In this document: piece by piece, positions 1-64,000 of the stretch
Position numbering within the stretch: the stretch's first letter is position 1
Layout: every line of letters begins with the position of its first letter
Source: Levilactobacillus acidifarinae DSM 19394 = JCM 15949
GTDB lineage: Bacteria; Bacillota; Bacilli; Lactobacillales; Lactobacillaceae
Direction of reading: 5' to 3'
Assembly: GCF_001434835.1 (NCBI RefSeq)
Contig: NZ_AZDV01000005.1
Coordinates: 186,001 to 250,000 of the forward strand
DNA length: 64,000 bases
The notes under the pieces: model-generated
What the model saw: only the letters and a program-made list of their open reading frames with translations
Databases searched by the model: none
Told to the model about the DNA's origin: nothing
Translations under genes and position numbers: made by a program

Positions 1-260
1 CTAAATTAATAACGAACGAATTTGCAGCAATGGGAACTTTACATCAGGTATCAGCACATTTATCGATGAAGTCGATTGCAATTACTTCAACCTACTTGGT
101 TTCCTTTGCGAATTTTGGGACGGTGGGAATTATTACGGGATCTATTCGTTCTATTAGCGAAAAGCAAGGAGCTCTAGTTGCGAGAACATCACTAAAACTT
201 TTATTGGGAGCAACAATGGCATCTATACTGACTGGAACAATCGTGGGGTTTTGGTTTTAA
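1..260 (+). CDS. C-terminal end of NupC-type nucleoside transporter (partial)
   Basis: The reading frame is open from the window edge (codons in phase with base 3) and ends at 258-260, so only about the last 86 residues are present. Residues such as NEFAAMGTL and the stretch from SFANFGTVGI to the C-terminal hydrophobic segment resemble the end of concentrative nucleoside transporters (CNT/NupC), inner-membrane proteins that import nucleosides with protons or sodium. The internal ATG at 30 is not a start. A long inverted repeat follows at 288-345. Family assignment is from recognition of the conserved C-terminus only; substrate cannot be told. Confidence 0.75.
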   Translation, partial: KLITNEFAAMGTLHQVSAHLSMKSIAITSTYLVSFANFGTVGIITGSIRSISEKQGALVARTSLKLLLGATMASILTGTIVGFWF

Positions 261-287
261 ACTTAATATACTTTAGGTGAATAATAT

Positions 288-345
288 AAAATTGGTACAG
301 TTTCAGATATTTCCGTTGGGAAAATATCGAAACTGTACCAATTTT
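288..345. terminator. Long inverted repeat, likely bidirectional terminator
   Basis: Perfect 17-bp arms (288-304 and 329-345, core TTGGTACAG / CTGTACCAA) enclose a second smaller repeat (GATATTT / AAATATC), so nearly the whole 58 bp can fold. It lies between the convergent nucleoside transporter and the DUF2075 gene. The stem is AT-rich for a terminator, so another role is possible. Confidence 0.55.
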
Positions 346-369
346 GTGTTGAAGTTTTTCACAATTACG

Positions 370-1536
370 TTATTTTTCAGTTCCCAGTTCCAACAACCGT
401 TGGCGCAAGGCGTCGTCGTAGGCCGTCAGGTACAGACCGTACTTACCGCGCTTCATCAGGACGTTTAAGACGTTGGCGATAAAGGTCTTGTATTCGTCAC
501 GCGAGAAGTGGATGTCCTTACGTTTCTTGAAGATTTCCTTGTGGGAGTATTTTTCGGGAATCACGGTCATGGTGTCGGTCTGCGGATCGTAGCCAAACGA
601 CGGGCCGATGATCATGCCGACGTAGTTCAGGTCAAAGCCCTGCAAGGTGTAAATGGTGCCGACCTGGGTGATCGAGCCTTCGCGCTTGGCCCAGTGGGTA
701 CGTTGTGGGTCCCATTCGTCCCACGGCAGGCTGAAACTATCCATTTCGACGTTGTGGCGGCCATCGATCCGGGGGAACCCGGACGTGGCGACCATCCGAC
801 TCATGCCGACTTCCTTATTGCGCTGCTTGATGGCGTCGAACATCCCGCCGGCGGTATCGAACAGCTTAAATTCAAAGTCGCTGTCGTTAGGGAAGGGCCG
901 CAGCGGTTTTTCGGCGGTCAGGTTATCCATCCAGGCGACCTGGTTGTCGCTGGCGACCATCCGGTACTGGAAGTTCATGCTGAAGAGTTGGTGCGGGTGG
1001 TCACCGATGGTTTTGTACAGGAGCTCCTTATCCCAGTACATTTTGGACTGGAAGACCTGCTCGAAGTCGTAGACCACCACGACCACCTTGGCTAACGCCA
1101 TCAAATCGGTCAGTTGGTTTTGACCGCGATAGTGGGCGTAGGGTTCGGATTTCGAGTACAGCAGGTGGGCTTCGTCGACGAAGATGATGTCGTATTTTTG
1201 GTGGTTCTTTTGGGCGAAGTTAATCAGCGACGTGGGCCGTCGGATATCCTTGGCGTGCATGTTGGGAATCGATTCGGCTAAATCCCGGTAAGCCTTGTAC
1301 AGCTCGGGGTGGTTGACCACCAGCGAGGTGCGGTAGTTTTTATCGGTCATGTATTGACGAACTAGTTCCATTAGCACCACGGATTTCCCGGTGCCCGCGG
1401 CGCCTTCGATGATGGCCACGGAAGACGGCTTGCCGGTCAACCCCTGTTTAATGTAGGCGTTGAGGTCGGTAATCACGTGCTTCTGGTCGGCGGAAAGGTC
1501 CTTCACGAAAAATTGTTCCTGTAAGATTTTATTCAA
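370..1536 (-). CDS. DUF2075-family P-loop ATPase / helicase-like protein
   Basis: A 388-residue cytoplasmic protein with a Walker A motif GAAGTGKS at residues 45-52 and a Walker B/DEAH-like motif VDEAH at 120-124, followed by helicase-like motifs (FQYRM, and a late TLQGFDLNYVG segment similar to motif VI regions of superfamily 1 proteins). This is the arrangement of DUF2075 proteins, which are predicted nucleic-acid-dependent ATPases sometimes found with restriction or GIY-YIG domains; here it stands alone. The start ATG at 1536 is preceded by AGGAGC in the usual position. The biological substrate is unknown. Confidence 0.8.
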   Translation of the reverse strand: MNKILQEQFFVKDLSADQKHVITDLNAYIKQGLTGKPSSVAIIEGAAGTGKSVVLMELVRQYMTDKNYRTSLVVNHPELYKAYRDLAESIPNMHAKDIRRPTSLINFAQKNHQKYDIIFVDEAHLLYSKSEPYAHYRGQNQLTDLMALAKVVVVVYDFEQVFQSKMYWDKELLYKTIGDHPHQLFSMNFQYRMVASDNQVAWMDNLTAEKPLRPFPNDSDFEFKLFDTAGGMFDAIKQRNKEVGMSRMVATSGFPRIDGRHNVEMDSFSLPWDEWDPQRTHWAKREGSITQVGTIYTLQGFDLNYVGMIIGPSFGYDPQTDTMTVIPEKYSHKEIFKKRKDIHFSRDEYKTFIANVLNVLMKRGKYGLYLTAYDDALRQRLLELGTEK

Positions 1537-1906
1537 CGTATTAGCTCCTAATCAAGTCAGTCTCTCGGTGGGGTGCCGGATTGGCGTTCCCCAGGTACTT
1601 GCTATTATAGCAGTTTGACCGGTCCCGTCGACCCCGTTACGAGAGTTGTTTGGCACACCAGTTCCACCGCTAATAGGAAGTTACCCCCAATCCCAACGTT
1701 TCACCGTGGTCAACGCATTGGGGTCACGGATTAAGCACCGAAATAGGTTAACTGAGGGGACTCCTTCTTCCAGTCAATGTTTCACATGAAACATTGACTG
1801 GAAGAAGGACGACAGGGCGGGGCACATCATGAATGTAGCGGCGATTACCGGCCAGTTCAGCTCTGTGTTACCATAACTAGTAGAAACTATTCTAGGAAGA
1901 GATTAA
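1537..1906. other. Intergenic region between divergent genes, with palindrome
   Basis: 370 bases without a convincing gene. The only strong structure is the 46-bp palindrome at 1763-1808 that holds a parS-like core; the rest should carry the two divergent promoters, but I see no clear consensus hexamers. Confidence 0.5.
1763..1808. repeat. 46-bp palindrome containing a parS-like core
   Basis: Arms 1763-1784 and 1787-1808 are perfect complements of 22 bp with only CA between them. The centre (1778-1793) reads TGTTTCACATGAAACA, one base from the ParB site consensus TGTTTCACGTGAAACA. It sits between divergent genes, so it is not placed as a terminator. Confidence 0.75.
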
Positions 1907-3721
1907 ATGTTGAAACACTGGGGACAAGTCACGGCCGTTTTGGCGGCCATCGGTGGTGGCGTGTTGCTCGCGACCACCCCGGCGCAAGCCAAGGCCGGTT
2001 ACACGATTACTAAGGTCCAATCCATCAGGCGGACGGCCTACCACGTCAAGAACGACAAAAAGACGTTGTTTACCTGGGATAAGACCCACACCAAACGCTT
2101 GCGGATTTTAAACCAGATGGATAGTGCTGACCAGACCATGAGCTGGATGGCCGATCAGAAGGTCACCATGACCCACAACGGTAAATCGGCGACCTACCTA
2201 CATATCGGGGACGAATACAACAGCGACGACGGCTACGTGTACGCCAAGTTGATGGTCAAAGGTTATTCTAAGGGTTACCAGACGGACGCGGCTTACTTTG
2301 GGTACTACCGTTTGGACGCGGCCACCAAGGTCGGCGTGTCGCCCAGCGGGTCGGTGACGATTCCTAAGGGCACGGTGGTGCAGACCGCTTACAGCGCCTC
2401 TAACGGTCACGAAAGTCTGATCATCAACGGCGACGCGCTGAGCTATCAGCTCCGCCAAAAATTAGGCCTAACGGGGACGCAGCGCCTAAAAGCCGTGGAC
2501 TTGAACGCCGTTAAGGTGACCCCGGTCGCCCAACCGGCCTACAATACGGTCAAGCACAACAGCTTTGCGGACACCCACGCTTCGAACCTGTTTGCGGGGA
2601 CGCCGAACGCCGGCACCCAAAAGCAGTTGTTCCGGACTACCAGTGACGGGTACGTCGAATACTACGACAACGGCGCGACCCAAACTCAGAGTGAGGCAGT
2701 CCCACAGGGGAAGCCGGCCAGTCAAAAAATCTTGCAGTCCAGCACCAGCCACGGCGTTACCACGGTGGCGTACCGGACCCACATCAAAGGCTTGAAAGAT
2801 ACGCCGACCACGGTGGCCGGCAAGGCGGGCTATCAGTTGACGATTGCCCCACAGACCAAGACCACCACGGTCAAGGATAAGATCTACGATACTTATCTGA
2901 TTGGCGGGCAACCGTTTTTCACCTACGAAACGGATACTAGTTTACCGGTAACGGCCAAGAAGGTCAGCGCCAAGACGTTGGCCAGCCTGAATAAGGCGAC
3001 GAAGGCCCCGACTTACTACCGGACCACCAAGAAGGTCACGGTCAGTGCGCCGTTTGACGCTTACGTCTCCGGGACGTTAAATTCCAAGATCACCCTGCCC
3101 AAGGGCACCATCGTGGCGGGTACCCTGACCACGCAACGGACCAAGAAGCAGACTAGTCGGGTCCTACAACTGGATACGTCGCGGTTGAGTGCCAACCTGT
3201 TGAAACCGGGTTACCAACGCGGCCTGTGGGGCAGTCAGGAACCGGCGACCACTAAGAACACGGCGGCCTTTACCCGCGTCAAACGGCCGGCGTACCTACC
3301 ACGTTACGGCAGTGCCGGCGACCTGTATCTGGGGAGCACCACCAAGGCACTGATGGCTGGCGGGATTGCCAAGCAGAGCGTCCAACTGACCACCAACGGT
3401 TACGTGGAGGTGCGGCAAAACGATGTTACGGGTCGGAGTACGGAATACCGGGCCCAACCCAAGACGTCCGTGAAGATTCAGCGGACCACTATCAAGGGGC
3501 ACACGCGGTACCTGTATCTGGCCAAGAAGCTGAGCGGTTTCAAGACCACCCAGGTTAAGCTCCACGGGAAGACCCAGTACCGCTTGGCGCTGGTCAACCC
3601 GCAAAAGACCTACGCGGTGGATTTTGATCCCGAAGGCGACGAGGATTCCTCGTTGAGTTACTTTGGTTTCTTACAATTGGGCGGTAAGACGTTCTACACG
3701 GGGTATTCACTCGGCGATTAA
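1907..3721 (+). CDS. Large secreted protein with HTK-motif domain and internal duplication
   Basis: 604 residues beginning with a signal peptide (MLKHWGQVTAVLAAIGGG..., cleavage expected after TPAQA). The first mature segment carries AYHVKND...LFTWDKTHTKR, the same motif (Y/W..HTKK..NLK) seen in the disrupted gene at 3794-6396. Two later segments (about residues 205-345 and 455-604) resemble each other (TTSDGYVEYYDN versus TTNGYVEVRQND; YLIGGQPFFTYE versus FLQLGGKTFYTGY), indicating an internal duplication. No LPXTG or membrane anchor is seen, so it is probably released or held by charge. An AGGAAGAG ribosome site precedes ATG 1907. Function unknown; I infer a cell-surface role. Confidence 0.75.
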   Translation: MLKHWGQVTAVLAAIGGGVLLATTPAQAKAGYTITKVQSIRRTAYHVKNDKKTLFTWDKTHTKRLRILNQMDSADQTMSWMADQKVTMTHNGKSATYLHIGDEYNSDDGYVYAKLMVKGYSKGYQTDAAYFGYYRLDAATKVGVSPSGSVTIPKGTVVQTAYSASNGHESLIINGDALSYQLRQKLGLTGTQRLKAVDLNAVKVTPVAQPAYNTVKHNSFADTHASNLFAGTPNAGTQKQLFRTTSDGYVEYYDNGATQTQSEAVPQGKPASQKILQSSTSHGVTTVAYRTHIKGLKDTPTTVAGKAGYQLTIAPQTKTTTVKDKIYDTYLIGGQPFFTYETDTSLPVTAKKVSAKTLASLNKATKAPTYYRTTKKVTVSAPFDAYVSGTLNSKITLPKGTIVAGTLTTQRTKKQTSRVLQLDTSRLSANLLKPGYQRGLWGSQEPATTKNTAAFTRVKRPAYLPRYGSAGDLYLGSTTKALMAGGIAKQSVQLTTNGYVEVRQNDVTGRSTEYRAQPKTSVKIQRTTIKGHTRYLYLAKKLSGFKTTQVKLHGKTQYRLALVNPQKTYAVDFDPEGDEDSSLSYFGFLQLGGKTFYTGYSLGD

Positions 3722-3738
3722 TCGAATAGTGAACCTAA

Positions 3739-3783
3739 AAAGGGAGCGTTCATCCAGCGATTAGGCGGATGAACGCTCCCTTT
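3739..3783. terminator. Bidirectional terminator
   Basis: Perfect 17-bp arms (3739-3755, 3767-3783) starting AAA and ending TTT, between two convergent genes. Confidence 0.9.
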
Positions 3784-3793
3784 GGTGTCGAGC

Positions 3794-4648
3794 TTAACGG
3801 GTGGGTTTGGCCAGAACCAGACCGTACCAGTTGCCCTTATAGGCGTTGCCGGCTTCGTCAAAGCGGCCACCCTTGAGGTTGTTAATGATGTAGATGCCGA
3901 GCTTGTAGCCTTTGAGTTGTCGCCGCTTAGCCGGCGTGTAGCCCTGTTTGGCTAGGAGGCGCTCCACGGCGGCAAGTTTCTGGGCGTTGGACTGGTCCTT
4001 GTGTACCATCAGGTAGGTCACGATGGGCTTGAAGGCCACGAACTGGGTGTAGCCCTGAGTTGAAATGCGTTCCGGTTCGTCCTCAATCCAGGTGTCGTTG
4101 GTCGCGAAGTTGTATGCCGCGATTTGCGACAAGCCGTAGTCCACGGGGGTGTTCGGGAACAGCTTGACGATCGAACGGGCGAGCTTCTGGTATTTACTGT
4201 CCCGAATATACTGTTGGTAGTCCTTAGTGCTCACAAACTCGTCCGGGAAAAGGAGATTTTGGCCTTCGTGGTGCGGCGTGCGTCCCTTTAAGAGTTGTTT
4301 GGTCTGCACGTAACCGGAAACGGTCTTGCCTTTAATCGTCACGTCCACGTAGGAGTACCAACTTTCGTGACCGTGATAACGAACTAGGATGGAATGCCGT
4401 TGGCCGAAGGTTTGGTTGGTGTAATGTTTGAGGTTGGCGCGTTTCTTGGTGTGCGACCAGTCCCAGAGATAGACGTTCTTGGTCTTAGAGTCTAGGTGAA
4501 AGGCGTTACCCGCATAAGTTGGGGTACCGTAGCGTTTTTGGAGGACCTGGTAGCCCTGCGGATTAAAGCCCTTCGTCAGTTGGGACTTATGAATCCACCC
4601 GCGCTTGTTGTCGGGAAAGTTGGTGATCTGAGCCCAGTTTTTATTGAT
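3794..4648 (-). pseudogene. 3' part of a secreted-protein gene split by an IS element
   Basis: This minus-strand frame encodes the last 284 residues (INKNWAQITNF... to ...LVLAKPTR) of a protein whose N-terminus lies beyond the insertion at 6109-6396. It has no signal peptide or ribosome site of its own; an ORF reading into the IS end gives a false start. Joining base 6109 to base 4648 restores one frame (TYKG followed by INKNW) for a protein of about 380 residues. The part contains a GW/SH3-like strand (DNKRGWIHKSQLTKGF) and a second HTK-motif repeat (LWDWSHTKKRANLK). The gene is probably inactive as it stands. The intact function is unknown. Confidence 0.85.
4644..4648 (+). other. TTGAT target site / predicted TAM of the tnpB element
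   Basis: TTGAT lies directly left of the inferred left end. The same pentanucleotide is the target and TAM of the well-studied ISDra2 TnpB, which supports the boundary chosen from the frame of the split gene. Confidence 0.7.
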
Positions 4649-6108
4649 ATTTGGGCGAGAAGACACGTTCTTTTAAGGACGTGATGAATCGCCTTAACCT
4701 TTTCGTGTACTTGTAAAACGTATTACTAGTAAAGCAGCTATACACTGATAGTGGAACAGTTACTTGAATAACCATTGTGATAGGTTCCGCGAAAGGGGGT
4801 GAGCCGATGCTAAAAGGCATCAAGCTTCGTCTGTACCCGACCCAAGCTCAAGAAGGCCAGCTATGGCAATTATTTGGTAATAATCGCTTTGTTTGGAATC
4901 AAATGTTAGCGATGGCTAAGGCCCGGTATAAAAATAATCCGAGTAGTCGTTTCATCAATGAATACGGCATGAATAACTTACTCAAAGCGCTCAAAACGGA
5001 ATATCCCTTTCTCAAACTGAGTGATTCAACGAGCTTGCAAGTCGAGGACCATCATTTAGCGCAAGCCTTTTCGATGTTGTTCAAGCATTGCGGTGGTCAA
5101 CCACGCTTTAAATCGCGCCGGTCAGCTAAGCAAGCGTACACCGGCCGTTTCCCTGCCAGTGCACAGTTAGTGGTGGCTAAGCGTCGCGTCAAATTACCAA
5201 AACTTGGTAGTATCAAGACTAGTAAAACGAGTCAGCTGATCAATGGCCTAGTTAAGCGCTATACGGTCAGTCACGACGCTACAGGACGTTACTATTTGAG
5301 TTTACAGGTGGAATTTTCGGAGCCTAGGTCACTTCCTAAAACGGGTGTTCAAGTGGGCATCGATTTGGGCGTAACTAACTTAGCGATTACCTCCGACGGT
5401 CAGAAGTATCCTAAATTTCAAGCACTTTGGGAGGAAAATCAAGGGACTGTGTGGCAACGAAAGTTCGATCGGCGCAAGCATCAAGCCAAGGTTAACGTGC
5501 TTCAGTGGAACCATGATCAAGCTCACTTGATTAAGTTGGAACTCAATGACTATCAAAACTGGCAGCGAGCTAGACAAATCAAGGTGCGCTACCAGCGTAA
5601 ACTTGCTAATCGACGCAAAGACTACTTGAACAAGCTGACGACCCAGTTGGTTAAAGCCTACGATGTGATCGTGATTGAGGATTTAAAAGTCAAGAATCTG
5701 ATGCACAATCATCACCTGGCCAAGTCGATTGCTAATGCCAGCTGGTACCAATTTCGAACCATGCTGGATTACAAGTGCCAGTGGTACGATAAACAGCTCA
5801 TAGTGGTTGATCCCAGCTATACTAGTCAGCAGTGTGCCAGTTGTGGCTTTCAAAGTGGCCGGAAGCCACTTGAGATTCGCGAATGGATTTGTCCGCACTG
5901 TGGGACGCACCATGATCGAGATATCAATGCAGCCGTTAATATCTTACATAGAGGGCTAAAAGCGGTCCAATAAAAATTATGAGGCTAGGGACTAGCCTTG
6001 GTAAGAGAGTTGAGTTCTGTGAGTTAGGTCCTCGGCATACCGACATAACAGCCTAAACACTCCTCAATGTTCCCAGAAGCTCGGTCGTTCACGGCCGAGT
6101 AGTTCACT
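4649..6108 (+). mobile_element. tnpB-only IS200/IS605-group insertion element
   Basis: A 1460-bp element holding one gene, tnpB, and no tnpA (IS1341-like layout). The ends were set by requiring the split host gene to rejoin in frame: the left end follows TTGAT (4644-4648), the right end finishes ...GTTCACT at 6108. Both ends carry the subterminal hairpins of the group: left 4664-4683 (7-bp stem), right 6080-6099 (8-bp stem, CTCGG/CCGAG). There is no target duplication, as expected. A one-base shift of the boundary (4648/6107) fits equally well. Mobilisation needs a TnpA in trans; the TnpA at 14955 belongs to an element with a different target sequence. Confidence 0.85.
4807..5973 (+). CDS. 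tnpB: TnpB RNA-guided nuclease, complete
   Basis: 388 residues from ATG 4807, chosen because AAAGGGGGTGA lies just upstream; the longer frame from 4777 lacks a site. TnpB proteins are RuvC nucleases guided by an RNA made from the element's right end, ancestral to Cas12. The fold is complete: N-terminal helix-turn-helix and wedge region (KLRLYPTQAQ...), RuvC-I aspartate in VGIDLGVTNLA, RuvC-II glutamate in VIVIEDLKVKN, a CASC...CPHC zinc ribbon and the RuvC-III aspartate in HDRDINAA. All catalytic residues are present, so the nuclease is predicted active. It helps retain the element by cutting empty sites; here the empty site is the host secreted-protein gene. Confidence 0.93.
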   Translation: MLKGIKLRLYPTQAQEGQLWQLFGNNRFVWNQMLAMAKARYKNNPSSRFINEYGMNNLLKALKTEYPFLKLSDSTSLQVEDHHLAQAFSMLFKHCGGQPRFKSRRSAKQAYTGRFPASAQLVVAKRRVKLPKLGSIKTSKTSQLINGLVKRYTVSHDATGRYYLSLQVEFSEPRSLPKTGVQVGIDLGVTNLAITSDGQKYPKFQALWEENQGTVWQRKFDRRKHQAKVNVLQWNHDQAHLIKLELNDYQNWQRARQIKVRYQRKLANRRKDYLNKLTTQLVKAYDVIVIEDLKVKNLMHNHHLAKSIANASWYQFRTMLDYKCQWYDKQLIVVDPSYTSQQCASCGFQSGRKPLEIREWICPHCGTHHDRDINAAVNILHRGLKAVQ

Positions 6109-6128
6109 GCCTTTGTAGGTACCGGTGG
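5974..6128 (+). ncRNA. Predicted omega RNA (reRNA) and guide of the TnpB
   Basis: In this group the guide RNA comes from the 3' end of tnpB through the right end, and the guide is the flanking host DNA. The stretch contains an AGGCTA/CTAGCCT hairpin near 5983-5999 and the right-end hairpin 6080-6099. The predicted guide begins at 6109 (GCCTTTGTAGGT...) and matches the host gene, which in its uninterrupted form would show TTGAT directly before it. The exact 5' start is not visible. Confidence 0.55.
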
Positions 6129-6396
6129 CCAGCAGATACCAGGTGTAGGTCGGATGGTTCTTCAGGTTGGCCAGCTTCTTGGTGTGCGTGTCATTCCAAA
6201 TATAGGCGTTTTGGGTCTTATGTTTGGCGTGGTAGGCGACCTGGGCATAGTGGCTGTAGAAATAACCGTCTTCTAGGTCGTGAACTTGGGTAAAGTGACC
6301 AATGGTTAGCGGCGCGGCTTGTACGGTTAGCTCCGCGCTGACGACACCGGTGATGAGGCCAAAGAAAACCAGCGTCAATTTAAAGAATTTTTTCAT
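6109..6396 (-). pseudogene. 5' part of the split secreted-protein gene
   Basis: Starts at ATG 6396, with AAAGGACG upstream, and encodes a signal peptide (MKKFFKLTLVFFGLITGVVS..., cleavage near VQAAP) and one HTK-motif repeat (AYIWNDTHTKKLANLK, then TWYLLATGTYKG). Codon 96 (GGC, 6109-6111) is the last host codon; reading then enters the IS right end and stops after about 11 foreign residues (SELLGRERPSFWEH). The truncated secreted peptide of about 107 residues may still be made. Its continuation is at 3794-4648. Confidence 0.85.
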
Positions 6397-6516
6397 GGTA
6401 ACGGAACGTCCTTTGTTAGTTTTGCTGCTAAGTTTAGCAAGAAAGGGCGGCGCGGAGGACCATAACGCAAATTTAATGCCGAACGGGCGAGAAAGTGGTA
6501 ATAAGTTGGACTTCAT

Positions 6517-6552
6517 TTATTATTAATGTCTAAAGGCAATTATTAATAATAA
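6517..6552. repeat. AT-rich inverted repeat TTATTATTAAT
   Basis: Arms 6517-6527 and 6542-6552 are perfect 11-bp complements around a 14-base loop, upstream of the disrupted secreted-protein gene and downstream of the nitroreductase. It could be a weak terminator of the latter or a protein-binding site. Confidence 0.45.
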
Positions 6553-6590
6553 GAATTCACTCAATTTAAGCCAGCTAACGCAGAGTGGTC

Positions 6591-7337
6591 TTAGTGCTTA
6601 GCGAGGCCGTGGTCGTTAAGAAATTTTTGCATAAATGTCCGGGGGTGTTGCCGAAAACTGTCGATGGCGGTGTGGGACCAACGCCGCGTTGTGGGGCTCG
6701 TTTTGCCCGTGCGTTGCGCGTAATACTGGTTGGTCTGGTCGTCGTAATGGTGAAGGATCGCCGACTCACTCGACTGATACCGATTTTCGTGGTAAACGGC
6801 CGCAAAGGGTAATCGGGGCTTAAGTGCGTTACGTGATTGCGGGTAGCCGATGACCAGACCCAGGACCGGAAAGACGTTTTCCGGAATATCCAGTAACGGC
6901 GCGATGTCGACGATCCCGTCGCGAATCCCTCCGGAGTAGCAGGTGCCCAGCTCCATGGATTCGGCCGCAATCGCCATGTTTTGAGCGGCTAAGGTGGCGT
7001 CCACCGTCCCCGCGAGCGTGGCGTCGATGCCGGTTAACGTTTCGGTGAGGTCAACGCCCTGTTCTTGGGCCAAGTATTGGATGCGATGCAGGTCGGCACA
7101 GAAGATAAACAGGGTACCGCCGGTCGCCACGAAGCGTTGGCCGCCCGCATAACCGGCGATTTGCTGCCGTAGGTCGGGGTCGGTCACCCCGATGATGCTG
7201 TACGATTGTTGGAAACTAGCGGTGGGAGCGGCTTGCGCGGCCGTCACCAATTGGTGAATTTGCTCAGAGCTCAGGGCTTGCGGGGTTAGTGCGCGAACGG
7301 AAACGTGGTTTAATAGGGTATCGAGGGTCGTCGTCAA
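6591..7337 (-). CDS. NfsA/Frp-type nitroreductase (NADPH-flavin oxidoreductase)
   Basis: 248 residues matching the nitroreductase superfamily, FMN-dependent cytoplasmic enzymes that reduce nitro compounds, quinones or flavins with NAD(P)H. Family features are the N-terminal VSVRALTPQ (binding an FMN phosphate), AAPTASFQQSYSIIG, the central AAESMELGTCYSGGIRD and the LGLVIGYP strand; a C-terminal helix with KPRLPFAAVYHENRY is typical of the NfsA/Frp subgroup. AGGAGG lies before the ATG at 7337. It is divergent from the acetyltransferase. Physiological substrate unknown. Confidence 0.85.
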   Translation of the reverse strand: MTTTLDTLLNHVSVRALTPQALSSEQIHQLVTAAQAAPTASFQQSYSIIGVTDPDLRQQIAGYAGGQRFVATGGTLFIFCADLHRIQYLAQEQGVDLTETLTGIDATLAGTVDATLAAQNMAIAAESMELGTCYSGGIRDGIVDIAPLLDIPENVFPVLGLVIGYPQSRNALKPRLPFAAVYHENRYQSSESAILHHYDDQTNQYYAQRTGKTSPTTRRWSHTAIDSFRQHPRTFMQKFLNDHGLAKH

Positions 7338-7450
7338 AATGGTAACCTCCTAGAAGTTAACTGCTAATCAGCTTCATCATAGTATAACGCAACGGCTGGT
7401 TGCGGGTGGTAAACTAATAGGAACAAGTTAACTGAAATGAGGTGCCGACC

Positions 7451-7999
7451 ATGCAACCACAACAAATTGATGCTGAACTCACGTTACGCCTGCCGGATCC
7501 GCAGCGCGATGCCCCGGCGGTCCTGGCCGCCGTGTGCGCTAGTCAGTCTGAGTTTTACCCCTGGCTTCCCTGGGCGACCGAGCTGCAGACGATTACCGCG
7601 GTGACCACTTGGTTGCAAGCTGGTGTGACGCGAACACAGGCGGGGGAAACGTTGGAACTGGTAATTGAGGCTCGCGGCCAGGTGGTCGGTTGGATTGGCC
7701 TTCGCCACATCGACCGCTGGAATCGCTGGGCCGAAGTCGGGTACTGGCTGAGCACGCCGATGACCGGGCGCGGTATCATGACGCGTGCGTTACGGGCGAT
7801 GCTGGACCTGAGCTTTACCCAGCAGCACTTAGAAAAGGTCATTTTGGTGGCGGCGACGGACAACCGGCCCAGTAACCGGGTCGCCCAAAGCCTAGGCTTT
7901 CAGTTAGACGGGACCTTGCGGCACAATTGTCGTTTAGCAGACGGGTACCACGATGAAAATGAATGGTCGATGTTGGCGACGGAATGGCCGCAGTCCTAA
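7451..7999 (+). CDS. GNAT acetyltransferase, RimJ/RimL type
   Basis: 182 residues from ATG 7451; a GTG nine bases upstream overlaps the GAGGTG ribosome site and is rejected. The protein has the GNAT core of RimJ/RimL N-acetyltransferases: WIGLRHIDRWNRWAEVGYWLSTPMTGRGIMTRAL (acetyl-CoA loop around TGRGIMT) and DNRPSNRVAQSLGFQLDGTLR near the C-terminus. Such enzymes acetylate ribosomal protein N-termini or small amines. A hairpin terminator follows directly. Target unknown. Confidence 0.85.
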   Translation: MQPQQIDAELTLRLPDPQRDAPAVLAAVCASQSEFYPWLPWATELQTITAVTTWLQAGVTRTQAGETLELVIEARGQVVGWIGLRHIDRWNRWAEVGYWLSTPMTGRGIMTRALRAMLDLSFTQQHLEKVILVAATDNRPSNRVAQSLGFQLDGTLRHNCRLADGYHDENEWSMLATEWPQS

Positions 8000-8003
8000 A
8001 TGA

Positions 8004-8045
8004 AAAACGACTCCCTGATGGTAAATACCGTTCGGAAGTCGTTTT
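8004..8045 (+). terminator. Intrinsic terminator
   Basis: AAAACGACTCCC pairs imperfectly with GGAAGTCGTTTT after the acetyltransferase stop codon. Confidence 0.75.
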
Positions 8046-8068
8046 GGTTTGGTCTGGGGTTGCGAGAA

Positions 8069-8084
8069 TGTTTCATGTGAAACA
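8069..8084 (-). promoter_or_regulatory. parS-like ParB site, one-base variant
   Basis: On the minus strand this reads TGTTTCACATGAAACA, identical to the cores at 1778 and 52662 and one base from the parS consensus. Confidence 0.6.
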
Positions 8085-8219
8085 ACGGAGCGTTGGGTGG
8101 TGGTAAAACGGTTTTAGTGACCAGATTTGCGTCCACCGGGACAAAAAGACGGTCAGCCGCCAGCCGATGCGCTACACTTTAGGGGCATCATAATGATGTA
8201 GCTTAAGGAGGAGAAAGTG

Positions 8220-8654
8220 ATGTTAAAAGTTAAGTATCTGGCTCTGGTAGCCCTCACGACCCTGACACTGGGGGCGGTCTCGACTACCACGGCCAGCGCC
8301 GCGACTTGGCACAAGGGGACGCCGAAGGTTTTGCGGGGCAAGTATCAGGATCTACATAAGACGCCCGCACAGGGATTTGCGAGCGAGTACACCTTTACCG
8401 CTAAGAAATTTCTGTGGGGCATCTCGAACATGCCACTGCAATCGCACAGTCGGCTGCGTTATCAGAGGTTAGGCGCACACCGGTATCGGTTAAAGGGGCA
8501 CGTGGCCAGACGGGGCATCGTGTTGCCCATGACCCGCGATTACGTGATTTACCGAAAGGGCCAGACGCTAAAGCTAACCTATTATGAGTCTTACCAGAAG
8601 CTAGGCTTTAAAGGGGCCTCGCTGGCGAAGAAGGTTGGCCATTTCCACTCATAA
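8220..8654 (+). CDS. Small secreted protein
   Basis: 144 residues from ATG 8220 (AAGGAGG at ideal spacing; the GTG at 8217 is too close). A clear signal peptide (MLKVKYLALVALTTLTLGAV, cleavage near TASA-ATW) is followed by a basic mature part of about 117 residues rich in Lys, Arg, Tyr and Leu (WHKGTPKVLRGKYQ...). This form is common among unnamed lactobacillar extracellular proteins. No cysteines, anchor or catalytic motif are seen. It stands alone between a parS-like site and a convergent terminator. Function unknown. Confidence 0.7.
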   Translation: MLKVKYLALVALTTLTLGAVSTTTASAATWHKGTPKVLRGKYQDLHKTPAQGFASEYTFTAKKFLWGISNMPLQSHSRLRYQRLGAHRYRLKGHVARRGIVLPMTRDYVIYRKGQTLKLTYYESYQKLGFKGASLAKKVGHFHS

Positions 8655-8662
8655 CTGAACTA

Positions 8663-8700
8663 AAAACGACGGTTACCCGGTTTGTGGGTGACCGTCGTTT
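8663..8700. terminator. Bidirectional terminator
   Basis: AAACGACGGTTACCC (8664-8678) pairs with GGGTGACCGTCGTTT (8686-8700) between convergent genes. Confidence 0.88.
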
Positions 8701-8703
8701 GCG

Positions 8704-9618
8704 TTAACCAGCGACCTTGCTTAGGCCGGTGGCGTAATTCAATTGCATCCCGCTTTGGGTGTTGGGCAGGTAAACGTTATAGCGAATCCGGTTCGACCCG
8801 ACCGACTGCATCTGCATCTTCACGCCGCGAGCTAGTAACTCGTGGCCCTTGAAGACGGGCGTCACGCGGTAGCGCACGTAATGCTTGGGACTGGCCTTGA
8901 GGTAAGCGGCCACCCGATTTTCGTAGGTGGTCATCCCCGGGTCGTTGAGTTGGCGGGTCCCAGTGATCAGGTTCTTGGGGTTGTTATTCTGACCAGTCAG
9001 CTGATAGCCGATGAGGTGACAACGGTTGTACAACCAGCCCGTCTTGATCCGCTTATTGTGCCACGCGGTGGGATTAACGTACAGGGCTTGACGTTGGCCC
9101 TTGGGCATCAACTTCCGATTCAACAGAGCGTTAGCCGCCGTGGCCCGGTTCTGACCATCCAGGTTGCCGTAGGTTTGCCAGGCCCCGTGCTTGGTCGATA
9201 GGGTGGTCTGACTGAAGCCCGGGTTGTTGTGGTTGACCACCTTGGCCCGGTAGGTCGTAGCTCCAGTGGTGTAGGTGCTCTTGGGTTTGACCGTCGCACG
9301 CTTGGTCGTGCGCTTTTTAGTCACGGTCCGCTTGGGGACCCGCTTGACCGTCCGTCGCTTGGTGGGCGCCGTTTCGGTCGCCGAGAGGGTTAGCCCACGA
9401 CTTTTAGCGGTGCTTAACGACACCGCGTAGACCTTCTTGGCCCGGTTCAGCCCGCGGTCGTGCCGTTTAAAAAAATAGTGTTTCCCCGTACGGGTGACGT
9501 AGACCGTGGTGGCGTGCGCCACGGTCGGGGTGGTCAGAGCCGTGGGTGTCACGAGGCCCCCGATAAATAGGGTCAGGACCACTAACCACTTCACCCAGAT
9601 AGCCGGTTTAGCTTGCAT
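8704..9618 (-). CDS. Secreted DNA/RNA non-specific endonuclease
   Basis: 304 residues from ATG 9618 (GAGGAGG seven bases upstream; an adjacent ATG at 9621 is the alternative). A signal sequence (VKWLVVLTLFIGGLVTP, cleavage near VAHA) precedes a Lys/Arg/Thr-rich linker (KRRTVKRVPKRTVTKKRTTKR) and a C-terminal nuclease domain of the EndA/NucA beta-beta-alpha metal type. The catalytic histidine lies in NRCHLIGYQLTG and the metal-binding asparagines in QNNNPKNLITGTRQLN. Such enzymes degrade extracellular DNA or act in DNA uptake. The basic linker could hold DNA or the cell wall. Confidence 0.88.
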   Translation of the reverse strand: MQAKPAIWVKWLVVLTLFIGGLVTPTALTTPTVAHATTVYVTRTGKHYFFKRHDRGLNRAKKVYAVSLSTAKSRGLTLSATETAPTKRRTVKRVPKRTVTKKRTTKRATVKPKSTYTTGATTYRAKVVNHNNPGFSQTTLSTKHGAWQTYGNLDGQNRATAANALLNRKLMPKGQRQALYVNPTAWHNKRIKTGWLYNRCHLIGYQLTGQNNNPKNLITGTRQLNDPGMTTYENRVAAYLKASPKHYVRYRVTPVFKGHELLARGVKMQMQSVGSNRIRYNVYLPNTQSGMQLNYATGLSKVAG

Positions 9619-9827
9619 CATGTTTCCTCCTCTAAACTTAAAAATCCAGACCAATGCTGGTTTCAACTCCTTATTTTATAGCAAGAGTTATGTGAACGCC
9701 ATCATAATTCACAAGCACCTTTTGGTTGGATTAGCTGATGCTTAATTAAGTGAAAGAACCAGCGGTTGAGCTTTTTCACAAGACCGCCTATAATGACCAT
9801 CATTGTGAATAACTAAGAGGTGTAAAT

Positions 9828-10148
9828 ATGAAGAAAACAAGCATTGTGACGTATCCCGCTGTCCTTATTGCCGACGACGCCGATGGCTACACGGTCATCT
9901 TCCCCGACATCGCCGACGCTGTCACTGGTGGTCAAGATTTAGGCGAAAGTCTGGTTAATGCCACCGCAACCCTTGGCCGTTTTCTTGTGAACTATCACGG
10001 GACCTTACCCGTGCCCAGCACCATGACGGAGCTGACGCACCGGTATCCCGCCGACTTTATTCAGTTTGTTGCTGTGGATCTCGCCAACGTCGCGACCCAA
10101 CCGGTCGAAACGGGTGTCAGCATCCACTCGTTAGATTTAGCTAAGTAA
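9828..10148 (+). CDS. HicB-like protein (orphan antitoxin family)
   Basis: 106 residues with the HicB RNase-H-like fold: YPAVLIADDADGYTVIFPDIADAVTGGQDLGESLVNATATLGRFL is the typical strand-strand-helix pattern. HicB proteins neutralise HicA mRNA interferases, but no HicA (about 60 residues with a dsRNA-binding fold) is visible on either side, and the C-terminus lacks an obvious DNA-binding domain. It is a single gene with its own terminator. It may be a solitary HicB-like protein with another role. Family is clear, antitoxin function doubtful. Confidence 0.8.
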   Translation: MKKTSIVTYPAVLIADDADGYTVIFPDIADAVTGGQDLGESLVNATATLGRFLVNYHGTLPVPSTMTELTHRYPADFIQFVAVDLANVATQPVETGVSIHSLDLAK

Positions 10149-10168
10149 CCTCCCCCAAGTTCGTTTAT

Positions 10169-10207
10169 AAAACGCCCCGCCAACCAATCCGGTCGGCGGG
10201 GCGTTTT
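10169..10207. terminator. Bidirectional terminator
   Basis: AAAACGCCCCGCC pairs with GGCGGGGCGTTTT, between convergent genes. Confidence 0.92.
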
Positions 10208-10211
10208 AACG

Positions 10212-10556
10212 TTAGTGGTGGGGCGTTTCAATGGTTTTGATCCGTTGACGCAGGCGGTTCTGGTAGGTGATGAGCCAGAGGTCGTCGGGGTATTGGGCCA
10301 TGATGTCGTCGCAAAATTTGACGGGATCGTCCCCGATGACCTGGGTGACGGGCACCTGGTCGGCGGCGCTTTCCTGAAAGAGGTGCAGGATCGCTTCTAG
10401 CGCGTCCATGAAGCCTTCCCCCTTGGCAAAGTTCCACATGTAGGTTTCTAAGGCCTGTAAGGTTGCCGCGTAGGGTTGCGGGAGCGCGGCAACGTCGCGT
10501 TGGAATTGGTGGTAACGTTGCTTGTCACCGATGAGTTTTTTTAAGAGATTCGCCAT
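10212..10556 (-). CDS. DUF1048-family protein
   Basis: 114 residues from ATG 10556, chosen because AAAGGAGG lies eight bases upstream inside the end of the PadR gene. The sequence (KQRYHQFQRDVAALPQPYAATLQALETYMWNF...) is all-helical and matches DUF1048 proteins, which almost always follow a PadR regulator in Firmicutes. The genes are separated by two bases, so they are translationally coupled. The role is probably as partner of the regulator; this is inferred from context. The neighbouring divergent ABC exporter is the likely regulated target. Confidence 0.82.
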   Translation of the reverse strand: MANLLKKLIGDKQRYHQFQRDVAALPQPYAATLQALETYMWNFAKGEGFMDALEAILHLFQESAADQVPVTQVIGDDPVKFCDDIMAQYPDDLWLITYQNRLRQRIKTIETPHH

Positions 10557-10558
10557 GA

Positions 10559-10879
10559 TTAGTCCTCCTTTAATTGGGTCATTTTCTGCGCTAAGAAGTC
10601 CCATTTGATCCAGAAGTCCTGGAGATAGGCCTCGCCAGCGGCGTTGAGTTGGTAAAATTTACGTTGGGGACCCACGGTAGATTTACGCCGTTCGACCGTG
10701 AGCAGGCCCTTTTTCTCGAGCCGCAAAAGTACCGTGTAGACGGTCCCTTCGACGATGTCTTCGAAGCCCAGGTCGATCAAATAATGGGTGATTTCGTAGC
10801 CGTAGGTCTCGCCGTGGCTGATGTGCTGCAGCACGATGCCTTCCAACGAGCCCTTGAGTAATTCCGTTAAGCCTTGCAC
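10559..10879 (-). CDS. PadR-family transcriptional regulator
   Basis: 106 residues with the PadR winged helix: LKGSLEGIVLQHISHGETYGYEI (helices 1-2), FEDIVEGTVYTVLLRLEKKGLL (recognition helix and wing) and a short C-terminal dimer helix. This is the small subfamily (like LmrR) that often represses multidrug exporters. It is divergent from the ABC exporter at 11219, and its own promoter (-35 TTGACA 10983-10988, -10 TACTAT 10960-10965 on the minus strand) overlaps an inverted repeat at 10937-10972. I infer autorepression and drug-responsive control of the exporter. Confidence 0.88.
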   Translation of the reverse strand: MQGLTELLKGSLEGIVLQHISHGETYGYEITHYLIDLGFEDIVEGTVYTVLLRLEKKGLLTVERRKSTVGPQRKFYQLNAAGEAYLQDFWIKWDFLAQKMTQLKED

Positions 10880-11218
10880 GGGGCGCGCCTCCTTAGCTGG
10901 TCGCTGATGAAGTGGTTCATCAGTAACGTCTGCTATATTGTTTAACTAGGTACCACTATATAGTAAAACAATGTAGTAGAACTGTCAACCGCTAAAGCAG
11001 AGTTGAACCGCAAACCATATAAATATTCCAATATCGTGTATAATCTGGTCAAGAGGGTCTTCAGAGCGGGAAAAAGGGTGCCCACCAGTTCGCGATTTAG
11101 ATGACGAATCGCCAATGGTGATGGGGCATAACTTTTTAGGGGTGTCCGCGAGAAATCATCTTAATGTGGCTCGGTTCAACGCTGACCGAGCGGAGAGTCA
11201 AGGAGGAATTGCGTACTC
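10880..11218. other. Divergent regulatory region between padR-like gene and ABC exporter
   Basis: Holds the leftward promoter and operator described at 10937-10988 and, rightward, a TATAAT at 11039-11044 without a good -35. From there to ATG 11219 the leader would be about 170 nt with a small CTCGGT/ACCGAG hairpin near 11170-11190. No gene is seen. Confidence 0.55.
10937..10988 (-). promoter_or_regulatory. Promoter and operator of the PadR gene
   Basis: TTGACA (10983-10988) and TACTAT (10960-10965) with a 17-base spacer, read leftward. An inverted repeat, ATTGTTTAACTA (10937-10948) and TAGTAAAACAAT (10961-10972), matches in 11 of 12 positions and covers the -10, as expected for autorepression. 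Confidence 0.7.
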
Positions 11219-12946
11219 ATGAAAGTCTTAATGCCTTATTTCCGGCGCTACCACCGCGACGTGTGGTTAGCGCTCCTTTCAGTTATCGTCCTGGTCTTTG
11301 CGACTCTGTGGCAGCCGCGGTTGCTGCAAGTCGTGATGGAAGCCATCATCAAAAACGATCAGCAGACGGTCTTTCAACAGGGGCTGTTCCTGTTAGGCCT
11401 CGCCGTCCTGGGCATCATCGGGGGGATCGTTAACACCATTTATTCCGCCCGGGTAGCCCTGGGCGTGGCGACCGATTTACGGGCCGATTTATACGCCCAC
11501 GTCCAATCGCTGGCCTTCGCCGATGTCGAGAAGTTCTCGGCGTCCAATTTAGTGGTCCGAATGACCAACGACATCAACCAGGTCCAACAAATCGTCATGG
11601 CCGGGTTTCAACAAATTACCCGAATCCCGTTGCTATTTATCGGGGCGTTGATCTTAGCGCTGGTGACCATGCCGCAGCAATGGTGGGTCATCCTGGCCAT
11701 GATGGCCATCATCTTGCTGGTCTGCCTGGTCGCTGTGAAGCGGATGACCAAGTATTTCGGTCAGACCCAGCAAGACATCGAAAACGTCAACACGGTCGCC
11801 CGCGAAAACCTGATGGGGATTCGCGTGGTCAAGTCGTTCGTCCAGGAGGGCAACGAAATTAAGAAGTTCTCCGGGGCTTCGGATGAGTTAACCAACGTGA
11901 CCGCCAAGATCGGGTACTGGTTTGCCATTCTGATGCCGGCCTTCTTTCTGACGGCAAACTTAGCGGTCGGCGTCGCGGTCTACATCGTGGGGCAAAATAT
12001 CACGACCCATCCGGCCTATTTGGCGGCGATTACCAGTTTTATTTCCTACTTAATGCAAATTCTGTTTGCCGTGATCAACGGGGGCTTTCTGATGACCTTC
12101 GCCTCACGGGCCTTCATCTCCATGGGCCGGATCGGTGAAGTCTTGGAGACCGAGCCCAGCATGACCTACGTCAGTGGCGACGACCAACCGGTCCAGGGCG
12201 ACGTGACGTTCGAGCACGTGACCTTCACCTATCCGGGCGACGACCACCCGACGTTGAGTGACGTGAGCTTCACGCTAAAGGCCGGGACCATGTTGGGAAT
12301 CGTTGGGGCCACCGGTTCCGGGAAAACCACGCTGGCACAGTTGATTGCGCGCCTGTACGACCCGGATAGTGGGCAAGTCAAGGTGGGCGGCGTTGACGTC
12401 CGGCAGTTACCTGAAAAGGCGCTCCGGTCCACCGTGGCCTACGTCCTGCAACGCTCGACGCTGTTCTCCGGAACGATTTCGGGAAATTTAAAACAGGTCC
12501 AACCGGACGCTAGCGTCAGTCACATGCAGTGGGCGGCCAACGTGGCGCAGGCTTCCGAGTTTATCGAACGCCTGCCGCAGACCTACGACGCGCCCGTCGA
12601 GGAACGCTCGCAGAACTTCTCCGGGGGCCAGCAACAACGGCTCGCGATTACGCGGGGCGTGATTGCCAACCCGAAGATCTTGATTCTAGACGACGCGACC
12701 TCGGCGCTGGATGCGCGGTCCGAAAAGTTGGTTCAAGAAGCGTTAGACCGCGATTTGAAAGAGACCACCACCGTGGTGATTGCCGAGAAGATCTCGTCGA
12801 TCATTAATGCCGATCAGATTTTAGTACTCGACCACGGCCGCGTTTCGGGCGTCGGCACGCACCACGAATTGGTCGCTAATAACGCGATTTACCAAGCCAT
12901 TTACCAGACCCAAAAGGCCCGAGAGGAGGGGACGGTCAATGAGTGA
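11219..12946 (+). CDS. ABC exporter half, degenerate-site subunit (LmrC/TM287-like)
   Basis: 575 residues: six-helix transmembrane domain (about 1-310) then an ATPase domain. Walker A is GATGSGKT at 363-370 and the signature is intact (NFSGGQ, 466-471). The residue after Walker B is Asp492 instead of the catalytic Glu (LILDDATSALD), and the H-loop histidine is Glu523 (VIAEKIS). These changes mark the subunit that builds the non-hydrolysing site of heterodimeric multidrug exporters such as LmrCD and TM287/288. The stop codon overlaps the next gene by 8 bases. Likely exports drugs or lipid-like compounds under the neighbouring PadR protein. Confidence 0.92.
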   Translation: MKVLMPYFRRYHRDVWLALLSVIVLVFATLWQPRLLQVVMEAIIKNDQQTVFQQGLFLLGLAVLGIIGGIVNTIYSARVALGVATDLRADLYAHVQSLAFADVEKFSASNLVVRMTNDINQVQQIVMAGFQQITRIPLLFIGALILALVTMPQQWWVILAMMAIILLVCLVAVKRMTKYFGQTQQDIENVNTVARENLMGIRVVKSFVQEGNEIKKFSGASDELTNVTAKIGYWFAILMPAFFLTANLAVGVAVYIVGQNITTHPAYLAAITSFISYLMQILFAVINGGFLMTFASRAFISMGRIGEVLETEPSMTYVSGDDQPVQGDVTFEHVTFTYPGDDHPTLSDVSFTLKAGTMLGIVGATGSGKTTLAQLIARLYDPDSGQVKVGGVDVRQLPEKALRSTVAYVLQRSTLFSGTISGNLKQVQPDASVSHMQWAANVAQASEFIERLPQTYDAPVEERSQNFSGGQQQRLAITRGVIANPKILILDDATSALDARSEKLVQEALDRDLKETTTVVIAEKISSIINADQILVLDHGRVSGVGTHHELVANNAIYQAIYQTQKAREEGTVNE

Positions 12947-14720
12947 TTTACGCAATGCCGGTAAGTACTATTGGCACTATCTGAAACGCTACTGGCGCGG
13001 GTTTATCGTGAGCATGGTGTTGATTGCCTTTTCCACCTGGTGCATCGTGGTGGCCCCGACCTACCTGGGGCGGGCGGTCGAACAACTGACCACCTACCTT
13101 CAGCAGTGGAGCGCACCAGCTACCCGGGGACAGGCCAGTCTGACGCCGTTTAACCACACGCTGATTATCTATATCTTGTTGTACGTGGGGGATGCCAGCA
13201 CCATCTTCATTTCCAGTCTGATTCTGGCCCGGGTCACCGCCCATTCGACGGGGACCATGCGGGTCGGCCTGTTCCGCAAGCTCCAACGGATGAAGGTCCA
13301 ATACTTCGACACCCATAGCGACGGCGACGTACTGGCTCGGTTTACCTCCGACCTGGATAACATCTTTAACGCGATGAACCAAGCGTTACTGGAAATCCTG
13401 TTGGCGGTGGCCCAATTCGTTGGGTTGTTGATCGTGATGTTCAACCAAAACGCCACGATGGCCTGGGTCACCATGGCCTCGACGCCTCTAGCCTTACTCA
13501 TCGCCGCGTTGGTGATGCGCAAAGCCGGGGTGGCCGTCAACCAGCAACAGGACGACATCGGGAAGCTGAACGGCTACATCAACGAGCAGATTACCGGCCA
13601 GAAGGTCCTGATTACTAACGGTCTTCAACAGGATTCCCTGAAGGGCTTTGCCGGGTATAACGCCAAGGTGCGGCAATCGGCCTTGACCGGTCAAATCTGG
13701 TCGGGAATCTTGAACCCGTTGATGCAGGGCATGTCGCTACTCAACACGGCCATCGTGATCTTCTTTGGGTCCTGGTTCGCGTTGAACGGTAGCCTGTCGA
13801 CCGGGGCCGCGTTAGCCTTAGTCGTGGTGTTCGTCAACTACGCCCAGCAGTATTACCAACCGATCATGTCGCTGACCAGTCTTTACAGCATGATTCAGCT
13901 GGCGATTACCGGGGCACGCCGGGTCGACGAGGTCCGCAACCAACCGGAAGAAACCAATCCGGCCCAGGGCCACGAGATGCCCGCCATTCAAAATGGACTG
14001 AAGATCGATGACGTGCATTTCAGTTATTTACCGGGGAAGGAGATCCTCCACGGGGTCTCGATCGACGTACATCGCGGCGAGATGGTCGCGTTGGTGGGGC
14101 CGACCGGTTCGGGGAAGACCACGGTCATGAACCTGATGAACCGCTTCTACGACGTCGATCAGGGCGCGATTACCCTAGACGGCACCGATATTCGCCAGTT
14201 TGACCTCCAGTCACTGCGGGCCAACGTCGGCATCGTCTTGCAGGAACCGCAGTTGTTTACCGGGACGATTGCCGATAACATCCGCTACGGCGACCCGCAG
14301 GCGGGGATGGATCGCGTGATTGACGCGGCCAAGCAGGCCAACATTCACGACTTCATCACCAGCTTACCGGCGGGGTACGACACCCGGGTATCCGATGAAC
14401 AAAGCGTCTTCTCGGCGGGCCAAAAACAACTGATGTCGATTGCCCGGACGATTCTGACCAACCCACGACTCTTGATCTTGGACGAAGCTACCTCCAACGT
14501 GGATACGGTCACTGAGGCGCGGATTCAAGCGGCCATGGATAACGTGATCCAAGGCCGGACCAGCTTCGTGATTGCCCACCGTTTGAAGACGATTCTGAAC
14601 GCCGACAAGATTGTGGTCTTGAGAAACGGACAGGTCATCGAACAAGGGAACCACCAAGCGTTATTGGCCGAAGACGGCTTCTACGCGGAACTCTATCGTA
14701 ACCAAATGGTCTTTGATTAA
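12939..14720 (+). CDS. ABC exporter half, catalytic subunit (LmrD/TM288-like)
   Basis: 593 residues with a transmembrane domain (to about residue 330) and an ATPase domain. Walker A is GPTGSGKTT, Walker B is followed by the catalytic Glu516 (LILDEATS) and the H-loop His547 is present (VIAHRLKT). Its signature is altered to FSAGQ (491-495). So its own Walker motifs pair with the intact SGGQ of the partner to make the active site, while its altered signature completes the degenerate one. The start ATG 12939 lies inside the first gene after AGAGGAGGGG, indicating tight coupling. A terminator follows. Confidence 0.92.
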   Translation: MSDLRNAGKYYWHYLKRYWRGFIVSMVLIAFSTWCIVVAPTYLGRAVEQLTTYLQQWSAPATRGQASLTPFNHTLIIYILLYVGDASTIFISSLILARVTAHSTGTMRVGLFRKLQRMKVQYFDTHSDGDVLARFTSDLDNIFNAMNQALLEILLAVAQFVGLLIVMFNQNATMAWVTMASTPLALLIAALVMRKAGVAVNQQQDDIGKLNGYINEQITGQKVLITNGLQQDSLKGFAGYNAKVRQSALTGQIWSGILNPLMQGMSLLNTAIVIFFGSWFALNGSLSTGAALALVVVFVNYAQQYYQPIMSLTSLYSMIQLAITGARRVDEVRNQPEETNPAQGHEMPAIQNGLKIDDVHFSYLPGKEILHGVSIDVHRGEMVALVGPTGSGKTTVMNLMNRFYDVDQGAITLDGTDIRQFDLQSLRANVGIVLQEPQLFTGTIADNIRYGDPQAGMDRVIDAAKQANIHDFITSLPAGYDTRVSDEQSVFSAGQKQLMSIARTILTNPRLLILDEATSNVDTVTEARIQAAMDNVIQGRTSFVIAHRLKTILNADKIVVLRNGQVIEQGNHQALLAEDGFYAELYRNQMVFD

Positions 14721-14733
14721 AGACAACCAAAGG

Positions 14734-14767
14734 GGGACGTTACCGGTTAAGGTAGCGTCCCTTTTTT
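14734..14767 (+). terminator. Intrinsic terminator of the ABC operon
   Basis: GGGACGTTACC pairs with GGTAGCGTCCC (one G.T pair) followed by six T. Confidence 0.9.
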
Positions 14768-14774
14768 GTGGTTT

Positions 14775-14790
14775 TGTTTCACGTGAAACA
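14775..14790. promoter_or_regulatory. parS site, exact consensus
   Basis: TGTTTCACGTGAAACA, a perfect 16-bp palindrome identical to the bacterial ParB (Spo0J) binding consensus. It lies between the ABC operon and the disrupted Fe-S-family gene. Confidence 0.9.
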
Positions 14791-14792
14791 GG

Positions 14793-14900
14793 TCAACAAC
14801 CGCCGCCACTGAGCTTAATTCCCTGTTGAAAGGCGTCCAGGACGGCTTGGCCGCGAGCGATTTTGACCGTGCTGTCGAGGAGTTCGGCGTCGTCCTTTAA
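14793..14900 (-). pseudogene. 3' part of IscA/HesB-like family gene split by IS605 element
   Basis: Minus-strand codons LKDDAELLDSTVKIARGQ... to ...GIKLSGGGC and a TGA at 14793-14795 form the last 35 residues of the protein whose start is at 17196. Joining 16909 to 14900 restores the frame (HNIL followed by LKDD), giving about 131 residues, the usual size of this Fe-S cluster biosynthesis-like family in lactobacilli. This fragment has no start signals and is not expected to be translated. Confidence 0.85.
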
Positions 14901-14954
14901 TAAAAAGCAAGGCAGAAACCTCTTGATTTTAATCAGGAGATGAATGCTCAATAA

Positions 14955-15395
14955 TTATGGTTGTGCATCGTGACGTTTTTGATTGGCAATGTATTTTTCC
15001 ACAGTTTCTTTACTCAGGTTGCCTAGCGTGCTCATGTAGTAACTATGCGACCATAAGTGACCACCCCAGAACTTTTGGGCCTTGATTTCGGGGTGCTTTT
15101 CAAAGAACATTCGCGCTGACCCACCTTTGAAAGCTTTGACCATATTGGTTGGTGCATATTTGGGTTTAAAGCTGATCAGTAAATGAATATGGTCCGGCAT
15201 GATTTCTACTTGTTCGATAGTCACCTCATTGAGCATGGCAATTCGTTTCAGGATAATTTGCATATCAGCTGTTAACGCTGGTGTCGTGAAGACCGGCTGG
15301 CGAGACTTAGTCACCCAAATCAAGTGAAAATGAAAATTGTAGACATAATTTCGTTCATAAATAGCGCCATCTAAACGGACTTTTTCTTTACTCAT
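14955..15395 (-). CDS. tnpA: IS200-like Y1 transposase TnpA
   Basis: 146 residues of the HUH single-strand transposase family: VYNFHFHLIWVTKSRQPVF (first strand), the HUH motif in IMPDHIHLLISF and the nucleophilic tyrosine in the HLWSHSYYMSTLG/VEKYIANQ region. It cuts and rejoins single-stranded element ends at the subterminal hairpins. All motifs are present. The ATG at 15395 is preceded by AGGAGA. It diverges from tnpB, with about 90 bases of shared promoter region. Confidence 0.95.
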   Translation of the reverse strand: MSKEKVRLDGAIYERNYVYNFHFHLIWVTKSRQPVFTTPALTADMQIILKRIAMLNEVTIEQVEIMPDHIHLLISFKPKYAPTNMVKAFKGGSARMFFEKHPEIKAQKFWGGHLWSHSYYMSTLGNLSKETVEKYIANQKRHDAQP

Positions 15396-15488
15396 ACGTC
15401 TTCTCCTATAACTTTATTTATAAAGGTTTTTAGCAGACTACATGTTGCTCATGTGCTACCATTATAGCAGATTAGGAGGTGAGTCAGT

Positions 15489-16751
15489 ATGAGGCAAACG
15501 ATGGTACAACTACCGTATCACTACGGTGTTAAATTACGAATTTTTCCGTCGACTGAACAGAAACGGCTCATCAAACGCAATAGCGATGCGAGTCGCTTTA
15601 TCTATAACGAAATGAACGGCATGAATCGAGAGCTTTACCAATTAAAACAAGTAAAAATCCCAATTGCGCTGGTCCAACAGCGCATTCAAACGCTGAAACA
15701 ACGGCTAAAGCGCCCAGCTACAGGAATTTCTAATCTCCATGGCTGGCTGAATGATCAAGCACTCGATAGCTTAATGAAAGCCAACGCCATCAAGAACTAC
15801 CACAATGCCTGGAAACTTTTCCATAAAGTGCACCAGGCCGGAACACCCGCTTTTCATAAAAGACGAACAGAGCAGACCTACCAAACCGCTTGTCTGTACG
15901 ACAAGAAAGTCAAAACACCTAACATGTTGATGGGGAGTGTCCGGTTATTAGACCAGCGGCACATTCAAATTCCTAAACTTGGCCGTCTACGTTTCAAAGG
16001 GTTACCTGCTAAGCTATTGCAAAATTCTCAAGTAGTCAGAATTGGTACCGTAACACTTTCAATGGATGCCACGGGGCGTTATTATGTCTCATTACAATTA
16101 GCTTCAGAACAGCCTTTTGTGGCCCATCCTAGTCAGTCCATACTAGGACAAATTGGGATTGACCTAAATCTTGATAACTTTTTGACGGATTCAACCGGTA
16201 ACGTAGTAGCTAATCCCCGGTACTACCGTTCAATGAAAAACCGGCTTGCGAAGGCCCAGCGCAAATTATCTCGACGAGCTACTCGTGCCAAGCAAAATCA
16301 CCGCATCCTTAGAAAATCAGCCAATTATCAACGGCAGCGGTTAATCGTAGCCAATTTACAGCGCAAGGTCGCTAACCAACGGCATAACTTTCTCCAGCTG
16401 CTCTCAACGACACTCATCAAGAACCACGATTTGGTCGTTGCTGAAGAACTACGGAGCAAGAATATGTTACGCAACCACGCCTTAGCAATGAGCATCTCGG
16501 ATGTTGGCTGGCGGACCTTTTTAGGCATGTTAGCGTATAAGGCTAATCTTTATAATCGAAAATTTATCACCGTCAACCCGCGTAACACCACCCAGACTTG
16601 TAGTCATTGTCAGTTCATCATGGGAACTGATGGAACGCACAAGCTTACCCTAAAAGACCGGGATTGGACTTGTCCACGGTGTCAGACCCACCATATTCGC
16701 GACTGGAACGCTGCTAAAAATATTCTAGCTAAAGGCTTAGCGGGGGCCTAA
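15489..16751 (+). CDS. tnpB: TnpB RNA-guided nuclease of the IS605 element
   Basis: 420 residues from ATG 15489, preceded by TTAGGAGGTGA. RuvC catalytic residues are intact: Asp in IGIDLNLDNFL, Glu in VVAEELRSKNM and Asp in HIRDWNAAKNIL; the zinc ribbon is CSHC...CPRC. It shares only the family core with the TnpB at 4807 and is 32 residues longer, with extra sequence in the N-terminal region, so the two elements are separate arrivals. Predicted to be guided by RNA from the element's right end. Confidence 0.94.
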   Translation: MRQTMVQLPYHYGVKLRIFPSTEQKRLIKRNSDASRFIYNEMNGMNRELYQLKQVKIPIALVQQRIQTLKQRLKRPATGISNLHGWLNDQALDSLMKANAIKNYHNAWKLFHKVHQAGTPAFHKRRTEQTYQTACLYDKKVKTPNMLMGSVRLLDQRHIQIPKLGRLRFKGLPAKLLQNSQVVRIGTVTLSMDATGRYYVSLQLASEQPFVAHPSQSILGQIGIDLNLDNFLTDSTGNVVANPRYYRSMKNRLAKAQRKLSRRATRAKQNHRILRKSANYQRQRLIVANLQRKVANQRHNFLQLLSTTLIKNHDLVVAEELRSKNMLRNHALAMSISDVGWRTFLGMLAYKANLYNRKFITVNPRNTTQTCSHCQFIMGTDGTHKLTLKDRDWTCPRCQTHHIRDWNAAKNILAKGLAGA

Positions 16752-16928
16752 CTCGTTCGTCCGTCTGGCAACCTGCGGACGCTAAAGGCTTTGGTAATTA
16801 GCACGTAAGTCCTGTTTACAGGCAATCGCTGTATCTAAGCAAATTGTGGTCGTTGCATCGTTAGGTGCGGTTCTCACAAGCTCCCGTCTTTAGTCGGGAG
16901 TGGTTGACTAGGATGTTGTGGTGCGTCA
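16752..16928 (+). ncRNA. Predicted omega RNA and guide of the IS605 TnpB
   Basis: The 157 bases from the tnpB stop to the right end contain several short hairpins (GTCCG..CGGAC near 16761-16777, CTCCCG..CGGGAG at 16881-16900). The guide is predicted to start at 16909 (TAGGATGTTGTGG...) in the host gene. The empty site would read TTTAA followed by this sequence. The RNA 5' end cannot be placed by eye. Confidence 0.5.
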
Positions 16929-17196
16929 CGTCGAGGGTCAGTCCGGCGTCTAAGAAGTAGAGGTCGTAGTACGACGATCAGAGATTCAAGCCCTGGTCGT
17001 TCGCAATGGTCACGGGGTAGTCCGGGTCCGGCGCGTCGAGGACGATGAGGGTGAAGTTGGTGCCGATGGTGCAGGCCCCACCCTGCAGGGAGTATTTACC
17101 GCCACCGTCGTCGGCGATCAAGACCAAGTCTTTAGCGGCCAGATGTTTGCGGTCCAGCACCGCCATGAATGCGGGGGTCAGTTTAATTTGAGCCAT
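16909..17196 (-). pseudogene. 5' part of IscA/HesB-like family gene, with in-frame TGA
   Basis: Begins at ATG 17196 (AAAGGA upstream; a TTG nine bases earlier is in frame but badly placed). The product MAQIKLTPAFMAVLD...GGACTIGTNFTLIV matches the small Fe-S cluster biosynthesis-like family of lactobacilli. At 16978-16980 an in-frame TGA cuts the protein at 72 residues, yet the frame stays coding-like beyond it (SSYYDLYFLDAGLTLDV) up to the IS. So the gene has two independent lesions, the stop and the insertion; the order of events is unknown. A sequencing error at the TGA is possible. Confidence 0.85.
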
Positions 17197-17328
17197 TTTG
17201 GTCAATCCTTTCTTGGTGGCCTTAGTTTAGCACGGGGTGACAGAAGTGATAAGTGACTTGCTTAATGGTTGGTGACCGACTCAAAGTGCGGTATGATAAC
17301 GACAATTCGATTGGTTGAAAGGAAATAA

Positions 17329-17811
17329 ATGATGAAAACGTACGGGATTGGGGCGGTTGCCCAACGGTTAAATTTGTCGGTGGCGGCGATTCGTTACTAT
17401 GATCAGGAAGGACTGTTACCCTTCGTTCACCGGGACGGTGGTGGGCGGCGCCGGTTTACCGAGGATAATATCCAACTGCTCAAGATGATTCTGGACCTTA
17501 AACGGGCGGGGGTCCCCATTAAAGAGATTGCTAATTTTGTCTCCTGGCGGATGGATGGCGATGAGTCGTTAGGCGAGCGTTACGCCTTTTTGGCACAACA
17601 AGAAACGGTGCTCGAAGACAAAATCGCCCAATTGGAATCCTCATTGGCTTATCTGCGTTTTAAAAAATGGTATTACAAGACGGCGGAGGCGGCTGGTACC
17701 GAAAAGATTCACCTGTTACCGGACTCTAAACAGGTCGCCCCCGCGACGTATCAGGCCTATCATGCCCTGTTAGAGAGTGGTAAAACGGCTAAAGAACTAG
17801 GTGACGTTTAA
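17329..17811 (+). CDS. MerR-family transcriptional regulator
   Basis: 160 residues: N-terminal MerR winged helix (YGIGAVAQRLNLSVAAIRYYDQEGLLPFVHRDGGGRRRFTEDNI), then a long dimerisation helix (about 85-115) and a short C-terminal part. No cysteine pair for metal sensing is seen. ATG ATG at 17329/17332 follows GAAAGGA; either may serve. It lies 80 bases ahead of the transporter at 17891, whose promoter carries a MerR-type operator. It resembles the MerR protein at 32193 over its full length (FLAQQE..., KKWYYK, AGTE), so the two are paralogues. Confidence 0.88.
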   Translation: MMKTYGIGAVAQRLNLSVAAIRYYDQEGLLPFVHRDGGGRRRFTEDNIQLLKMILDLKRAGVPIKEIANFVSWRMDGDESLGERYAFLAQQETVLEDKIAQLESSLAYLRFKKWYYKTAEAAGTEKIHLLPDSKQVAPATYQAYHALLESGKTAKELGDV

Positions 17812-17827
17812 TGTTAAAAGTTTTTGC

Positions 17828-17858
17828 TTGACCTCAAGTAAACTTGAGCTAGTAAACT
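17828..17858 (+). promoter_or_regulatory. MerR-type promoter of the transporter gene
   Basis: -35 TTGACC (17828-17833) and -10 TAAACT (17853-17858) are separated by 19 bases, the stretched spacing of MerR-controlled promoters, and the spacer holds the perfect repeat CTCAAGT-AA-ACTTGAG (17833-17848). Confidence 0.75.
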
Positions 17859-17890
17859 ACGTTCATTATCTTTTTTAAGGAGTGATGAGC

Positions 17891-18817
17891 GTGTTAAGTT
17901 TAGCTTTAGTTCCCATTCTGATGGGTAGTGGGTTAGCCATGCAAACGGCCGTTAATTCAAAGTTACGGCAGGCAGTGGGGTCACCTTACTTGGCGTCGGC
18001 CGTTTCGTTTAGTGTCGGTGCCCTATTTCTGCTAGGAATTACTGGGATGACGGGTGGCTCCCTAGGTATCTCGTGGCAAGTTATTAGCCAAAATCCCTGG
18101 TGGATTTGGAGCGGTGGGGTGTTAGGTGTGATTGGCTTAACCGTTAATCTCCTCCTATTTCCCCGGTTAGGGAGTCTTCAAACGGCCGTGTTGCCCATTT
18201 TTGGCCAAATCGTCATGGGCTTGATCATTGATCAATTTGGGTTATTTTCCTCACCGCAAACAGCATTAACTTGGTTGCGCGGGGGCGGATTGGTCTTAGT
18301 GACCGGCGGCATGTTGGTCGCCACCGGTTTATTAGAAAAACGGTCGGTCACCACCGCAACCCGGGGAAAGTGGTTGTGGCAAGGATTAGGCATCGGTGCG
18401 GGCATGTTAATGGCCACGCAAACCGCCATTAACGGGCATTTAGGCGTGGTTTTAGGGTCATCGTTACACGCGGCGCTCATTTCCTTTAGCGTTGGAGCGG
18501 TATTGTTGATTTTAGTGGTCATTGGGGGTCGCCTATCACTGAGCGGTTTTCGGACCACGGACGCGACGAGTCGGCATAACTGGTGGCAGTGGCTAGGTGG
18601 GTTTCTGGGGGCGCTCTACGTTTATGGCAGCTCCTGGTTAGTGCCCCAAATTGGTACCGGACAGGTTGTAGTGTTAGCCCTCTTTGGCCAGTTACTGTTC
18701 AGTGCGTTGATCGATCAGTTTGGCTGGTTTGAAGCGGTAATCAACCGGGTCGCCCTGAGTCGGTTAGTCGGCTTAGTGGCCCTGTTTCTGGGCGTCTTAA
18801 GTGTGCACTTTCTTTAA
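17891..18817 (+). CDS. DMT-superfamily transporter, YdcZ/DUF606 type, duplicated
   Basis: 308 residues from GTG 17891, chosen because AAGGAG lies eight bases upstream; ATG 17885 is too close. About ten hydrophobic helices form two similar halves: MGSGLAMQTAVNSKLRQAVGS with PIFGQIVMGLIIDQFG in the first and GMLMATQTAINGHLGVVLGSS with LALFGQLLFSALIDQFG in the second, a fused pair of DUF606 (YdcZ) units. These are presumed small-molecule exporters of the inner membrane. Control by the preceding MerR protein is inferred from the operator. Confidence 0.88.
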   Translation: MLSLALVPILMGSGLAMQTAVNSKLRQAVGSPYLASAVSFSVGALFLLGITGMTGGSLGISWQVISQNPWWIWSGGVLGVIGLTVNLLLFPRLGSLQTAVLPIFGQIVMGLIIDQFGLFSSPQTALTWLRGGGLVLVTGGMLVATGLLEKRSVTTATRGKWLWQGLGIGAGMLMATQTAINGHLGVVLGSSLHAALISFSVGAVLLILVVIGGRLSLSGFRTTDATSRHNWWQWLGGFLGALYVYGSSWLVPQIGTGQVVVLALFGQLLFSALIDQFGWFEAVINRVALSRLVGLVALFLGVLSVHFL

Positions 18818-18835
18818 TTAAACGACATATATTGA

Positions 18836-18874
18836 AAAAGCGCTGTAAAACTAGACCAGTTTTACAGCGCTTTT
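18836..18874. terminator. Bidirectional terminator
   Basis: Perfect 17-bp stem (AAAAGCGCTGTAAAACT / AGTTTTACAGCGCTTTT) with a 5-base loop between convergent genes. Confidence 0.93.
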
Positions 18875-18911
18875 GGTGTCTGGAAATGAGACCACTTAAC
18901 CGAAAAAACGA

Positions 18912-19478
18912 TCAGCTGGGAGTGGTGTCGGGGGCCGTAAACGCCTTTAGAATCACCAGAACCATTTGGTCAAACTGTTGGTCGGCCTGGGTGTCTGTTT
19001 GCTTAACTTCTTCCAGGCAGAAACCAGTGACGGCGGAACGAAGGGTCTTCGAGCAGAGAGTCAATGAGTCGGGTCGAACCAAATCACGCAAGAGGGTGTC
19101 TAAGATGGCGACCGTTTGTTGGCGGGAAGCTAATAGGTCGGGGTTAGTTGCGGTGGATGCACGATTAAATAGGAGTGGTGCGAGGTTCAGGTGAGTTAGC
19201 CAAAACGTTCTGGTGAGGTGAAAAAAGGTTAGGACCGCGTCAACACCGGTTTTACCGACCAATCCCGTTAAGATGGTTTGGCGTGAATCTGCCGTTAACT
19301 GTAAGCTGATGCCGGTTAAGACGTCATCCAAGTTACTAACATGGTTGTAAAGGGATTGCGATCGAACGCCCAAGACCTTAGCAATTTGGGGCATGGAGAG
19401 ATCGTGGAGACCGGTGTTGGTCCCAATTTCCATGGCGGCCTGGATAATTTTGGTTTTTGTTACGTTGCGTTGGGTCAT
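18912..19478 (-). CDS. TetR-family regulator of the PEBP-TauE pair
   Basis: 188 residues from ATG 19478 (a GTG nine bases upstream is less likely). The N-terminal helix-turn-helix is typical (TKIIQAAMEIGTNTGLHDLSMPQIAKVLGVRSQSLYNHVSNLDD), and the C-terminal part resembles the WHG-type effector domain (RTFWLTHLNLAPLLF). It is transcribed away from the gene at 19718, and a 33-bp near-perfect palindrome in between is the likely operator. The effector is unknown. Confidence 0.87.
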   Translation of the reverse strand: MTQRNVTKTKIIQAAMEIGTNTGLHDLSMPQIAKVLGVRSQSLYNHVSNLDDVLTGISLQLTADSRQTILTGLVGKTGVDAVLTFFHLTRTFWLTHLNLAPLLFNRASTATNPDLLASRQQTVAILDTLLRDLVRPDSLTLCSKTLRSAVTGFCLEEVKQTDTQADQQFDQMVLVILKAFTAPDTTPS

Positions 19479-19641
19479 ACGAGTCACCGGTATACAAAGT
19501 CCAAAAAATTGTATATTCCTTTCTTAAGTTACGGGATGCGAGCTTGCAAGGGAAGTTCCGGGTATTTTGGGTGGGTTCTCTGCAGGTCGTCCTTATTTTT
19601 TTATTATAAACTGCAGATTTAGTCTTTACAACTACACATTG

Positions 19642-19674
19642 TTGTCATAAACTACAGCTTGTAGTTTATGACAA
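19642..19674. promoter_or_regulatory. TetR-type operator palindrome
   Basis: 15-bp perfect arms (19642-19656, 19660-19674; half-site TGTAGTTTATGACAA) around GCT. A degenerate second copy (TAAACTGCAGATTTAGTC) lies near 19607-19625. Both sit between the divergent TetR gene and the PEBP gene. Confidence 0.8.
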
Positions 19675-19717
19675 TTTAATTTAGCTTTTGGAAGATGGTT
19701 AAGGACGGGTGAACAAG

Positions 19718-20263
19718 ATGAAAATTATCACGAATTTTACGGGGACAAACATTCCTGACCAGTACGGTTGCAATGCGCCCCGGGGCCAACAACCCCACGG
19801 GATCAATCAGAACTCATTTCCGTTTGAAGTGGCTGAAATTCCGGCTAAGGCGAGTTATCTGAGTTGGACGTTGATCGATTATGATACGGTGCCAATGATT
19901 GGGTTTGCGTGGATTCATTGGTTAGTGGCAGACTATCCCGTCGTCGAAGGTCCGGCGGTAATTCCGGCAGGGGTTAGCCAAAAGACAACTGTTCCCCAAG
20001 GAAAAACGAGTATGCGATCGGTGGTGACGTTGATCCGTCATCCATTGTGGCGCATGACGGCACTGGGACGGGACCTAACGACGCATTATTCCGGTCCCCG
20101 GCCACGGGGCGGCCGACACCAGTTAAGACTGACGGTTTACGCGACGAGCGCCCCGTTAGATCTAGCACCGGGGTTTGGCCTGAACCAACTGATGGCGACC
20201 GTTGATGAAAAGTTAGTAGCTCAGGCCAGTCTGAACTTGGCCTATGAAAGGAAGTCTCACTAA
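19718..20263 (+). CDS. PEBP-family protein (YbhB/YbcL, Raf kinase inhibitor-like)
   Basis: 181 residues from ATG 19718. The fold is the phosphatidylethanolamine-binding protein family: MKIITNFTGTNIPDQYGC at the start, the ligand-site motif LSWTLIDYDTVPMIGFAWIHWLV (D-x-D-x-P and the GxxHW-type segment) and HQLRLTVYATSAPLDLAPG. Bacterial members have no established reaction and may bind small anionic ligands. It is followed without a gap by the TauE-like gene and is probably repressed by the adjacent TetR protein. Confidence 0.87.
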   Translation: MKIITNFTGTNIPDQYGCNAPRGQQPHGINQNSFPFEVAEIPAKASYLSWTLIDYDTVPMIGFAWIHWLVADYPVVEGPAVIPAGVSQKTTVPQGKTSMRSVVTLIRHPLWRMTALGRDLTTHYSGPRPRGGRHQLRLTVYATSAPLDLAPGFGLNQLMATVDEKLVAQASLNLAYERKSH

Positions 20264-21001
20264 ATGTTAACGATGGTCTGGTTAGGACTCATTGGCGTTG
20301 TTGTTGGAACGTTTGTGATTGCGTTAGGTGGTGGCGGGGCGGCTATTTACTTGGGTATTCTTGCTTCGGGGTTTCACCTATCGCCAGCCGTTGCCGCCGC
20401 AACGTCGATTGTGACGGCACTGCCGTCGATTATAATTGGGACGGTTGGCTACTTTCGACAAGGGAAGATTAACTTTAAAATTGGCAACCAAATGATGGTA
20501 GCGGCGTTGCCTGCCGTGGTTGTCGGGTTATTGGTGTCCCCGAAGATTCCGACGGCGTGGTACCAATGGTTACTTGCTCTGATTTTAATCGGGTTGGGTG
20601 TTCAGATTTTAGTGAAAAGACATGCGTCTCGGCCCACACAACCGAACCGATTCGCGGCTTCGGTGTATGGTGTGATCAGCGGGTTAATGGTCGGGGTGGC
20701 CGGTCTCAGTGGTGGTGGGCCAGTTTTGGCGGGACTGCTCTTATTGGGGCTGGATACCTTTCAGGCGACCGCCACCTCAACGTATGTCCTAGTGGGGATG
20801 AGTCTATTGGGGGCAGCGTTCCACCTGACAACCGGTAATATTTATTGGACTGCCGGAATCCCGTTAATCATCGGTACCGTTATTGGCGCACTCTTGGCCC
20901 CAATCGTGGTGAAGTTCTTATCCCGCGAAGGGCACGGCAGTCATTTGAATTTCGTGATTGCGGGGTTATTGATTTTTATGGGCGTTAAGTCGTTATTTTA
21001 A
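20264..21001 (+). CDS. TauE/SafE-family sulfite/sulfonate exporter-like protein
   Basis: 245 residues with eight hydrophobic segments in two repeats (GGGGAAIYLGILASGFHL...AAATSIVTALPSIIIGTVGYFRQGKI and VGVAGLSGGGPVLAGLLLLGLDTFQATATSTYVL), the hallmark of TauE/SafE membrane proteins thought to move sulfite, sulfoacetate or related anions. ATG 20264 directly follows the PEBP stop codon; AAAGGAAG lies within that gene. A second family member is at 30543. Substrate unknown. Confidence 0.87.
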   Translation: MLTMVWLGLIGVVVGTFVIALGGGGAAIYLGILASGFHLSPAVAAATSIVTALPSIIIGTVGYFRQGKINFKIGNQMMVAALPAVVVGLLVSPKIPTAWYQWLLALILIGLGVQILVKRHASRPTQPNRFAASVYGVISGLMVGVAGLSGGGPVLAGLLLLGLDTFQATATSTYVLVGMSLLGAAFHLTTGNIYWTAGIPLIIGTVIGALLAPIVVKFLSREGHGSHLNFVIAGLLIFMGVKSLF

Positions 21002-21027
21002 AAAACGTAAGGCCTTCGGTTAAACTA

Positions 21028-21083
21028 ATTAGTTAGTTTTGTTGACAGTAACTAACTATCGGAGTATACTGCGTTTAGTTAGT
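21028..21083 (+). promoter_or_regulatory. MarR promoter with repeated AGTTAG boxes
   Basis: Consensus TTGACA (21042-21047), 17-base spacer, TATACT (21065-21070). Copies of TTAGTTAGTT/AACTAACT lie before (21028-21039), within (21051-21057) and after (21074-21084) the hexamers, with a further CTAACTAA near 21099. This suggests binding of several MarR dimers and autorepression. Confidence 0.8.
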
Positions 21084-21130
21084 TAAGAAAGATAAAAGCT
21101 AACTAAATATAAAACGGGAGTGACCACAAC

Positions 21131-21751
21131 ATGACTTATGACTCACAAGCACTACTCACCCTATTTGGTCGGCTGTTTCAACAACGGGCCTTCGTTTCCG
21201 CGGCCGTGCGCAGCACCCGCATGAACGAGCATGATCCGCAACGTAACTCCAACCAACTTCGTCTCTTACATCTACTAACCGAACATGATCACCTGACCAA
21301 CTCCGACATCGTCGAGGACCTCGACATTCGGCCCAGCTCCGTCAGTGCATTAGTCGCCAAACTCGAAGACGCCGAACTGATTGAACGGCAAGCGTCACCG
21401 GACGACAAGCGGGTGACGTTGATTTCTCTGACTGATGCCGGACGTAAATTTTTAGCAACGGCCCACAAGGCCAAGGATGACTTTTCGGAGGCCCTGTTCA
21501 CCACGCTCAGTGAGGCGGAACAGGCGCAACTGCGCGACATCTTGCAGAAACTATTGAAGGACCTTGAGGCCAAGCAACCCAGTGACTGGGCAAAATCGGC
21601 GGATTTCAAGGCCTTCATGGAACAGGCGCAAGCCTTACACCGCGGCCACGGCATGCACATGCATGGCGGCATGGGGATGCGCGGGGGCATTGGACCGAAC
21701 ATGCGTGACATGTTTCGCGACGACCCTCGGCGGCCTCACGATGATTATTAA
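21131..21751 (+). CDS. MarR-family regulator with His/Met-rich tail
   Basis: 206 residues, longer than the usual 140-150. The winged helix is clear (NSDIVEDLDIRPSSVSALVAKLEDAELIERQASPDDKRVTLISLTDAGRKFL). After residue 165 a tail is rich in His, Met, Gly and Arg (HRGHGMHMHGGMGMRGG, then DMFRDDPRRPHDDY), which could bind a soft metal such as copper or nickel; that is inference. Its promoter carries four repeated boxes, indicating self-control. No target gene is coupled to it; the oxidoreductase downstream is convergent. Confidence 0.87.
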   Translation: MTYDSQALLTLFGRLFQQRAFVSAAVRSTRMNEHDPQRNSNQLRLLHLLTEHDHLTNSDIVEDLDIRPSSVSALVAKLEDAELIERQASPDDKRVTLISLTDAGRKFLATAHKAKDDFSEALFTTLSEAEQAQLRDILQKLLKDLEAKQPSDWAKSADFKAFMEQAQALHRGHGMHMHGGMGMRGGIGPNMRDMFRDDPRRPHDDY

Positions 21752-21785
21752 TAATAAATGTTAATAATCAGAAACTAGGAACAGT

Positions 21786-21819
21786 AAAAAGGTCATTCTC
21801 AAACGAGGATGGCCTTTTT
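21786..21819. terminator. Bidirectional terminator
   Basis: AAAAAGGTCATTCTC pairs, with two wobble pairs, with GAGGATGGCCTTTTT between convergent genes. Confidence 0.85.
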
Positions 21820-21853
21820 GTCAGAGCTAGTGTCTTAGCGTGGTGTTGTTTAG

Positions 21854-22813
21854 TTAGGGGAGTACCACGACTTTCCCTAAACTCTGCCCACTTTCCAAAT
21901 AACGGTGGGCGTCGGCGGTGTGGGCCAAGTCGAAAACCTTCGCCGGGTGGACGTCGACGTGGTGGTCGGTGATGAAGTCCAGTAAGTTCTGCAGATCATC
22001 GGGCGCTACCTCGCTCGAGGCAAACCCGGTCAAATAACGATTGTTGGGGATGTCGGTGATCGGATCGAAGCCGTCAATCGTCCACTCGCCGCCCAATTCG
22101 CCGGTAGAGTTGACGATCCCAAATTCGTTGAGGCGGTTCAGGGAATCGCGGATCGCCCGGCCGCCAATCAGGTCGACGATTTTGTCAAAGTTGCCGTGCG
22201 TGTCTGGCAGGTTGATTGGATCCGGGGTGACCAAAACGTCCGTGAAACCCAACGCTTTCAAGGCCGTCACCTTTTTGGCCGAGCGGGTGGTGCCCACAAT
22301 CTGCGCTTGGGGGGCCAACGCGTGAATCAGCTTAGCGGCCGCGACGCCGACCCCACTGGTAGCCGCGCGAATCAAGATCCGGTCGTGTGGCTGAATCTGA
22401 AGGCTGCGAACGATTCCGTCCGCCGTGTAGAAAGTTTCGGGCACCGCCGCTAAGTCGGCCCAATCTAGCGTGGTGTGCACCGGATAGACCTGGTCGTTGG
22501 GGAGTAACACCATTTCCGCGTACCCGCCGTCGAAGGCCCGGCCCATTTCGCCCATGATGGACACGACCGTTTGGCCGACGGTGAACCGGTCGGGAGCCGA
22601 GGTCGCCGCGACGGTGCCGACCGCTTCGATGCCTAAGATGCGCGGAAAGGTGACCGAAGGCGAGGCCCCTTCACGGGTGAAGATTTCCGAATGGTTGATG
22701 CCAAAGCCCCGCACTTTGATCAGCGTCCAACCGGGTTTGACGGTGGGCGTGGGGACGTCAGTATAGTCTAATACGTCGGGACCACCGGGATGACGAACCA
22801 CAATTGCTTTCAT
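21854..22813 (-). CDS. Zinc-independent alcohol dehydrogenase / quinone oxidoreductase (MDR family)
   Basis: 319 residues from ATG 22813, with AAGGAGG upstream; the open frame extends 100 codons further but without a start signal. The GroES-like N-terminal domain (MKAIVVRHPGGPDVLDYTDV..., GINHSEIFTREG) and Rossmann domain (RILIRAATSGVGVAAAKLIHALAPQAQIVGTTRS) place it in the medium-chain reductase superfamily, quinone oxidoreductase branch. Catalytic zinc ligands are absent. It would reduce quinones or enones with NADPH. Monocistronic. Confidence 0.87.
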   Translation of the reverse strand: MKAIVVRHPGGPDVLDYTDVPTPTVKPGWTLIKVRGFGINHSEIFTREGASPSVTFPRILGIEAVGTVAATSAPDRFTVGQTVVSIMGEMGRAFDGGYAEMVLLPNDQVYPVHTTLDWADLAAVPETFYTADGIVRSLQIQPHDRILIRAATSGVGVAAAKLIHALAPQAQIVGTTRSAKKVTALKALGFTDVLVTPDPINLPDTHGNFDKIVDLIGGRAIRDSLNRLNEFGIVNSTGELGGEWTIDGFDPITDIPNNRYLTGFASSEVAPDDLQNLLDFITDHHVDVHPAKVFDLAHTADAHRYLESGQSLGKVVVLP

Positions 22814-22944
22814 AAGCACAACCTCCTTAATCGTTAAGCTCAATATACCATAATCCGGCCTGACCAGCGGGGTTAACGCCGTTGACAAAGTGGTCTGGGG
22901 TGGGTATCTTACGGGTAAGTGTTTGATGAAGGGAGTTGAAACAC

Positions 22945-23358
22945 GTGCCACAAATTTACTTTCTGTGTACCGGCAATTCGTGTCGGAGTCAAATGGCGGA
23001 GGGGCTTGCCCGGCAGGTGTTAGGACCGGAATGGCGAGTGGCCAGTGCCGGCTTAGAAACTCACGGCCTGAATCCGCGGGCCGTTCAGGTGATGGCTGAG
23101 ATTGGAATCGATATTTCACAACAGACGTCTAAGGTGATTGACCCGAATTACCTGGCCCATTGTGATTTAGTGGTGACGTTATGTGGCGATGCCCGCGACC
23201 GGTGTCCGGTAACCCCACCGACCGTGCATAAGCAACACTGGCCGTTACCGGATCCGGCACAGGCCACGGGCAGTGCGGCCCAGCAGTTGGCCGTCTTTCG
23301 AGCGGTGCGGGATCAGATTCGGCAACGGGTGAGCCAACTGGCCAAGATTGACCAGTAG
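22945..23358 (+). CDS. arsC: Thioredoxin-coupled arsenate reductase (LMW phosphatase fold)
   Basis: 137 residues from GTG 22945 (GAAGGGAG nine bases upstream; TTG 22936 is too close). The P-loop CTGNSCRS holds Cys8 and Arg14, and Cys80 and Cys87 stand in [12 protein letters not shown]. These correspond to Cys10, Cys82 and Cys89 of the staphylococcal enzyme, so the triple-cysteine relay for arsenate reduction is complete. DPA near residue 100 supplies the general acid. No arsR, arsB or acr3 gene is next to it, which is unusual but occurs in lactobacilli. Confidence 0.9.
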
Positions 23359-23398
23359 ACGATGAGTGGCTTTTTCCCAGTTTGGATGGGGCGCGGCG

Positions 23399-23547
23399 TA
23401 TAATAAACTGAGTTTACATATTGGTCTGCTTGTTTGGTCGTGACGCGCTGACGACTATTAACCGTTGAATAAATGTAAAAGTGGTGGCGTCGCTTGCTCC
23501 GAAAGTTAGGGGGTAATAACGCCATTTTTTTGTGAGGAGGTTTGGGG
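23399..23547 (+). promoter_or_regulatory. Promoter and possible attenuator leader of the antiporter gene
   Basis: A TATAAT at 23399-23404 (weak -35) would give a leader of about 135 nt. It ends in an 8-bp stem (23483-23490 with 23519-23526, core TGGCG/CGCCA, inner CTCC/GGGG) followed by a T-run (23525-23531) and then at once by GAGGAGG and ATG 23548. A terminator just before a ribosome site suggests attenuation or a riboswitch; it could instead simply end the arsC transcript. Confidence 0.45.
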
Positions 23548-25542
23548 ATGGAACCCGTATTCTTGATATTACTATTATTGGTGGCGGTGATTGGGGGCAA
23601 CGTCCTTGCTAAGCATTGCCCCCATATTCCGCAGCCGTTCTTCTTGATTGGGATGGGATGCTTGTTTGCGTTTCTTCCCTTGTATCAGGGCTTTCGGCTG
23701 AGTCCAGATATATTTACGTTAGCCATTATTGCGCCGTTAATGTACAACGAAGCCGAAAGTGTCTCCCGATACTGGGTGGGGCGCGGAATTGTAAACATTT
23801 TATCGCTCGCCATTGTTTTGGTGATCTTGACCGTTTTGGTCGTAGGGGTGACGGTGCACGGACTGCTACCCGCCTTACCATTGAGCCTAGCCTTTGCCCT
23901 GTGTGCGATTGTAACACCGACCGATGCCGCGGCCGTCAGTGCGATTACGCCAGCCAACGATGAGTATCGGATTCCCCAAACGATTCTGGAAAACGAATCG
24001 CTATTTAACGACGCCTCGGGAATCGTGGCGTTTGATTTAGCGTTGGCCGCCTACGTGTCGGGGAAATTTACGGTTGGTAGTGCGCTGGTTGATTTTGGCC
24101 GCGAATTTTTCGGCGGCCTAGTCGTTGGGGCAGTGATTGGATTGATCCTAGCCCAAGTCCGGCAATTGTTGATTCGTGGGGGCGATGACTCGCCGGTGGT
24201 ACTTGTGACCCTGGAATTAATTACGCCGTTTCTGCTGTATTACGTGGCTGATCTGAGTGGGTTCTCCGGAATCCTGGCCGTGGTGGCCGCGGGATTGGTT
24301 CAGGGCATTGAACGCGAACAGTTGCGCTTAACGGCCAGTCGAATGCAGCAGGTTCGCCGTAATGTTTGGGCGCTGATCACCGAAGTCTTATCGGGACTGG
24401 TTTTCGTCTTGCTAGGGATTTCGTTGCCCCGTGTCATGCGATTGGTCTGGCATAACCAGCAACTCAAGTGGTGGCAGCTGTTAGGGGCGGGGGTCCTGAT
24501 TTATGGCTTAAAATTAGGTCTGCGGTTGATTTGGTCGCGCTATTTTGTTTGGATGCATACGCCCAGTGCCCACCGGTGGTTGGATAGTTGGTTGATGGCG
24601 CTAAGTGGGGCGAACGGGACCATCACTTTGGCGTTAGCCTTCTCGTTACCGTTGGTGGTCAACGGTCAGACCTTTGCGCTGCGCGGGTCGTTGATTTTTA
24701 TGGCGGCCGTCGTGATCTTACTGAGCCTATTGGTTCCCTCACTGGTCCTGCCCCGCATTTTGGCGGCGGGCCCTACGATGAACCAAGTTCAAGCGGCGTG
24801 GACGCACCGACTGCGGGAAACGGCCATTGCGGCGTTGATCGCGCAACAAGACCAGTATCCTAGTGAAACGTTAATTGTCAGTGACGCTCTGCGCCAACAG
24901 TTCCAGCGGCAAAACATGCCTAATCGACGTCAGCAACGTCAACTATTTCGGCAAGCCGATACGGCGGAAGAAGCCGTGGTCAGCACGTGGGCGGATCAAG
25001 GAAAGTTAACGGCGAGTGAAGCGCGTGATTATCGGCGTTTTCTGCAGTACAGTCGCTTTACAGTTGATCAACGGTGGTGGAAAAATTTGATTCTGCGGCT
25101 ATGGTTTAGTGTGCACATGGGACGGTTAGACCGCAACCTTCAAACGGCCCAGGATACCTTTATGACCTCTCCCTTAGTCATGGAACAGATCTTTTGGCAG
25201 CGTGAATTTGAAAAGAAAAACGCCGATATTCGGCCCATGGAACGGGCGGGGTATCGGGCGGCTATTGCGGCCCTTGATCAGTGTCAAACACCGGATAACC
25301 GGACGGCCGTGGACGTTATTCAGCGTTACTACCACGAACGTCACCGGCGAATTAACCTAGCGAACCCGGATGAAAACGTGATCTATCAGTTATTTTTAGA
25401 TGCGTTTCACGCGGAATACGAGTTGGTCCAAACGGCCTTTGCGCAACAGGAGATTACGGCTGAAGTGGCGCAGACGTTGCAGCATCAGATTATTCTAGAT
25501 GAAGCCAGTTATCTAGAGAATCGAACCACATTTCTGGCGTAA
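23548..25542 (+). CDS. CPA1-type Na+/H+ antiporter with long cytoplasmic tail
   Basis: 664 residues from ATG 23548 (GAGGAGG seven bases upstream). About 12 membrane helices in the first 400 residues carry the CPA1/NhaP signature: FALCAIVTPTDAAAVSAI (the TD pair) and LENESLFNDASGIVAFDL (the ND ion-binding pair). The last 250 residues are hydrophilic and helical, probably regulatory. It exchanges Na+ (or K+) for H+ at the inner membrane. A second, shorter family member is at 38125. Confidence 0.9.
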   Translation: MEPVFLILLLLVAVIGGNVLAKHCPHIPQPFFLIGMGCLFAFLPLYQGFRLSPDIFTLAIIAPLMYNEAESVSRYWVGRGIVNILSLAIVLVILTVLVVGVTVHGLLPALPLSLAFALCAIVTPTDAAAVSAITPANDEYRIPQTILENESLFNDASGIVAFDLALAAYVSGKFTVGSALVDFGREFFGGLVVGAVIGLILAQVRQLLIRGGDDSPVVLVTLELITPFLLYYVADLSGFSGILAVVAAGLVQGIEREQLRLTASRMQQVRRNVWALITEVLSGLVFVLLGISLPRVMRLVWHNQQLKWWQLLGAGVLIYGLKLGLRLIWSRYFVWMHTPSAHRWLDSWLMALSGANGTITLALAFSLPLVVNGQTFALRGSLIFMAAVVILLSLLVPSLVLPRILAAGPTMNQVQAAWTHRLRETAIAALIAQQDQYPSETLIVSDALRQQFQRQNMPNRRQQRQLFRQADTAEEAVVSTWADQGKLTASEARDYRRFLQYSRFTVDQRWWKNLILRLWFSVHMGRLDRNLQTAQDTFMTSPLVMEQIFWQREFEKKNADIRPMERAGYRAAIAALDQCQTPDNRTAVDVIQRYYHERHRRINLANPDENVIYQLFLDAFHAEYELVQTAFAQQEITAEVAQTLQHQIILDEASYLENRTTFLA

Positions 25543-25549
25543 AACCATC

Positions 25550-25587
25550 AAAGAGCGGCGATCACGATAGGGTGATCGCCGCTCTTT
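25550..25587. terminator. Bidirectional terminator
   Basis: AAAGAGCGGCGATCAC pairs perfectly with GTGATCGCCGCTCTTT between convergent genes. Confidence 0.94.
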
Positions 25588-25591
25588 GGCG

Positions 25592-26017
25592 TTACGCGTT
25601 TAACATTTTTTTGGCAAATTCTTTAACAAGTTGGACCTGGTTGTCCTTCAAAACCCCACCAGAACTCCCCAGGATCTTCATGCCCTTACCCCCCATGACC
25701 TGGTGGAAGTGGCCAATGACCGGAATGCCTTTTTCGTCGGCAATCTTGGTCAGCGCCTTATCGGTGACGGCTTCGGGGCCGCCCGAGGTGGTAAAGAAGG
25801 CAATCTGTTTAACCTTGGCGGGGTCCAAGCTTTCCATAAAGGCCGAGGCGCTCTTGTCCGGGCGCATAAAGTAGGTGCCGCCGCCAAAGAAGAGAATGTC
25901 GGCCTCGGCGACCGGTGTCTTAACGTCCTCCGCCGGCACACCGGCGACCTGGGCAATCTCCTTAGCGAACGCTTCGGTGTTGCCGTTGCGTGTTTGATAA
26001 CGAATAGCTACTGTCAT
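25592..26017 (-). CDS. Flavodoxin-like protein
   Basis: 141 residues with a flavodoxin fold: FMN phosphate loop near the start (YQTRNGNTEAFAKEIA), EADILFFGGGTYFMRPDKSA and a third loop TTSGGPEAVTDKA that would hold the isoalloxazine ring. Short-chain flavodoxins carry electrons between cytoplasmic reductases. Start ATG 26017 follows GGAGGGG. Partner proteins are not apparent nearby. Confidence 0.85.
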   Translation of the reverse strand: MTVAIRYQTRNGNTEAFAKEIAQVAGVPAEDVKTPVAEADILFFGGGTYFMRPDKSASAFMESLDPAKVKQIAFFTTSGGPEAVTDKALTKIADEKGIPVIGHFHQVMGGKGMKILGSSGGVLKDNQVQLVKEFAKKMLNA

Positions 26018-26144
26018 TGAAAACCCCTCCGTTTCGATTAATCACGATAACTTCAGTATAGGTCATTATGAAACCGATTACAAAAGAGGTGAACGGTTAG
26101 GCTAATCAAAAAACGTCCCACGTTGTCGAGGGACGTTAGAGGGA

Positions 26145-26684
26145 TCATTGGGCCCGGTTTAGCCACTCGACGTAGTGCTTTTCCCGTTCGATGGCGTGTT
26201 CCAGGATTAAATAGTGTCCGTAAGCCGCGTCAATGGCGGCCTGATTTGGAAAGACTTCGGCACGTCGACTTTGCAAGTGCGTCAGTTGCTCGGCGTGAAG
26301 TTGCGTCTGTTCTTGTAACATGGGACCGAGCCGTGGATCGTTGGCCGACTTAATGAAGTATAGTTTTAAAATAAACTCGTCCTTGGTGGCGGTGAGTTCC
26401 GGTGAGGGCTCGCCAACCCAAGCGGCGAGTTTTTTTTGCCCCTGGGCGGTCAATTGATACACCTTTTTGGCGAGCTTTTCGCCGGCGATTTGGTCTTGGT
26501 GGGTAATGTCGCCGGCCGTTTCCAACCGTTGGAGTTGGGGGTAGATCTGGCTGTGGCTAGCCTGCCAGAACTCGCCGATTTCGTGCTCGAAAGCTTTGGT
26601 GAGGTCGTAGCCGGTCTGGTCCTGCTGACTGAGCAGACCCAAAATAATGTATTGTAGGCGATTGCGTTGTCCGATGATGTCCAC
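26145..26684 (-). CDS. padR: PadR, repressor of phenolic acid decarboxylase
   Basis: About 177-179 residues: PadR winged helix (RNRLQYIILGLLSQQDQTGYDLTKAFEHEIGEFWQASHSQIYPQLQRLE) and the C-terminal coiled dimer domain typical of genuine PadR. It faces padA across a palindrome and should be released by hydroxycinnamic acids. The start is odd: after AAGGAGGT there is no ATG, only GTG 26684, which overlaps the ribosome site, or ATC codons at 26678 and 26675 at good spacing. I give the GTG; homologues suggest the protein begins near IGQRNRLQ. Confidence 0.9.
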   Translation of the reverse strand: MDIIGQRNRLQYIILGLLSQQDQTGYDLTKAFEHEIGEFWQASHSQIYPQLQRLETAGDITHQDQIAGEKLAKKVYQLTAQGQKKLAAWVGEPSPELTATKDEFILKLYFIKSANDPRLGPMLQEQTQLHAEQLTHLQSRRAEVFPNQAAIDAAYGHYLILEHAIEREKHYVEWLNRAQ

Positions 26685-26757
26685 CTCCTTAAGCCTAATT
26701 AGACTGGTATTCTCTTCCCCATTGAACCAGTTTCTTCCGCAAAGTTCAAGATAATCC

Positions 26758-26824
26758 TTGACTAAGGGCGAATGAGGCTTTATAGTAATCATCGTAAATT
26801 AAAACATGTAATTAATTACATGTT
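26758..26824 (+). promoter_or_regulatory. padA promoter and PadR operator
   Basis: TTGACT (26758-26763), 17 bases, TATAGT (26781-26786). A perfect 22-bp palindrome at 26803-26824 with core ATGTAATTAATTACAT, the PadR-box pattern, lies just after the expected transcription start, so bound PadR would block padA. Confidence 0.88.
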
Positions 26825-26846
26825 GAAAAAGAAAGGACTTGAGCAA

Positions 26847-27386
26847 ATGGCTGACAAGCAATTTAAGACTTTGGATGACTTTTTGGGGACACATTTCATT
26901 TATACCTACGATAACGGGTGGGAATACGAATGGTACGCCAAGAACGACCACACCGTGGATTACCGGATTCACGGTGGCATGGTTGCCGGCCGTTGGGTGA
27001 CGAACCAGGAAGCCGACATCGTGATGTTGGCGCCGGGGCTCTACAAGATTTCCTGGACGGAACCGACCGGGACCGACGTGGCCCTGGACTTCCTCCCCAA
27101 CGAAAAGAAGATGCACGGCACGATCTTCTTCCCCAAGTGGGTGCAAGACCATCCCGAAATCACGGTTACTTACCAAAATGACCACATTGATTTAATGGAG
27201 GAATCCCGGGAAAAGTACGAAACTTACCCGAAGTTAGTTGTGCCGGAAATGGCGAAAATCACTTACATGGGCGATGCCGGTCAGAACAACGACGACGTGA
27301 TCAACAAAGCACCATACGCCGGCATGCCCGACGATATCCGCGCCGGGAAGTTCTACGATGCCAACTACAAGCGACTGAAGAAATAA
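26847..27386 (+). CDS. padA: Phenolic acid decarboxylase
   Basis: 179 residues from ATG 26847 (GAAAGGA upstream; the longer frame crosses the operator). The sequence is near-textbook for this enzyme: [56 protein letters not shown] and [15 protein letters not shown]-type segment [12 protein letters not shown]. It decarboxylates p-coumaric, caffeic and ferulic acid to vinyl phenols in the cytosol without a cofactor, a detoxification step in plant-associated lactobacilli. Tyr and Glu/Arg residues of the active site ([19 protein letters not shown]) are present. Controlled by the divergent padR. Confidence 0.96.
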
Positions 27387-27402
27387 TTTAGCAGAATAGA
27401 CG

Positions 27403-27443
27403 ACTGGCGCCCACCTTCGTAAGGAAAGTGGGCGCCAGTTTTT
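27403..27443. terminator. Bidirectional terminator
   Basis: ACTGGCGCCCAC pairs perfectly with GTGGGCGCCAGT, followed by T5, between convergent padA and the HAD gene. Confidence 0.9.
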
Positions 27444-28125
27444 AGTGTAACAGGGCGGGAATCTGGGTCAAACTGTTAACTTGATAGGTTGGCGTGGCCA
27501 CGGCCGTCACCGGTTGGGCCTGCGGGTTGAACCACACGCTGTCGAGTCCGGCGTGGTTGGCACCCTGAATGTCGGCCGTTAGCGAGTCGCCAATCACCAG
27601 CAGTTGTGCGGGATCGGCATCCGGTAATTGGGCCTCCACGGTATCGAAGAAGCGCCGGTCCGGCTTACTGTAGCCCACGTCCTCGGCTAAGAACATCTGC
27701 TCGAAGAACGGGGCAATATGCGAATCCGCCAACTGTTGGGTTTGTTTAGCCCGCACTTCGTTGGAAATCACGACCAGGTGGTAGTCTGGTTGGAGCTGGG
27801 TCAAGACCTCGCGCACGTGGGGCATCAGGGCGTGTTCCGCGTAGAATAACCGGCGGAACTGTTGCTCGTAAGGCACGCCGTCAACGGGAATCCCGTAGTG
27901 GGCGAAGAACCGGGCGAAACGGGTATTGACCAGTTCGTCACGGGTCAATTTCTTTTGTTCCAGGTCGCCCCACATGGCGAATTGGAGATTGTGCCAGTAG
28001 GTGACTTCCGCGGTGCCAAAGTGAAAGTCGAAGGGTAACGTCATTTTGCGTAACGCGTTTTGGGCGTTGGTGTCTGTGTCGAATAGGGTTTGATCCAGGT
28101 CAAACAGTAACGTCTGATAACTCAT
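27442..28125 (-). CDS. HAD-family hydrolase, YjjG/YfnB nucleotidase type
   Basis: 227 residues with all haloacid dehalogenase motifs: DLDQTLFDT (nucleophile Asp9, acid Asp11), VVISN (motif II), KPDRRFF (motif III lysine) and VIGDSLTADIQGANHAGL (motif IV). A helical cap of about 80 residues follows motif I. The pattern fits YjjG-like pyrimidine 5'-nucleotidases, cytoplasmic Mg2+ phosphatases that clear non-canonical nucleotides. Exact substrate not determinable. ATG 28125 is preceded by AGGCCC, a weak site (GGAGG lies slightly upstream). Confidence 0.87.
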   Translation of the reverse strand: MSYQTLLFDLDQTLFDTDTNAQNALRKMTLPFDFHFGTAEVTYWHNLQFAMWGDLEQKKLTRDELVNTRFARFFAHYGIPVDGVPYEQQFRRLFYAEHALMPHVREVLTQLQPDYHLVVISNEVRAKQTQQLADSHIAPFFEQMFLAEDVGYSKPDRRFFDTVEAQLPDADPAQLLVIGDSLTADIQGANHAGLDSVWFNPQAQPVTAVATPTYQVNSLTQIPALLH

Positions 28126-28272
28126 TTAAGGGCCTCCATTATTTTTAGTCTTCGTTGTAGGATAGCACACTTGGTGGGCCAACAGAAACCGGAACAATGG
28201 CGCCAATTCCCCGTTGACAAGCGAAAGCGACCTTTGATATACTGCTCAACGCAAAAATTAAGGAGGGTTCGT

Positions 28273-29316
28273 ATGGCCATCTACGACCTAATGCAACTTA
28301 GTCCGGGCGTCCTGCGGCAGAAAATCCGGGAGGCCCCGAACCGACCCACTAAATGGCGATTGCTGGGGGCCTTGGTCCTGCGCGACGGCCTGTTATTGGG
28401 CTTTGCCATTGCCTATATCGCGAGTTTTACGTTACTCTTTGGGGCGGCTAGCAGTTACATCGGCGTGGCGAGTTTCTGTATCTTACTGAGTGCGCGCTTC
28501 GTGAACTATACCTACAATGTCCGGGCCAGCCTGAGCGCCTTGGCGGTGGTCCTGGGTCTGATGTGGGGTAACAGCGTGCTCCTGCCCCGACTGGGCGTAT
28601 GGGGAGCCGGCGTAGTGAACTTATTGAGTTTATTGGTGATCCTGCGCCTGACCACGGCGGCGCCCATCATGGGAAATGGTGGGGTGTACACCTTTGGCTA
28701 CGTCCTGGTAACGGGCGTCCCACCGGTGGGTGCCGCAGCCGTGACGGGGACTGGGCTGGCGACGCTGGTCGCTTACCTCTGCTGTGCCGCAGTATTTTGG
28801 AAACACCACCGGCATGCCGACGCGCACCAAGCGCTGTGGCCGGTGGTCAAACCACCGCGCCTGACCGACGCAATCTGGCGCTGGCAACTGCGCTTAGCCC
28901 TGGGTGTCACCGTGGCATTGATGCTGGGTCAGGCCCTGCACCATCAGCGGGCCATGTGGCTGGGCTTTGCCTGCATGTCGGTTTTGTTGCCGCAAACCAC
29001 GCAACTACGCGGGCGAGCCGTACTCCGTTTTAGCGGTGTCGTCATCGGTTCACTGGTGTTTGCGCTGGGGGCGGCTTGGTTGCCGGTTGCGGCGGTGGCT
29101 TTGTTGGCGCCGATGGCCGGCTTCTGGCTGGGGTTGACGCCCAGTTATTTCTGGGCCAGTATTCTCAACTGTTTCGGGGCGTTGAGCATCGTTCACACGT
29201 CTCTGGGTGGTCCCGCGGCCGCTGGGTTACGGATTATGAATAACGGTTTAGGCATTCTAATCGCCATCTTGGTGGCGGGGCTGGGTAATTGGTTCTGGCA
29301 CCGTCGAACGACCTAA
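28273..29316 (+). CDS. FUSC-family membrane protein (aromatic acid exporter-like)
   Basis: 347 residues from ATG 28273 (AAGGAGG upstream). Two sets of hydrophobic helices frame a short basic loop (HHRHADAHQALWPVVKPPRL), and the second half begins WRWQLRLALGVTVALMLGQAL...RAMWLGFACMSVLLPQT, a strong FUSC/DUF939 signature. Such proteins resemble the AaeB exporter of aromatic carboxylic acids. Its place two genes from padA makes phenolic-acid export an attractive idea, but that is inference. A terminator follows. Confidence 0.8.
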   Translation: MAIYDLMQLSPGVLRQKIREAPNRPTKWRLLGALVLRDGLLLGFAIAYIASFTLLFGAASSYIGVASFCILLSARFVNYTYNVRASLSALAVVLGLMWGNSVLLPRLGVWGAGVVNLLSLLVILRLTTAAPIMGNGGVYTFGYVLVTGVPPVGAAAVTGTGLATLVAYLCCAAVFWKHHRHADAHQALWPVVKPPRLTDAIWRWQLRLALGVTVALMLGQALHHQRAMWLGFACMSVLLPQTTQLRGRAVLRFSGVVIGSLVFALGAAWLPVAAVALLAPMAGFWLGLTPSYFWASILNCFGALSIVHTSLGGPAAAGLRIMNNGLGILIAILVAGLGNWFWHRRTT

Positions 29317-29357
29317 AAAACGGTTAACCACTTTATTATGGTGGTTAATCGTTTTTT
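29315..29357. terminator. Bidirectional terminator
   Basis: AAAAAACGGTTAACCAC pairs with GTGGTTAATCGTTTTTT (one wobble) between convergent genes. Confidence 0.88.
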
Positions 29358-29775
29358 AAGTTCGCGCGTCGAACTGGTGCCCACACTTGGGGCAGGTGAC
29401 TCGTACGTGGCCGTGGTGGCGCGGTACCCGAATCCGTTGGTGACATTGCGCACAGTGGAAGAAGCGGTAGTGCCAATGTTGGCTGATTTGGTAGGTGAGG
29501 CGGCTGAACGGACGGATCAAGATGAACCAGAATCGTTGAAAACCGCGGTTCAGCGCGACCTGCCGGTAGATATTATGGGAGAATAGCCGCCAATAGCTCA
29601 CGGCAATGAGGAGCGTGGCCACTAGGAAGAGCCAACCGGCGTATTTCCCCCAGAAACTCAGGATTAAGAGGACGATGGCTAAGCCGTTTAAGACCCGGTT
29701 CAGCGTATCATTTTGACCGTAGCGCCCAATCATGAGCCGTTGCAGGCGCTGGATGAATTTAGAATTAGGTTTCAA
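29356..29775 (-). CDS. Two-helix membrane protein with C-terminal zinc ribbon
   Basis: 139 residues: a basic N-terminus, two hydrophobic segments (LNGLAIVLLILSFW and GWLFLVATLLIAVSYWRLF), then a cytoplasmic tail ending in CAQCHQRIRVP...VTCPKCGHQFDA, a CxxC-x17-CxxC zinc ribbon. This layout is common in Lactobacillales proteins of unknown function. ATG 29775 lies behind GGAGGTGTTC. No operon partner. Confidence 0.75.
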   Translation of the reverse strand: MKPNSKFIQRLQRLMIGRYGQNDTLNRVLNGLAIVLLILSFWGKYAGWLFLVATLLIAVSYWRLFSHNIYRQVALNRGFQRFWFILIRPFSRLTYQISQHWHYRFFHCAQCHQRIRVPRHHGHVRVTCPKCGHQFDART

Positions 29776-29843
29776 CTAGAACACCTCCGTCAATGTAATA
29801 ATTAATCCTACCATACTCCGGGTGGGGGCACCAAAGAATCTCC

Positions 29844-29859
29844 TGTTCCACGTGAAACA
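29844..29859. promoter_or_regulatory. parS site, consensus
   Basis: TGTTCCACGTGAAACA fits the TGTTNCACGTGAAACA ParB consensus, with C at the free position. Lies in front of the glycosylase gene. Confidence 0.85.
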
Positions 29860-29907
29860 AGGTTTGCGGTAGAATGGACCTAATGAGTCATGCAGGAGGT
29901 TTTCACC

Positions 29908-30489
29908 ATGTCAACCGTTGCCAGTATCAAACAAGCCATCAAGGACGATCCGGCCAACGCCGAGTTCACCGCCAAGGGCTGGGACCCGCTCTTTCACGTC
30001 CTGCCCAGCGCCACCATTTTAGTCATCAGTCAGGCCCCGGGCCGCATCGCCCAGGATACCGCGACCTATTTCAACGACGCCAGCGGTAAACGCCTGCGCG
30101 AATGGATGGGCGTCACCCGCGAGGAATTCTACGATAGCGATAAGGTGGCTGTGATGCCGCTGGACTTCTACTATCCGGGGAAGGGCAAGAGTGGCGACCT
30201 GCCACCGCGCAAGGGCTTTGCCGAGAAGTGGCACGAGCCACTCTTGGAGCAGATGCCTAACGTTCAGTTGAAGCTGTTGGTCGGCCAATACGCCATCAAA
30301 TACTACTTGGGTCGGAAACGTTACAAAACCCTGACCGCCACGGTGCAGAACTACACCGACTATCTACCGGAATTCTTCCCGCTGGTCCACCCGTCACCGT
30401 TGAACTACGGGTGGCAGAAACGTAATCCGTGGTTCCAGACCGACGTGGTACCGGACTTACAGGCCCGCGTCCGCAAAGCGTTTGACTAG
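29908..30489 (+). CDS. Uracil-DNA glycosylase family protein
   Basis: 193 residues from ATG 29908, with AGGAGG eight bases before; the ATG at 29890 overlaps that site. It matches the uracil-DNA-glycosylase superfamily branch found in Firmicutes: ILVISQAPGRIAQDTATYFND (motif 1 region), AVMPLDFYYPGKGKSGDLPPRKGFAEKWH and the C-terminal VHPSPLNYGWQKRNPWF (histidine motif 2, HPSPL). These enzymes excise uracil or deaminated bases from DNA. No cysteine cluster is present, unlike families 4 and 5. Confidence 0.85.
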   Translation: MSTVASIKQAIKDDPANAEFTAKGWDPLFHVLPSATILVISQAPGRIAQDTATYFNDASGKRLREWMGVTREEFYDSDKVAVMPLDFYYPGKGKSGDLPPRKGFAEKWHEPLLEQMPNVQLKLLVGQYAIKYYLGRKRYKTLTATVQNYTDYLPEFFPLVHPSPLNYGWQKRNPWFQTDVVPDLQARVRKAFD

Positions 30490-30498
30490 AAAACGACA

Positions 30499-30539
30499 AA
30501 AAACGAGTCACCCAGTAATTGACATAGGTGGCTCGTTTT
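30499..30539. terminator. Bidirectional terminator
   Basis: AAAACGAGTCACC pairs with GGTGGCTCGTTTT between convergent genes. Confidence 0.86.
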
Positions 30540-30542
30540 GCG

Positions 30543-31259
30543 TTAGAAGAACAGGTAATACAGGCCGCTGAGCCCAATGAACCCGTAAATCCATTTTTTG
30601 ATGGTTTCCCCGTCCAGTCGGGTCAGCAGGCGCGCGGCGATGAGCGTTCCCAAACTGGCGGCGACCATGCCGACCAGAATGTAGGGGATGTCGTGGACCG
30701 TTAAGATCCCGTTAGCCACTCGAACGCTGGCGATGTAGAAAGTGTCGATCAGGAAAAAGCCCTGAATGTTGCCGATGTATTCCGGCATGGATTTAGACAA
30801 CGAAAGGTAGTAGAGCGCCATCAGTGGGCCGCCAATTCCAAATAAGCCGTTGAAAAACCCGGAGATGATCATGAAGCCCCCGGCGATGTACCAGGGATAG
30901 CGGCGCGCGCCGGCGTTCTTGGCAAACGTGAAGTACAGGCTCAACGCGACCAACAACCCGCCCAGCATCATTCGCAGTAAGTGGGTGTCTAACACGTGGC
31001 CCAGATGGACCGACCAAGTGGCCACCGTCGCGTACACCAGAAACGGAATGATCAGGCGTTTGAGTTGAACGTGATGGCGGTAGCGGATGGTTAAGCCCAA
31101 AACGCTGGTGAGCATGATGACGCCACCAATTCCGGCGGCCTGTGCGATGGGCAGAATTGCCGGGAAGAAGATCATCATGATGATGACCGCCCCAAAGCCG
31201 GTCAGACCTTGGACCAGACCGGCAAGTAAGGCGGGGAATGCAATTAACGCCCAGGTCAT
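30543..31259 (-). CDS. TauE/SafE-family membrane protein
   Basis: 238 residues with about eight helices and the family repeats (LLAGLVQGLTGFGAVIIMMIFFPAILPIAQAAG and ISGFFNGLFGIGGPLMALYYLSLSKSMPEYIGNIQ). The GGPL motif and FNGLFGIGG are typical. Presumed anion exporter (sulfite or organosulfonate); substrate unknown. ATG 31259 is preceded by AAAAGGAGGCC. It differs clearly from the paralogue at 20264 and is not linked to a regulator gene. Confidence 0.86.
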   Translation of the reverse strand: MTWALIAFPALLAGLVQGLTGFGAVIIMMIFFPAILPIAQAAGIGGVIMLTSVLGLTIRYRHHVQLKRLIIPFLVYATVATWSVHLGHVLDTHLLRMMLGGLLVALSLYFTFAKNAGARRYPWYIAGGFMIISGFFNGLFGIGGPLMALYYLSLSKSMPEYIGNIQGFFLIDTFYIASVRVANGILTVHDIPYILVGMVAASLGTLIAARLLTRLDGETIKKWIYGFIGLSGLYYLFF

Positions 31260-31384
31260 GATACCTGGCCTCCTTTTAAGAAAGTATGGTATCTAGTGTG
31301 GGGGACAAAGCCAGTCCTGTCAACGGGTGGCGGGGATGGCGGAATTGGTTTTTCAAATTTAGGAAAAAAAGTTGTTAAATTCCC

Positions 31385-31413
31385 TTGACTTAGAGTTAAC
31401 TCTAAATTATACA
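31385..31413 (+). promoter_or_regulatory. Promoter with MerR-type operator before the isomerase gene
   Basis: TTGACT (31385-31390), spacer 17, TATACA (31408-31413). The spacer is filled by the perfect palindrome TTAGAGTTAACTCTAA (31390-31405). The likely regulator is the MerR protein encoded at 32193, whose own upstream repeat (32700-32717) is similar. Confidence 0.75.
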
Positions 31414-31530
31414 CTCAATCTTGTTGAATGAGCGGTTAGCTACTCCCCCGGGCGATACGCCCAGTTAGCCGCGGCATTCGAACTGATTTTGACGATAGAT
31501 CACAACACAACCATTAAAGGAGATTTTTAC

Positions 31531-32016
31531 ATGACTAAAGTAATTATGGGTGCCGATCCGTTAGGCTACGATTTGAAGAACGCCGTTAAACAACATTTAT
31601 TGGACCAAGGCTTCACCGTTGAGGACATCACGCCAACCAACGACGTTGACTACTTCAACGTTGGCCAAGAACTGGGCCAACGAGTAGCCAGCGGTGAATT
31701 TACCCGCGGCTTCATTTTCTGCGGCACCGGAATGGGTGTCAACATTGTGGCGAACAAGTACCAAGGTGTCTACAGCGCCTTGTGTGAAAGCTTGGAAACG
31801 GCCCGGTTATCTCGGGTCATCAACAACGCCAACGTCCTCGCCATGGGCGGTATCGTGGTCACCCCGTACCTGGCCAAACAAATGGCCGATACGTTCTTGA
31901 ACACGCCGTTTAGTGAGGGCTTCTCGGAAGGTGATCCAGCCTTTCTCAAGAGCGCTTACCAGTCCGTGCAGCAAACGGAAGCGGTCATTACTGCTTACAA
32001 CGAAAAGAATAAATAA
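31531..32016 (+). CDS. RpiB/LacA/LacB-family sugar-phosphate isomerase
   Basis: 161 residues from ATG 31531 (AAAGGAGA upstream). Motifs of the RpiB fold are present: GADPLGYDLKNAVKQHL at the N-terminus, the catalytic-cysteine loop FCGTGMGVNIVANKYQGVYSAL, and NNANVLAMGGIVVTPYLAKQM. The family isomerises ribose-5-phosphate, allose-6-phosphate or galactose-6-phosphate. The promoter carries a MerR palindrome, which is unusual for a sugar isomerase and hints at stress- or aldehyde-linked expression (inference). Confidence 0.88.
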   Translation: MTKVIMGADPLGYDLKNAVKQHLLDQGFTVEDITPTNDVDYFNVGQELGQRVASGEFTRGFIFCGTGMGVNIVANKYQGVYSALCESLETARLSRVINNANVLAMGGIVVTPYLAKQMADTFLNTPFSEGFSEGDPAFLKSAYQSVQQTEAVITAYNEKNK

Positions 32017-32054
32017 GCGCTAAGTTCTTACTTGTAGAAGCTGTTATACGTTAA

Positions 32055-32093
32055 AAAGAAGGCCGTCACGAATTTTTCGTGGCGGCCTTCTTT
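32055..32093. terminator. Bidirectional terminator
   Basis: AAAGAAGGCCGTCACGA pairs with TCGTGGCGGCCTTCTTT (one wobble) between the isomerase and the MerR gene. Confidence 0.93.
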
Positions 32094-32192
32094 GATGTTC
32101 TAGTTTAAATTGGTGATGTAGTAACTGTTGTTGAAAAAGCGTCCCATGAAGTGTATAGCCTAGAGGGCAACCAGCTTTGACTCGGGTTGGCA

Positions 32193-32675
32193 CTAACGGT
32201 CGAGGTGCCCCAAATCCTGTGGGTCCGCCCCGTCAGCGACTAGTTGGTTAAATTTTTCGCGCAAGGCTGGATCGGTCTGCGTGGTGTCTGGCAGATAGTT
32301 GACGTTTTCCGTCCCCGCCTGAATGGCGCGCTTGTAGTACCACTTCTTCCAACGCAGGAAGTCCATGGTGTGCTGGAGCGCCGCCATCTTTTCTTCGAGG
32401 GCTTGTTCTTGTTCGGCCAGAAAGTCGTAACGTTCGTCGAGCGTCCGGTCACCGGCCAGGCACAAGTCGATGAACGTCCCGATTTGTTTGACCGGTAAGC
32501 CGGCTTCTTTTAAACAGCTGATGGTTTCCAGATAGTTAAAATCGGCGTCCTTGAAGACGCGCCGGCCCGCGGCGTTGCGGTCGACGAAGGGCAATAAACC
32601 TTCCTTGTCGTAGTAGCGCAGGGTGTACGTACTGATGTCGAGGCGTTTGGCCACCTGACCGATGGAATAGGGCAT
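32193..32675 (-). CDS. MerR-family regulator
   Basis: 160 residues: winged helix MPYSIGQVAKRLDISTYTLRYYDKEGLLPFVDRNAAGRRVFKDADF, long dimer helix, and a tail with KKWYYKRAIQAGTENVNYLPD shared with the MerR protein at 17329. No conserved metal-binding cysteines apart from single ones (SCLKEAG, DLCLAG). An 18-bp inverted repeat lies 25 bases upstream (32700-32717). It is convergent with the isomerase gene, whose promoter has a related palindrome; I infer that it controls both. Confidence 0.87.
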   Translation of the reverse strand: MPYSIGQVAKRLDISTYTLRYYDKEGLLPFVDRNAAGRRVFKDADFNYLETISCLKEAGLPVKQIGTFIDLCLAGDRTLDERYDFLAEQEQALEEKMAALQHTMDFLRWKKWYYKRAIQAGTENVNYLPDTTQTDPALREKFNQLVADGADPQDLGHLDR

Positions 32676-32699
32676 GGGATTACCTACTTTCTGTAAAAT

Positions 32700-32717
32700 A
32701 AAGTTAGCTCTAACTTT
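32700..32717 (-). promoter_or_regulatory. Inverted repeat upstream of MerR gene
   Basis: AAAGTTAG-CT-CTAACTTT, perfect 8-bp arms, just upstream of ATG 32675. It shares the TTAGAG/AACT elements of the 31390 operator, which points to autoregulation. Confidence 0.6.
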
Positions 32718-32811
32718 AAATGATTATCGGTTATTTCGCAAGTAAAGTGGTTAAGCCCGACAGCCATTTCGCGCTATACTAAAAATAAACAGTTTGAAAG
32801 GACGGGGCACT

Positions 32812-33399
32812 ATGGAGCTGACGGGTTACGAAGATTTGCGGGTCCAAAAAACGATTAACGGAATTTATACGGCGTTTGAAGCACTGATTTGCGAGAAGGC
32901 TTATGAGAAAATCACGGTTAAGGCGTTGGCCGAACGCGCGCAGATCAATAAAAAGACCTTTTACCGGTACTACCCCACGCTCGACGACCTACTGGCCGAG
33001 ATGCAGGCCCGTTACGCCAAGGATTACCTGGATCAGATTAAAACCTTCCAGTATCCGCGGGACCTCGCCAAAAGCTTACGGGTCTTTTTCACCTATTCCG
33101 CCGCGCAAGGGGAAGCTTACGATCGGATTACCACCAGTGGTCGCGGGTCGTCTTACGTGGGGATTCGGCAACAGATGATCGACCAGGTGATGGGCACGAC
33201 CTGGGGCGCCTCTCCCGAATTTAAGGTGCTGAGCGATTGGCAACGGGCGGTGCTGCTGACCTTTATTCAGCAAACGGGATTAACCGTCTATCAGCAATGG
33301 ATCGCGGGGGGCAAAACCGTGCCTCTCGACGAGGTGATTGCCGCGGCAACCGCGTTGATGCAGGGTGGGGTCAACCAGTATTTACAATTAAATCGATAA
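32812..33399 (+). CDS. TetR-family regulator
   Basis: 195 residues from ATG 32812 (GAAAGGACGG upstream; the TTG at 32794 is part of that leader). Helix-turn-helix: YTAFEALICEKAYEKITVKALAERAQINKKTFYRYYPTLDDLL, of the type found in TetR proteins with KTFYRYY recognition helices. The C-terminal effector domain is unassigned. It lies directly upstream of the NTF2-MFS operon and is a candidate for the factor that binds the duplicated box at 33493 and 35474. Confidence 0.86.
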   Translation: MELTGYEDLRVQKTINGIYTAFEALICEKAYEKITVKALAERAQINKKTFYRYYPTLDDLLAEMQARYAKDYLDQIKTFQYPRDLAKSLRVFFTYSAAQGEAYDRITTSGRGSSYVGIRQQMIDQVMGTTWGASPEFKVLSDWQRAVLLTFIQQTGLTVYQQWIAGGKTVPLDEVIAAATALMQGGVNQYLQLNR

Positions 33400-33409
33400 A
33401 GCGTTATCT

Positions 33410-33438
33410 GGGTCGGGAATTTTTTCCCGGCCCTTTTT
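33410..33438 (+). terminator. Intrinsic terminator
   Basis: GGGTCGGGAA pairs with TTCCCGGCCC (one wobble), then T5. Confidence 0.85.
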
Positions 33439-33492
33439 GTGATCAAAATGCTGCTTGCTGGTAGTTTTGTGCCACTGTTTCGCGGAAAGGGG

Positions 33493-33554
33493 GGCATAAG
33501 TCCCGCTTTTAAAAAGACTGCCCATTTTTTCGGTTGGCCGTTGTTGGCATAATG
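33493..33554 (+). promoter_or_regulatory. Duplicated upstream box, copy 1, with -10
   Basis: GGCATAAGTCCCG (33493-33505) and TGCCCATTTTTTC (33519-33531), then CATAAT at 33549-33554. The same two blocks recur with identical 26-base offset at 35474 and 35500 before the aldo/keto reductase operon. No good -35 is present, so an activator site is plausible. Confidence 0.7.
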
Positions 33555-33590
33555 GACCCATTCAAAGCACGAGGAAGGGAGGCTGACCGC

Positions 33591-33965
33591 ATGTTAACCG
33601 TCAGCGAAGATCAACAAATTACCCAAGTGATTCACCAACAAACGCAGGCCTTGATTACGGGGGACCGCGATCAACTAACCCGCTTAATTGCACCGGATGC
33701 GCAGTTTACCCACATTACGGGTGCCCGACAAAGCCGGGATGACTGGTTACAACAAATTAAGCGGGGGCGAATGGCTTACCTCGCCAGCCAAGAAGAGGAG
33801 TTAACGGTGACGCGCACCGGCACCACAGCGCAGGTCGTTAGTCGCCAGCAATTAACGGCTCGAATCTACGGTTTTCAACAAACCTGGCCGCTAGAATCGC
33901 ACACCACGTTGGCCAAGCGTCACGGCCAATGGTTGATTACCGCCTCGTCCGCTAAGCTGTACTAA
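33591..33965 (+). CDS. NTF2-like (SnoaL/DUF4440) protein
   Basis: 124 residues from ATG 33591 (GAAGGGAGG upstream). The cone-shaped NTF2 fold is recognisable: ITQVIHQQTQALITGDRDQLTRLIAPDAQFTHITGARQSRDDWLQQI, followed by strands with HTTLAKRHGQWLITASSAKLY. Members act as small hydrolases, isomerases or binding proteins; no catalytic set can be named. It forms an operon with the MFS transporter 21 bases downstream. Confidence 0.82.
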   Translation: MLTVSEDQQITQVIHQQTQALITGDRDQLTRLIAPDAQFTHITGARQSRDDWLQQIKRGRMAYLASQEEELTVTRTGTTAQVVSRQQLTARIYGFQQTWPLESHTTLAKRHGQWLITASSAKLY

Positions 33966-33986
33966 TCAAGGGAGGAATACTAACTA

Positions 33987-35444
33987 ATGTCACGTCGTCG
34001 AATTGCCATCGCCACGGTGGCGCTATTAATCGCTAACTTTATGGGGGGCCTCGATGCCACCATCGTCAACACCGCCTTACCGGCCATTACCAGTGACCTG
34101 AACGGGATTCGCCTGATTGGCTGGATCAGTTCCGTGTTCTTACTAGGTACGGCGGTTACCACCGTGTTATGGGGCCGGGTCGGAGAACTCATTGGTAATA
34201 AACGGACCTTTCAGATTTCCGTGTTGCTGTTTATCGTCAGTTCGTTAGCCGGCGGTCTGGCACCGAACATGCTACTTTTGATTGTTGCCCGGGCCTTCAT
34301 GGGAATTGGGGCCGGGGGGATGGTTTCCATTCCGTTTATCATCTACGCGGATATCTATCCCAACCCAGCTCAACGGGCACGGGCGTTAGGGTGGGTGACC
34401 GCCTTTTACACCCTATCGACCGTCGTGGGTCCATTAATTGGGGGCTGGTTGGTCGATGCGTTGTCCTGGCACTGGGTCTTCTTCATTAACTTGCCGATTG
34501 GGTTGATTTCGTTACTCGTGCTGCAGTTCTCCTACCAAGAAACCCGATCAACCGGGGCCAACGGGCGGTTCGATACCCGGGGAGCGGTGACCTTGATTGC
34601 CATGCTGGTCGTCCTGTTGTTTGCCAGTGACGCCCTGGCGTCGAGCCTAACCCGCGCAACCATCTTGGCGGTGATCGGTGTGGCCCTCATGGTCGGTTTC
34701 TACCAATTGGAAAAACGGCAAGACCACGCCCTAGTGCCGGTCGAGTTATTGAAAAATTGGCCGGTTCAGGCGCAAAACGTCATCATGTTTCTGATCAACG
34801 GGTTCTTTATCGGATACAGCGTCTACGCACCGATGTGGGCGCAAGGACTGCTAGGGACTAACGCCACTTTTGGGGGCTTAACTCAGATTGCGGGGTCCGT
34901 GCTGTTACTCGTTGGGACGCGGTACACGGCACACCTGATGGAATCGTGGCCGTACAAACGCATCGTTTTATTGGGGATTATCAGTGTGCTGTTATCGGCC
35001 GGATCAATGGTTTTGGCGACCCAACAAGCGCCGTATTGGTGGCTACTGGTCAGCGGTGGTTTTAACGGGTTAGGAATGGGCTTGGCGTTTACACCAATGC
35101 AGGTCTCCTTACAAGATGGCGTGCGCCAGGACTTAATCAGCGTCTCGACCACCTTCGGGTTACTTTTCCGGACGTTGGGTCAGACCTTCATGGCCGCCAT
35201 CTTTGGGGCCGTTCTGAGTCTCAAAACGGCCAGCCAACTGCACGCGCCGTTGACGGCGGGGATGGTCAACAAACTGACGGATGCCTCGACAGCTAAGCAA
35301 TTGCCGGCCGCGTTATTGCCGCAGTTGCGGACGATTCTGTTTAACGGGTTTCACCTGATTATGGTGATTGGGTTTGGTCTGGTCTTAGTAGCGCTACTGA
35401 TCAATCTGACGCGTCAGGCGCCACAAAAACAACCACGGGGTTAA
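33987..35444 (+). CDS. MFS drug:H+ antiporter, DHA2 (14-helix, EmrB-like)
   Basis: 485 residues with about 14 membrane helices. DHA2 motifs are present: LDATIVNTALPAI (helix 1), GRVGELIGNKRTFQISV (motif A, loop 2-3), FMGIGAGGMVSIPF (motif B) and VGPLIGGWLVDALSWHWVFFINLP (motif C). Such proteins expel drugs or amphipathic compounds using the proton gradient. GGGAGGAAT precedes ATG 33987. Cotranscribed with the NTF2-like gene and sharing its upstream box with the reductase operon at 35574, suggesting a common response to a toxic substance. Confidence 0.9.
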   Translation: MSRRRIAIATVALLIANFMGGLDATIVNTALPAITSDLNGIRLIGWISSVFLLGTAVTTVLWGRVGELIGNKRTFQISVLLFIVSSLAGGLAPNMLLLIVARAFMGIGAGGMVSIPFIIYADIYPNPAQRARALGWVTAFYTLSTVVGPLIGGWLVDALSWHWVFFINLPIGLISLLVLQFSYQETRSTGANGRFDTRGAVTLIAMLVVLLFASDALASSLTRATILAVIGVALMVGFYQLEKRQDHALVPVELLKNWPVQAQNVIMFLINGFFIGYSVYAPMWAQGLLGTNATFGGLTQIAGSVLLLVGTRYTAHLMESWPYKRIVLLGIISVLLSAGSMVLATQQAPYWWLLVSGGFNGLGMGLAFTPMQVSLQDGVRQDLISVSTTFGLLFRTLGQTFMAAIFGAVLSLKTASQLHAPLTAGMVNKLTDASTAKQLPAALLPQLRTILFNGFHLIMVIGFGLVLVALLINLTRQAPQKQPRG

Positions 35445-35473
35445 ACGTTTTGTCCCGCTTGGGGCCAAAGGGT

Positions 35474-35534
35474 GGCATAAGTCCCGGTTTCCGGAACATT
35501 GCCCATTTTTTCCCTTGCGAGTTGGGGCGATAAT
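35474..35534 (+). promoter_or_regulatory. Duplicated upstream box, copy 2, with -10
   Basis: GGCATAAGTCCCG (35474-35486) and TGCCCATTTTTTC (35500-35512), then GATAAT at 35529-35534; same order and 26-base offset as copy 1 at 33493. Confidence 0.7.
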
Positions 35535-35573
35535 AAGCTTATTGAAACGATGAGATGAAAGGAAGTTTAAGTC

Positions 35574-36428
35574 ATGGAAAAAACGATCACGTTAAATAAT
35601 GGGGTCACGATGCCGACGTTAGGTTTTGGGGTCTTTCAGGTGCCCGATAGTGAACAGTGTGAAACCGTCGTTCGTGAGGCGTTAAGACAGGGCTACCGGT
35701 TGATCGATACGGCCGCCGCTTACCTCAACGAAGAGGCCGTGGGACGGGCCATCAAGGCCAGCGGCATTCCACGCGAAGAAATCTTTGTGACCACCAAGTT
35801 GTGGGTCCAAGACGCCAGTTATGCGGGTGCTCAACGCGCCATTGACCGCTCCCTTTCCCGGTTAGGGCTGGATTATCTGGATTTATATCTGATTCACCAA
35901 CCGTTAGGTGACGTCTATGGCGCTTGGCGGGCCATGGAAGAAGCCTATCACGCGGGGAAGGTTCGGGCCATCGGGGTGTCGAACTTCGAACCGGATCGCG
36001 TACAGGACTTGATGATGCATAACAGCGTTAAACCAGCGGTTGACCAGATTCAGGTCAATCCATTGGCCCCCCAGACGGCTGCGGTTGACTGGCTATTAGC
36101 TAACGATATTCGGCCCGAAGCCTGGGGACCGTTTGCGGAAGGGAAGACTGGCCTCTTCACCAACCCCGTATTGGTACAATTAGCCGATAAATACCACAAG
36201 ACGACGGCCCAAATCATGCTACGGTGGCTCAACCAACGTGGCGTGGTGGTGATTCCTAAATCGGTCACGCCGGCCCGAATCGCGGGGAATACGGATTTCT
36301 ACGACATCACGTTAACGGCCGCCGAAGTGGCGCAGATTGCAGCGTTAGCCTTACCGGACAGTCAATTTGGTAATAGTCACGACCCCGAAAACGTGAAGCA
36401 ACTCGGCAGTTGGACCCTCGATATTTAA
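35574..36428 (+). CDS. Aldo/keto reductase
   Basis: 284 residues with the aldo/keto reductase barrel and complete catalytic tetrad: Asp45 and Tyr50 in LIDTAAAYLNEE, Lys75 in TTKLW, His108 in LIHQP. NADPH-site residues are in VVIPKSVTPARI near the C-terminus. It resembles the 2,5-diketo-D-gluconate/methylglyoxal reductase branch, cytoplasmic enzymes that reduce reactive aldehydes. GAAAGGAAG precedes ATG 35574. Operon with the NTF2-like gene 19 bases downstream. Confidence 0.93.
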   Translation: MEKTITLNNGVTMPTLGFGVFQVPDSEQCETVVREALRQGYRLIDTAAAYLNEEAVGRAIKASGIPREEIFVTTKLWVQDASYAGAQRAIDRSLSRLGLDYLDLYLIHQPLGDVYGAWRAMEEAYHAGKVRAIGVSNFEPDRVQDLMMHNSVKPAVDQIQVNPLAPQTAAVDWLLANDIRPEAWGPFAEGKTGLFTNPVLVQLADKYHKTTAQIMLRWLNQRGVVVIPKSVTPARIAGNTDFYDITLTAAEVAQIAALALPDSQFGNSHDPENVKQLGSWTLDI

Positions 36429-36447
36429 TTAAAGGAGCGATTTTATT

Positions 36448-36885
36448 ATGACCATGAGCACGCAAGAAATTAGTGATCGTTTAGAGCTCAAACAATTAGT
36501 TGACCAATTCTCAAACTACGCCGATACCAAGGAAAACGACAAGCAGGTTAAGTTGTTCGCCCCGGATGGCCAAGTCAACATCATCAATAATGGCGAGGTG
36601 ACCTTTAGCCTTAAGGGTCGCGACGCCATCGAACAGGCCTTTTCACAATCCATGGACGACTATCAATCGGTCTTTCACATGAGCGGTCAACACACGGTCG
36701 ACTTCTTGGACGCCACGCACGCCACCGGAGTTGCCTACAACTACGTGGTGTTGGTGAAGTTGGTTGACGGGAAGCCTCAGACCACGCAAGAAGGTGTCCG
36801 CTACGAAGACCGGTACGAAAAAATCGCTGGTCACTGGTTGATCACCGAACGGAATTCGCACTTTAACTGGCATCTCGATCTCTAA
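36448..36885 (+). CDS. NTF2-like (SnoaL-type) protein
   Basis: 145 residues from ATG 36448 (AAAGGAG upstream; a second ATG two codons later is possible). SnoaL-like fold: ISDRLELKQLVDQFSNYADTKENDKQVKLFAPDGQVNII, YQSVFHMSGQHTVDFLDATHATGVAYNYVVLV and RYEDRYEKIAGHWLITERNSHFNW. Conserved Asp/His residues could be catalytic, but the reaction is unknown. It is only distantly similar to the NTF2-like protein at 33591, yet both are in operons with the same upstream box. Confidence 0.84.
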   Translation: MTMSTQEISDRLELKQLVDQFSNYADTKENDKQVKLFAPDGQVNIINNGEVTFSLKGRDAIEQAFSQSMDDYQSVFHMSGQHTVDFLDATHATGVAYNYVVLVKLVDGKPQTTQEGVRYEDRYEKIAGHWLITERNSHFNWHLDL

Positions 36886-36976
36886 TTGCGTGTTGAAAAC
36901 AAAACCTGTGGTCCGTAGTGACCGCCGGTTTTGGCGTATAATGGGAGCATTCCAACTCACGAAAGAGGGCTTTCCC

Positions 36977-37492
36977 ATGATTGAAGAAACGGACCGGCTG
37001 CGGGTGCGTAACTTGGTTGAAAGTGACTTGGCGGACTACCAGCGCATCCTGGCCTATCCGGTGATGGCGACCGCGAACGGCGCCACCAGCAGCACAGCGC
37101 CGGACCTACTAGCCTACTGGTTTGAAAAGGATCGGCACAGTCCCTACGCCTTCGCGGTGGTCGACCGGGTCGAACACCACTTTATCGGCGCCATTCTGTA
37201 CTACCCGCACCAGGATCAGTCGGCCACGTACGATCTGGGGTACTTCCTAGAACCCAACGCCTGGGGTCACGGCTACATGGCGGCCGCGGTCCGCGCCAGT
37301 TGGGCGTTGATTCGCCGGGAGGGTGGGTGCTTGACCGACCTTTATGCGGATTGCCTGCCGGATAATCAGCGCTCGCAGCGGGTGTTGACTAAGCTAGGCT
37401 TTGTTCCGGTGGCCGCGACCAGTACGGTAGCCAGCGACCACGACCCGGACAACGTCTTGTGGTTTCAACGAACGTTTACGACGACCAACTAA
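36977..37492 (+). CDS. GNAT acetyltransferase
   Basis: 171 residues from ATG 36977 (GAAAGAGGG upstream). RimJ/RimL-like GNAT pattern: TDRLRVRNLVESDLADYQRILAYP, DLGYFLEPNAWGHGYMAAAVRASWALI (acetyl-CoA loop) and DCLPDNQRSQRVLTKLGFVPV. Substrate unknown. A TATAAT at 36937-36942 is a probable -10 of its own promoter, so it is separate from the reductase operon. A shared terminator follows. Confidence 0.86.
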   Translation: MIEETDRLRVRNLVESDLADYQRILAYPVMATANGATSSTAPDLLAYWFEKDRHSPYAFAVVDRVEHHFIGAILYYPHQDQSATYDLGYFLEPNAWGHGYMAAAVRASWALIRREGGCLTDLYADCLPDNQRSQRVLTKLGFVPVAATSTVASDHDPDNVLWFQRTFTTTN

Positions 37493-37530
37493 AAAATGAG
37501 CAGCGCCCGTCAGTGGTCGTTGCTCATTTT
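37493..37530. terminator. Bidirectional terminator
   Basis: AAAATGAGCA pairs with TGCTCATTTT, with further partial pairing inside, between convergent genes. Confidence 0.82.
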
Positions 37531-37544
37531 GTGTTTGTGGGACT

Positions 37545-37862
37545 TTAGCCCACGTTGATGTTGAGTAAAATGGTGCCCACCACGATGAAGCCAATCCCGA
37601 AAATAATCACCGGGTTGAGTTGCTCGTGCCAAACGAGCACGGATAACGCGGTCGTGGCCACGATACCGACGCCGGCCCACAAGGCATAGGCGATATTTAG
37701 GTTAATCGTTTTAATAGCTAAAGATAAGAAATAAAAGCAAAGTACATACGCTGCTAAACTTCCCATTGTGAAAAACAAACGCGTAAATCCGGCCGAAGCC
37801 TTTAACAAATTCGTGCCCACGAGTTCTCCCGTGATAGCAATGCCTAAGTATAAGTATCCCAT
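37545..37862 (-). CDS. Small multidrug resistance (SMR) efflux protein
   Basis: 105 residues from ATG 37862 (GGAGG nine bases upstream; the ORF extends 16 codons more without signals). Four helices with SMR signatures: YLYLGIAITGELVGTNLLKAS (helix 1 with the essential Glu in ITGELVGT), FFTMGSLAAYVLCFYFLSLAIKTINLNIAYALWAGVGIVATT and FGIGFIVVGTILLN. SMR dimers expel cationic drugs or guanidinium by proton exchange. Imperfect inverted repeats upstream (TGTGATAAATGACACA near 37895-37910) may be an operator. Confidence 0.92.
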   Translation of the reverse strand: MGYLYLGIAITGELVGTNLLKASAGFTRLFFTMGSLAAYVLCFYFLSLAIKTINLNIAYALWAGVGIVATTALSVLVWHEQLNPVIIFGIGFIVVGTILLNINVG

Positions 37863-38124
37863 GCTTGTGCGCCTCCGCATCGTAAAGTTATGTGGTGTGA
37901 TAAATGACACATCACTAATGATTCAGCATATTGTGAATCAAGATATTCTACCACGATTTTGCCCGTTATGGGTTAAAAAAAGTACTGACGAGTGAAAATT
38001 TTTTCGACCGGGCCACCATGATGGTCAAGGAAAGCGGTTAACGGTATGATGAAGTGAAGATATCGTGATGGCTAACAACGGTTTTTAGGATGACGGATTA
38101 GCTATCGCTAAGGAGTGATTGGGT

Positions 38125-39732
38125 ATGGAACTCTTAGCCTCGACGAGCACCCTCATTTTGGTGGCGACGTTGAGCATCATTGTTAACCGGCAACTGGTGC
38201 CGAAAATTTCAGTAAACTACGTCAGTATGTTCTTTGGCGGACTATTGGCGGTAATTCCCGTCCTAAATGGGCTAGTGGCGCATTTTGAGTCAGATATTTT
38301 TATCGGACTAATTGTGGCGCCACTCCTGTTCTTCGAAGGTCAGAGCACCCGGATGAATAGCGTGGGGCGGAATTTCCGCCAGATCATTAGCTTAACGGTG
38401 GGAATGGTGATCTTATGTGCCGTGATTGCTGGATTCGGGACGGCCTGGATCACTTCGCTAGGCTTACCGTTGGCCTTTATCTTGGCGGCCATCAGCACAC
38501 CGACCGACGCCACGGCCACCGAATCCGTGGTGATGGGCCTAGAATTGCCGCACCGGGAGGCCACGTCTTTAAAATTGGAATCGTTATTTAACGATGCGTC
38601 CGGAATTATCTTGCTGAACATGGCGATCCTCTGGTACGTCAACGGCTACATCAACTACGGCCAAACGTTGGGCGACTTTCTGTATTCCGCGATTGGCGGG
38701 GTGATTTTCGGGTCCCTGGTCAGCGGGGTCTTAATTTATTTACGCCAAAGTATGTTGCGTTCGCGGTTGAATTTTATTAACAATACTTATAATAGCGGTA
38801 CGCCGCTCAAGGTCATCTACATGATGACGCCCTTTTTCCTGTACTTTGGGGCGGAAGCCATCCACGTGTCGGGAATCATCGCCGTGGTCTTCGCCGGCCT
38901 GGTCCACAACGCCGAAGGGGAACGGAGTGCGTTGGCCAATCCGAAATTGGCGTATGACAGTTTTCAATTATTAGACTTGGTCAGCGACGTGCTTAACAGT
39001 GTCGTTTTCGTGGTGCTGGGGATTATGTTGGTGCGGACATCGCTGGACAAATCGGTGACCTATAACGGCAGTCTCATCTGGATCGGCGTTGGCGTGATCC
39101 TCTACGTGGCGAACCTGCTTGGCCGGTACGTCTATTGTCGGGTAGTTCAACGCCGGGATAACTATTCGGCCTGGGTCTTTGCGTTGGGTGGCATTCACGG
39201 GGCGGTCACCTTTGCGCTGGCCTTCACCGTGGCCGCGACACAGGTCAAGACGCAGGACTTCAACCTGGTTCTGATGTCGGAAAGTGTCTTGATTATCTTA
39301 AGTATGGTGGTGCCGACCATTCTGTTCCGGTTCATGTTGCCAAAGACGGAGACCGACGAGAAACTGGCCCAAGGCATTCGTGAGGTCCGTGAGCAAATGA
39401 TTGAACGGGCGGTCGCCAAACTCGACGAGATGCCGAAACTATCCGCTGAGTTCAAACTGGCCGTGACGTTTGATCTTAAATCGCAAGACGGCCACACGAC
39501 GGTCAAACAGTTCGTCAGCGAATGGCGGCGGATGGTGCGCCATCCCGAATATACGCAGGCCGAGATGAACCAGTTGATTTCGACCTACCAGTGGGTCTTC
39601 AAGACGGAACGGCAGTACCTCATCGATCTGTACTACACCAATCATCAAGTGTCCGAAGAGCTGTTCAACAGCCTGTACCGCGAGGTCGCCATGGCCGAGC
39701 TGATGGTGTTGGACTACGGGAGTCGGAATTAA
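38125..39732 (+). CDS. CPA1-type Na+/H+ antiporter
   Basis: 535 residues from ATG 38125 (AAGGAG upstream; TTG 38119 is too close). About 12 helices, with ILAAISTPTDATATESV (TD pair) and LKLESLFNDASGIILLNM (ND pair), and a hydrophilic tail of about 130 residues. It is a shorter relative of the antiporter at 23548 and also appears monocistronic. Role: pH and Na+/K+ balance at the membrane. No attenuator-like hairpin precedes this one. Confidence 0.9.
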   Translation: MELLASTSTLILVATLSIIVNRQLVPKISVNYVSMFFGGLLAVIPVLNGLVAHFESDIFIGLIVAPLLFFEGQSTRMNSVGRNFRQIISLTVGMVILCAVIAGFGTAWITSLGLPLAFILAAISTPTDATATESVVMGLELPHREATSLKLESLFNDASGIILLNMAILWYVNGYINYGQTLGDFLYSAIGGVIFGSLVSGVLIYLRQSMLRSRLNFINNTYNSGTPLKVIYMMTPFFLYFGAEAIHVSGIIAVVFAGLVHNAEGERSALANPKLAYDSFQLLDLVSDVLNSVVFVVLGIMLVRTSLDKSVTYNGSLIWIGVGVILYVANLLGRYVYCRVVQRRDNYSAWVFALGGIHGAVTFALAFTVAATQVKTQDFNLVLMSESVLIILSMVVPTILFRFMLPKTETDEKLAQGIREVREQMIERAVAKLDEMPKLSAEFKLAVTFDLKSQDGHTTVKQFVSEWRRMVRHPEYTQAEMNQLISTYQWVFKTERQYLIDLYYTNHQVSEELFNSLYREVAMAELMVLDYGSRN

Positions 39733-39766
39733 AAACGTTGGGGTTGTAACTGACTGAAGGCGTTAA

Positions 39767-39808
39767 AAAGACGGTTACCAAGGCTGTTCAGGCTTGGTAA
39801 CCGTCTTT
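39767..39808. terminator. Bidirectional terminator
   Basis: AAAGACGGTTACCAAG pairs perfectly with CTTGGTAACCGTCTTT between convergent genes. Confidence 0.93.
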
Positions 39809-39810
39809 AG

Positions 39811-40392
39811 TTAATAAGCTTTACGTGGATCAAAAAACGAGCTTAACCCCGTCAAGTTGAGTCGGGCCACGTAGCTTTTGAACTGGTCGAAGTCCAAGTG
39901 GTGGTCGCGAGAGAAGCGACTGAACAACGATAACGTGTTGTGGACCATGAAATAGGCCGCAATCTCGGCATCCTGTTGGTCGATGGGGTAGGATTGACGA
40001 ATTGATTTGGTGAGAATGACCACCAAGTTATCCTCAATGCGCTGGGCAAACCGGGTGTAGTTCTTGGGAAACAACAGGTGTTGAATGACGGCATCGTTGG
40101 CGCGCACGTAGGTGACCGCATCGTCCAACATCAGGCCGGGGTGAGTGTAGACGGTTTTAAACGAGTAACTCTGGATGATTTTCCCTAGGCCCCCGGAAAC
40201 CTGGTCGGCGAAGGTGTCAATCAGGTCGTCAATGGAATCGTAATGGAGGTAGAACGTTTTGCGGTTGATCCCGGCGGTTTGAGTTAATTTAGTCACGGTA
40301 ATTTCGTGGTACTCGTGTGTTTGCGCGAGCTTTTCGAGGGCGTCGCGCAGGGCGAGTTGGGTCCGGGCGACCCGCTTATCAGTGGTGACCAT
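39811..40392 (-). CDS. TetR-family regulator
   Basis: 193 residues from ATG 40392 (AAAGGAGG nine bases upstream). The N-terminus VARTQLALRDALEKLAQTHEYHEITVTKLTQTAGINRKTFYLHYDSIDDL is of the FasR/DhaS-like TetR type with KTFYLHY recognition helix. C-terminal ligand domain unassigned. Divergent from the glutamine amidotransferase gene at 40567; whether it controls that gene is not shown by an obvious palindrome. Confidence 0.86.
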   Translation of the reverse strand: MVTTDKRVARTQLALRDALEKLAQTHEYHEITVTKLTQTAGINRKTFYLHYDSIDDLIDTFADQVSGGLGKIIQSYSFKTVYTHPGLMLDDAVTYVRANDAVIQHLLFPKNYTRFAQRIEDNLVVILTKSIRQSYPIDQQDAEIAAYFMVHNTLSLFSRFSRDHHLDFDQFKSYVARLNLTGLSSFFDPRKAY

Positions 40393-40566
40393 GGACAAAA
40401 CCTCCTTTGGAACGTTAGACCCCACTTGGTCATTAGCTAAATTGACCATACCACAGCTGAAGCGGATAGTTCAACTTCCCCGTTTATTAAACGTGTTATA
40501 ATAAGCCCATCTTGGGGAATTGCAGGCGATCCCCAGCCCAACATTGCCGTTGATGGAAGGAATTCT

Positions 40567-41232
40567 ATGCGAATTAACGTTTTACAGCACACCCCCAACG
40601 AGGGGCCCGGAATGATTGAAGATTGGGCCAACACCCACGGGTTTGACCTGTACGTGTACCACCCGTACCAGTTCGGCCACTTACCCAGCGCGGCGCAGAC
40701 CGATATGTTGGTGATCTTAGGTGGCCCGATGAGTCCTAACGACGATCTGCCCTGGATTAGTCAGGAACGCCAGTTGATTAAAGAGCTGTTGACCCAAAAC
40801 AAACCACTCTTTGGCGTGTGTTTTGGCGCCCAACAGATCACCAAAACGTTGGGCTATCCGGTGACCAAAGCGCCGGCTAAGGAGGTTGGCTGGGCGCCGG
40901 TCTACCGACAAACGACCACGGTTCGGGGCATTCCGTTGAAGGCCAACGTTTTACACTGGCACGAGGAGATGTTTGAAATCCCGGCGCACGCCGAATTGCT
41001 CTTCTCCAGTGATTGGGTCCGTAACCAGGGCTTCGTCTTGAATCACCGGGTGATTGGGCTGCAGTTCCACCTGGAGCCGCGGCGTAATAACGTTCGCGAG
41101 ATGATGGTCAACGATTACCCGTACCTGATTGGGTCGGTGATTCACCAGACGGCGCAAGAAATCGTGGATTACCCGATTCCCCGGCAGAATCGCCAGATGC
41201 TCTTCCAGTTGCTTGATTATATTAATTCGTGA
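40567..41232 (+). CDS. Class I glutamine amidotransferase-like protein
   Basis: 221 residues with a complete triad region: nucleophile Cys85 in FGVCFGAQQI and His in IGLQFHLEPR (about residue 167), preceded by the oxyanion strand LVILGGPMSPND. It resembles stand-alone GMP-synthase-like amidotransferases of unknown acceptor. GAAGGAA precedes ATG 40567. A TATAAT at 40496-40501 is a probable -10. It may hydrolyse gamma-glutamyl compounds; no partner synthetase domain is nearby. Confidence 0.87.
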   Translation: MRINVLQHTPNEGPGMIEDWANTHGFDLYVYHPYQFGHLPSAAQTDMLVILGGPMSPNDDLPWISQERQLIKELLTQNKPLFGVCFGAQQITKTLGYPVTKAPAKEVGWAPVYRQTTTVRGIPLKANVLHWHEEMFEIPAHAELLFSSDWVRNQGFVLNHRVIGLQFHLEPRRNNVREMMVNDYPYLIGSVIHQTAQEIVDYPIPRQNRQMLFQLLDYINS

Positions 41233-41234
41233 AT

Positions 41235-41270
41235 AAAAAGGGAGTCGGCCGGGTGGTCGACTCCCTTTTT
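41235..41270. terminator. Bidirectional terminator
   Basis: AAAAAGGGAGTCG pairs with CGACTCCCTTTTT between convergent genes. Confidence 0.93.
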
Positions 41271-41286
41271 GGTCGGTCGGGTGACC

Positions 41287-41517
41287 TTAATCGTCCCGTT
41301 CCTGGCCAAAGGCGAAATACAGCCAAGGGCCGATGGGCTGGACGAAGGCTAAACAGAACCATAAAAACTTATTGCCGTGACGGAAAGATTTTGCCCGGAG
41401 CAGGTCGCTTAAAGCGAGGGTGCTCGCCGTAAATTCGAAAGCCGCCACCGGTAGTAACCGTTGACGGGCGCGCTTAGTAAGTGGACGGTGGTGCGTAGAC
41501 CATAGGTGATTTAACAT
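41287..41517 (-). CDS. Small PLDc_N-type membrane protein
   Basis: 76 residues from ATG 41517 (AGGAGG eight bases upstream; TTG 41523 is closer and less likely). The C-terminal half ALSDLLRAKSF...KFLWFCLAFVQPIGPWLYFAFGQ is the short PLDc_N signature (the hydrophobic pair seen before phospholipase-D nucleases and in bacteriocin-immunity-like proteins). No catalytic domain follows. Function unknown. Confidence 0.75.
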   Translation of the reverse strand: MLNHLWSTHHRPLTKRARQRLLPVAAFEFTASTLALSDLLRAKSFRHGNKFLWFCLAFVQPIGPWLYFAFGQERDD

Positions 41518-41683
41518 CGACAACGCCTCCTAGACTAGTTAGGTTGAGTATACGCCCTTTCAACTGTAAGCGCTAACGGGACAATCCTGTATTGAAGCGG
41601 GTGGGGAAATGATTCTATAATGAAAAAGGATGATTAGGTGAATAACGTTTCCTAAAATTAGTTAAGGGTTAACGGAGGAGATT

Positions 41684-43039
41684 ATGGACAAGAAGCAAGC
41701 GGCGACTGTCCCAGACGGACAGCTTTCTCGCCGGCATCACATGAAGATTCGTTGGAAAAATTTTATTCAAGATAAGGACGTCCCGGCGCGCGAAGCCAGC
41801 GTGCAGGCCCGGGCCTCCATTGTGGGGCGCATCGGCATCACGCTGTTATCGTGTGGCACCGGGGCCTGGCGGGTCCGCGACGCCATGGACCGGGTGGCCC
41901 GTAGCCTGAACCTGACCTGTTCGGCCGATATCGGGTTGATTTCGCTCCAGTTCACCTGCTTTAGCAGTAGCGAGCAAAGTTACACGCAGGTTTTGGCGTT
42001 ACCGAATACGGGGGTCAATACCGATAAGCTCAATATCATGGAAGAAATGGTCAAGAACTTTGAGAATGACTTTGCTTTTCTCACCGTTCAAGAGATTCAC
42101 ACCATGATCGACAAGGTTCAGAATCGACCGAAGCAGTACACGCCCCTGATTTCGGGGTTGGCCGCGGCGTTAGCCTGCAGCGCCTTTATTTTTCTACTGG
42201 GTGGGGGAATTCCCGAAATGGTCTGTTCCTTCCTGGGCGCCGGCATCGGGAATTACGTGCGAGCCTTCATGGGCGAACACACCATGTCGACGGTCGCCAA
42301 GATTGCCATCAGTGTGGCGGTGGCCTGCCTGGTTTACATGTTTAGCTTCCGGTTGTTCGAGGCGTCGTTTCAGGTGCTGGCTCAACACGAAGCTGGTTAT
42401 ATCGGGGCCATGCTGTTCGTGATTCCCGGTTTTCCGTTTATCACCAGCATGTTGGACATCTCCAAGCTCGACATGCGGTCGGGGTTAGAGCGGTTGGCCT
42501 ACGCCATCATGATCACGCTGATTGCGACGTTGGTCGGGTGGCTGGTCGCCACGATTTTTCACTTTAAACCGGCCGATTTCTTACCGCTGGGCTTATCGCC
42601 GCTGGTGATTGGCCTACTACGCATCCCGGCCAGTTTCTGTGGGGTCTACGGCTTCTCGATTATGTTCAACAGTTCGCAAAAAATGGCCATCGTGGCCGGT
42701 GGTATCGGGGCGGTGGCCAATACCCTGCGGCTGGAACTGGTCGATTGGACGGTGATGCCCCCCGCTGCTGCGGCCTTTACCGGTGCATTAGTGGCCGGAC
42801 TGATTGCATCGGTGGTCAACCGGTACAACGGGTATCCCCGCATCTCACTGACGGTGCCGTCCATCGTCATCATGGTGCCTGGTCTGTACATTTATCGTGC
42901 CATCTATAACATCGGCATGAACCAGATTGGGGTTGGGGCGTTGTGGATGACCAAGGCGGTCCTGATTATTATGTTCCTGCCGTTAGGGCTGTTTGTCGCC
43001 CGGGCGTTATTGGATAAGAAATGGCGACATTGCGATTAG
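41684..43039 (+). CDS. ThrE-family threonine/serine exporter-like protein
   Basis: 451 residues joining the two ThrE parts in one chain: an N-terminal domain with a cytoplasmic region (IGITLLSCGTGAWRVRDAMDRVARSLNLTCSADIG) and five helices, then a second five-helix domain (PSIVIMVPGLYIYRAIYNI near the end, the typical PxxxxxVPG motif). About ten membrane segments. The family exports threonine and serine with proton coupling. The fused form is common in lactobacilli. GGAGGAG precedes ATG 41684. Confidence 0.88.
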   Translation: MDKKQAATVPDGQLSRRHHMKIRWKNFIQDKDVPAREASVQARASIVGRIGITLLSCGTGAWRVRDAMDRVARSLNLTCSADIGLISLQFTCFSSSEQSYTQVLALPNTGVNTDKLNIMEEMVKNFENDFAFLTVQEIHTMIDKVQNRPKQYTPLISGLAAALACSAFIFLLGGGIPEMVCSFLGAGIGNYVRAFMGEHTMSTVAKIAISVAVACLVYMFSFRLFEASFQVLAQHEAGYIGAMLFVIPGFPFITSMLDISKLDMRSGLERLAYAIMITLIATLVGWLVATIFHFKPADFLPLGLSPLVIGLLRIPASFCGVYGFSIMFNSSQKMAIVAGGIGAVANTLRLELVDWTVMPPAAAAFTGALVAGLIASVVNRYNGYPRISLTVPSIVIMVPGLYIYRAIYNIGMNQIGVGALWMTKAVLIIMFLPLGLFVARALLDKKWRHCD

Positions 43040-43131
43040 AATAGTAAGTTTAACGGCGGTCAGCACTGAGGTGGTGGACGCCGTTTTCACGTTAAAAATC
43101 TGTTAGACTAAACCTAAAATGAGGTGATTCA

Positions 43132-43971
43132 GTGCATAAAATTGCGGTAATTTCAGACGTTCACGGGAACGTCACCGCGTTAAGGGCCGTCATCGCCGAT
43201 GCAAAACGCGCCCACTGTACGGACTTTTGGTATCTGGGAGATTTGTTTGTCCCGGGACCGGGCGCTCACGATTTACTGGCAGACCTTGATGCGCTTCCCA
43301 TCACGGCCTACCTGCGAGGCAACTGGGAGGACGGGCTCTTGGAAACCATCGCCGGTCAGATTGACGCCGCCGATCCTAGCGACGTGTACGAATCGTTCAT
43401 TGACGATTACGTTAATGAGCGGTTGGCCGCCGCCGACGTGGCTCGGATTCGCCGCTTGCCGATGGTTCAGACCGTTACGCTGGACGGCTTGACCTTTCAG
43501 TTGACCCATAACTTGCCGGACCGCAACTCGGGGCAGACACTGAGTCCGGAAGGCGACCAGACGGGGTTCGACCAATTAGCCCGTGGTGGGGCGGACATCA
43601 TGGTGTACGGTCACGTTCACCACCAACTCTTGCGGCAGAGTACCGCCGGACAAATGATTGTGAATCCCGGTACCGTGGGGATGCCGTTTCCCCATTGGGG
43701 ACGGTTCGCTCAGGACTTGCGTGCCCAGTACGCGATTATTACCACGCACGGTCGGCGACTCCCCGCCGTTACTTTTCGCCAAGTGCCCTATGATGTGACG
43801 ACCGAAATCGCGTTGGCGCGTGACCGGCAGTTGCCCTACGCCGACCTCTACGCTGATCAGTTGACGACGGGGCACGTTTACACCCACGATTTACCGGCCC
43901 TCACGCGGGTGACCCAACGGCCGGGAGAAGCCGAGCGGTTACGGCAACTGATGGCCAAGTATACCAACTAA
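43132..43971 (+). CDS. Metallophosphoesterase
   Basis: 279 residues from GTG 43132 (GAGGTGA upstream). All five calcineurin-like metal motifs are visible: ISDVHGN, YLGDLFVPGP, LRGNWED, QLTHNLPD and MVYGHVHH with VNPGTVGMP. These bind two metal ions and hydrolyse phosphoesters; the YfcE/MJ0936-like group often acts on cyclic nucleotides or unknown diesters. Single gene followed by a terminator. Confidence 0.9.
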   Translation: MHKIAVISDVHGNVTALRAVIADAKRAHCTDFWYLGDLFVPGPGAHDLLADLDALPITAYLRGNWEDGLLETIAGQIDAADPSDVYESFIDDYVNERLAAADVARIRRLPMVQTVTLDGLTFQLTHNLPDRNSGQTLSPEGDQTGFDQLARGGADIMVYGHVHHQLLRQSTAGQMIVNPGTVGMPFPHWGRFAQDLRAQYAIITTHGRRLPAVTFRQVPYDVTTEIALARDRQLPYADLYADQLTTGHVYTHDLPALTRVTQRPGEAERLRQLMAKYTN

Positions 43972-43984
43972 ATTTAAGGGAATT

Positions 43985-44015
43985 GCCTAATTCGATTCTG
44001 GATTAGGCTTTTTTT
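43985..44015 (+). terminator. Intrinsic terminator
   Basis: GCCTAAT pairs with ATTAGGC and is followed by seven T. Confidence 0.86.
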
Positions 44016-44027
44016 GTGTGCTTTGTG

Positions 44028-44078
44028 TTGACAAATGTAAACGATGGTTGTAACCTGCATTTATCGATTACAAATGTA
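44028..44078 (+). promoter_or_regulatory. Copper-operon promoter with two cop boxes
   Basis: TTGACA at 44028-44033 overlaps GACAAATGTA (44030-44039), and TACAAATGTA (44069-44078) matches the CopY box TACANNTGTA exactly. Their spacing suits repression by CopY-type regulators released by copper. No copY gene is in the window, so the regulator acts from elsewhere. Confidence 0.82.
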
Positions 44079-44101
44079 AATCATAAAGGAGCGTTTCGGC
44101 T

Positions 44102-44473
44102 ATGATTAAATTAATTGTCCTCATTGGAGGCCTCGTCCTGATTGGCTTTATCACCTGGTGGTTCTTCGGCAAACATACGGTTCAAGAGGTTCAAGCTAAC
44201 GTGACGACTGACCAACAAAGTATTGATATCGACGTCAACGGGGGCTATTCTCCGGAACGCGTCGTCCTTAAGCAAGGGGTGCCCGCCGTCTTGAACTTTA
44301 CCCGGCAGGACGCGTCAAGTTGTTTGGACCGGGTCGTGTTTAGTGACTTTGGCATTAACCAGGAGTTACCGCAAAACCAACAGCAGTCCATCAAGATTGA
44401 TACCAGCAAGCCCGGCGAATATGACTGGGCTTGTGGCATGGATATGTTTCACGGCAAGTTGATTATTAAATAA
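44102..44473 (+). CDS. Membrane-anchored cupredoxin-domain protein
   Basis: 123 residues: an N-terminal membrane helix (LIVLIGGLVLIGFITWWFF) and an outward-facing cupredoxin domain (IDIDVNGGYSPERVVLKQGVPAVLNFTRQD). Possible copper ligands are Cys in SSCLDRVVF and Cys/Met/His in WACGMDMFHGKLII. First gene of the copper operon, behind two cop boxes; AAAGGAG precedes ATG 44102. Probably binds Cu(I) at the cell surface and may exchange it with the ATPase (inference). Confidence 0.85.
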   Translation: MIKLIVLIGGLVLIGFITWWFFGKHTVQEVQANVTTDQQSIDIDVNGGYSPERVVLKQGVPAVLNFTRQDASSCLDRVVFSDFGINQELPQNQQQSIKIDTSKPGEYDWACGMDMFHGKLIIK

Positions 44474-44489
44474 TTAGGAGGACAATCTC

Positions 44490-44762
44490 ATGACACAAAC
44501 GACACAAAAAGAAACGGTAATTGTTGAAGGTAGTTATGCGCCAACAATGGTTGAATTTAAGCAAGGCGTACCCGCTGAATTAACCTTTTTACGTTTAAAC
44601 AATCAAGGATGTTTGGATAAAGTGCATTCGGATGCGTTGATGTTCAACCTGGACTTACCCATCAACGCGCCCCAGACCGTGACGATTCCCACGGATCAGG
44701 CCGGGGTCTTCGACTTCAGTTGTGGGATGGACATGGTTCACGGGAAAGTGGTGATTGACTGA
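44490..44762 (+). CDS. Soluble cupredoxin-like protein
   Basis: 90 residues lacking a signal or membrane segment, clearly related to the second half of the preceding protein ([32 protein letters not shown]..., [17 protein letters not shown]). The same Cys and CGMDMVHG ligands are conserved. It therefore looks like a cytoplasmic counterpart, perhaps replacing a CopZ chaperone. Ribosome site TTAGGAGGA; its stop codon overlaps the ATPase start (TGATG). Confidence 0.85.
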
Positions 44763-46687
44763 TGAGTATTACCAAGCGTTTCTGGGTCTCCTTGATTTTC
44801 TCACTACCAATGTTAGCGGGAATGATTGGGATGCCGTTCGGCTGGATGTTGCCGGGCGGGGCTTGGACCCAGTTAATTCTGACCACGATTGTGATGCTGG
44901 TGTCGGCGCGACCGTTCTGGCAAAGTGCCTGGGCGTCGTTTACCAAGCACCACGCGAACATGGATACCCTAGTGGCGATTGGGACCGCCACGGCGTACGT
45001 CTATAGTCTGTACGCCATGATCACCCATCAGGCGGTCTTCTTCGAAAGTGCGGCCTTCGTGACCACCTTCGTCCTGTTGGGCCAGGTTTTCGAAGAGCGG
45101 ATGCGCAATAACTCCGCCAACGCCGTGGAAAAACTGATGAATCTACAAGCCAAGGACGCTGAAGTTTTACGCAACGGCGACTTTGTGCGCGTGCCGATTG
45201 CCGACGTACAATTAGGCGACATCGTGCGGGTCAAGCCCGGCCAGAAGGTACCGGTCGACGGCGTGATTACCGCCGGAAGTTCCAGCGTGGACGAATCGAT
45301 GGTCACCGGTGAAAGTATGCCGGTCGAAAAGCACGTCGACGACGCCGTGATTGGGGCCACCCTGAACAGCACGGGGACCTTCCAGTTCAAGGTAAACCAG
45401 GTCGGTGAAAAGACCATGTTGTCCCAAATTGTTGAACTGGTTAAAAAAGCGCAAAACAGTCATGCGCCGATTCAAAAGTTGACCGATAAGGTGTCCGATA
45501 TCTTTGTGCCCGTTGTGTTGAACCTAGCCATCGTGACCTTCCTAATTTGGTACGTCTTCTTGGGCGCTAGCCTGGCGAACGCGTTGATCTTTGCGGTCTC
45601 TGTGGTGGTGATTGCTTGTCCGTGTGCCCTCGGTTTGGCCACGCCAACGGCCCTGATGGTCGGGACCGGCCGTGGTGCTAAGATGGGCATCCTGATCAAG
45701 AACGGGGAAGTTCTCGAGGCCGTTAACGACGTGGACACCGTGATTTTCGATAAGACGGGGACCATTACCGTTGGTAAGCCGCAGGCAACCGATGTCGTGG
45801 GGGACGAAGCCCAAGTGGTGCAAGTCGCCGCTAGTTTGGAAGCTGCTTCGGAACACCCGTTGGCCGCAGCTATTTTAGCCCGGGCCAAGGAACTATCCTT
45901 GGCGCCAGTTGAAACGACAGCCTTTCGTGCCGTTGAAGGGAAGGGTGTCACGGCCCAACTCAACGGTCAGACCGGGTTTGTCGGCAACCAGAAGCTGGTC
46001 ACCGACGACCAACTCAGCGCGACTATGAAGCGAGACATGGTTCGGTTACAGAATGAAGCCAAGACGGTGGTTTTAGTCGGGTTAGACGACCAGGTCATTG
46101 GGTTAGTCGCCATTCAAGACGCCCCGAAGGCCACGTCGCGTGAAGCCATTGCGGCGTTAAAGGCTCGCGGCTTAAAGACGGTCATGTTGACCGGGGACAA
46201 CCAGCGAGTCGCGGAAGCCGTCGCCCAACAAGTGGGTATCGACGACGTGATTGCCGATGTCTTACCGGGTGACAAGGCCGACCGGGTCCACCAGTATCAG
46301 CAGACCGGTAAGGTGGCCTTCGTAGGTGACGGCATCAACGACGCGCCCGCCCTGACCACCGCCGATGTCGGGATCGCCATGGGGTCCGGGACCGATATTG
46401 CGATTGATTCCGGGGGCATCGTGTTGATGAAAAACGACCTGCGCGACGTTGACCGGGCCTTAGCCCTGAGTCAAAAGACCTTCAACCGGATCAAGCTGAA
46501 CCTCTTCTGGGCGTTCGTTTACAACGTCTTAGGTATTCCGGTGGCGGCCGGCGTCTTCTTCGCCATTGGGTTAACGTTGAGTCCGGAATTAGCCGGCTTG
46601 GCGATGGCCTTCAGTTCACTGTCCGTGGTCACGAGTTCGGTTCTGTTGAATCGCGCGAAGTTGACCACGAAATTAAAAGTTGCGTAA
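44762..46687 (+). CDS. copB: Copper-translocating P1B-type ATPase
   Basis: 641 residues. Key motifs: CPC at 286-288 ([12 protein letters not shown]) in the membrane metal site, phosphorylated Asp330 in [16 protein letters not shown] (VTGESMP) in the actuator, HP motif (SEHPLAAAI) and [10 protein letters not shown]. It pumps Cu out of the cytoplasm. It has no N-terminal CxxC metal domain or His-rich stretch; the two cupredoxin proteins encoded just before may serve that role. The symbol is tentative, since copA and copB types are hard to separate here. Confidence 0.9.
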
Positions 46688-46695
46688 TTAGTCAG

Positions 46696-46870
46696 AGAGT
46701 GGGACAAAAGGCGATTAGCTGGTGAGCATTAACGTCGTAAGTCAGATAATCCCGAACTTGGATTATCTGACTTACGGGGTTAAGCGGAACCAGCTGCCTT
46801 TTGGCGCACGTTTCGGCACAAGCCGTTCGGAGACACAAAGGGTCTGGGACTTTTGTCCCAGACCCTTTTT
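46696..46870. repeat. Structured intergenic repeat / possible MITE, ending in a terminator
   Basis: TGGGACAAAAG (46700-46710) and CTTTTGTCCCA (46850-46860) form outer inverted copies. Inside, CAAAAGGC..AGCTGGT pairs with ACCAGCT..GCCTTTTG (46705-46803), and within that GTAAGTCAGATAATCC (46738-46753 region) pairs with GGATTATCTGACTTAC. A last hairpin, GGGTCTGGGAC/GTCCCAGACCC plus T5 (46840-46870), is a strong terminator for the copper operon. Similar TGGGACAAAAG-flanked palindromes are frequent between genes of lactobacilli, as I recall. Confidence 0.6.
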
Positions 46871-46938
46871 GAGTTCAAAGGAAAGTGTGGGGCGGCCAAC
46901 AACATTCTGATGGTTGCTGAATATTTGAGTGTTAAACG

Positions 46939-46954
46939 CTTGTATAATTGTACA
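46939..46954. promoter_or_regulatory. yefM-yoeB promoter/operator
   Basis: TTGTATAATTGTACAA contains a TATAAT -10, and a further GTACAAT copy follows at 46962-46968. TGTAC(A)-type repeats are the known operator pattern of YefM-YoeB systems. Confidence 0.6.
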
Positions 46955-47012
46955 AGATTGAGTACAATTCATGTGTCGTAAGTAAGACGCACCTAAGAGG
47001 AGTTGAGCGAAA

Positions 47013-47291
47013 GTGGAAGCAACGACTTACTCAGGATTTCGTAAAAACCTTAAAAGTTATTTGGATCAAGCAACGTTGGACTTTGAACCGGTAACGATTA
47101 CGCGTAATGGCGCACCGAATGCCGTCGTTATCTCCGAAGAGGCCTACAATAATCTGATGGAAAATCAGTTTTTAACGGCAAATCCAGAGAATTATAAATG
47201 GATTCTACAAGGAATTGATCAGCTTAAAAATGGTAAAGCTAAGCAGCACGAGTTAGTTGACCCAGATACTGGCGAGGCAGAACATGATTAA
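47013..47291 (+). CDS. yefM: YefM-type antitoxin (Phd/YefM family)
   Basis: 92 residues from GTG 47013 (AGAGGAG about eleven bases upstream). N-terminal Phd/YefM DNA-binding fold: YSGFRKNLKSYLDQATLDFEPVTITRNGAPNAVVISEEAYNNLMEN; the acidic C-terminal tail (HELVDPDTGEAEHD) would wrap the toxin. It overlaps yoeB by 8 bases. The complex represses its own promoter. An imperfect TTGTATAATTGTACAA-like palindrome (46939-46954) upstream is the likely operator and overlaps a TATAAT. Confidence 0.92.
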   Translation: MEATTYSGFRKNLKSYLDQATLDFEPVTITRNGAPNAVVISEEAYNNLMENQFLTANPENYKWILQGIDQLKNGKAKQHELVDPDTGEAEHD

Positions 47292-47541
47292 ACAGTTTTC
47301 TGATAATGCCTGGAATGATTACATGTGGATGCTTGCAAATGATCAGCGTTCGTTTAAACGAATTAATAAGCTGATAAAAGTAATTAGCCGCACACCCTTT
47401 GAGGGAATCGGGAAACCAGAAGCGTTGCATGGAAATTTAAGTGGTTTCTGGTCGCGGCGGATTAATGAGAAAGATCGACTAGTTTACGCGGTTAATGCAA
47501 CCACGATTAGTATTGCTGCATGTCGGGGTCACTATGGTTAA
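47284..47541 (+). CDS. yoeB: YoeB-type toxin, ribosome-dependent mRNA interferase
   Basis: 85 residues from ATG 47284, overlapping yefM. All catalytic residues of Escherichia coli YoeB are at the same positions: Glu46 (GKPEAL), Arg65 (NEKDRLVY), His83 and Tyr84 (RGHYG). The protein binds the ribosomal A site and cuts mRNA, giving stress-induced stasis. Length is the usual 84-85. The pair is intact and probably active; a terminator follows. Confidence 0.95.
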   Translation: MIKQFSDNAWNDYMWMLANDQRSFKRINKLIKVISRTPFEGIGKPEALHGNLSGFWSRRINEKDRLVYAVNATTISIAACRGHYG

Positions 47542-47591
47542 GCTTAGATCAGTTCGGCAATCGGATGAGATGTTTTAAGACGAAACGACTA

Positions 47592-47630
47592 AAAAACACG
47601 TCACAAGTGGTCAGCTTGTGGCGTGTTTTT
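47592..47630. terminator. Bidirectional terminator
   Basis: AAAAACACGTCACAAG pairs with CTTGTGGCGTGTTTTT (one wobble) between convergent genes. Confidence 0.92.
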
Positions 47631-47652
47631 GGGGTGATTTCAACGTGATACG

Positions 47653-48354
47653 TTAGTCAGCGGCTTGGAACTTACCAGCGGTCAACGCACTCTTCAGAAC
47701 CCAACCTTGACCCTTAACGTAGCTAAACGTGTTGGTCTTCTTGTTGGCCTTCAGCTTAGCTTGTTGGGTAACCTTGTAAGTGGTGCCGGCCTTCAATTTG
47801 CCGTTAGCCGTTAAGGTGATGGTTGGCTTATCGGCAGCCACGGCGCCCTTGTAAACGACGGGCTTGGCATCCTTAGTGTGGAAGTTCTTGGCCGTCTTGA
47901 AGGTTTGCCGGTTCACCACGGTGTAAGTCGTGGCCTTGACCTGAGTCTTCTTAGCGGAGCTGGCCGCCTTGAATTTCCCCGCGGTCAATTGGCTGGACTT
48001 TACCCAACCTTGGCCCTTAACCAAACTGTACTTCTGAGTCTTCTTGGCATTAAGTTTAACTGTGATTTGTTTCGTGACCTTGTAGGTCGTCCCCGCTTTT
48101 AACTTACCCTTGGCCGTTAAGGTGATGGTTGGCCGATCGGCAGCCACAGCACCCTTGTAGACGACGGGCTTGGCGTCCTTGGTGTGGACCGTCTTGGCCG
48201 TCTTAAAGGTGTTGACCTTGTTGATCGTGTAGGTGTTCCCCTTGACGGTGGCCGCAGTCGTCGTGGCTGTGGTGGTCGCTGCAGAAACCGGGGTCGCTAC
48301 GGCTAACGGTAAGGCCAAGGCAAAAACGCTAAGTAAAGTAACTGATTTTTTCAT
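47653..48354 (-). CDS. Secreted protein with two tandem repeats
   Basis: 233 residues from ATG 48354 (GGAGGAGA upstream). After a signal peptide (MKKSVTLLSVFALALPLAV, cleavage near VSA-ATT) come two repeats of about 88 residues: YTINKVNTFKTAKTVHTKDA and YTVVNRQTFKTAKNFHTKDA begin them; KGQGWVKSSQLTAGKF and KGQGWVLKSALTAGKF end them. The repeats are nearly identical at DNA level over KPVVYKGAVAAD and LKAGTTYKVT, a recent duplication. They resemble SH3/GW-like wall-binding units of lactobacilli and share the YTI-K start with the protein at 1907. Very basic; probably binds the cell wall. Confidence 0.8.
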   Translation of the reverse strand: MKKSVTLLSVFALALPLAVATPVSAATTTATTTAATVKGNTYTINKVNTFKTAKTVHTKDAKPVVYKGAVAADRPTITLTAKGKLKAGTTYKVTKQITVKLNAKKTQKYSLVKGQGWVKSSQLTAGKFKAASSAKKTQVKATTYTVVNRQTFKTAKNFHTKDAKPVVYKGAVAADKPTITLTANGKLKAGTTYKVTQQAKLKANKKTNTFSYVKGQGWVLKSALTAGKFQAAD

Positions 48355-48388
48355 ATGAATCTCCTCCACTCCATTTGAGATTACAGTT

Positions 48389-48417
48389 ACTATACTTTTA
48401 TGACAATCAGATGTCAA
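48389..48417 (-). promoter_or_regulatory. Promoter of the repeat-containing secreted protein
   Basis: Read leftward: TTGACA (48412-48417), 17-base spacer, TATAGT (48389-48394); start codon 35 bases downstream. A near-consensus strong promoter. Confidence 0.8.
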
Positions 48418-48668
48418 ACATAAAGTTCTGTAATATTTTGGTAATATTTCACAAACTTAATTATTCGATAGTGCACAACTGAAGTGGTCGCTAATGGGTT
48501 AACCTCGCGGGTTTAACCGGTTATAAAGGCAGAAATGTTCACGGTAACTTCTCAATGTTTTCACGTATAACGGGGATAAAATTTTTTTTGCTGGGGGGAT
48601 TTGGCATTCTTCCGGGGGCCGTGTATCATAAAATGGTAGAACTAATTGCTACATAAAGGATGAGTAAA
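48418..48668. other. Intergenic region without visible gene
   Basis: AT-rich 250 bases between divergent genes. A weak TATCAT-type -10 near 48624 may serve the rightward transporter gene. Nothing else was recognised. Confidence 0.4.
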
Positions 48669-49559
48669 TTGAAGAAAATTGCGCCGATTTTTGTGGCGTT
48701 GGGGGCCATTAGTTTTGGGGTGCCCGCGACACTGTTTAAGATTGCCCGACGCGAGGGGGTCGTTAACGGTCCCTTGTTATTCTGGTCGTTTTTGAGTGCG
48801 GTGATCGTGCTAGGCATCGTGCACCTGGCCCGGCGAAAATGGCTCCGGTATCAACATACGAACTGGAAACAACTCCTGCTGGTGATTGCGGCGGGGACCG
48901 GTTCGGGGTTCACCAATACCTTCTATATTCAAGCGCTGAAGTTGATTCCCGTAGCGGCGGCCGCGGTCATGCTGATGCAAGCCGTCTGGCTGTCCGTGCT
49001 GCTGGGTTCACTGATTCAACGGCGGTGGCCCTCACGGTTACAGGTTCTCAGTATCATCTTAGTGTTAATTGGGACCGTGTTAGCGGCGGGGCTGTTCCCC
49101 ATCACCCAAGCGTTATCCCCGTTAGGTCTGTTTTTCGCCTTTTTGGCAGCTTGTGGGTACGCCTGCACCATGCAGTTCACGGCGCACTTGGGCAATAATC
49201 TGGACCCCTTAACCAAGACCTGGTTGTTGTGCTTCGGGGCGTTCCTCCTAATTTCAATCATTTGGGGACCACAGATTGTGACGGCACCGACGACCTGGCC
49301 AACGTTGAAGTGGGGCTTCTGGATTGCGTTGTTCTCGATGGTCTTTCCATTGGTGGCATACTCCATCTTCATGCCCCATTTGGAATTAGGGATCGGACCG
49401 ATCCTGTCGTCGTTAGAATTACCGGCGTCCATCGTGGTGGCCTTCGTGGTCCTAGGTGAAACGGTGAGTGGCTTGCAAATCGTGGGGGTGCTCCTAATTA
49501 TTACCGCGGTGATTATCCCGAACGTCTGGGGAATGTGGCACCGCGAACAATTGAATTAG
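48669..49559 (+). CDS. EamA/DMT-family transporter
   Basis: 296 residues from TTG 48669, chosen because AAAGGA is eight bases upstream; the ATG at 48660 overlaps that site. Ten hydrophobic helices in two EamA halves (PIFVALGAISFGVPATLFKIARREG; SPLGLFFAFLAACGYACTMQFTAH). Family members export amino acids or metabolites. Single gene; a stem-loop at 49572-49613 ends it. Substrate unknown. Confidence 0.86.
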   Translation: MKKIAPIFVALGAISFGVPATLFKIARREGVVNGPLLFWSFLSAVIVLGIVHLARRKWLRYQHTNWKQLLLVIAAGTGSGFTNTFYIQALKLIPVAAAAVMLMQAVWLSVLLGSLIQRRWPSRLQVLSIILVLIGTVLAAGLFPITQALSPLGLFFAFLAACGYACTMQFTAHLGNNLDPLTKTWLLCFGAFLLISIIWGPQIVTAPTTWPTLKWGFWIALFSMVFPLVAYSIFMPHLELGIGPILSSLELPASIVVAFVVLGETVSGLQIVGVLLIITAVIIPNVWGMWHREQLN

Positions 49560-49571
49560 TTAGATTAAATG

Positions 49572-49613
49572 ACCACTTCGTTCTAGCAATCAGCAGAGCG
49601 AAGTGGTTTTTTT
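49572..49613 (+). terminator. Intrinsic terminator
   Basis: ACCACTTCG pairs with CGAAGTGGT, followed by T7. Confidence 0.86.
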
Positions 49614-49716
49614 AGGATTTTCAAGTTTTATGCGCAATTCGATGATAGTTGCGTGCAAGTTAAGTAGACGACGAACGCCCGGCCTGTTAAACCGAGTCCT
49701 CGACGGCTAATCCCGG

Positions 49717-49860
49717 TTATTCCGCGGGTTTGGTCGCCTTAGCGGGTGACAGCATTTCGTCCAGTAGTGAGCGCTCAGGTTTGAACGAGTTGATGGGTAG
49801 GACCAGAATCCCTTGAGTATCAAGGCGTTTGTCGTTTGAGAAAACTCGCGGTTCAGAAAC
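49717..49860 (-). pseudogene. Decayed gene fragment
   Basis: A minus-strand frame ending at TAA 49717-49719 reads FSNDKRLDTQGILVLPINSF and then KPERSLLDEMLSPAKATKPAE, coding-like in codon use, but lacks a start. Just upstream another frame reads INLFLTVFIVRKLRKFLNRE, a membrane-like segment, so one gene may be broken by a frameshift near 49830. Family not recognised. Confidence 0.35.
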
Positions 49861-49962
49861 TTACGCAATTTGCGTACGATGAAAACGGTTAGAAATAGGT
49901 TGATCACGACCCGCCACTAGGGTTAACCCGTTGGGGGATAATGAAAAATTAATCATCAAAAT

Positions 49963-49994
49963 AAGCCCCCTCAGGCCTGGTCCTGAGGGGGCTT
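49963..49994. terminator. Strong GC-rich hairpin
   Basis: AAGCCCCCTCAGG (49963-49975) pairs perfectly with CCTGAGGGGGCTT (49982-49994). Only a short T-run follows, and no intact gene lies directly beside it, which fits a relic terminator. Confidence 0.7.
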
Positions 49995-50247
49995 TGCGTC
50001 GGTTGATCGGTGGCCAAGTAATCAGTGGGAATGATGGTGAAGGGGCGTTATTCCTGGAGGGATTGACGAAATTTATAACGAAAAAACGGTCAAAACTGCG
50101 TCACAATTTTCTTCACAATTCAATTGCGTACAATTTGAAATGTCAAATAAACCTAACTGCTTCGGCCGCCCCACCCGGTGGCCACCAACGTAGCCGAGTT
50201 AGCGAATGTTGTTTTTCAATTCTACCAATGAAAGCGAGTGCTTATTG

Positions 50248-50811
50248 ATGTTTAAATTACTCATGAAGACCCTGACCGTTGTCCTGACCGCGGGTATGAT
50301 GACGACTTTGACCAGCCAATCCTCTTCGGCGGCGACCATAACGCCCACCTGGGGTCATTGGCAGTCGCTTACGATTACCTACCATTGTGCCTCGACCTCA
50401 GCTTACTACCGTAGTGTCTGGCAAGGCGCTATCCGTCAATGGAATAATACGGGGGTGGTTCATTTGTGGGCCGTTCCGACCAGACAGAAAGCCGACATTG
50501 AACTGACGTCGGCTCAGTCGATTACCCGGGCTCAAATTTTTGCGGGCTACACGGATTACAGCTATTATAAACAACCGCATGATAACCGCATCGTTTCTGC
50601 CAAATCGACCCTCAACCGGGGCGTGCTGACCGGTTATCATTATACCAAGGCCCAACGAACGAACGTGGCGACGCACGAGTTAGGGCACGCGTTAGGGCTC
50701 AGCCACTCGCAGGATAAGCATAGCGTGATGAATGCCACCAACCGATACGCGGCCATTAGTGCCCAGGATCGTGTGGCCTTGCGGGGGGCCTATGCGCATC
50801 AACGCGCCTAA
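50248..50811 (+). CDS. Secreted matrixin-like metalloprotease
   Basis: 187 residues from ATG 50248. Signal peptide (LMKTLTVVLTAGMMTTLTS, cleavage near SSSA-ATI) followed by a mature domain of about 160 residues with the metzincin zinc motif HELGHALGLSH (His143, Glu144, His147, His153) and a Met-turn (SVMNAT, Met161). This is the M10/M57-like family of small lactobacillar zinc proteases. No propeptide cysteine switch is seen. Ribosome site weak (GAAAGCGAG). Substrate unknown; acts outside the cell. Confidence 0.87.
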   Translation: MFKLLMKTLTVVLTAGMMTTLTSQSSSAATITPTWGHWQSLTITYHCASTSAYYRSVWQGAIRQWNNTGVVHLWAVPTRQKADIELTSAQSITRAQIFAGYTDYSYYKQPHDNRIVSAKSTLNRGVLTGYHYTKAQRTNVATHELGHALGLSHSQDKHSVMNATNRYAAISAQDRVALRGAYAHQRA

Positions 50812-50861
50812 GCTAGGGATTGCGTCTGACCGCAATCCGTGGTAATCTGTGCTTATCTGAA

Positions 50862-51143
50862 TAGTGTTAAAAACTATAGAAAACGAGAGTACGGTAACGC
50901 CACCGCTTTTAGCGAGCTAAGGACAGTGAAAGCTTAGCCCGGTCACTTATCGGAAAAACACCTTTTCTGTTGTCTTCTGAACGTACCATTAGTAGGAAGA
51001 ACCGTGGCCGACACGTTATCGTTCGGGGCATCTGTTAGGATGCCAATTAAAGTCGGTTTAACAATAAACAAATTGGGTGGTACCGCGGAAAGATCTTTCG
51101 TCCCTGTTTCTGGGGAGGATGGATCTTTTTTTATGGTTTTAAC
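50862..51143 (+). promoter_or_regulatory. T-box riboswitch of asnS
   Basis: Leader with stem I (GAGAGTACGGTAACG ... GAACGTACC; candidate specifier AAC, Asn, at 50980-50982), the T-box TGGGTGGTACCGCGG (51074-51088) that pairs with uncharged tRNA ACCA end, and a terminator formed by AGATC.../...GGATCTTTTTTT (about 51090-51132). It raises asnS expression when tRNA-Asn is uncharged. Confidence 0.9.
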
Positions 51144-51173
51144 CACGGATAAGACACGAAGGGAGAATTTATC

Positions 51174-52568
51174 ATGTCAGACATTTTAGTCAAAGATTTA
51201 TTCAGCGACCAACATTACGCTGAAGACCAAGCCATCACGTTGCACGGCTGGGTCAAGACGATTCGGAGCTCCAAGAAAATTGGGTTCATCGAATTAAACG
51301 ACGGCTCGACGATTCGTAACGCGCAAATCGTGATGAAGGCTAGCGACCTCGACAACTACGCCGAAATCGCGAAGTTCCCTATCAGTTCGACGATTGCGGT
51401 CACCGGGAAAGTCGTCTATACGCCGGACGCTAAGCAACCCTTAGAAGTTCACGCGGACGCCGTGGTGCTGGAAGGTGCTTCGGATAGCGATTACCCCCTG
51501 CAAAAGAAAGCCCACACCTACGAATACCTGCGGACGATTGCCCACTTGCGGCCCCGGACCAACACGTTCTACGCGGTCTTCCGGATTCGGTCATTAGCTG
51601 CCTTTGCAACGCATCAGTACCTGCAGGCACACGGGTTTAACTACCTGAACACCCCGATTATCACCGGGAGTGACGCCGAAGGGGCCGGGGAAATGTTCCG
51701 GGTCACCACGCTGGATATGAACAACTTACCGCACACCGAAGACGGTAAGGTCGACAACAGCCAGGACTTCTTCCGGAAGGAAACCAACCTGACGGTGAGT
51801 GGTCAACTGGAAGCCGAGGCCTTTGCCTTAGCGCTGCGGAAGGTTTACACGTTCGGGCCGACGTTCCGGGCAGAAAACTCGCACACGGCGCGGCACGCGT
51901 CCGAATTCTGGATGATCGAACCCGAAATGGCGTTCGAAGACTTAGACGACGACATCGTGACCATCGAAGCGCTGATCAAGGCCGTGGTCACTTACGTCTT
52001 GGACAACGCCAAGGACGAACTGGCCTTCTTGAACGACAACGTCGACGATCATTTGATCGAACGGTTGGAAAAGACCCGCGACGAAAAATTCGCGCGCCTG
52101 ACCTACACCGAAGCCATCAAGGAACTCGAAAACGCCGACCAGGATTTCGAAGTGCCCGTTTACTGGGGCTTGGATCTGGAAGCTGAACACGAACGCTACC
52201 TGTGTGAACACATCTACAACAAGCCGGTCTTCTTGACGGACTACCCGAAGGAAATCAAGGCCTTCTACATGCGCGCTAACGACGACGGCAAGACCGTGGC
52301 CGCAGTCGACCTGTTAGTTCCTGAAATTGGGGAACTGGTTGGTGGGAGCCAACGGGAAGAACGCCGGGATGTTTTGGCTGAGAAGATCAAGGACAACCAC
52401 ATGTCGGAAGAGGAATACGGCTGGTACCAAGACCTCCGGAAGTACGGGGAAACCGTTCATTCCGGCTTTGGGATTGGGTTCGAACGGTTAGTGATGTACG
52501 TCACCGGGATGAAGAACATCCGCGACGTGATCCCTTACCCACGGACGCCAGGAAACGCCGATTTCTAA
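51174..52568 (+). CDS. asnS: Asparaginyl-tRNA synthetase
   Basis: 464 residues: N-terminal OB-fold anticodon domain ([25 protein letters not shown]) and class II catalytic core with motif 2 ([25 protein letters not shown]) and motif 3 ([30 protein letters not shown]). AENSHT is typical of Asn- rather than Asp-enzymes. It charges tRNA-Asn with asparagine. The chain is about 30 residues longer than the common 430-residue form, as in several lactobacilli. GGGAGAA precedes ATG 51174; controlled by the T-box. Confidence 0.96.
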
Positions 52569-52582
52569 ACTTGAGTTAAATG

Positions 52583-52618
52583 AAGGCCGTGCTGCAGATT
52601 CTTGCAGCACGGCCTTTT
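52583..52618 (+). terminator. Intrinsic terminator
   Basis: AAGGCCGTGCTGCA pairs perfectly with TGCAGCACGGCCTT. Confidence 0.92.
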
Positions 52619-52661
52619 GACGTGGTTTAAATCCACGGTTTTGATGAGCACCACGGAGCGT

Positions 52662-52677
52662 TGTTTCACATGAAACA
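52662..52677 (+). promoter_or_regulatory. parS-like ParB site, one-base variant
   Basis: TGTTTCACATGAAACA, identical to the cores at 1778 and (minus strand) 8069. Confidence 0.6.
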
Positions 52678-52714
52678 TTTTTGAACTGGACCGAAAATGG
52701 CGAGGTGCTGTGTG

Positions 52715-54124
52715 CTAATCCGACTGATTGGCGGCGAGTCGCCGGGCCAATTCGCGCTGACGGAGAGGTGTCATGCCCGCCACGTTGAAGCGAAAGTCGC
52801 TCCGATCGGCGCCGAACACGGTTCCTGGTTGCACCAAGATATCCTGGGCGAGTAACTGGTTGAAGATGTGCCGGTCGGCTTGGTGCACCCAGAGGTAGAA
52901 GCCGCCCTGCGGCAGGGTGAAACGCCACGCGGGACGGTACCGGTGAAAGATGGCGGCGACGGCTTGACGACGTTGGGTGAGCTTGGTGGTCAGCCGGGTT
53001 AGCTCGCTGTCGAAATGGGGACTGTTGAGGGCCAAGTTGACCCAAGTTTGCGCGAGTAGGCTGGGGACCATGTCGAGTTGTTTTTGGACCTGTAACAGAC
53101 GTTGGCCGATGGCTTGCGGGGCAATCAGCCAGCCGATCCGGGTGTTGGCGCCTAGGAGTTTGGACAGGGAACTAATGTAGATGACGTTGGCCGGGGAAAG
53201 GACCTTGAGCGGCGGCATGGCCGTTTCGTCGGTCACCAACCAACCGAACACGTCATCTTCGACGATGGGGATCTGGTAGTGCTGACAGAGGCGGAGCAAC
53301 TGCTGGCGCTGGGTTAGCGATAACGTTTCACCGGTCGGGTTTTCAAACGTCGGGTTCGTAATGAGGAGTTTGATGCGGTGTTGCCGAATCGTTTGTTCCA
53401 GGCGGTCGAGGGCAAAATGCGTTGCGGTCAACGGGACGGGATAGGTGTGAATGCTGAGCGTCTGAAAAACGGCCGTGGCGTTGAAGTACGAGGGGGTCAC
53501 GACCGCCACCGCATCGCCCGGCTGAAGCAGGCTGCTGAGGACCAAAAAGAGCGATTGTTCCGCACCCCCGGCGACCATGAGAGTTTGGTGCGTGAGGTCG
53601 AGTTGGGGAAAGAGCGCGGGCTGGCGACTCAGCGTGGTCAATAGGGCGGGGTCGCCCATAGTCGTGGTGGCGGATTGTTGCGCCAGATAGGTCGTCCAGT
53701 CCAGTTGGAAACGGCCCAGTTGGGGAATCAGTTCGGGCGGCAACCCCGCCGCGGCCCCGTCGATGAACTGGCCGTGGTCAAGGCCCCGTGCCTGCGCCAG
53801 TTGCGCCTGTAACGAGGCGCCGGGTGTGATGGGATGCCGTAAGAGTTGCCAGTTCACGCTGGTGGTCAGGGGCTTAAGTTGGGGAATCTGTGCCACGAAG
53901 GTCCCACTCCCCCGGCGCTTAACCAGAACACCCTGGGCGCTGAGGTCGGCCAACGCCCGGCTGACCGTCGACCGGTCGACGTGTAACCAGGTCGCCAGTT
54001 GGCGTTCGGCGGGGAGCCGTTGTCCGGGGAGCAATTGGTCGTTTTGAATAAGGGATTTAATCAGCTGAATAATGGCACGATACTTGGGTTTGACAGCTGG
54101 GAGATTGGCCGCCCAATTAATCAT
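52715..54124 (-). CDS. pdxR: MocR/PdxR-type GntR-aminotransferase regulator
   Basis: 469 residues: N-terminal GntR winged helix (KYRAIIQLIKSLIQNDQLLPGQRLPAERQLATWLHVDRSTVSRALADL, about 14-65) fused to a class I aminotransferase domain with PLP lysine in YISSLSKLLGANTRIGWL and the Asn/Asp/Tyr pocket residues (TNPTFENPTG, VEDDVFGW). MocR proteins sense pyridoxal phosphate rather than catalyse. It faces pdxK, an ECF S component and DUF436 across a short operator region, so the PdxR role (control of B6 salvage) is well supported by context. Confidence 0.88.
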   Translation of the reverse strand: MINWAANLPAVKPKYRAIIQLIKSLIQNDQLLPGQRLPAERQLATWLHVDRSTVSRALADLSAQGVLVKRRGSGTFVAQIPQLKPLTTSVNWQLLRHPITPGASLQAQLAQARGLDHGQFIDGAAAGLPPELIPQLGRFQLDWTTYLAQQSATTTMGDPALLTTLSRQPALFPQLDLTHQTLMVAGGAEQSLFLVLSSLLQPGDAVAVVTPSYFNATAVFQTLSIHTYPVPLTATHFALDRLEQTIRQHRIKLLITNPTFENPTGETLSLTQRQQLLRLCQHYQIPIVEDDVFGWLVTDETAMPPLKVLSPANVIYISSLSKLLGANTRIGWLIAPQAIGQRLLQVQKQLDMVPSLLAQTWVNLALNSPHFDSELTRLTTKLTQRRQAVAAIFHRYRPAWRFTLPQGGFYLWVHQADRHIFNQLLAQDILVQPGTVFGADRSDFRFNVAGMTPLRQRELARRLAANQSD

Positions 54125-54153
54125 ACGAACACATCCTTTACGGTTAGTATATA

Positions 54154-54183
54154 AATTGGCTGGATTTTAAACAAGCCAATTGG
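54154..54183. promoter_or_regulatory. Candidate PdxR operator
   Basis: AATTGGCT (54154-54161) and AGCCAATT (54174-54181) are inverted copies 12 bases apart between the divergent regulator and kinase genes; a third AATTGGCGG half-site overlaps at 54179. Confidence 0.65.
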
Positions 54184-54236
54184 CGGTTGTTTTCGGGTGT
54201 TTTTACCGGAATAATAAGGAAACAGGAGGTAACGAC

Positions 54237-55046
54237 ATGGAGAACGTTTTAACGATTGCGGGGTCGGATAGCTTAGCGGGCGGGGGCCTGCAAGCGGATC
54301 TTAAGACCTTTGAGGAGCTGGATACGTTTGGGTTGAGTGCCGTGACCAGTCTCGTCACGATTTTACCGCAGCAGGTTCACGTCACACCGGTCGCGAACAC
54401 GGTCTTGGCGCAACAACTGACGTCGATTCTGACGCAGGTCTCGATCCGAGCGGCCAAGACGGGGTTGTTGGGCGGCGTCGACGCCATCCATACGGTCGCG
54501 ACCCAGTTGGCGGTTACGCCGATGATCCTGGTGGTTGATCCCGTTTTTGTGTTTAAGGAAGGTCGGACGGACCGGCAGACGACCGAACTGGAGCAGATGA
54601 AACGGGACCTGCTGCCGTTAGCCACGGTGGTGACGCCGAACTTGGCGGAAGCGGAATTATTGAGTGGTGACACGTTGACTCGCGCCGAGCAGTTACCCGG
54701 CGCGGCCCAGAAAATCCAGGCCTTGGGCTGTCCCAACGTGGTGATCAAGGGCGGTAACCGGCTCCCCGGTAACCAAGCGGTGGATTATCTGTTGACGCCA
54801 CAAGGGGAGTTCTGGTTCCGGACCTTAAAGGTCGCCACGCCGGCGACCAATGGGGCTGGCTGTACCTTTAGCGCCGCCATTACCGCGTGGCTGGCGCGCG
54901 GCGTTTCCGTCGAGGAAGCCGTTCAGCGCGCCAAGACCTTCGTGCGCGCGGGAATCGCGTACGGGGTGCGGTTTAATTCGACAACGGGGAGCGTCTGGCA
55001 GGGGGCCTGGCGCCAACATGGGGGGCAACAACGTGGCCAATCATAA
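54237..55046 (+). CDS. pdxK: PLP-pathway kinase, ThiD/PdxK type
   Basis: 269 residues from ATG 54237 (ACAGGAGGTAA upstream). Ribokinase-like fold of the HMP/pyridoxal kinase group: TIAGSDSLAGGGLQADLKTFEELDTFG, VVDPVFVFKEG, VVTPNLAEAELLSG and the catalytic Asp/anion hole region TNGAGCTFSAAITAWLARG (GAGC with a Cys, as in ThiD2/PdxK2 enzymes). It phosphorylates pyridoxal/pyridoxine, or hydroxymethylpyrimidine. Neighbouring PdxR and ECF S component favour vitamin B6. Confidence 0.9.
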   Translation: MENVLTIAGSDSLAGGGLQADLKTFEELDTFGLSAVTSLVTILPQQVHVTPVANTVLAQQLTSILTQVSIRAAKTGLLGGVDAIHTVATQLAVTPMILVVDPVFVFKEGRTDRQTTELEQMKRDLLPLATVVTPNLAEAELLSGDTLTRAEQLPGAAQKIQALGCPNVVIKGGNRLPGNQAVDYLLTPQGEFWFRTLKVATPATNGAGCTFSAAITAWLARGVSVEEAVQRAKTFVRAGIAYGVRFNSTTGSVWQGAWRQHGGQQRGQS

Positions 55047-55548
55047 GTTAAAACAAGAAATTTTGGCGGCCGTCTTAGCGGCACTGACCATTGCGTTATC
55101 GTTGATGATCGTCATTCCGGTTCCGGCGACGCACGGGATGGTGACGCTGTGTGAGGTGGGCATTTATACCAGCGCGATTCTATTTGGGAATCCCGTGGGC
55201 GTCTTCGTTGGCGGGGCGAGTGGCTTCATGATCGACGTGTTATCCGGGTATCCGGAATGGTGTCTGTTCTCCTTAGTGATCCACGGGCTGCAGGGCCTGG
55301 TAGTGGCAGCGCTGGCGCACCGGGCGTCTGGTGTGGTGCGGGGGCTGGTTTTGCCCATGCTGGCGGGCAGCCTGGTGATGGTCGTGGGCTATTACCTGGC
55401 GACTAGCCTGCTCTTCGGGTGGCCGGCTGGATTGGCCTCGATTCCCGGTAATTTGATTCAGGTTGGCTTTGGCTTGGTCGTCACCGTGACCTTGGTGGCA
55501 AGCCTGACCCGCTTTAATCCTAAACTCAGCAAAGGAATGATTCGATGA
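55018..55548 (+). CDS. ECF transporter S component, vitamin B6 (PdxU-like)
   Basis: 176 residues from ATG 55018, overlapping the kinase by 29 bases; GTG 55033 is an alternative start. Six hydrophobic helices, an N-terminal [40 protein letters not shown] with the Ala-rich helix 1 that contacts the shared EcfT, and [32 protein letters not shown] components bind one vitamin; context says pyridoxine/pyridoxal. The EcfAAT energising module is encoded elsewhere. Confidence 0.86.
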
Positions 55549-56099
55549 CTTTAGAAAATTTAGAACCGGATGTGGCCCGCTTGGTCCAAGAGGTGTTAGC
55601 GGCAGCTAAACTACGACCGTTTGACCTTTTTGTCCTTGGCTGTTCAACCAGTGAGGTAGTCGGTGGCCAGATCGGTCAGGACTCGAACCCTGAGGTGGGG
55701 ACGCGCATTATCAAGACGGTGCTGGCCCAATTACGGCCCCAACAGATTCAATTGGCCGTTCAGGGCTGTGAACACATTAATCGCAGTCTAGTGGTCGAAC
55801 GTCGGGTGGCCGATGAGATGGGATTTGAAATTGTTAACGTGGTTCCGGCCATGCACGCGGGTGGTGCTTGTTCCGTGGCGGCCTTTCAGCAATTCAAGGA
55901 TCCGGTAGAGGTGGAGCACGTGGTGGCTCAGGCCGGATTAGACATCGGCGACACCGCTATCGGAATGCACGTAAAATTTGTTCAGGTACCCGTGCGGCCA
56001 ACCCAATCGGAACTCGGTGGGGCCCACGTTACGGCGTTACGCTCCCGGCCAAAATACGTCGGGGGTCCACGCGCCACCTATGCGTCCGTACAACCATAA
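55545..56099 (+). CDS. TIGR01440/DUF436 (YwlG-like) protein
   Basis: 184 residues; ATG 55545 overlaps the previous stop (ATGA). Clear family: [58 protein letters not shown] and a C-terminal [27 protein letters not shown]. Function of YwlG-type proteins is not established. Its place as last gene of the B6 operon is notable because elsewhere it is often next to glyA, itself a PLP enzyme. Confidence 0.9.
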
Positions 56100-56189
56100 G
56101 TAATCGTTTAATAATAAATTAGGAAATTATTGATAATAAACTATTTAAAAATATTTTTATACAAAAGGCTTGCGCTTTCCGACAATCCA

Positions 56190-56445
56190 TGATAAAGTGT
56201 AGCCAACATCAAAAAACGAACAAAGAAATCTTTCAAACGAAGTAACGACTTATCTGGGTGTTCAGAGAATTGGCGGTTGGTGCGAGCCATGCAGGGTAAG
56301 TTAGTGAAATACGAAAAGCTTTTCTTCGGGGTATCCTGACGTTATCTAGGATCAAAGTGCAAGGAATGGTGATTCCTTGAAGCTGGGTGGTACCGCGCTT
56401 ATTCGGCGTCCCTTCTATTTTTATATAGACGGGGCGCCTTTTTTG
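56190..56445 (+). promoter_or_regulatory. T-box riboswitch in front of small zinc-ribbon genes
   Basis: All landmarks are present: AG-bulge region GGCGGTTGGTGCGAGCC (56270-56286), stem I 3' side GGTATCCTGACGTTATC (about 56326-56342), T-box TGGGTGGTACCGCG (56384-56397) and a terminator (GGCGTCCC ... GGGGCGCC then T6, 56405-56443). Aligning the segment before CCTGA with known leaders points to specifier GGU (Gly), but UAU (Tyr) overlaps it and cannot be excluded by eye. Confidence 0.85.
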
Positions 56446-56473
56446 ATGGAAAAATTTTGAGGAGGGATTCAAG

Positions 56474-56608
56474 ATGGAAATGACTAAGCAAGTGTTCAGA
56501 GACCACAAGTTACATTGTCCGGAGTGCGGCGACATCGTGTTTAAGAAGGTTGCTGGCCAACCTCAACTGGTCGAATGTACGTCCTGTCAACATAGAATTG
56601 TCCGTTAA
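56474..56608 (+). CDS. 44-residue zinc-ribbon protein
   Basis: ATG 56474 follows GAGGAGGGA. The product MEMTKQVFRDHKLHCPECGD... ends in CTSCQHRIVR: two CxxC pairs (CPEC, CTSC) 19 residues apart make a one-knuckle zinc ribbon. Too short for ordinary gene prediction, but the start signals, the T-box upstream and a diverged second copy downstream support it. Function unknown. Codon use is more AT-rich than the neighbours. Confidence 0.7.
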   Translation: MEMTKQVFRDHKLHCPECGDIVFKKVAGQPQLVECTSCQHRIVR

Positions 56609-56646
56609 TGAAATTCAACGACGAAACCTTAAGGAGGAAATTAAAA

Positions 56647-56769
56647 ATGATGACACCGAATATGGCTGGCGTAATGGCCACTGATAGTAAGTTACATTGT
56701 CCAGAGTGCGGGGATATCGTGTTCAAGAAAGTCCCTGGTGAACCTACATTAGAGAAGTTGACTCATTAA
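56647..56769 (+). CDS. Truncated paralogue of the zinc-ribbon protein
   Basis: 40 residues from ATG 56647 (AAGGAGGAAA upstream). Residues DSKLHCPECGDIVFKKVPGEP repeat the first gene (DHKLHCPECGDIVFKKVAGQP) almost exactly, also at DNA level, but the second CxxC is lost: the chain ends EKLTH. It either pairs with another protein to bind zinc or is decaying. Confidence 0.6.
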   Translation: MMTPNMAGVMATDSKLHCPECGDIVFKKVPGEPTLEKLTH

Positions 56770-56781
56770 GGGGGCCTGAAT

Positions 56782-57069
56782 ATGACGAAGAAAGCAGGTG
56801 ATAAGATGCAAGAAACAAAAAGGTCCGTGGCAACGGCGGCTAGTTCTATGGATAAACGAACAAAAATAGAAATAATTGGTTTAATGTTAGTCTTAGTTAG
56901 CCCGCTATTAATCGCGTTAGGCACGTTCCACTGGACAACATTACCGTTGGTTGAGTTATTAATAATTGGAATTATGGTGATTGCCATCACCATCGGGATC
57001 ACGAAGATTGCGAAGCAGCTAGTTCTGGCAATTAAAGAGGGTGCGGACACTGACTACCGAGAAAGATAA
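56782..57069 (+). CDS. Small two-helix membrane protein
   Basis: 95 residues from ATG 56782 (AAGGGGGCC upstream), 12 bases after the micro-gene. Hydrophobic segments IEIIGLMLVLVSPLLIALG and LPLVELLIIGIMVIAITIGITKIA are separated by FHWTTL; the ends are charged. Third gene of the T-box unit. Family not recognised. Confidence 0.7.
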   Translation: MTKKAGDKMQETKRSVATAASSMDKRTKIEIIGLMLVLVSPLLIALGTFHWTTLPLVELLIIGIMVIAITIGITKIAKQLVLAIKEGADTDYRER

Positions 57070-57111
57070 CGGTCCCTATCAGTATTTGAGGGAACTTTCA
57101 GATGATTAACT

Positions 57112-57150
57112 GACGCTATGCGGTTGCAGCTCACCGGATAGCGCCTTTTT
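57112..57150 (+). terminator. Intrinsic terminator of the T-box unit
   Basis: ACGCTAT pairs with ATAGCG(C), then CC and T5 (57146-57150), after the membrane-protein gene. Confidence 0.75.
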
Positions 57151-57364
57151 GTACATAGCGTACGGGTTGAAATCACTTATTAATAATTAAGCGGACGCAA
57201 TCGAGGCGTTCGTCATAATCAACCCGTCATTTAAAATCCAGCCGATGCAGAGTTAGAGGTTGATTGAAAATTTCATCGGGTAAATTTTAATAATTGGATT
57301 AGTGATTGATTAGAAAAACCAATGGAATATAATTGTATCAATAAAACAATTTGGAGGAATGAGC

Positions 57365-57613
57365 ATGATCGATTTAAGAGACCGGGACGTAATGTCCTCA
57401 ATGGAGGCCGCCAAACGTTGGGTCAAGGCCGACGATTACGTCCGCCAGGTCTACCGCAAAACACCCGAAAAGTTCCCCCCCGGGACTATTCGTAAATTTG
57501 GCAAGCAGCTGGTGGTGACTCGCAAAGGAATGGAGTCAGCGACCGGTGAAACGGAAATTGAAGCCAAACAATTTGCAAGTATTCGGAAAAATCCTAATAT
57601 CCGCGACCTCTGA
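57365..57613 (+). CDS. Small helix-turn-helix protein
   Basis: 82 residues from ATG 57365 (TTGGAGG seven bases upstream; ATG 57359 is too close). Residues MSSMEAAKRWVKADDYVRQVYRKTPEKFPPGTIRKFGKQLVVTRKGMESATGE look like the short excisionase/MerR-like winged helix found in many Lactobacillales genomes. Single gene in an AT-rich spot between the T-box unit and tyrS. Possibly an antitoxin-like regulator; partner not seen. Confidence 0.7.
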   Translation: MIDLRDRDVMSSMEAAKRWVKADDYVRQVYRKTPEKFPPGTIRKFGKQLVVTRKGMESATGETEIEAKQFASIRKNPNIRDL

Positions 57614-57678
57614 TGAGGGAATCATTTTAACCAATCGTTAATTGGGCCGATAATGACCGGTTCGCGGTCTGTCCCTTC

Positions 57679-57707
57679 TTGACAACGCTTTCTTGGTTAG
57701 CTATCTT
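57679..57707 (+). promoter_or_regulatory. Probable tyrS promoter
   Basis: TTGACA (57679-57684), 17 bases, TATCTT (57702-57707). No T-box motif occurs between here and tyrS. Confidence 0.55.
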
Positions 57708-57789
57708 TTGTTGGTGTTAGACCATCTTGACAATTTTCATCCGTGATGAAGTTGCACAACGGTTTGGATACCGAAAGGAGAAGGGACAA

Positions 57790-59046
57790 ATGAACATTAT
57801 TGACGAGCTGACCTGGCGCGGGGCAATCAACCAGCAAACGGACGCGGAAGGCTTGAAAAAACTAACCAGCGACAAGAAGATTTCACTGTACTGTGGGGTC
57901 GATCCCACCGGTGATAGTATGCACATCGGCCACCTGATTCCGTTCATGATGATGAAACGCTTCGAACTCATGGGCCACCACCCCTACATTCTAATTGGGG
58001 GAGCGACCGGGAGCATCGGTGATCCCAGTGGCCGGAAGACGGAACGTCAGTTGCAAACCATGGAAAAGGTCCAACATAACGTCAAGGCCCTTTCCCGGCA
58101 GATGCAACGCCTGTTCGGTGGGGATTCCAACGTGACCATGGTGAACAACTACGACTGGTTGTCTAAGATTTCACTGTTAGACTTTCTTCGTGATTACGGG
58201 AAGCTAGTCAACGTTAATACCATGCTGGCTAAGGATATCGTGGCCAGTCGGTTGGATAACGGGATTTCCTTTACCGAATTTACCTACCAGATCCTCCAAT
58301 CCGTGGACTTCCTGACCCTGAACCGGGACCATAACATCCAATTACAAATCGGAGGGGCGGACCAGTGGGGTAACATCACGGCCGGTATTGACCTCATTCA
58401 TAAGGTCACGGGCTCGGAAACTGAAGTCTACGGGTTAACGATCCCGTTGATGTTAAAGGCCGACGGGACCAAGTTTGGCAAGACGGCCGGCGGTGCTATC
58501 TGGTTAGACGCCGAGAAGACCTCGCCGTATGAATTTTACCAATTCTGGTTGAATCAAGACGACCGCGACGTGATCCGCTACCTCAAGTTCTTTACCTTCC
58601 TGGGCCAAGACGAAATTGCCGAATTGGCCCAAAGCGTCGAGGACGCGCCCGAAAAACGGGTGGCCCAGCGCCGCTTAGCCGAAGAAGTCACGCGGTTCGT
58701 GCACGGTGAGGAATCCCTGGAATCGGCTCAACACATTTCTGAAATCCTGTTCTCCGGCGATATTCAGAAGCTAACGGTGACTGAGGTACAGGAAGCTTTC
58801 GAGAAGGTACCTAACGTGACAATCGCGGCCACACCGAAGAACATTGTGGACGTCCTGGTCGAAACCGAAATTGAGCCGTCCAAGCGGCAAGCCCGCGAAG
58901 ACGTGACTAACGGGGCTATTACCATTAACGGGGAACGCCAGACTGATACAACGGTCGAACTTGATCCAGCCAAACACTTCTCCGGGAAATTCATGGTGAT
59001 TCGGCGAGGGAAGAAGAATTACTTCCTTGCGCGGGTTGCCCACTAG
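57790..59046 (+). CDS. tyrS: Tyrosyl-tRNA synthetase of the tyramine locus
   Basis: 418 residues from ATG 57790 (GAAAGGAGAAG upstream; the TTG frame extension to 57727 is not needed). Class I motifs: HIGH-type MHIGHL near residue 44 and KMSKS-type KFGKTAGG near 228; tyrosine pocket residues YCGVDPTGDS and QIGGADQWGN; C-terminal S4-like RNA-binding domain (QAREDVTNGAITINGERQ). It charges tRNA-Tyr and in this locus is thought to report free tyrosine. It ends with its own terminator before tdcA. Confidence 0.95.
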   Translation: MNIIDELTWRGAINQQTDAEGLKKLTSDKKISLYCGVDPTGDSMHIGHLIPFMMMKRFELMGHHPYILIGGATGSIGDPSGRKTERQLQTMEKVQHNVKALSRQMQRLFGGDSNVTMVNNYDWLSKISLLDFLRDYGKLVNVNTMLAKDIVASRLDNGISFTEFTYQILQSVDFLTLNRDHNIQLQIGGADQWGNITAGIDLIHKVTGSETEVYGLTIPLMLKADGTKFGKTAGGAIWLDAEKTSPYEFYQFWLNQDDRDVIRYLKFFTFLGQDEIAELAQSVEDAPEKRVAQRRLAEEVTRFVHGEESLESAQHISEILFSGDIQKLTVTEVQEAFEKVPNVTIAATPKNIVDVLVETEIEPSKRQAREDVTNGAITINGERQTDTTVELDPAKHFSGKFMVIRRGKKNYFLARVAH

Positions 59047-59080
59047 TCTAAATTAATTTTTTATCATTTGAATACACGAT

Positions 59081-59116
59081 AACGGGTCTCCAACCTTGTG
59101 GAGACCCGTTTTTTGG
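59081..59116 (+). terminator. Intrinsic terminator after tyrS
   Basis: AACGGGTCTCCA pairs perfectly with TGGAGACCCGTT, followed by T-run; separates tyrS from tdcA. Confidence 0.93.
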
Positions 59117-59243
59117 TCTCTATTTATTTTTTAATAACCGGTAACGGGTAAAATAATCGTCAAAAACCCTTTACAGGGTATTTGTGAAAGCGTATTCTTT
59201 TGGGCGTAGAGTAATCACCAAAAATTTGTGGGAGGTCATCACA

Positions 59244-61130
59244 ATGGAAAAGGTTACTGACTCACTGAAGGATTTAGACTTAAACGCCCTGTTCATCGGG
59301 GACAAAGCCGAAAATGGTCAACTTTACAAGGACCTATTGAATAAACTGGTCGATGAACATCTCGGTTGGCGGAAGAACTACATACCGGAGGACGCCAATA
59401 TGATTGGCCCCGCCGAACAATCTTCACCCGAATTTCAACAAACCGTTAACCGGATGCGCTCGGTCTTGAACCAACTATCCGAACGGATTCGGACGGAATC
59501 TGTCCCGTGGCATTCAGCCGGTCGTTACTGGGGACACATGAACTCCGAAACGTTGATGCCCGCCTTACTGGCTTACAACTACGCCATGCTGTGGAACGGG
59601 AACAACGTTGCTTACGAATCTTCACCGGCGACCTCGCAAATGGAAGAAGAGGTTGGTCAAGAATTTGCCCGGTTGATGGGTTACGACTACGGTTGGGGTC
59701 ACATCGTTGCCGACGGCTCGTTAGCGAACCTGGAAGGTCTCTGGTACGCCCGGAACATCAAGTCGTTGCCGTTGGCCATGAAGGAAGTTGTTCCTGCAGC
59801 CGTAGCTGGTAAGTCCGACTGGGAACTGCTGAACATGCCGACTAAGGAAATCATGGACTTGGTCGAAAGTGAAGGCGCCAAAATCGACGACATTAAAAAG
59901 CGTTCGGCCCGTAGCGGGAAGGATCTCCAGAAGTTGGGTAAGTGGTTAGTGCCACAAACCAAGCATTATTCTTGGATGAAAGCGGCTGACATCATTGGTA
60001 TCGGGTTAGACCAAGTCGTTCCCGTACCAATCGATAGTGATTACCGGATGGACATCGATGCGCTAGAAAAGATCATTCGGGGATACGCCGCCGAAAAGAC
60101 GCCAATCCTCGGGGTCGTGGGGGTTGCCGGGTCGACCGAAGAAGGTGCCGTAGATGGTATCGACCGCATCGTCGAATTGCGGAAGAAACTTCAAAAGGAT
60201 GGCATTTACTTCTATCTCCACGTGGATGCCGCTTATGGGGGTTATGCCCGGGCCTTGTTCTTGGACGAAGATGACAAGTTTATCCCGTACAAGGATCTGC
60301 GTAAGGTGCACGCCGCCAATCACGTCTTCACCGAAGACAAAGAATTCATTAAACCAGAAGTCTATAAGGCCTATAAAGCGTTTGATGAAGCCGAATCCAT
60401 CACCATCGATCCACACAAGATGGGCTACGTGCCTTATTCCGCTGGGGGAATCGTGATCCAAGATATCCGGATGCGGGATACGATTTCTTACTTCGCCACC
60501 TACGTTTTCGAAAAGGGTGCCGATATTCCAGCTTTACTGGGTGCTTACATTCTGGAAGGGTCCAAGGCCGGGGCCACGGCCGCTTCCGTCTGGGCAGCCC
60601 ACCACACGTTACCATTAAACGTGACGGGTTACGGGAAACTCGAAGGTGCTTCCGTAGAAGGCGCACACCGGTACTACAACTTCCTGAAGAATCTGAGCTT
60701 CAAAGTGGGTAATAAGACCATCGAAGTTCACCCGTTAACGTCACCTGACTTTAACATGGTGGACTACGTCTTGAAGGAACAGGGTAACGACAGTCTCGAA
60801 GATATGAACGCGCTGAACCACGCGATGTATGAACAGGCTTCTTACGTTAAGGGCTCATTGTACGGGAAAGAATACATTGTTTCTCACACCGACTTTGCCA
60901 TTCCGGATTACGGGGATAGCCCATTAACCTTTGTGAACAGCCTAGGCTTTAGTGAGGCCGAATGGCGGAAGGCCCAGAAGGTCACGATTATTCGGGCTTC
61001 CGTGATGACGCCGTACATGAACCGACAAGAAAACTTTGACTACTTCGAACCCAAGATCAAGCAAGCCATGCAGGCAGACTTGGAACAAATTTACGCCGCT
61101 CAACTGCAACATCAACACCAAAATGCTTAA
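59244..61130 (+). CDS. tdcA: Tyrosine decarboxylase (PLP)
   Basis: 628 residues from ATG 59244 (GTGGGAGGTCATC upstream). Group II PLP decarboxylase with Lys392 as Schiff-base lysine in [15 protein letters not shown], matching Lys392 of enterococcal TyrDC; also [28 protein letters not shown] (the Asp that holds the pyridine nitrogen) and a long C-terminal domain. It converts tyrosine to tyramine and CO2, consuming a proton. Length and neighbours (tyrS, tyrP, nhaC) match the known L. brevis locus. Confidence 0.97.
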
Positions 61131-61371
61131 TCGTAACTCATCGATCGACAGGTTCGATCGGTTGCCATTATTGAATGATCCCCACCAAGGACTGAATTTT
61201 CGGGTAAAGACTGAGAATAAATCAATTCTTTTGCGGGGTTAGACATATCACGATCTTCGGGATAATGTCCCTGACGTGAACCAATTATTTCAGGTGTAGG
61301 ACTAGAGTCCATCTTAAAACTCGAAGGATTACACGTATCTACTTTATTTCGAATTAGAGGAGAGAACACAT
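61131..61371 (+). other. tdcA-tyrP intergenic region
   Basis: 241 bases with a small palindrome (CGATCG...CGATCG, 61142-61162) but no convincing terminator, so readthrough from tdcA into tyrP is likely; no clear promoter was found. Confidence 0.5.
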
Positions 61372-62793
61372 ATGGATAAGCAAGCAGCAAAGCTTAGTCT
61401 TGGCACGTTCATCGGGATGACGATGGCGTTATGTGCCACGGTTCGTTCGATCCCTTCAGTCGCCGCAACTGGCTGGACGCAAATCACGTATATGTTGTTT
61501 GCGGTGATCTTCTTCGCCTTACCAGTTGCCCTGATTTCGGGGGAACTAGGAACCATGATGCAAGCGGAAGGGGGCCCACAATTGTGGGTCAAGACCGCTT
61601 TAGGTAATAAATGGGGTTTCGTTACTGCCTGGCTACTATGGGTACAAATGTTTCCTGGCATGGTGATGGTCGCTTCAACCATCGGTCCATTGTGGGGGAA
61701 CGTCTTCGGTAACGTCGCCTTAGGGAATAACCACTGGTTTATTTTAGCCAACATTCTCGGGTTCTACTGGATCATTACGGTTTTAAATTTACGTTACGAC
61801 ATGGCCAAAGTTGGTGGAAACATCGGGGTTTGGCTGGGCGTGTACATCCCCATCGTGATTATGTTGATCATGGGGATTGCGGCCCTGATTAAGACGGGGA
61901 TTAACCCCGCCGGTTACCTGGGGACCTTTACCTGGGGCAAGTTACTGCCGAGTTTGGATAACCTCCAAAGTCTCCAGTACTTCGCAGCAATTTCCTTTGT
62001 CTACACCGGGATGGAAATTTCCTCCGTCTTCATTCCCCGGTTACACGATGCCAAGAAGACCTACACGCGCGGGATTTTCGTTGCGCTGATTGGGTTAGTT
62101 TTGATGAACTTGTTAAACGCGATGCTAGTCGCGAACGTTGTTCCTAATGGTAAGATTCAGTTGTCCAATATTACCCAACCAATCTTACTGTGGTGCCAAA
62201 TTCTAGGTTGGCCAACGATTATTGCGAACATCTTCAGCTTCATGGTTGTAATTGGCGTCTTAATCCAATTATCTGCCTGGGTAACCGGGCCTTCCAAGAC
62301 GATGACGCAGGTTGCGCGGGATGGTCAACTACCGGCAAGCTTTGGTTACCACAAGGTCAACAAGTATGGGGTTTCTAAAAACGTTGTTTTGACGCAAAGT
62401 GTCTGCATTTCACTGTTTGCCTTACTCTATGGCGTCATGAAAAACGTGAACGGGGTCTTCTTGACGCTGACTAACGCGACCACGGTTATTTATGCCTTAG
62501 TCTACATTTTGATTGCCATTGCGATTATGCGCTTGCGGCAGACACAACCGGATTTGGAACGGCCGTACCGACTAGGAAAATCGGGTAACGGTGTGGCTTA
62601 CGGCGTTGCTTTCCTCCTGTTGTTTGGGATCTTAGTGATTATCGCCGCCACGTTATTCGCTAGCGATTTAACTCAGGCCATCTTTGTTCTGGTGATTACT
62701 GCGGTTCTCTTCATCATTCCGTTAATTATCGACAAGAACAAGAATGCTGAGTGGGCTAAACAAGTTAACATTGATTTAGCGCTCAACAAATAG
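61372..62793 (+). CDS. tyrP: Tyrosine/tyramine exchanger
   Basis: 473 residues with about 12 helices of the APC superfamily, glutamate:GABA-antiporter-like branch: LSLGTFIGMTMALCATVRSIPSVAATG at helix 1, PVALISGELGTMMQAEGGPQLWVKTALG, FVYTGMEISSVFIPRLHDAKK and WVTGPSKTMTQVARDGQLP. It imports tyrosine and exports tyramine, so decarboxylation yields a proton gradient. GAGGAGAG precedes ATG 61372. Assignment rests on family plus gene order. Confidence 0.94.
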   Translation: MDKQAAKLSLGTFIGMTMALCATVRSIPSVAATGWTQITYMLFAVIFFALPVALISGELGTMMQAEGGPQLWVKTALGNKWGFVTAWLLWVQMFPGMVMVASTIGPLWGNVFGNVALGNNHWFILANILGFYWIITVLNLRYDMAKVGGNIGVWLGVYIPIVIMLIMGIAALIKTGINPAGYLGTFTWGKLLPSLDNLQSLQYFAAISFVYTGMEISSVFIPRLHDAKKTYTRGIFVALIGLVLMNLLNAMLVANVVPNGKIQLSNITQPILLWCQILGWPTIIANIFSFMVVIGVLIQLSAWVTGPSKTMTQVARDGQLPASFGYHKVNKYGVSKNVVLTQSVCISLFALLYGVMKNVNGVFLTLTNATTVIYALVYILIAIAIMRLRQTQPDLERPYRLGKSGNGVAYGVAFLLLFGILVIIAATLFASDLTQAIFVLVITAVLFIIPLIIDKNKNAEWAKQVNIDLALNK

Positions 62794-62808
62794 TAGCTTA
62801 GACGCGTG

Positions 62809-62839
62809 AAAGGAGCTTACTTGTGGGTAAGCTCCTTTT
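62809..62839 (+). terminator. Intrinsic terminator after tyrP
   Basis: AAAGGAGCTTAC pairs perfectly with GTAAGCTCCTTT and ends in a T-run. Confidence 0.9.
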
Positions 62840-62931
62840 GCTTAGGTTCGGTTGAATACTGGCCATCCCGGGCGCAACCGAACGACCTTAACTAACGCAG
62901 TGCGTTTCTTAATGAAAAAGGGGTGCTTATT

Positions 62932-64000
62932 ATGGAAGAAAAAGAACCAGAAATTCAATTTACCTTGGTGGAATCCGTCCTAATCATGGTCATCATGTTC
63001 GCCATTCTAGGGGGCATGATTATCGGACTGGAGATGGCACCGCAAGTCCCAATTCTTTTCGTGTTTACGTTACTGATGTTTTACGGCCGGTTGCGTAAAG
63101 TAACCTGGGATCAGGTGTTTGACGGCATCGTCGAGGGCATCAAGCCGGGGATTATTCCCATCATGATTTTCTTGATGATCGGGTTGTTAGTGTCGAGCTG
63201 GTTACGTTCCGGAACCATCGCGACCATTATGGTGATTGGGTTTCATATTCTTTCCGCCCAGTTCTTCTTGCCCACAGTCTTTATTATTTGCTGTTTGATT
63301 GGGATTACGGTGGGGAGTGCCTTTACTACCATCTCAACCATGGGCATTGCCTTCATGGGTATCGGACACATTTTGGGATTTAGCGATGCCGTCACGGCGG
63401 GCGCCATCGTGTCCGGGGCCTTTTTCGGCAATAATATGTCACCCCTGTCGGATACGTCTAATTTGACGACGGGGTTAGCCAAGGTCAACCTTTACGACCA
63501 TTTGAAAAATATGGGAGCAACGGCGATTCCTTCCGCGATGATTGCCCTGATTTTATTCTTCATCGTGGGTCAGTCTTCGGGAACGGCTAATCTCGCCCAG
63601 ATTCAGTTGATCTCGCAACATCTTCAGCAGAACTTCACGGTATCGGCGTGGTCGTTGCTGCCCATATTAGTCTTACTATTGATGGCGTGGCGCCAGGTCC
63701 CCGCAATTCCCACGTTACTCGTGGGCTCGCTAACGGCACTGATTATGATTATCGTGGAAACCCCGGGTTATCGGGTGGCTAGCGTGGGGGACTTGTTAAT
63801 GAATGGGAACGATGCTAAGACGTCCTCGGCAACCGTTAACCGGTTGATGAGCGGTGGGGGCATCAACAATATGTTGGGCTCCGTTTCTCTAATCATTGTC
63901 GCGCTGGCGTTAGGCGGCCTGCTGATTAAATTTGGGGTCGTGCACACGTTGATTAATAGCATCAAGCAGTACGTAAACGCCCCGGGAAAGTTGATTCTTT
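62932..64000 (+). CDS. nhaC: NhaC-type Na+/H+ antiporter (partial)
   Basis: 356 codons from ATG 62932 are open to the window edge; the 3' end is outside. NhaC features: FTLVESVLIMVIMFAILGGMIIGL at helix 1, IKPGIIPIMIFLMIGLLVSSWLRSGTIATIM, FIICCLIGITVGSAFTTISTMGIAFMGIG and AGAIVSGAFFGNNMSPLSDTSNL (the conserved NMSPLSD). It exchanges sodium for protons, or possibly another cation/acid pair, beside the tyramine genes. Ribosome site weak (AAAAGGGG, eleven bases upstream). Confidence 0.93.
   Translation, partial: MEEKEPEIQFTLVESVLIMVIMFAILGGMIIGLEMAPQVPILFVFTLLMFYGRLRKVTWDQVFDGIVEGIKPGIIPIMIFLMIGLLVSSWLRSGTIATIMVIGFHILSAQFFLPTVFIICCLIGITVGSAFTTISTMGIAFMGIGHILGFSDAVTAGAIVSGAFFGNNMSPLSDTSNLTTGLAKVNLYDHLKNMGATAIPSAMIALILFFIVGQSSGTANLAQIQLISQHLQQNFTVSAWSLLPILVLLLMAWRQVPAIPTLLVGSLTALIMIIVETPGYRVASVGDLLMNGNDAKTSSATVNRLMSGGGINNMLGSVSLIIVALALGGLLIKFGVVHTLINSIKQYVNAPGKLIL

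Follow-up and report, generated by a model that had tools for sequence, protein, structure and literature searches.

The window, by which we mean the whole analysed stretch of 64,000 nucleotides from Levilactobacillus acidifarinae (the host), contains a T-box leader followed on the same strand by two genes for very small CPEC proteins, a gene for a small, probably membrane, protein and a gene for an HTH_59 DNA-binding protein. The genes of a tyramine cluster, tyrS, the tyrosine decarboxylase gene (TDC) and tyrP, are contiguous in the window (Table 1), and the host genome has a second tyrS elsewhere. The stretch upstream (52715-56099) holds a minus-strand GntR-aminotransferase (MocR/PdxR-like) regulator, a Phos_pyr_kin kinase, an ECF transporter S component and a DUF436 gene, apparently vitamin B6 genes next to a PLP-dependent decarboxylase; DUF436 also occurs near the unit at two other loci (L146 and L150). 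Further upstream, a leader at 50868-51108, the only T-box of the window above the RF00230 gathering score, precedes a gene for a class II synthetase (D/K/N type, probably asparaginyl), and positions 50206-50808 encode a Matrixin-type (M10) peptidase of 201 residues that looks secreted by eye.

Table 1 Features of the locus in window coordinates. Promoters, operators and hairpins are candidates.
Feature	Position	Strand	Basis
Putative leader promoter, TTGCGC-17 nt-TAAAGT	56170..56198	+	By-eye reading
Tyr-specific T-box leader	~56205..56450	+	Rfam match 56224-56416, shuffled folding, 16-leader alignment, covariation
Specifier codon UAC (Tyr)	56310..56312	+	Sequence, alignment
T-box sequence TGGGTGGTACCGCG, antiterminator side	56384..56397	+	Sequence, core pattern, alignment
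Leader intrinsic terminator	56407..56445	+	Hairpin folding, covarying pairs
Zinc-ribbon protein, 44 aa, CPEC...CTSC	56474..56608	+	ORF list, Pfam scan, family search, alignment
Second zinc-ribbon copy, 40 aa, ATG 56647	56647..56769	+	ORF list, alignment
Small, probably membrane, protein, 95 aa (probably 87 aa, ATG 56806)	56782..57069	+	ORF list, alignment, model
Terminator-like hairpin 3' of membrane-protein gene	57114..57150	+	Folding
Candidate own promoter of HTH gene, TTGATT-16-TATAAT	57306..57333	+	Consensus scan
HTH_59 DNA-binding protein, 84 aa	57359..57613	+	PF20038, 71.7 bits (cut-off 27)
Candidate own promoter of tyrS, TTGACA-17-TATCTT	57679..57707	+	Consensus scan
tyrS of the tyramine cluster	57790..59046	+	TIGR00234 above cut-off
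Upstream palindrome AACCGGTAACGGGT, candidate second operator	59136..59149	+	Locus comparison
Palindrome ACCCTTTACAGGGT, 14 bp, over the TDC -35 box, candidate operator	59166..59179	+	Locus comparison
Candidate TDC promoter, TTTACA-17-TATTCT	59170..59198	+	Consensus scan; similar in relatives
Tyrosine decarboxylase (TDC)	59241..61130	+	TIGR03811, 1226 bits
Tyrosine-tyramine antiporter TyrP	61372..62793	+	NF040513 above cut-off

The T-box leader and the small proteins

Stem I, specifier, T-box sequence and terminator are present in order in the leader. The Rfam model RF00230 aligns to it over the whole model (1-219) with 78.5 bits (E 7.6e-17). This score falls below the gathering score of 93, and the leader is therefore missing from the default scan of the window. 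Of the 33 T-boxes in the host genome that match RF00230, 26 lie below the gathering score and 7 exceed it. The leader folded better than every one of 200 shuffled sequences (z -4.3), and the same is true of its terminator (-14.9 kcal/mol, z -3.3; 0 of 200). Pair-keeping two-sided changes were found in at least one sequence for 28 of the 46 predicted pairs when 16 leaders were compared. The end-to-end model match, the shuffles and the covariation bear out the full T-box leader claimed by the first-pass annotation of this DNA. The consensus scans, which returned 7 terminator-like sites in the window with 6.6 expected and 12 promoter-like sites with 6.3 expected, listed neither the leader terminator nor the putative leader promoter; the stretches corresponding to this promoter look similar in the relatives printed.

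The context of the specifier reads GAA-A-UAC-G. UAC is invariant in all 16 aligned homologous leaders, as is most of the T-box core, and the specifier is therefore UAC, for tyrosine, instead of the GGU (Gly) or UAU proposed earlier. By its architecture, the leader would control transcription in vivo through antitermination by uncharged tRNA-Tyr.

Two CPEC genes of 44 and 40 residues had been annotated behind the leader, and both open reading frames and both CPEC motifs are present, but the second CxxC is missing from the 40-residue copy, which sits in a 53-codon frame (56608-56769). Four cysteines are kept in 23 of the 24 zinc-ribbon copies found by motif search at 16 loci. The 40-residue copy resembles the only copy of Levilactobacillus suantsaii (L141) with an internal stretch deleted (dN/dS 0.06 between the two), so one of the two copies in this strain is probably not a full zinc ribbon. 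Copy number varies from 1 to 4 across loci, with tandem arrays of two to four at L142, L143, L146, L150 and in the window, a recurrent local duplication of a gene of 40-50 codons. Values of dN/dS among relatives are 0.00-0.13 for the zinc ribbon and 0.07-0.24 for the membrane protein (Nei-Gojobori; 23 chosen within-genus pairs, of which 18 gave a value and 5 with saturated dS gave none), and by this measure both small proteins are under purifying selection.

Pfam searches at E <=1 matched 24 families to the 44-residue zinc ribbon and 3 to the 53-codon frame, none above cut-off. General models fit the zinc ribbons of relatives somewhat better: Zn_Ribbon_TF matches 11 of 22, with a best E of 1.9e-8 (cut-offs not displayed). 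Weak profile matches to zinc ribbons of RNA polymerase and the ribosome (best E 0.0024) could suggest an adaptor that acts during starvation on the ribosome, RNA polymerase or tRNA and not on TDC. The best match overall, however, is to acetyl-CoA carboxylase (E 5.7e-4), such levels are general to zinc ribbons, and among 301 genomes no copy was found apart from TDC at the counted level. We regard such an adaptor as quite improbable, and the link to translation as such that had been suspected finds no support here.

The third small protein, described earlier as a 95-residue two-helix protein of no known family, indeed has no Pfam or NCBIfam match above cut-off; its 16 members give scattered weak family matches (best E 0.001, at most 2 members per family, cut-offs not displayed). 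The structure model has the two long helices (25-48 and 56-93), but also a third, poorly determined N-terminal helix (mean pLDDT 72.9, pTM 0.44), and the start is probably 56806 (87 residues), since the starts in 15 relatives, as we picked them, align with Met-9. It is probably a membrane protein. The terminator that had been noted after the small genes corresponds to a terminator-like hairpin of -15.3 kcal/mol (z -2.1; 6 of 200 shuffles equally good), unlisted in the consensus scan; similar hairpins are present in L142-L145, and none was found in L141 and L146.

Tyrosine is absent from all 22 distinct zinc ribbons (24 copies, two identical proteins being omitted) and occurs at most once in the membrane proteins (16 rows). 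This near-absence fits manufacture of the small proteins during tyrosine starvation. The HTH proteins, unlike them, carry 2 or 3 tyrosines each in seven alignment rows, which represent eight family-sample genomes with the G268 row omitted.

Distribution and linkage with tyrosine decarboxylase

The pair of zinc-ribbon and membrane-protein genes was found in 8 of 301 genomes of the family, host included, with membrane-protein matches at E <=1.1e-6. The count leaves out zinc-ribbon hits at E >=1.9e-4, except for a second copy in G142 that lies in a unit, and membrane-protein hits at E >=8.9e-4. All eight genomes fall among the 17 of this sample with a TDC match. Another 8 of these 17 have neither the HTH gene nor the small genes, so the module is not essential to carriers of TDC. 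One hit that might have marked a unit outside TDC loci, in G205, was rejected: it falls within a frame of 151 codons, and neither a T-box nor such a membrane-protein gene was found with it. An order-wide search of 365 genomes with the membrane-protein alignment returned the host genome as the single match, so this sample evidently has no other carriers, as those would have matched.

We also scanned a collection of genomes from 84,980 species with two short HTH peptide patterns and obtained 33 loci, among them no Levilactobacillus brevis record; carriers with other HTH letters are missed by such a scan, since only these two patterns were sought. Fifteen of the 33 loci carry the T-box core, zinc ribbon, membrane protein, HTH gene, tyrS, TDC and tyrP. 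They belong to 15 named species: six of Levilactobacillus, three of Lentilactobacillus, Furfurilactobacillus rossiae and five of Secundilactobacillus. Of the other 18 loci, 17 have an HTH_59 gene, but zinc ribbon, membrane protein, tyrS and TDC were not found there, and one (L173) is unmapped. Within Levilactobacillus, TDC is present in 7 of 35 genomes, namely the six species of L141-L146 and the host. The T-box was assigned with the Rfam model in the window and in 7 of the 15 relatives, and the scan placed it upstream of the small-gene pair in all seven; in the other eight relatives the assignment is based on the core pattern and the alignment.

The search for the same arrangement of T-box and CPEC genes in other lactobacilli, which the first-pass annotation had proposed, thus found 15 named species, from four genera, that have it. 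In these species and in the window the arrangement is conserved beside tyrS, TDC and tyrP, which bears out the suspected link to the tyramine genes. The unit, its Tyr specificity and its linkage with TDC are well supported by the sequence comparisons, and it is close to certain that the tyramine locus has a conserved, dedicated Tyr T-box unit.

The HTH_59 gene, tyrS and the palindrome before the decarboxylase gene

The HTH_59 gene, single-copy in the host genome, had been overlooked as a gene that extends the unit in other genera. At the seven Levilactobacillus loci, window included, it lies 130-289 nt behind the membrane-protein gene, with a hairpin between the two in five of the seven. In Secundilactobacillus and Lentilactobacillus the distance is 14 to 54 nt, so the gene is probably part of the T-box unit there. 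The hairpin behind the HTH gene is modest in L149 (z -2.0), and the one in L148 is not clearly a terminator. The gaps and hairpins of Levilactobacillus suggest that T-box control of the HTH gene is direct in other genera only. In the window, where the HTH gene is apparently driven from a promoter of its own, direct action of the T-box would be limited to the two kinds of small protein.

The leader may instead be the tyrS leader of the tyramine cluster, feeding tyrS by readthrough with the small genes as passengers. G025 does have a T-box directly before tyrS, G069 has one before HTH-tyrS, and no hairpin was found between HTH gene and tyrS at the five Secundilactobacillus loci. However, a separate promoter-like element precedes tyrS at all seven Levilactobacillus loci (by scan in the window; in the six relatives similar to it by eye), other promoter-like elements were seen by eye upstream of tyrS in Secundilactobacillus and Lentilactobacillus, and hairpins follow the membrane-protein gene at five of the seven Levilactobacillus loci. 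In F. rossiae the small-gene unit and tyrS-TDC-tyrP are divergent transcription units, each with a T-box of its own, so that the small genes keep a T-box although tyrS has one. A tree of 20 leaders separates, with local support of 0.91, the small-gene leaders and that of G069 from three tyrS leaders (F. rossiae, G025 and the second tyrS of the host); in the last of these the specifier is not aligned correctly, and support at several other deep nodes ranges from 0.64 to 0.80. The dN/dS values well below 1 also speak against mere passengers. Promoters, hairpins, F. rossiae and the tree together suggest that the T-box is kept for the small genes themselves, and we consider the readthrough explanation distinctly unlikely.

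A relic of a lost synthetase leader had been named as the case that would overturn a T-box unit of non-synthetase genes. We looked for it, and a T-box before tyrS does exist in G025; yet a relic is unlikely, because F. rossiae keeps both T-boxes and the small-gene T-boxes form a separate lineage. The sequences bear out a T-box unit of non-synthetase genes.

In G069 (locus L132, minus strand), a 19-codon frame lies between the T-box (9883-9891) and the HTH start near 9770. It begins with TTG behind GGAGG, has three tyrosine codons and overlaps the HTH start. It is reminiscent of the anti-TRAP leader peptide, in one genome, and could be chance.

The nearest solved relative of the HTH_59 protein is TraN of pIP501, a DNA-binding winged-helix protein, which gave a weak profile match (E 2.5e-5 summed over two repeats; E 0.14 for the better single repeat) and the best, also weak, structural match (Foldseek E 0.065). 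TraN is a transcriptional repressor with two HTH motifs that controls conjugation genes, according to the available part of PMC10877727. The HTH_59 protein is unlike it in having 84 residues, a position beside TDC and one HTH instead of two winged ones; both TraN repeats align onto the same stretch.

All seven HTH members scanned also match a phage excisionase family (PHROG), and the neighbourhoods of the cluster differ between genera, as does the number of zinc-ribbon copies between loci. These features could suggest an excisionase-like role for HTH_59 in a mobile tyramine island, with the small genes as cargo or as a maintenance system. Against this, the 13 window proteins scanned around the unit include no integrase (the flanks being partly covered), the HTH gene adjoins tyrS at 14 of the 15 named loci, and a mobility factor would be an unusual target for a T-box. 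We find a mobility factor hardly probable.

A 14-bp palindrome, ACCCTTTACAGGGT, covers the -35 box of the candidate TDC promoter. It is present with at most 2 changes (at least 12 of 14 letters) at all 17 HTH-bearing TDC loci examined. Among the eight HTH-less TDC loci none has more than 9 of the 14 letters; three of these eight genomes are below the cut-off of the TDC model. Two loci limit the palindrome count: bases close to the gene are masked in L136, and in L140 the match begins within the gene, which means that the stretch upstream of it is not the promoter. G025 has neither HTH gene nor palindrome and G069 has both, with TDC identities to the window of 77 and 74 percent, respectively. 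As the HTH-bearing TDC loci are mostly close relatives, the palindrome may be common by descent, and shared descent probably explains much of its co-occurrence with the HTH gene. Near HTH_59 genes unlinked to TDC the palindrome was found in only 1 of 17, about chance level (the count excludes L173, which is a short match from a Chloroflexi bin). When the whole host genome was searched with 3 mismatches allowed, the TDC site alone was returned, once per strand; with the pattern reversed as a control there were 5 matches, and on its own the pattern therefore lacks specificity.

A cre-like site lies over the -35 box of tyrS (57679..57707), and another adjoins the -35 box of TDC (59166-59198), suggesting catabolite control of both genes.

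Regulation of tyrosine decarboxylation

Support from sequence extends to the T-box and its specifier, the reality of the proteins, the linkage with TDC, the signs of separation from tyrS and the co-occurrence of HTH gene and palindrome. On this basis we propose a tyrosine-starvation regulatory module of the tyramine locus that restrains tyrosine decarboxylation, a reading about which our confidence is evenly divided. Uncharged tRNA-Tyr would bind the UAC-specific T-box and the leader terminator would not form. The zinc ribbon and the membrane protein would then be made, in other genera together with the HTH protein, and the small proteins would restrain the loss of tyrosine. The HTH_59 protein would most likely bind the palindrome over the -35 box and repress the TDC-tyrP promoter. 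The zinc ribbon may modulate the HTH protein or the transcription complex, and the membrane protein may act on TyrP exchange or anchor a partner at the membrane. The direction of regulation and the biochemistry in this scheme are inferred. A stronger form, in which the Tyr T-box makes zinc ribbon, membrane protein and TraN-like protein jointly shut both decarboxylation and tyrosine-tyramine exchange once tRNA-Tyr is uncharged, is more tentative, and we would sooner doubt it than accept it.

The unit might also serve to gain tyrosine when tRNA-Tyr is uncharged: the membrane protein would aid a carrier, TyrP or some other, and uptake or peptide use would be raised by the zinc ribbon and the HTH protein. 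T-box targets other than synthetases are mostly biosynthesis and transport genes in the part of a genomic survey available to us (PMC2494555), and a small helical protein as modelled here could be a carrier subunit. TyrP, however, is, as its NCBIfam name indicates, an exchanger that pays with tyramine, so raising TyrP in starvation would gain nothing. Moreover, the unit has no core transporter gene and is linked specifically to TDC. A role in tyrosine gain therefore seems unlikely to us, and we prefer restraint of decarboxylation.

Enterococcus durans provides the closest comparison for the leader. Its tyrS T-box also has a UAC specifier, with the same T-box sequence UGGGUGGUACCGCG, and lies beside tdcA and tyrP; it stands directly before tyrS, whereas in the window the leader stands before the small genes, and a separate candidate promoter precedes tyrS. 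As given in the accessible part of that study (PMC3315439), tyrosine raises tdcA and tyrP and lowers tyrS through the T-box, and TyrS as a negative regulator showed no specific DNA binding and had no effect on overexpression; the study raised, and left open, the question of what halts the decarboxylase under tyrosine scarcity. In L. brevis, tyrS was strongly induced and tdcA was not, in the portion available of PMC8419935. The tyrS, TDC and TyrP of the window, identified by equivalog models, correspond to the classical cluster tyrS-tdcA-tyrP. The parts of the accounts of that cluster available to us name tyrS, tdcA, tyrP and nhaC and mention no small genes or dedicated DNA-binding protein.

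The nearest known logic is that of the Trp T-box and anti-TRAP of Bacillus subtilis (yczA/rtpA), likewise a T-box for one uncharged tRNA with a very small zinc protein, and a membrane-protein gene follows in the anti-TRAP operon. Anti-TRAP binds zinc, is made when tRNA-Trp is uncharged and regulates metabolism of the same amino acid, as described in the available part of PMC11255114. A small four-cysteine protein, predicted to bind zinc, is found behind the T-box in the window and at all 15 loci. The unit differs in sensing Tyr and not Trp, in its CPEC/CxxCGH type of zinc ribbon, in the participation of an HTH gene and in adjoining a degradative decarboxylase cluster, anti-TRAP being tied to biosynthesis. 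Membership of the anti-TRAP family by sequence was rejected, as no chain named anti-TRAP is among 55 PDB sequences at E <=1; the likeness is therefore one of mode of action only at the level tested.

The genomic survey cited above (PMC2494555) states, in its accessible part, that 8 percent of T-boxes precede genes of unknown or unrelated function, and the examined part of its Table 2 of hypothetical genes includes no Tyr unit. We found no description of a Tyr T-box small-gene unit in the open-licence literature of PubMed Central.

Decarboxylase pathways gain acid resistance and burn an amino acid needed for protein synthesis. Zinc ribbon, membrane protein and HTH_59 protein are candidates for a negative regulator of the kind sought in E. 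durans, and a candidate operator is named that can be tested directly. Tyramine is a matter of food safety, so the control of TDC is also of practical interest. If the proposed module is real, the known targets of T-boxes, mainly synthetases, biosynthesis and transport, would come to include dedicated regulators, for which anti-TRAP is the precedent. The logic of T-box and small zinc protein known from anti-TRAP would then have been invented a second time, independently, and would be used here to stop an acid-resistance pathway that wastes an amino acid.
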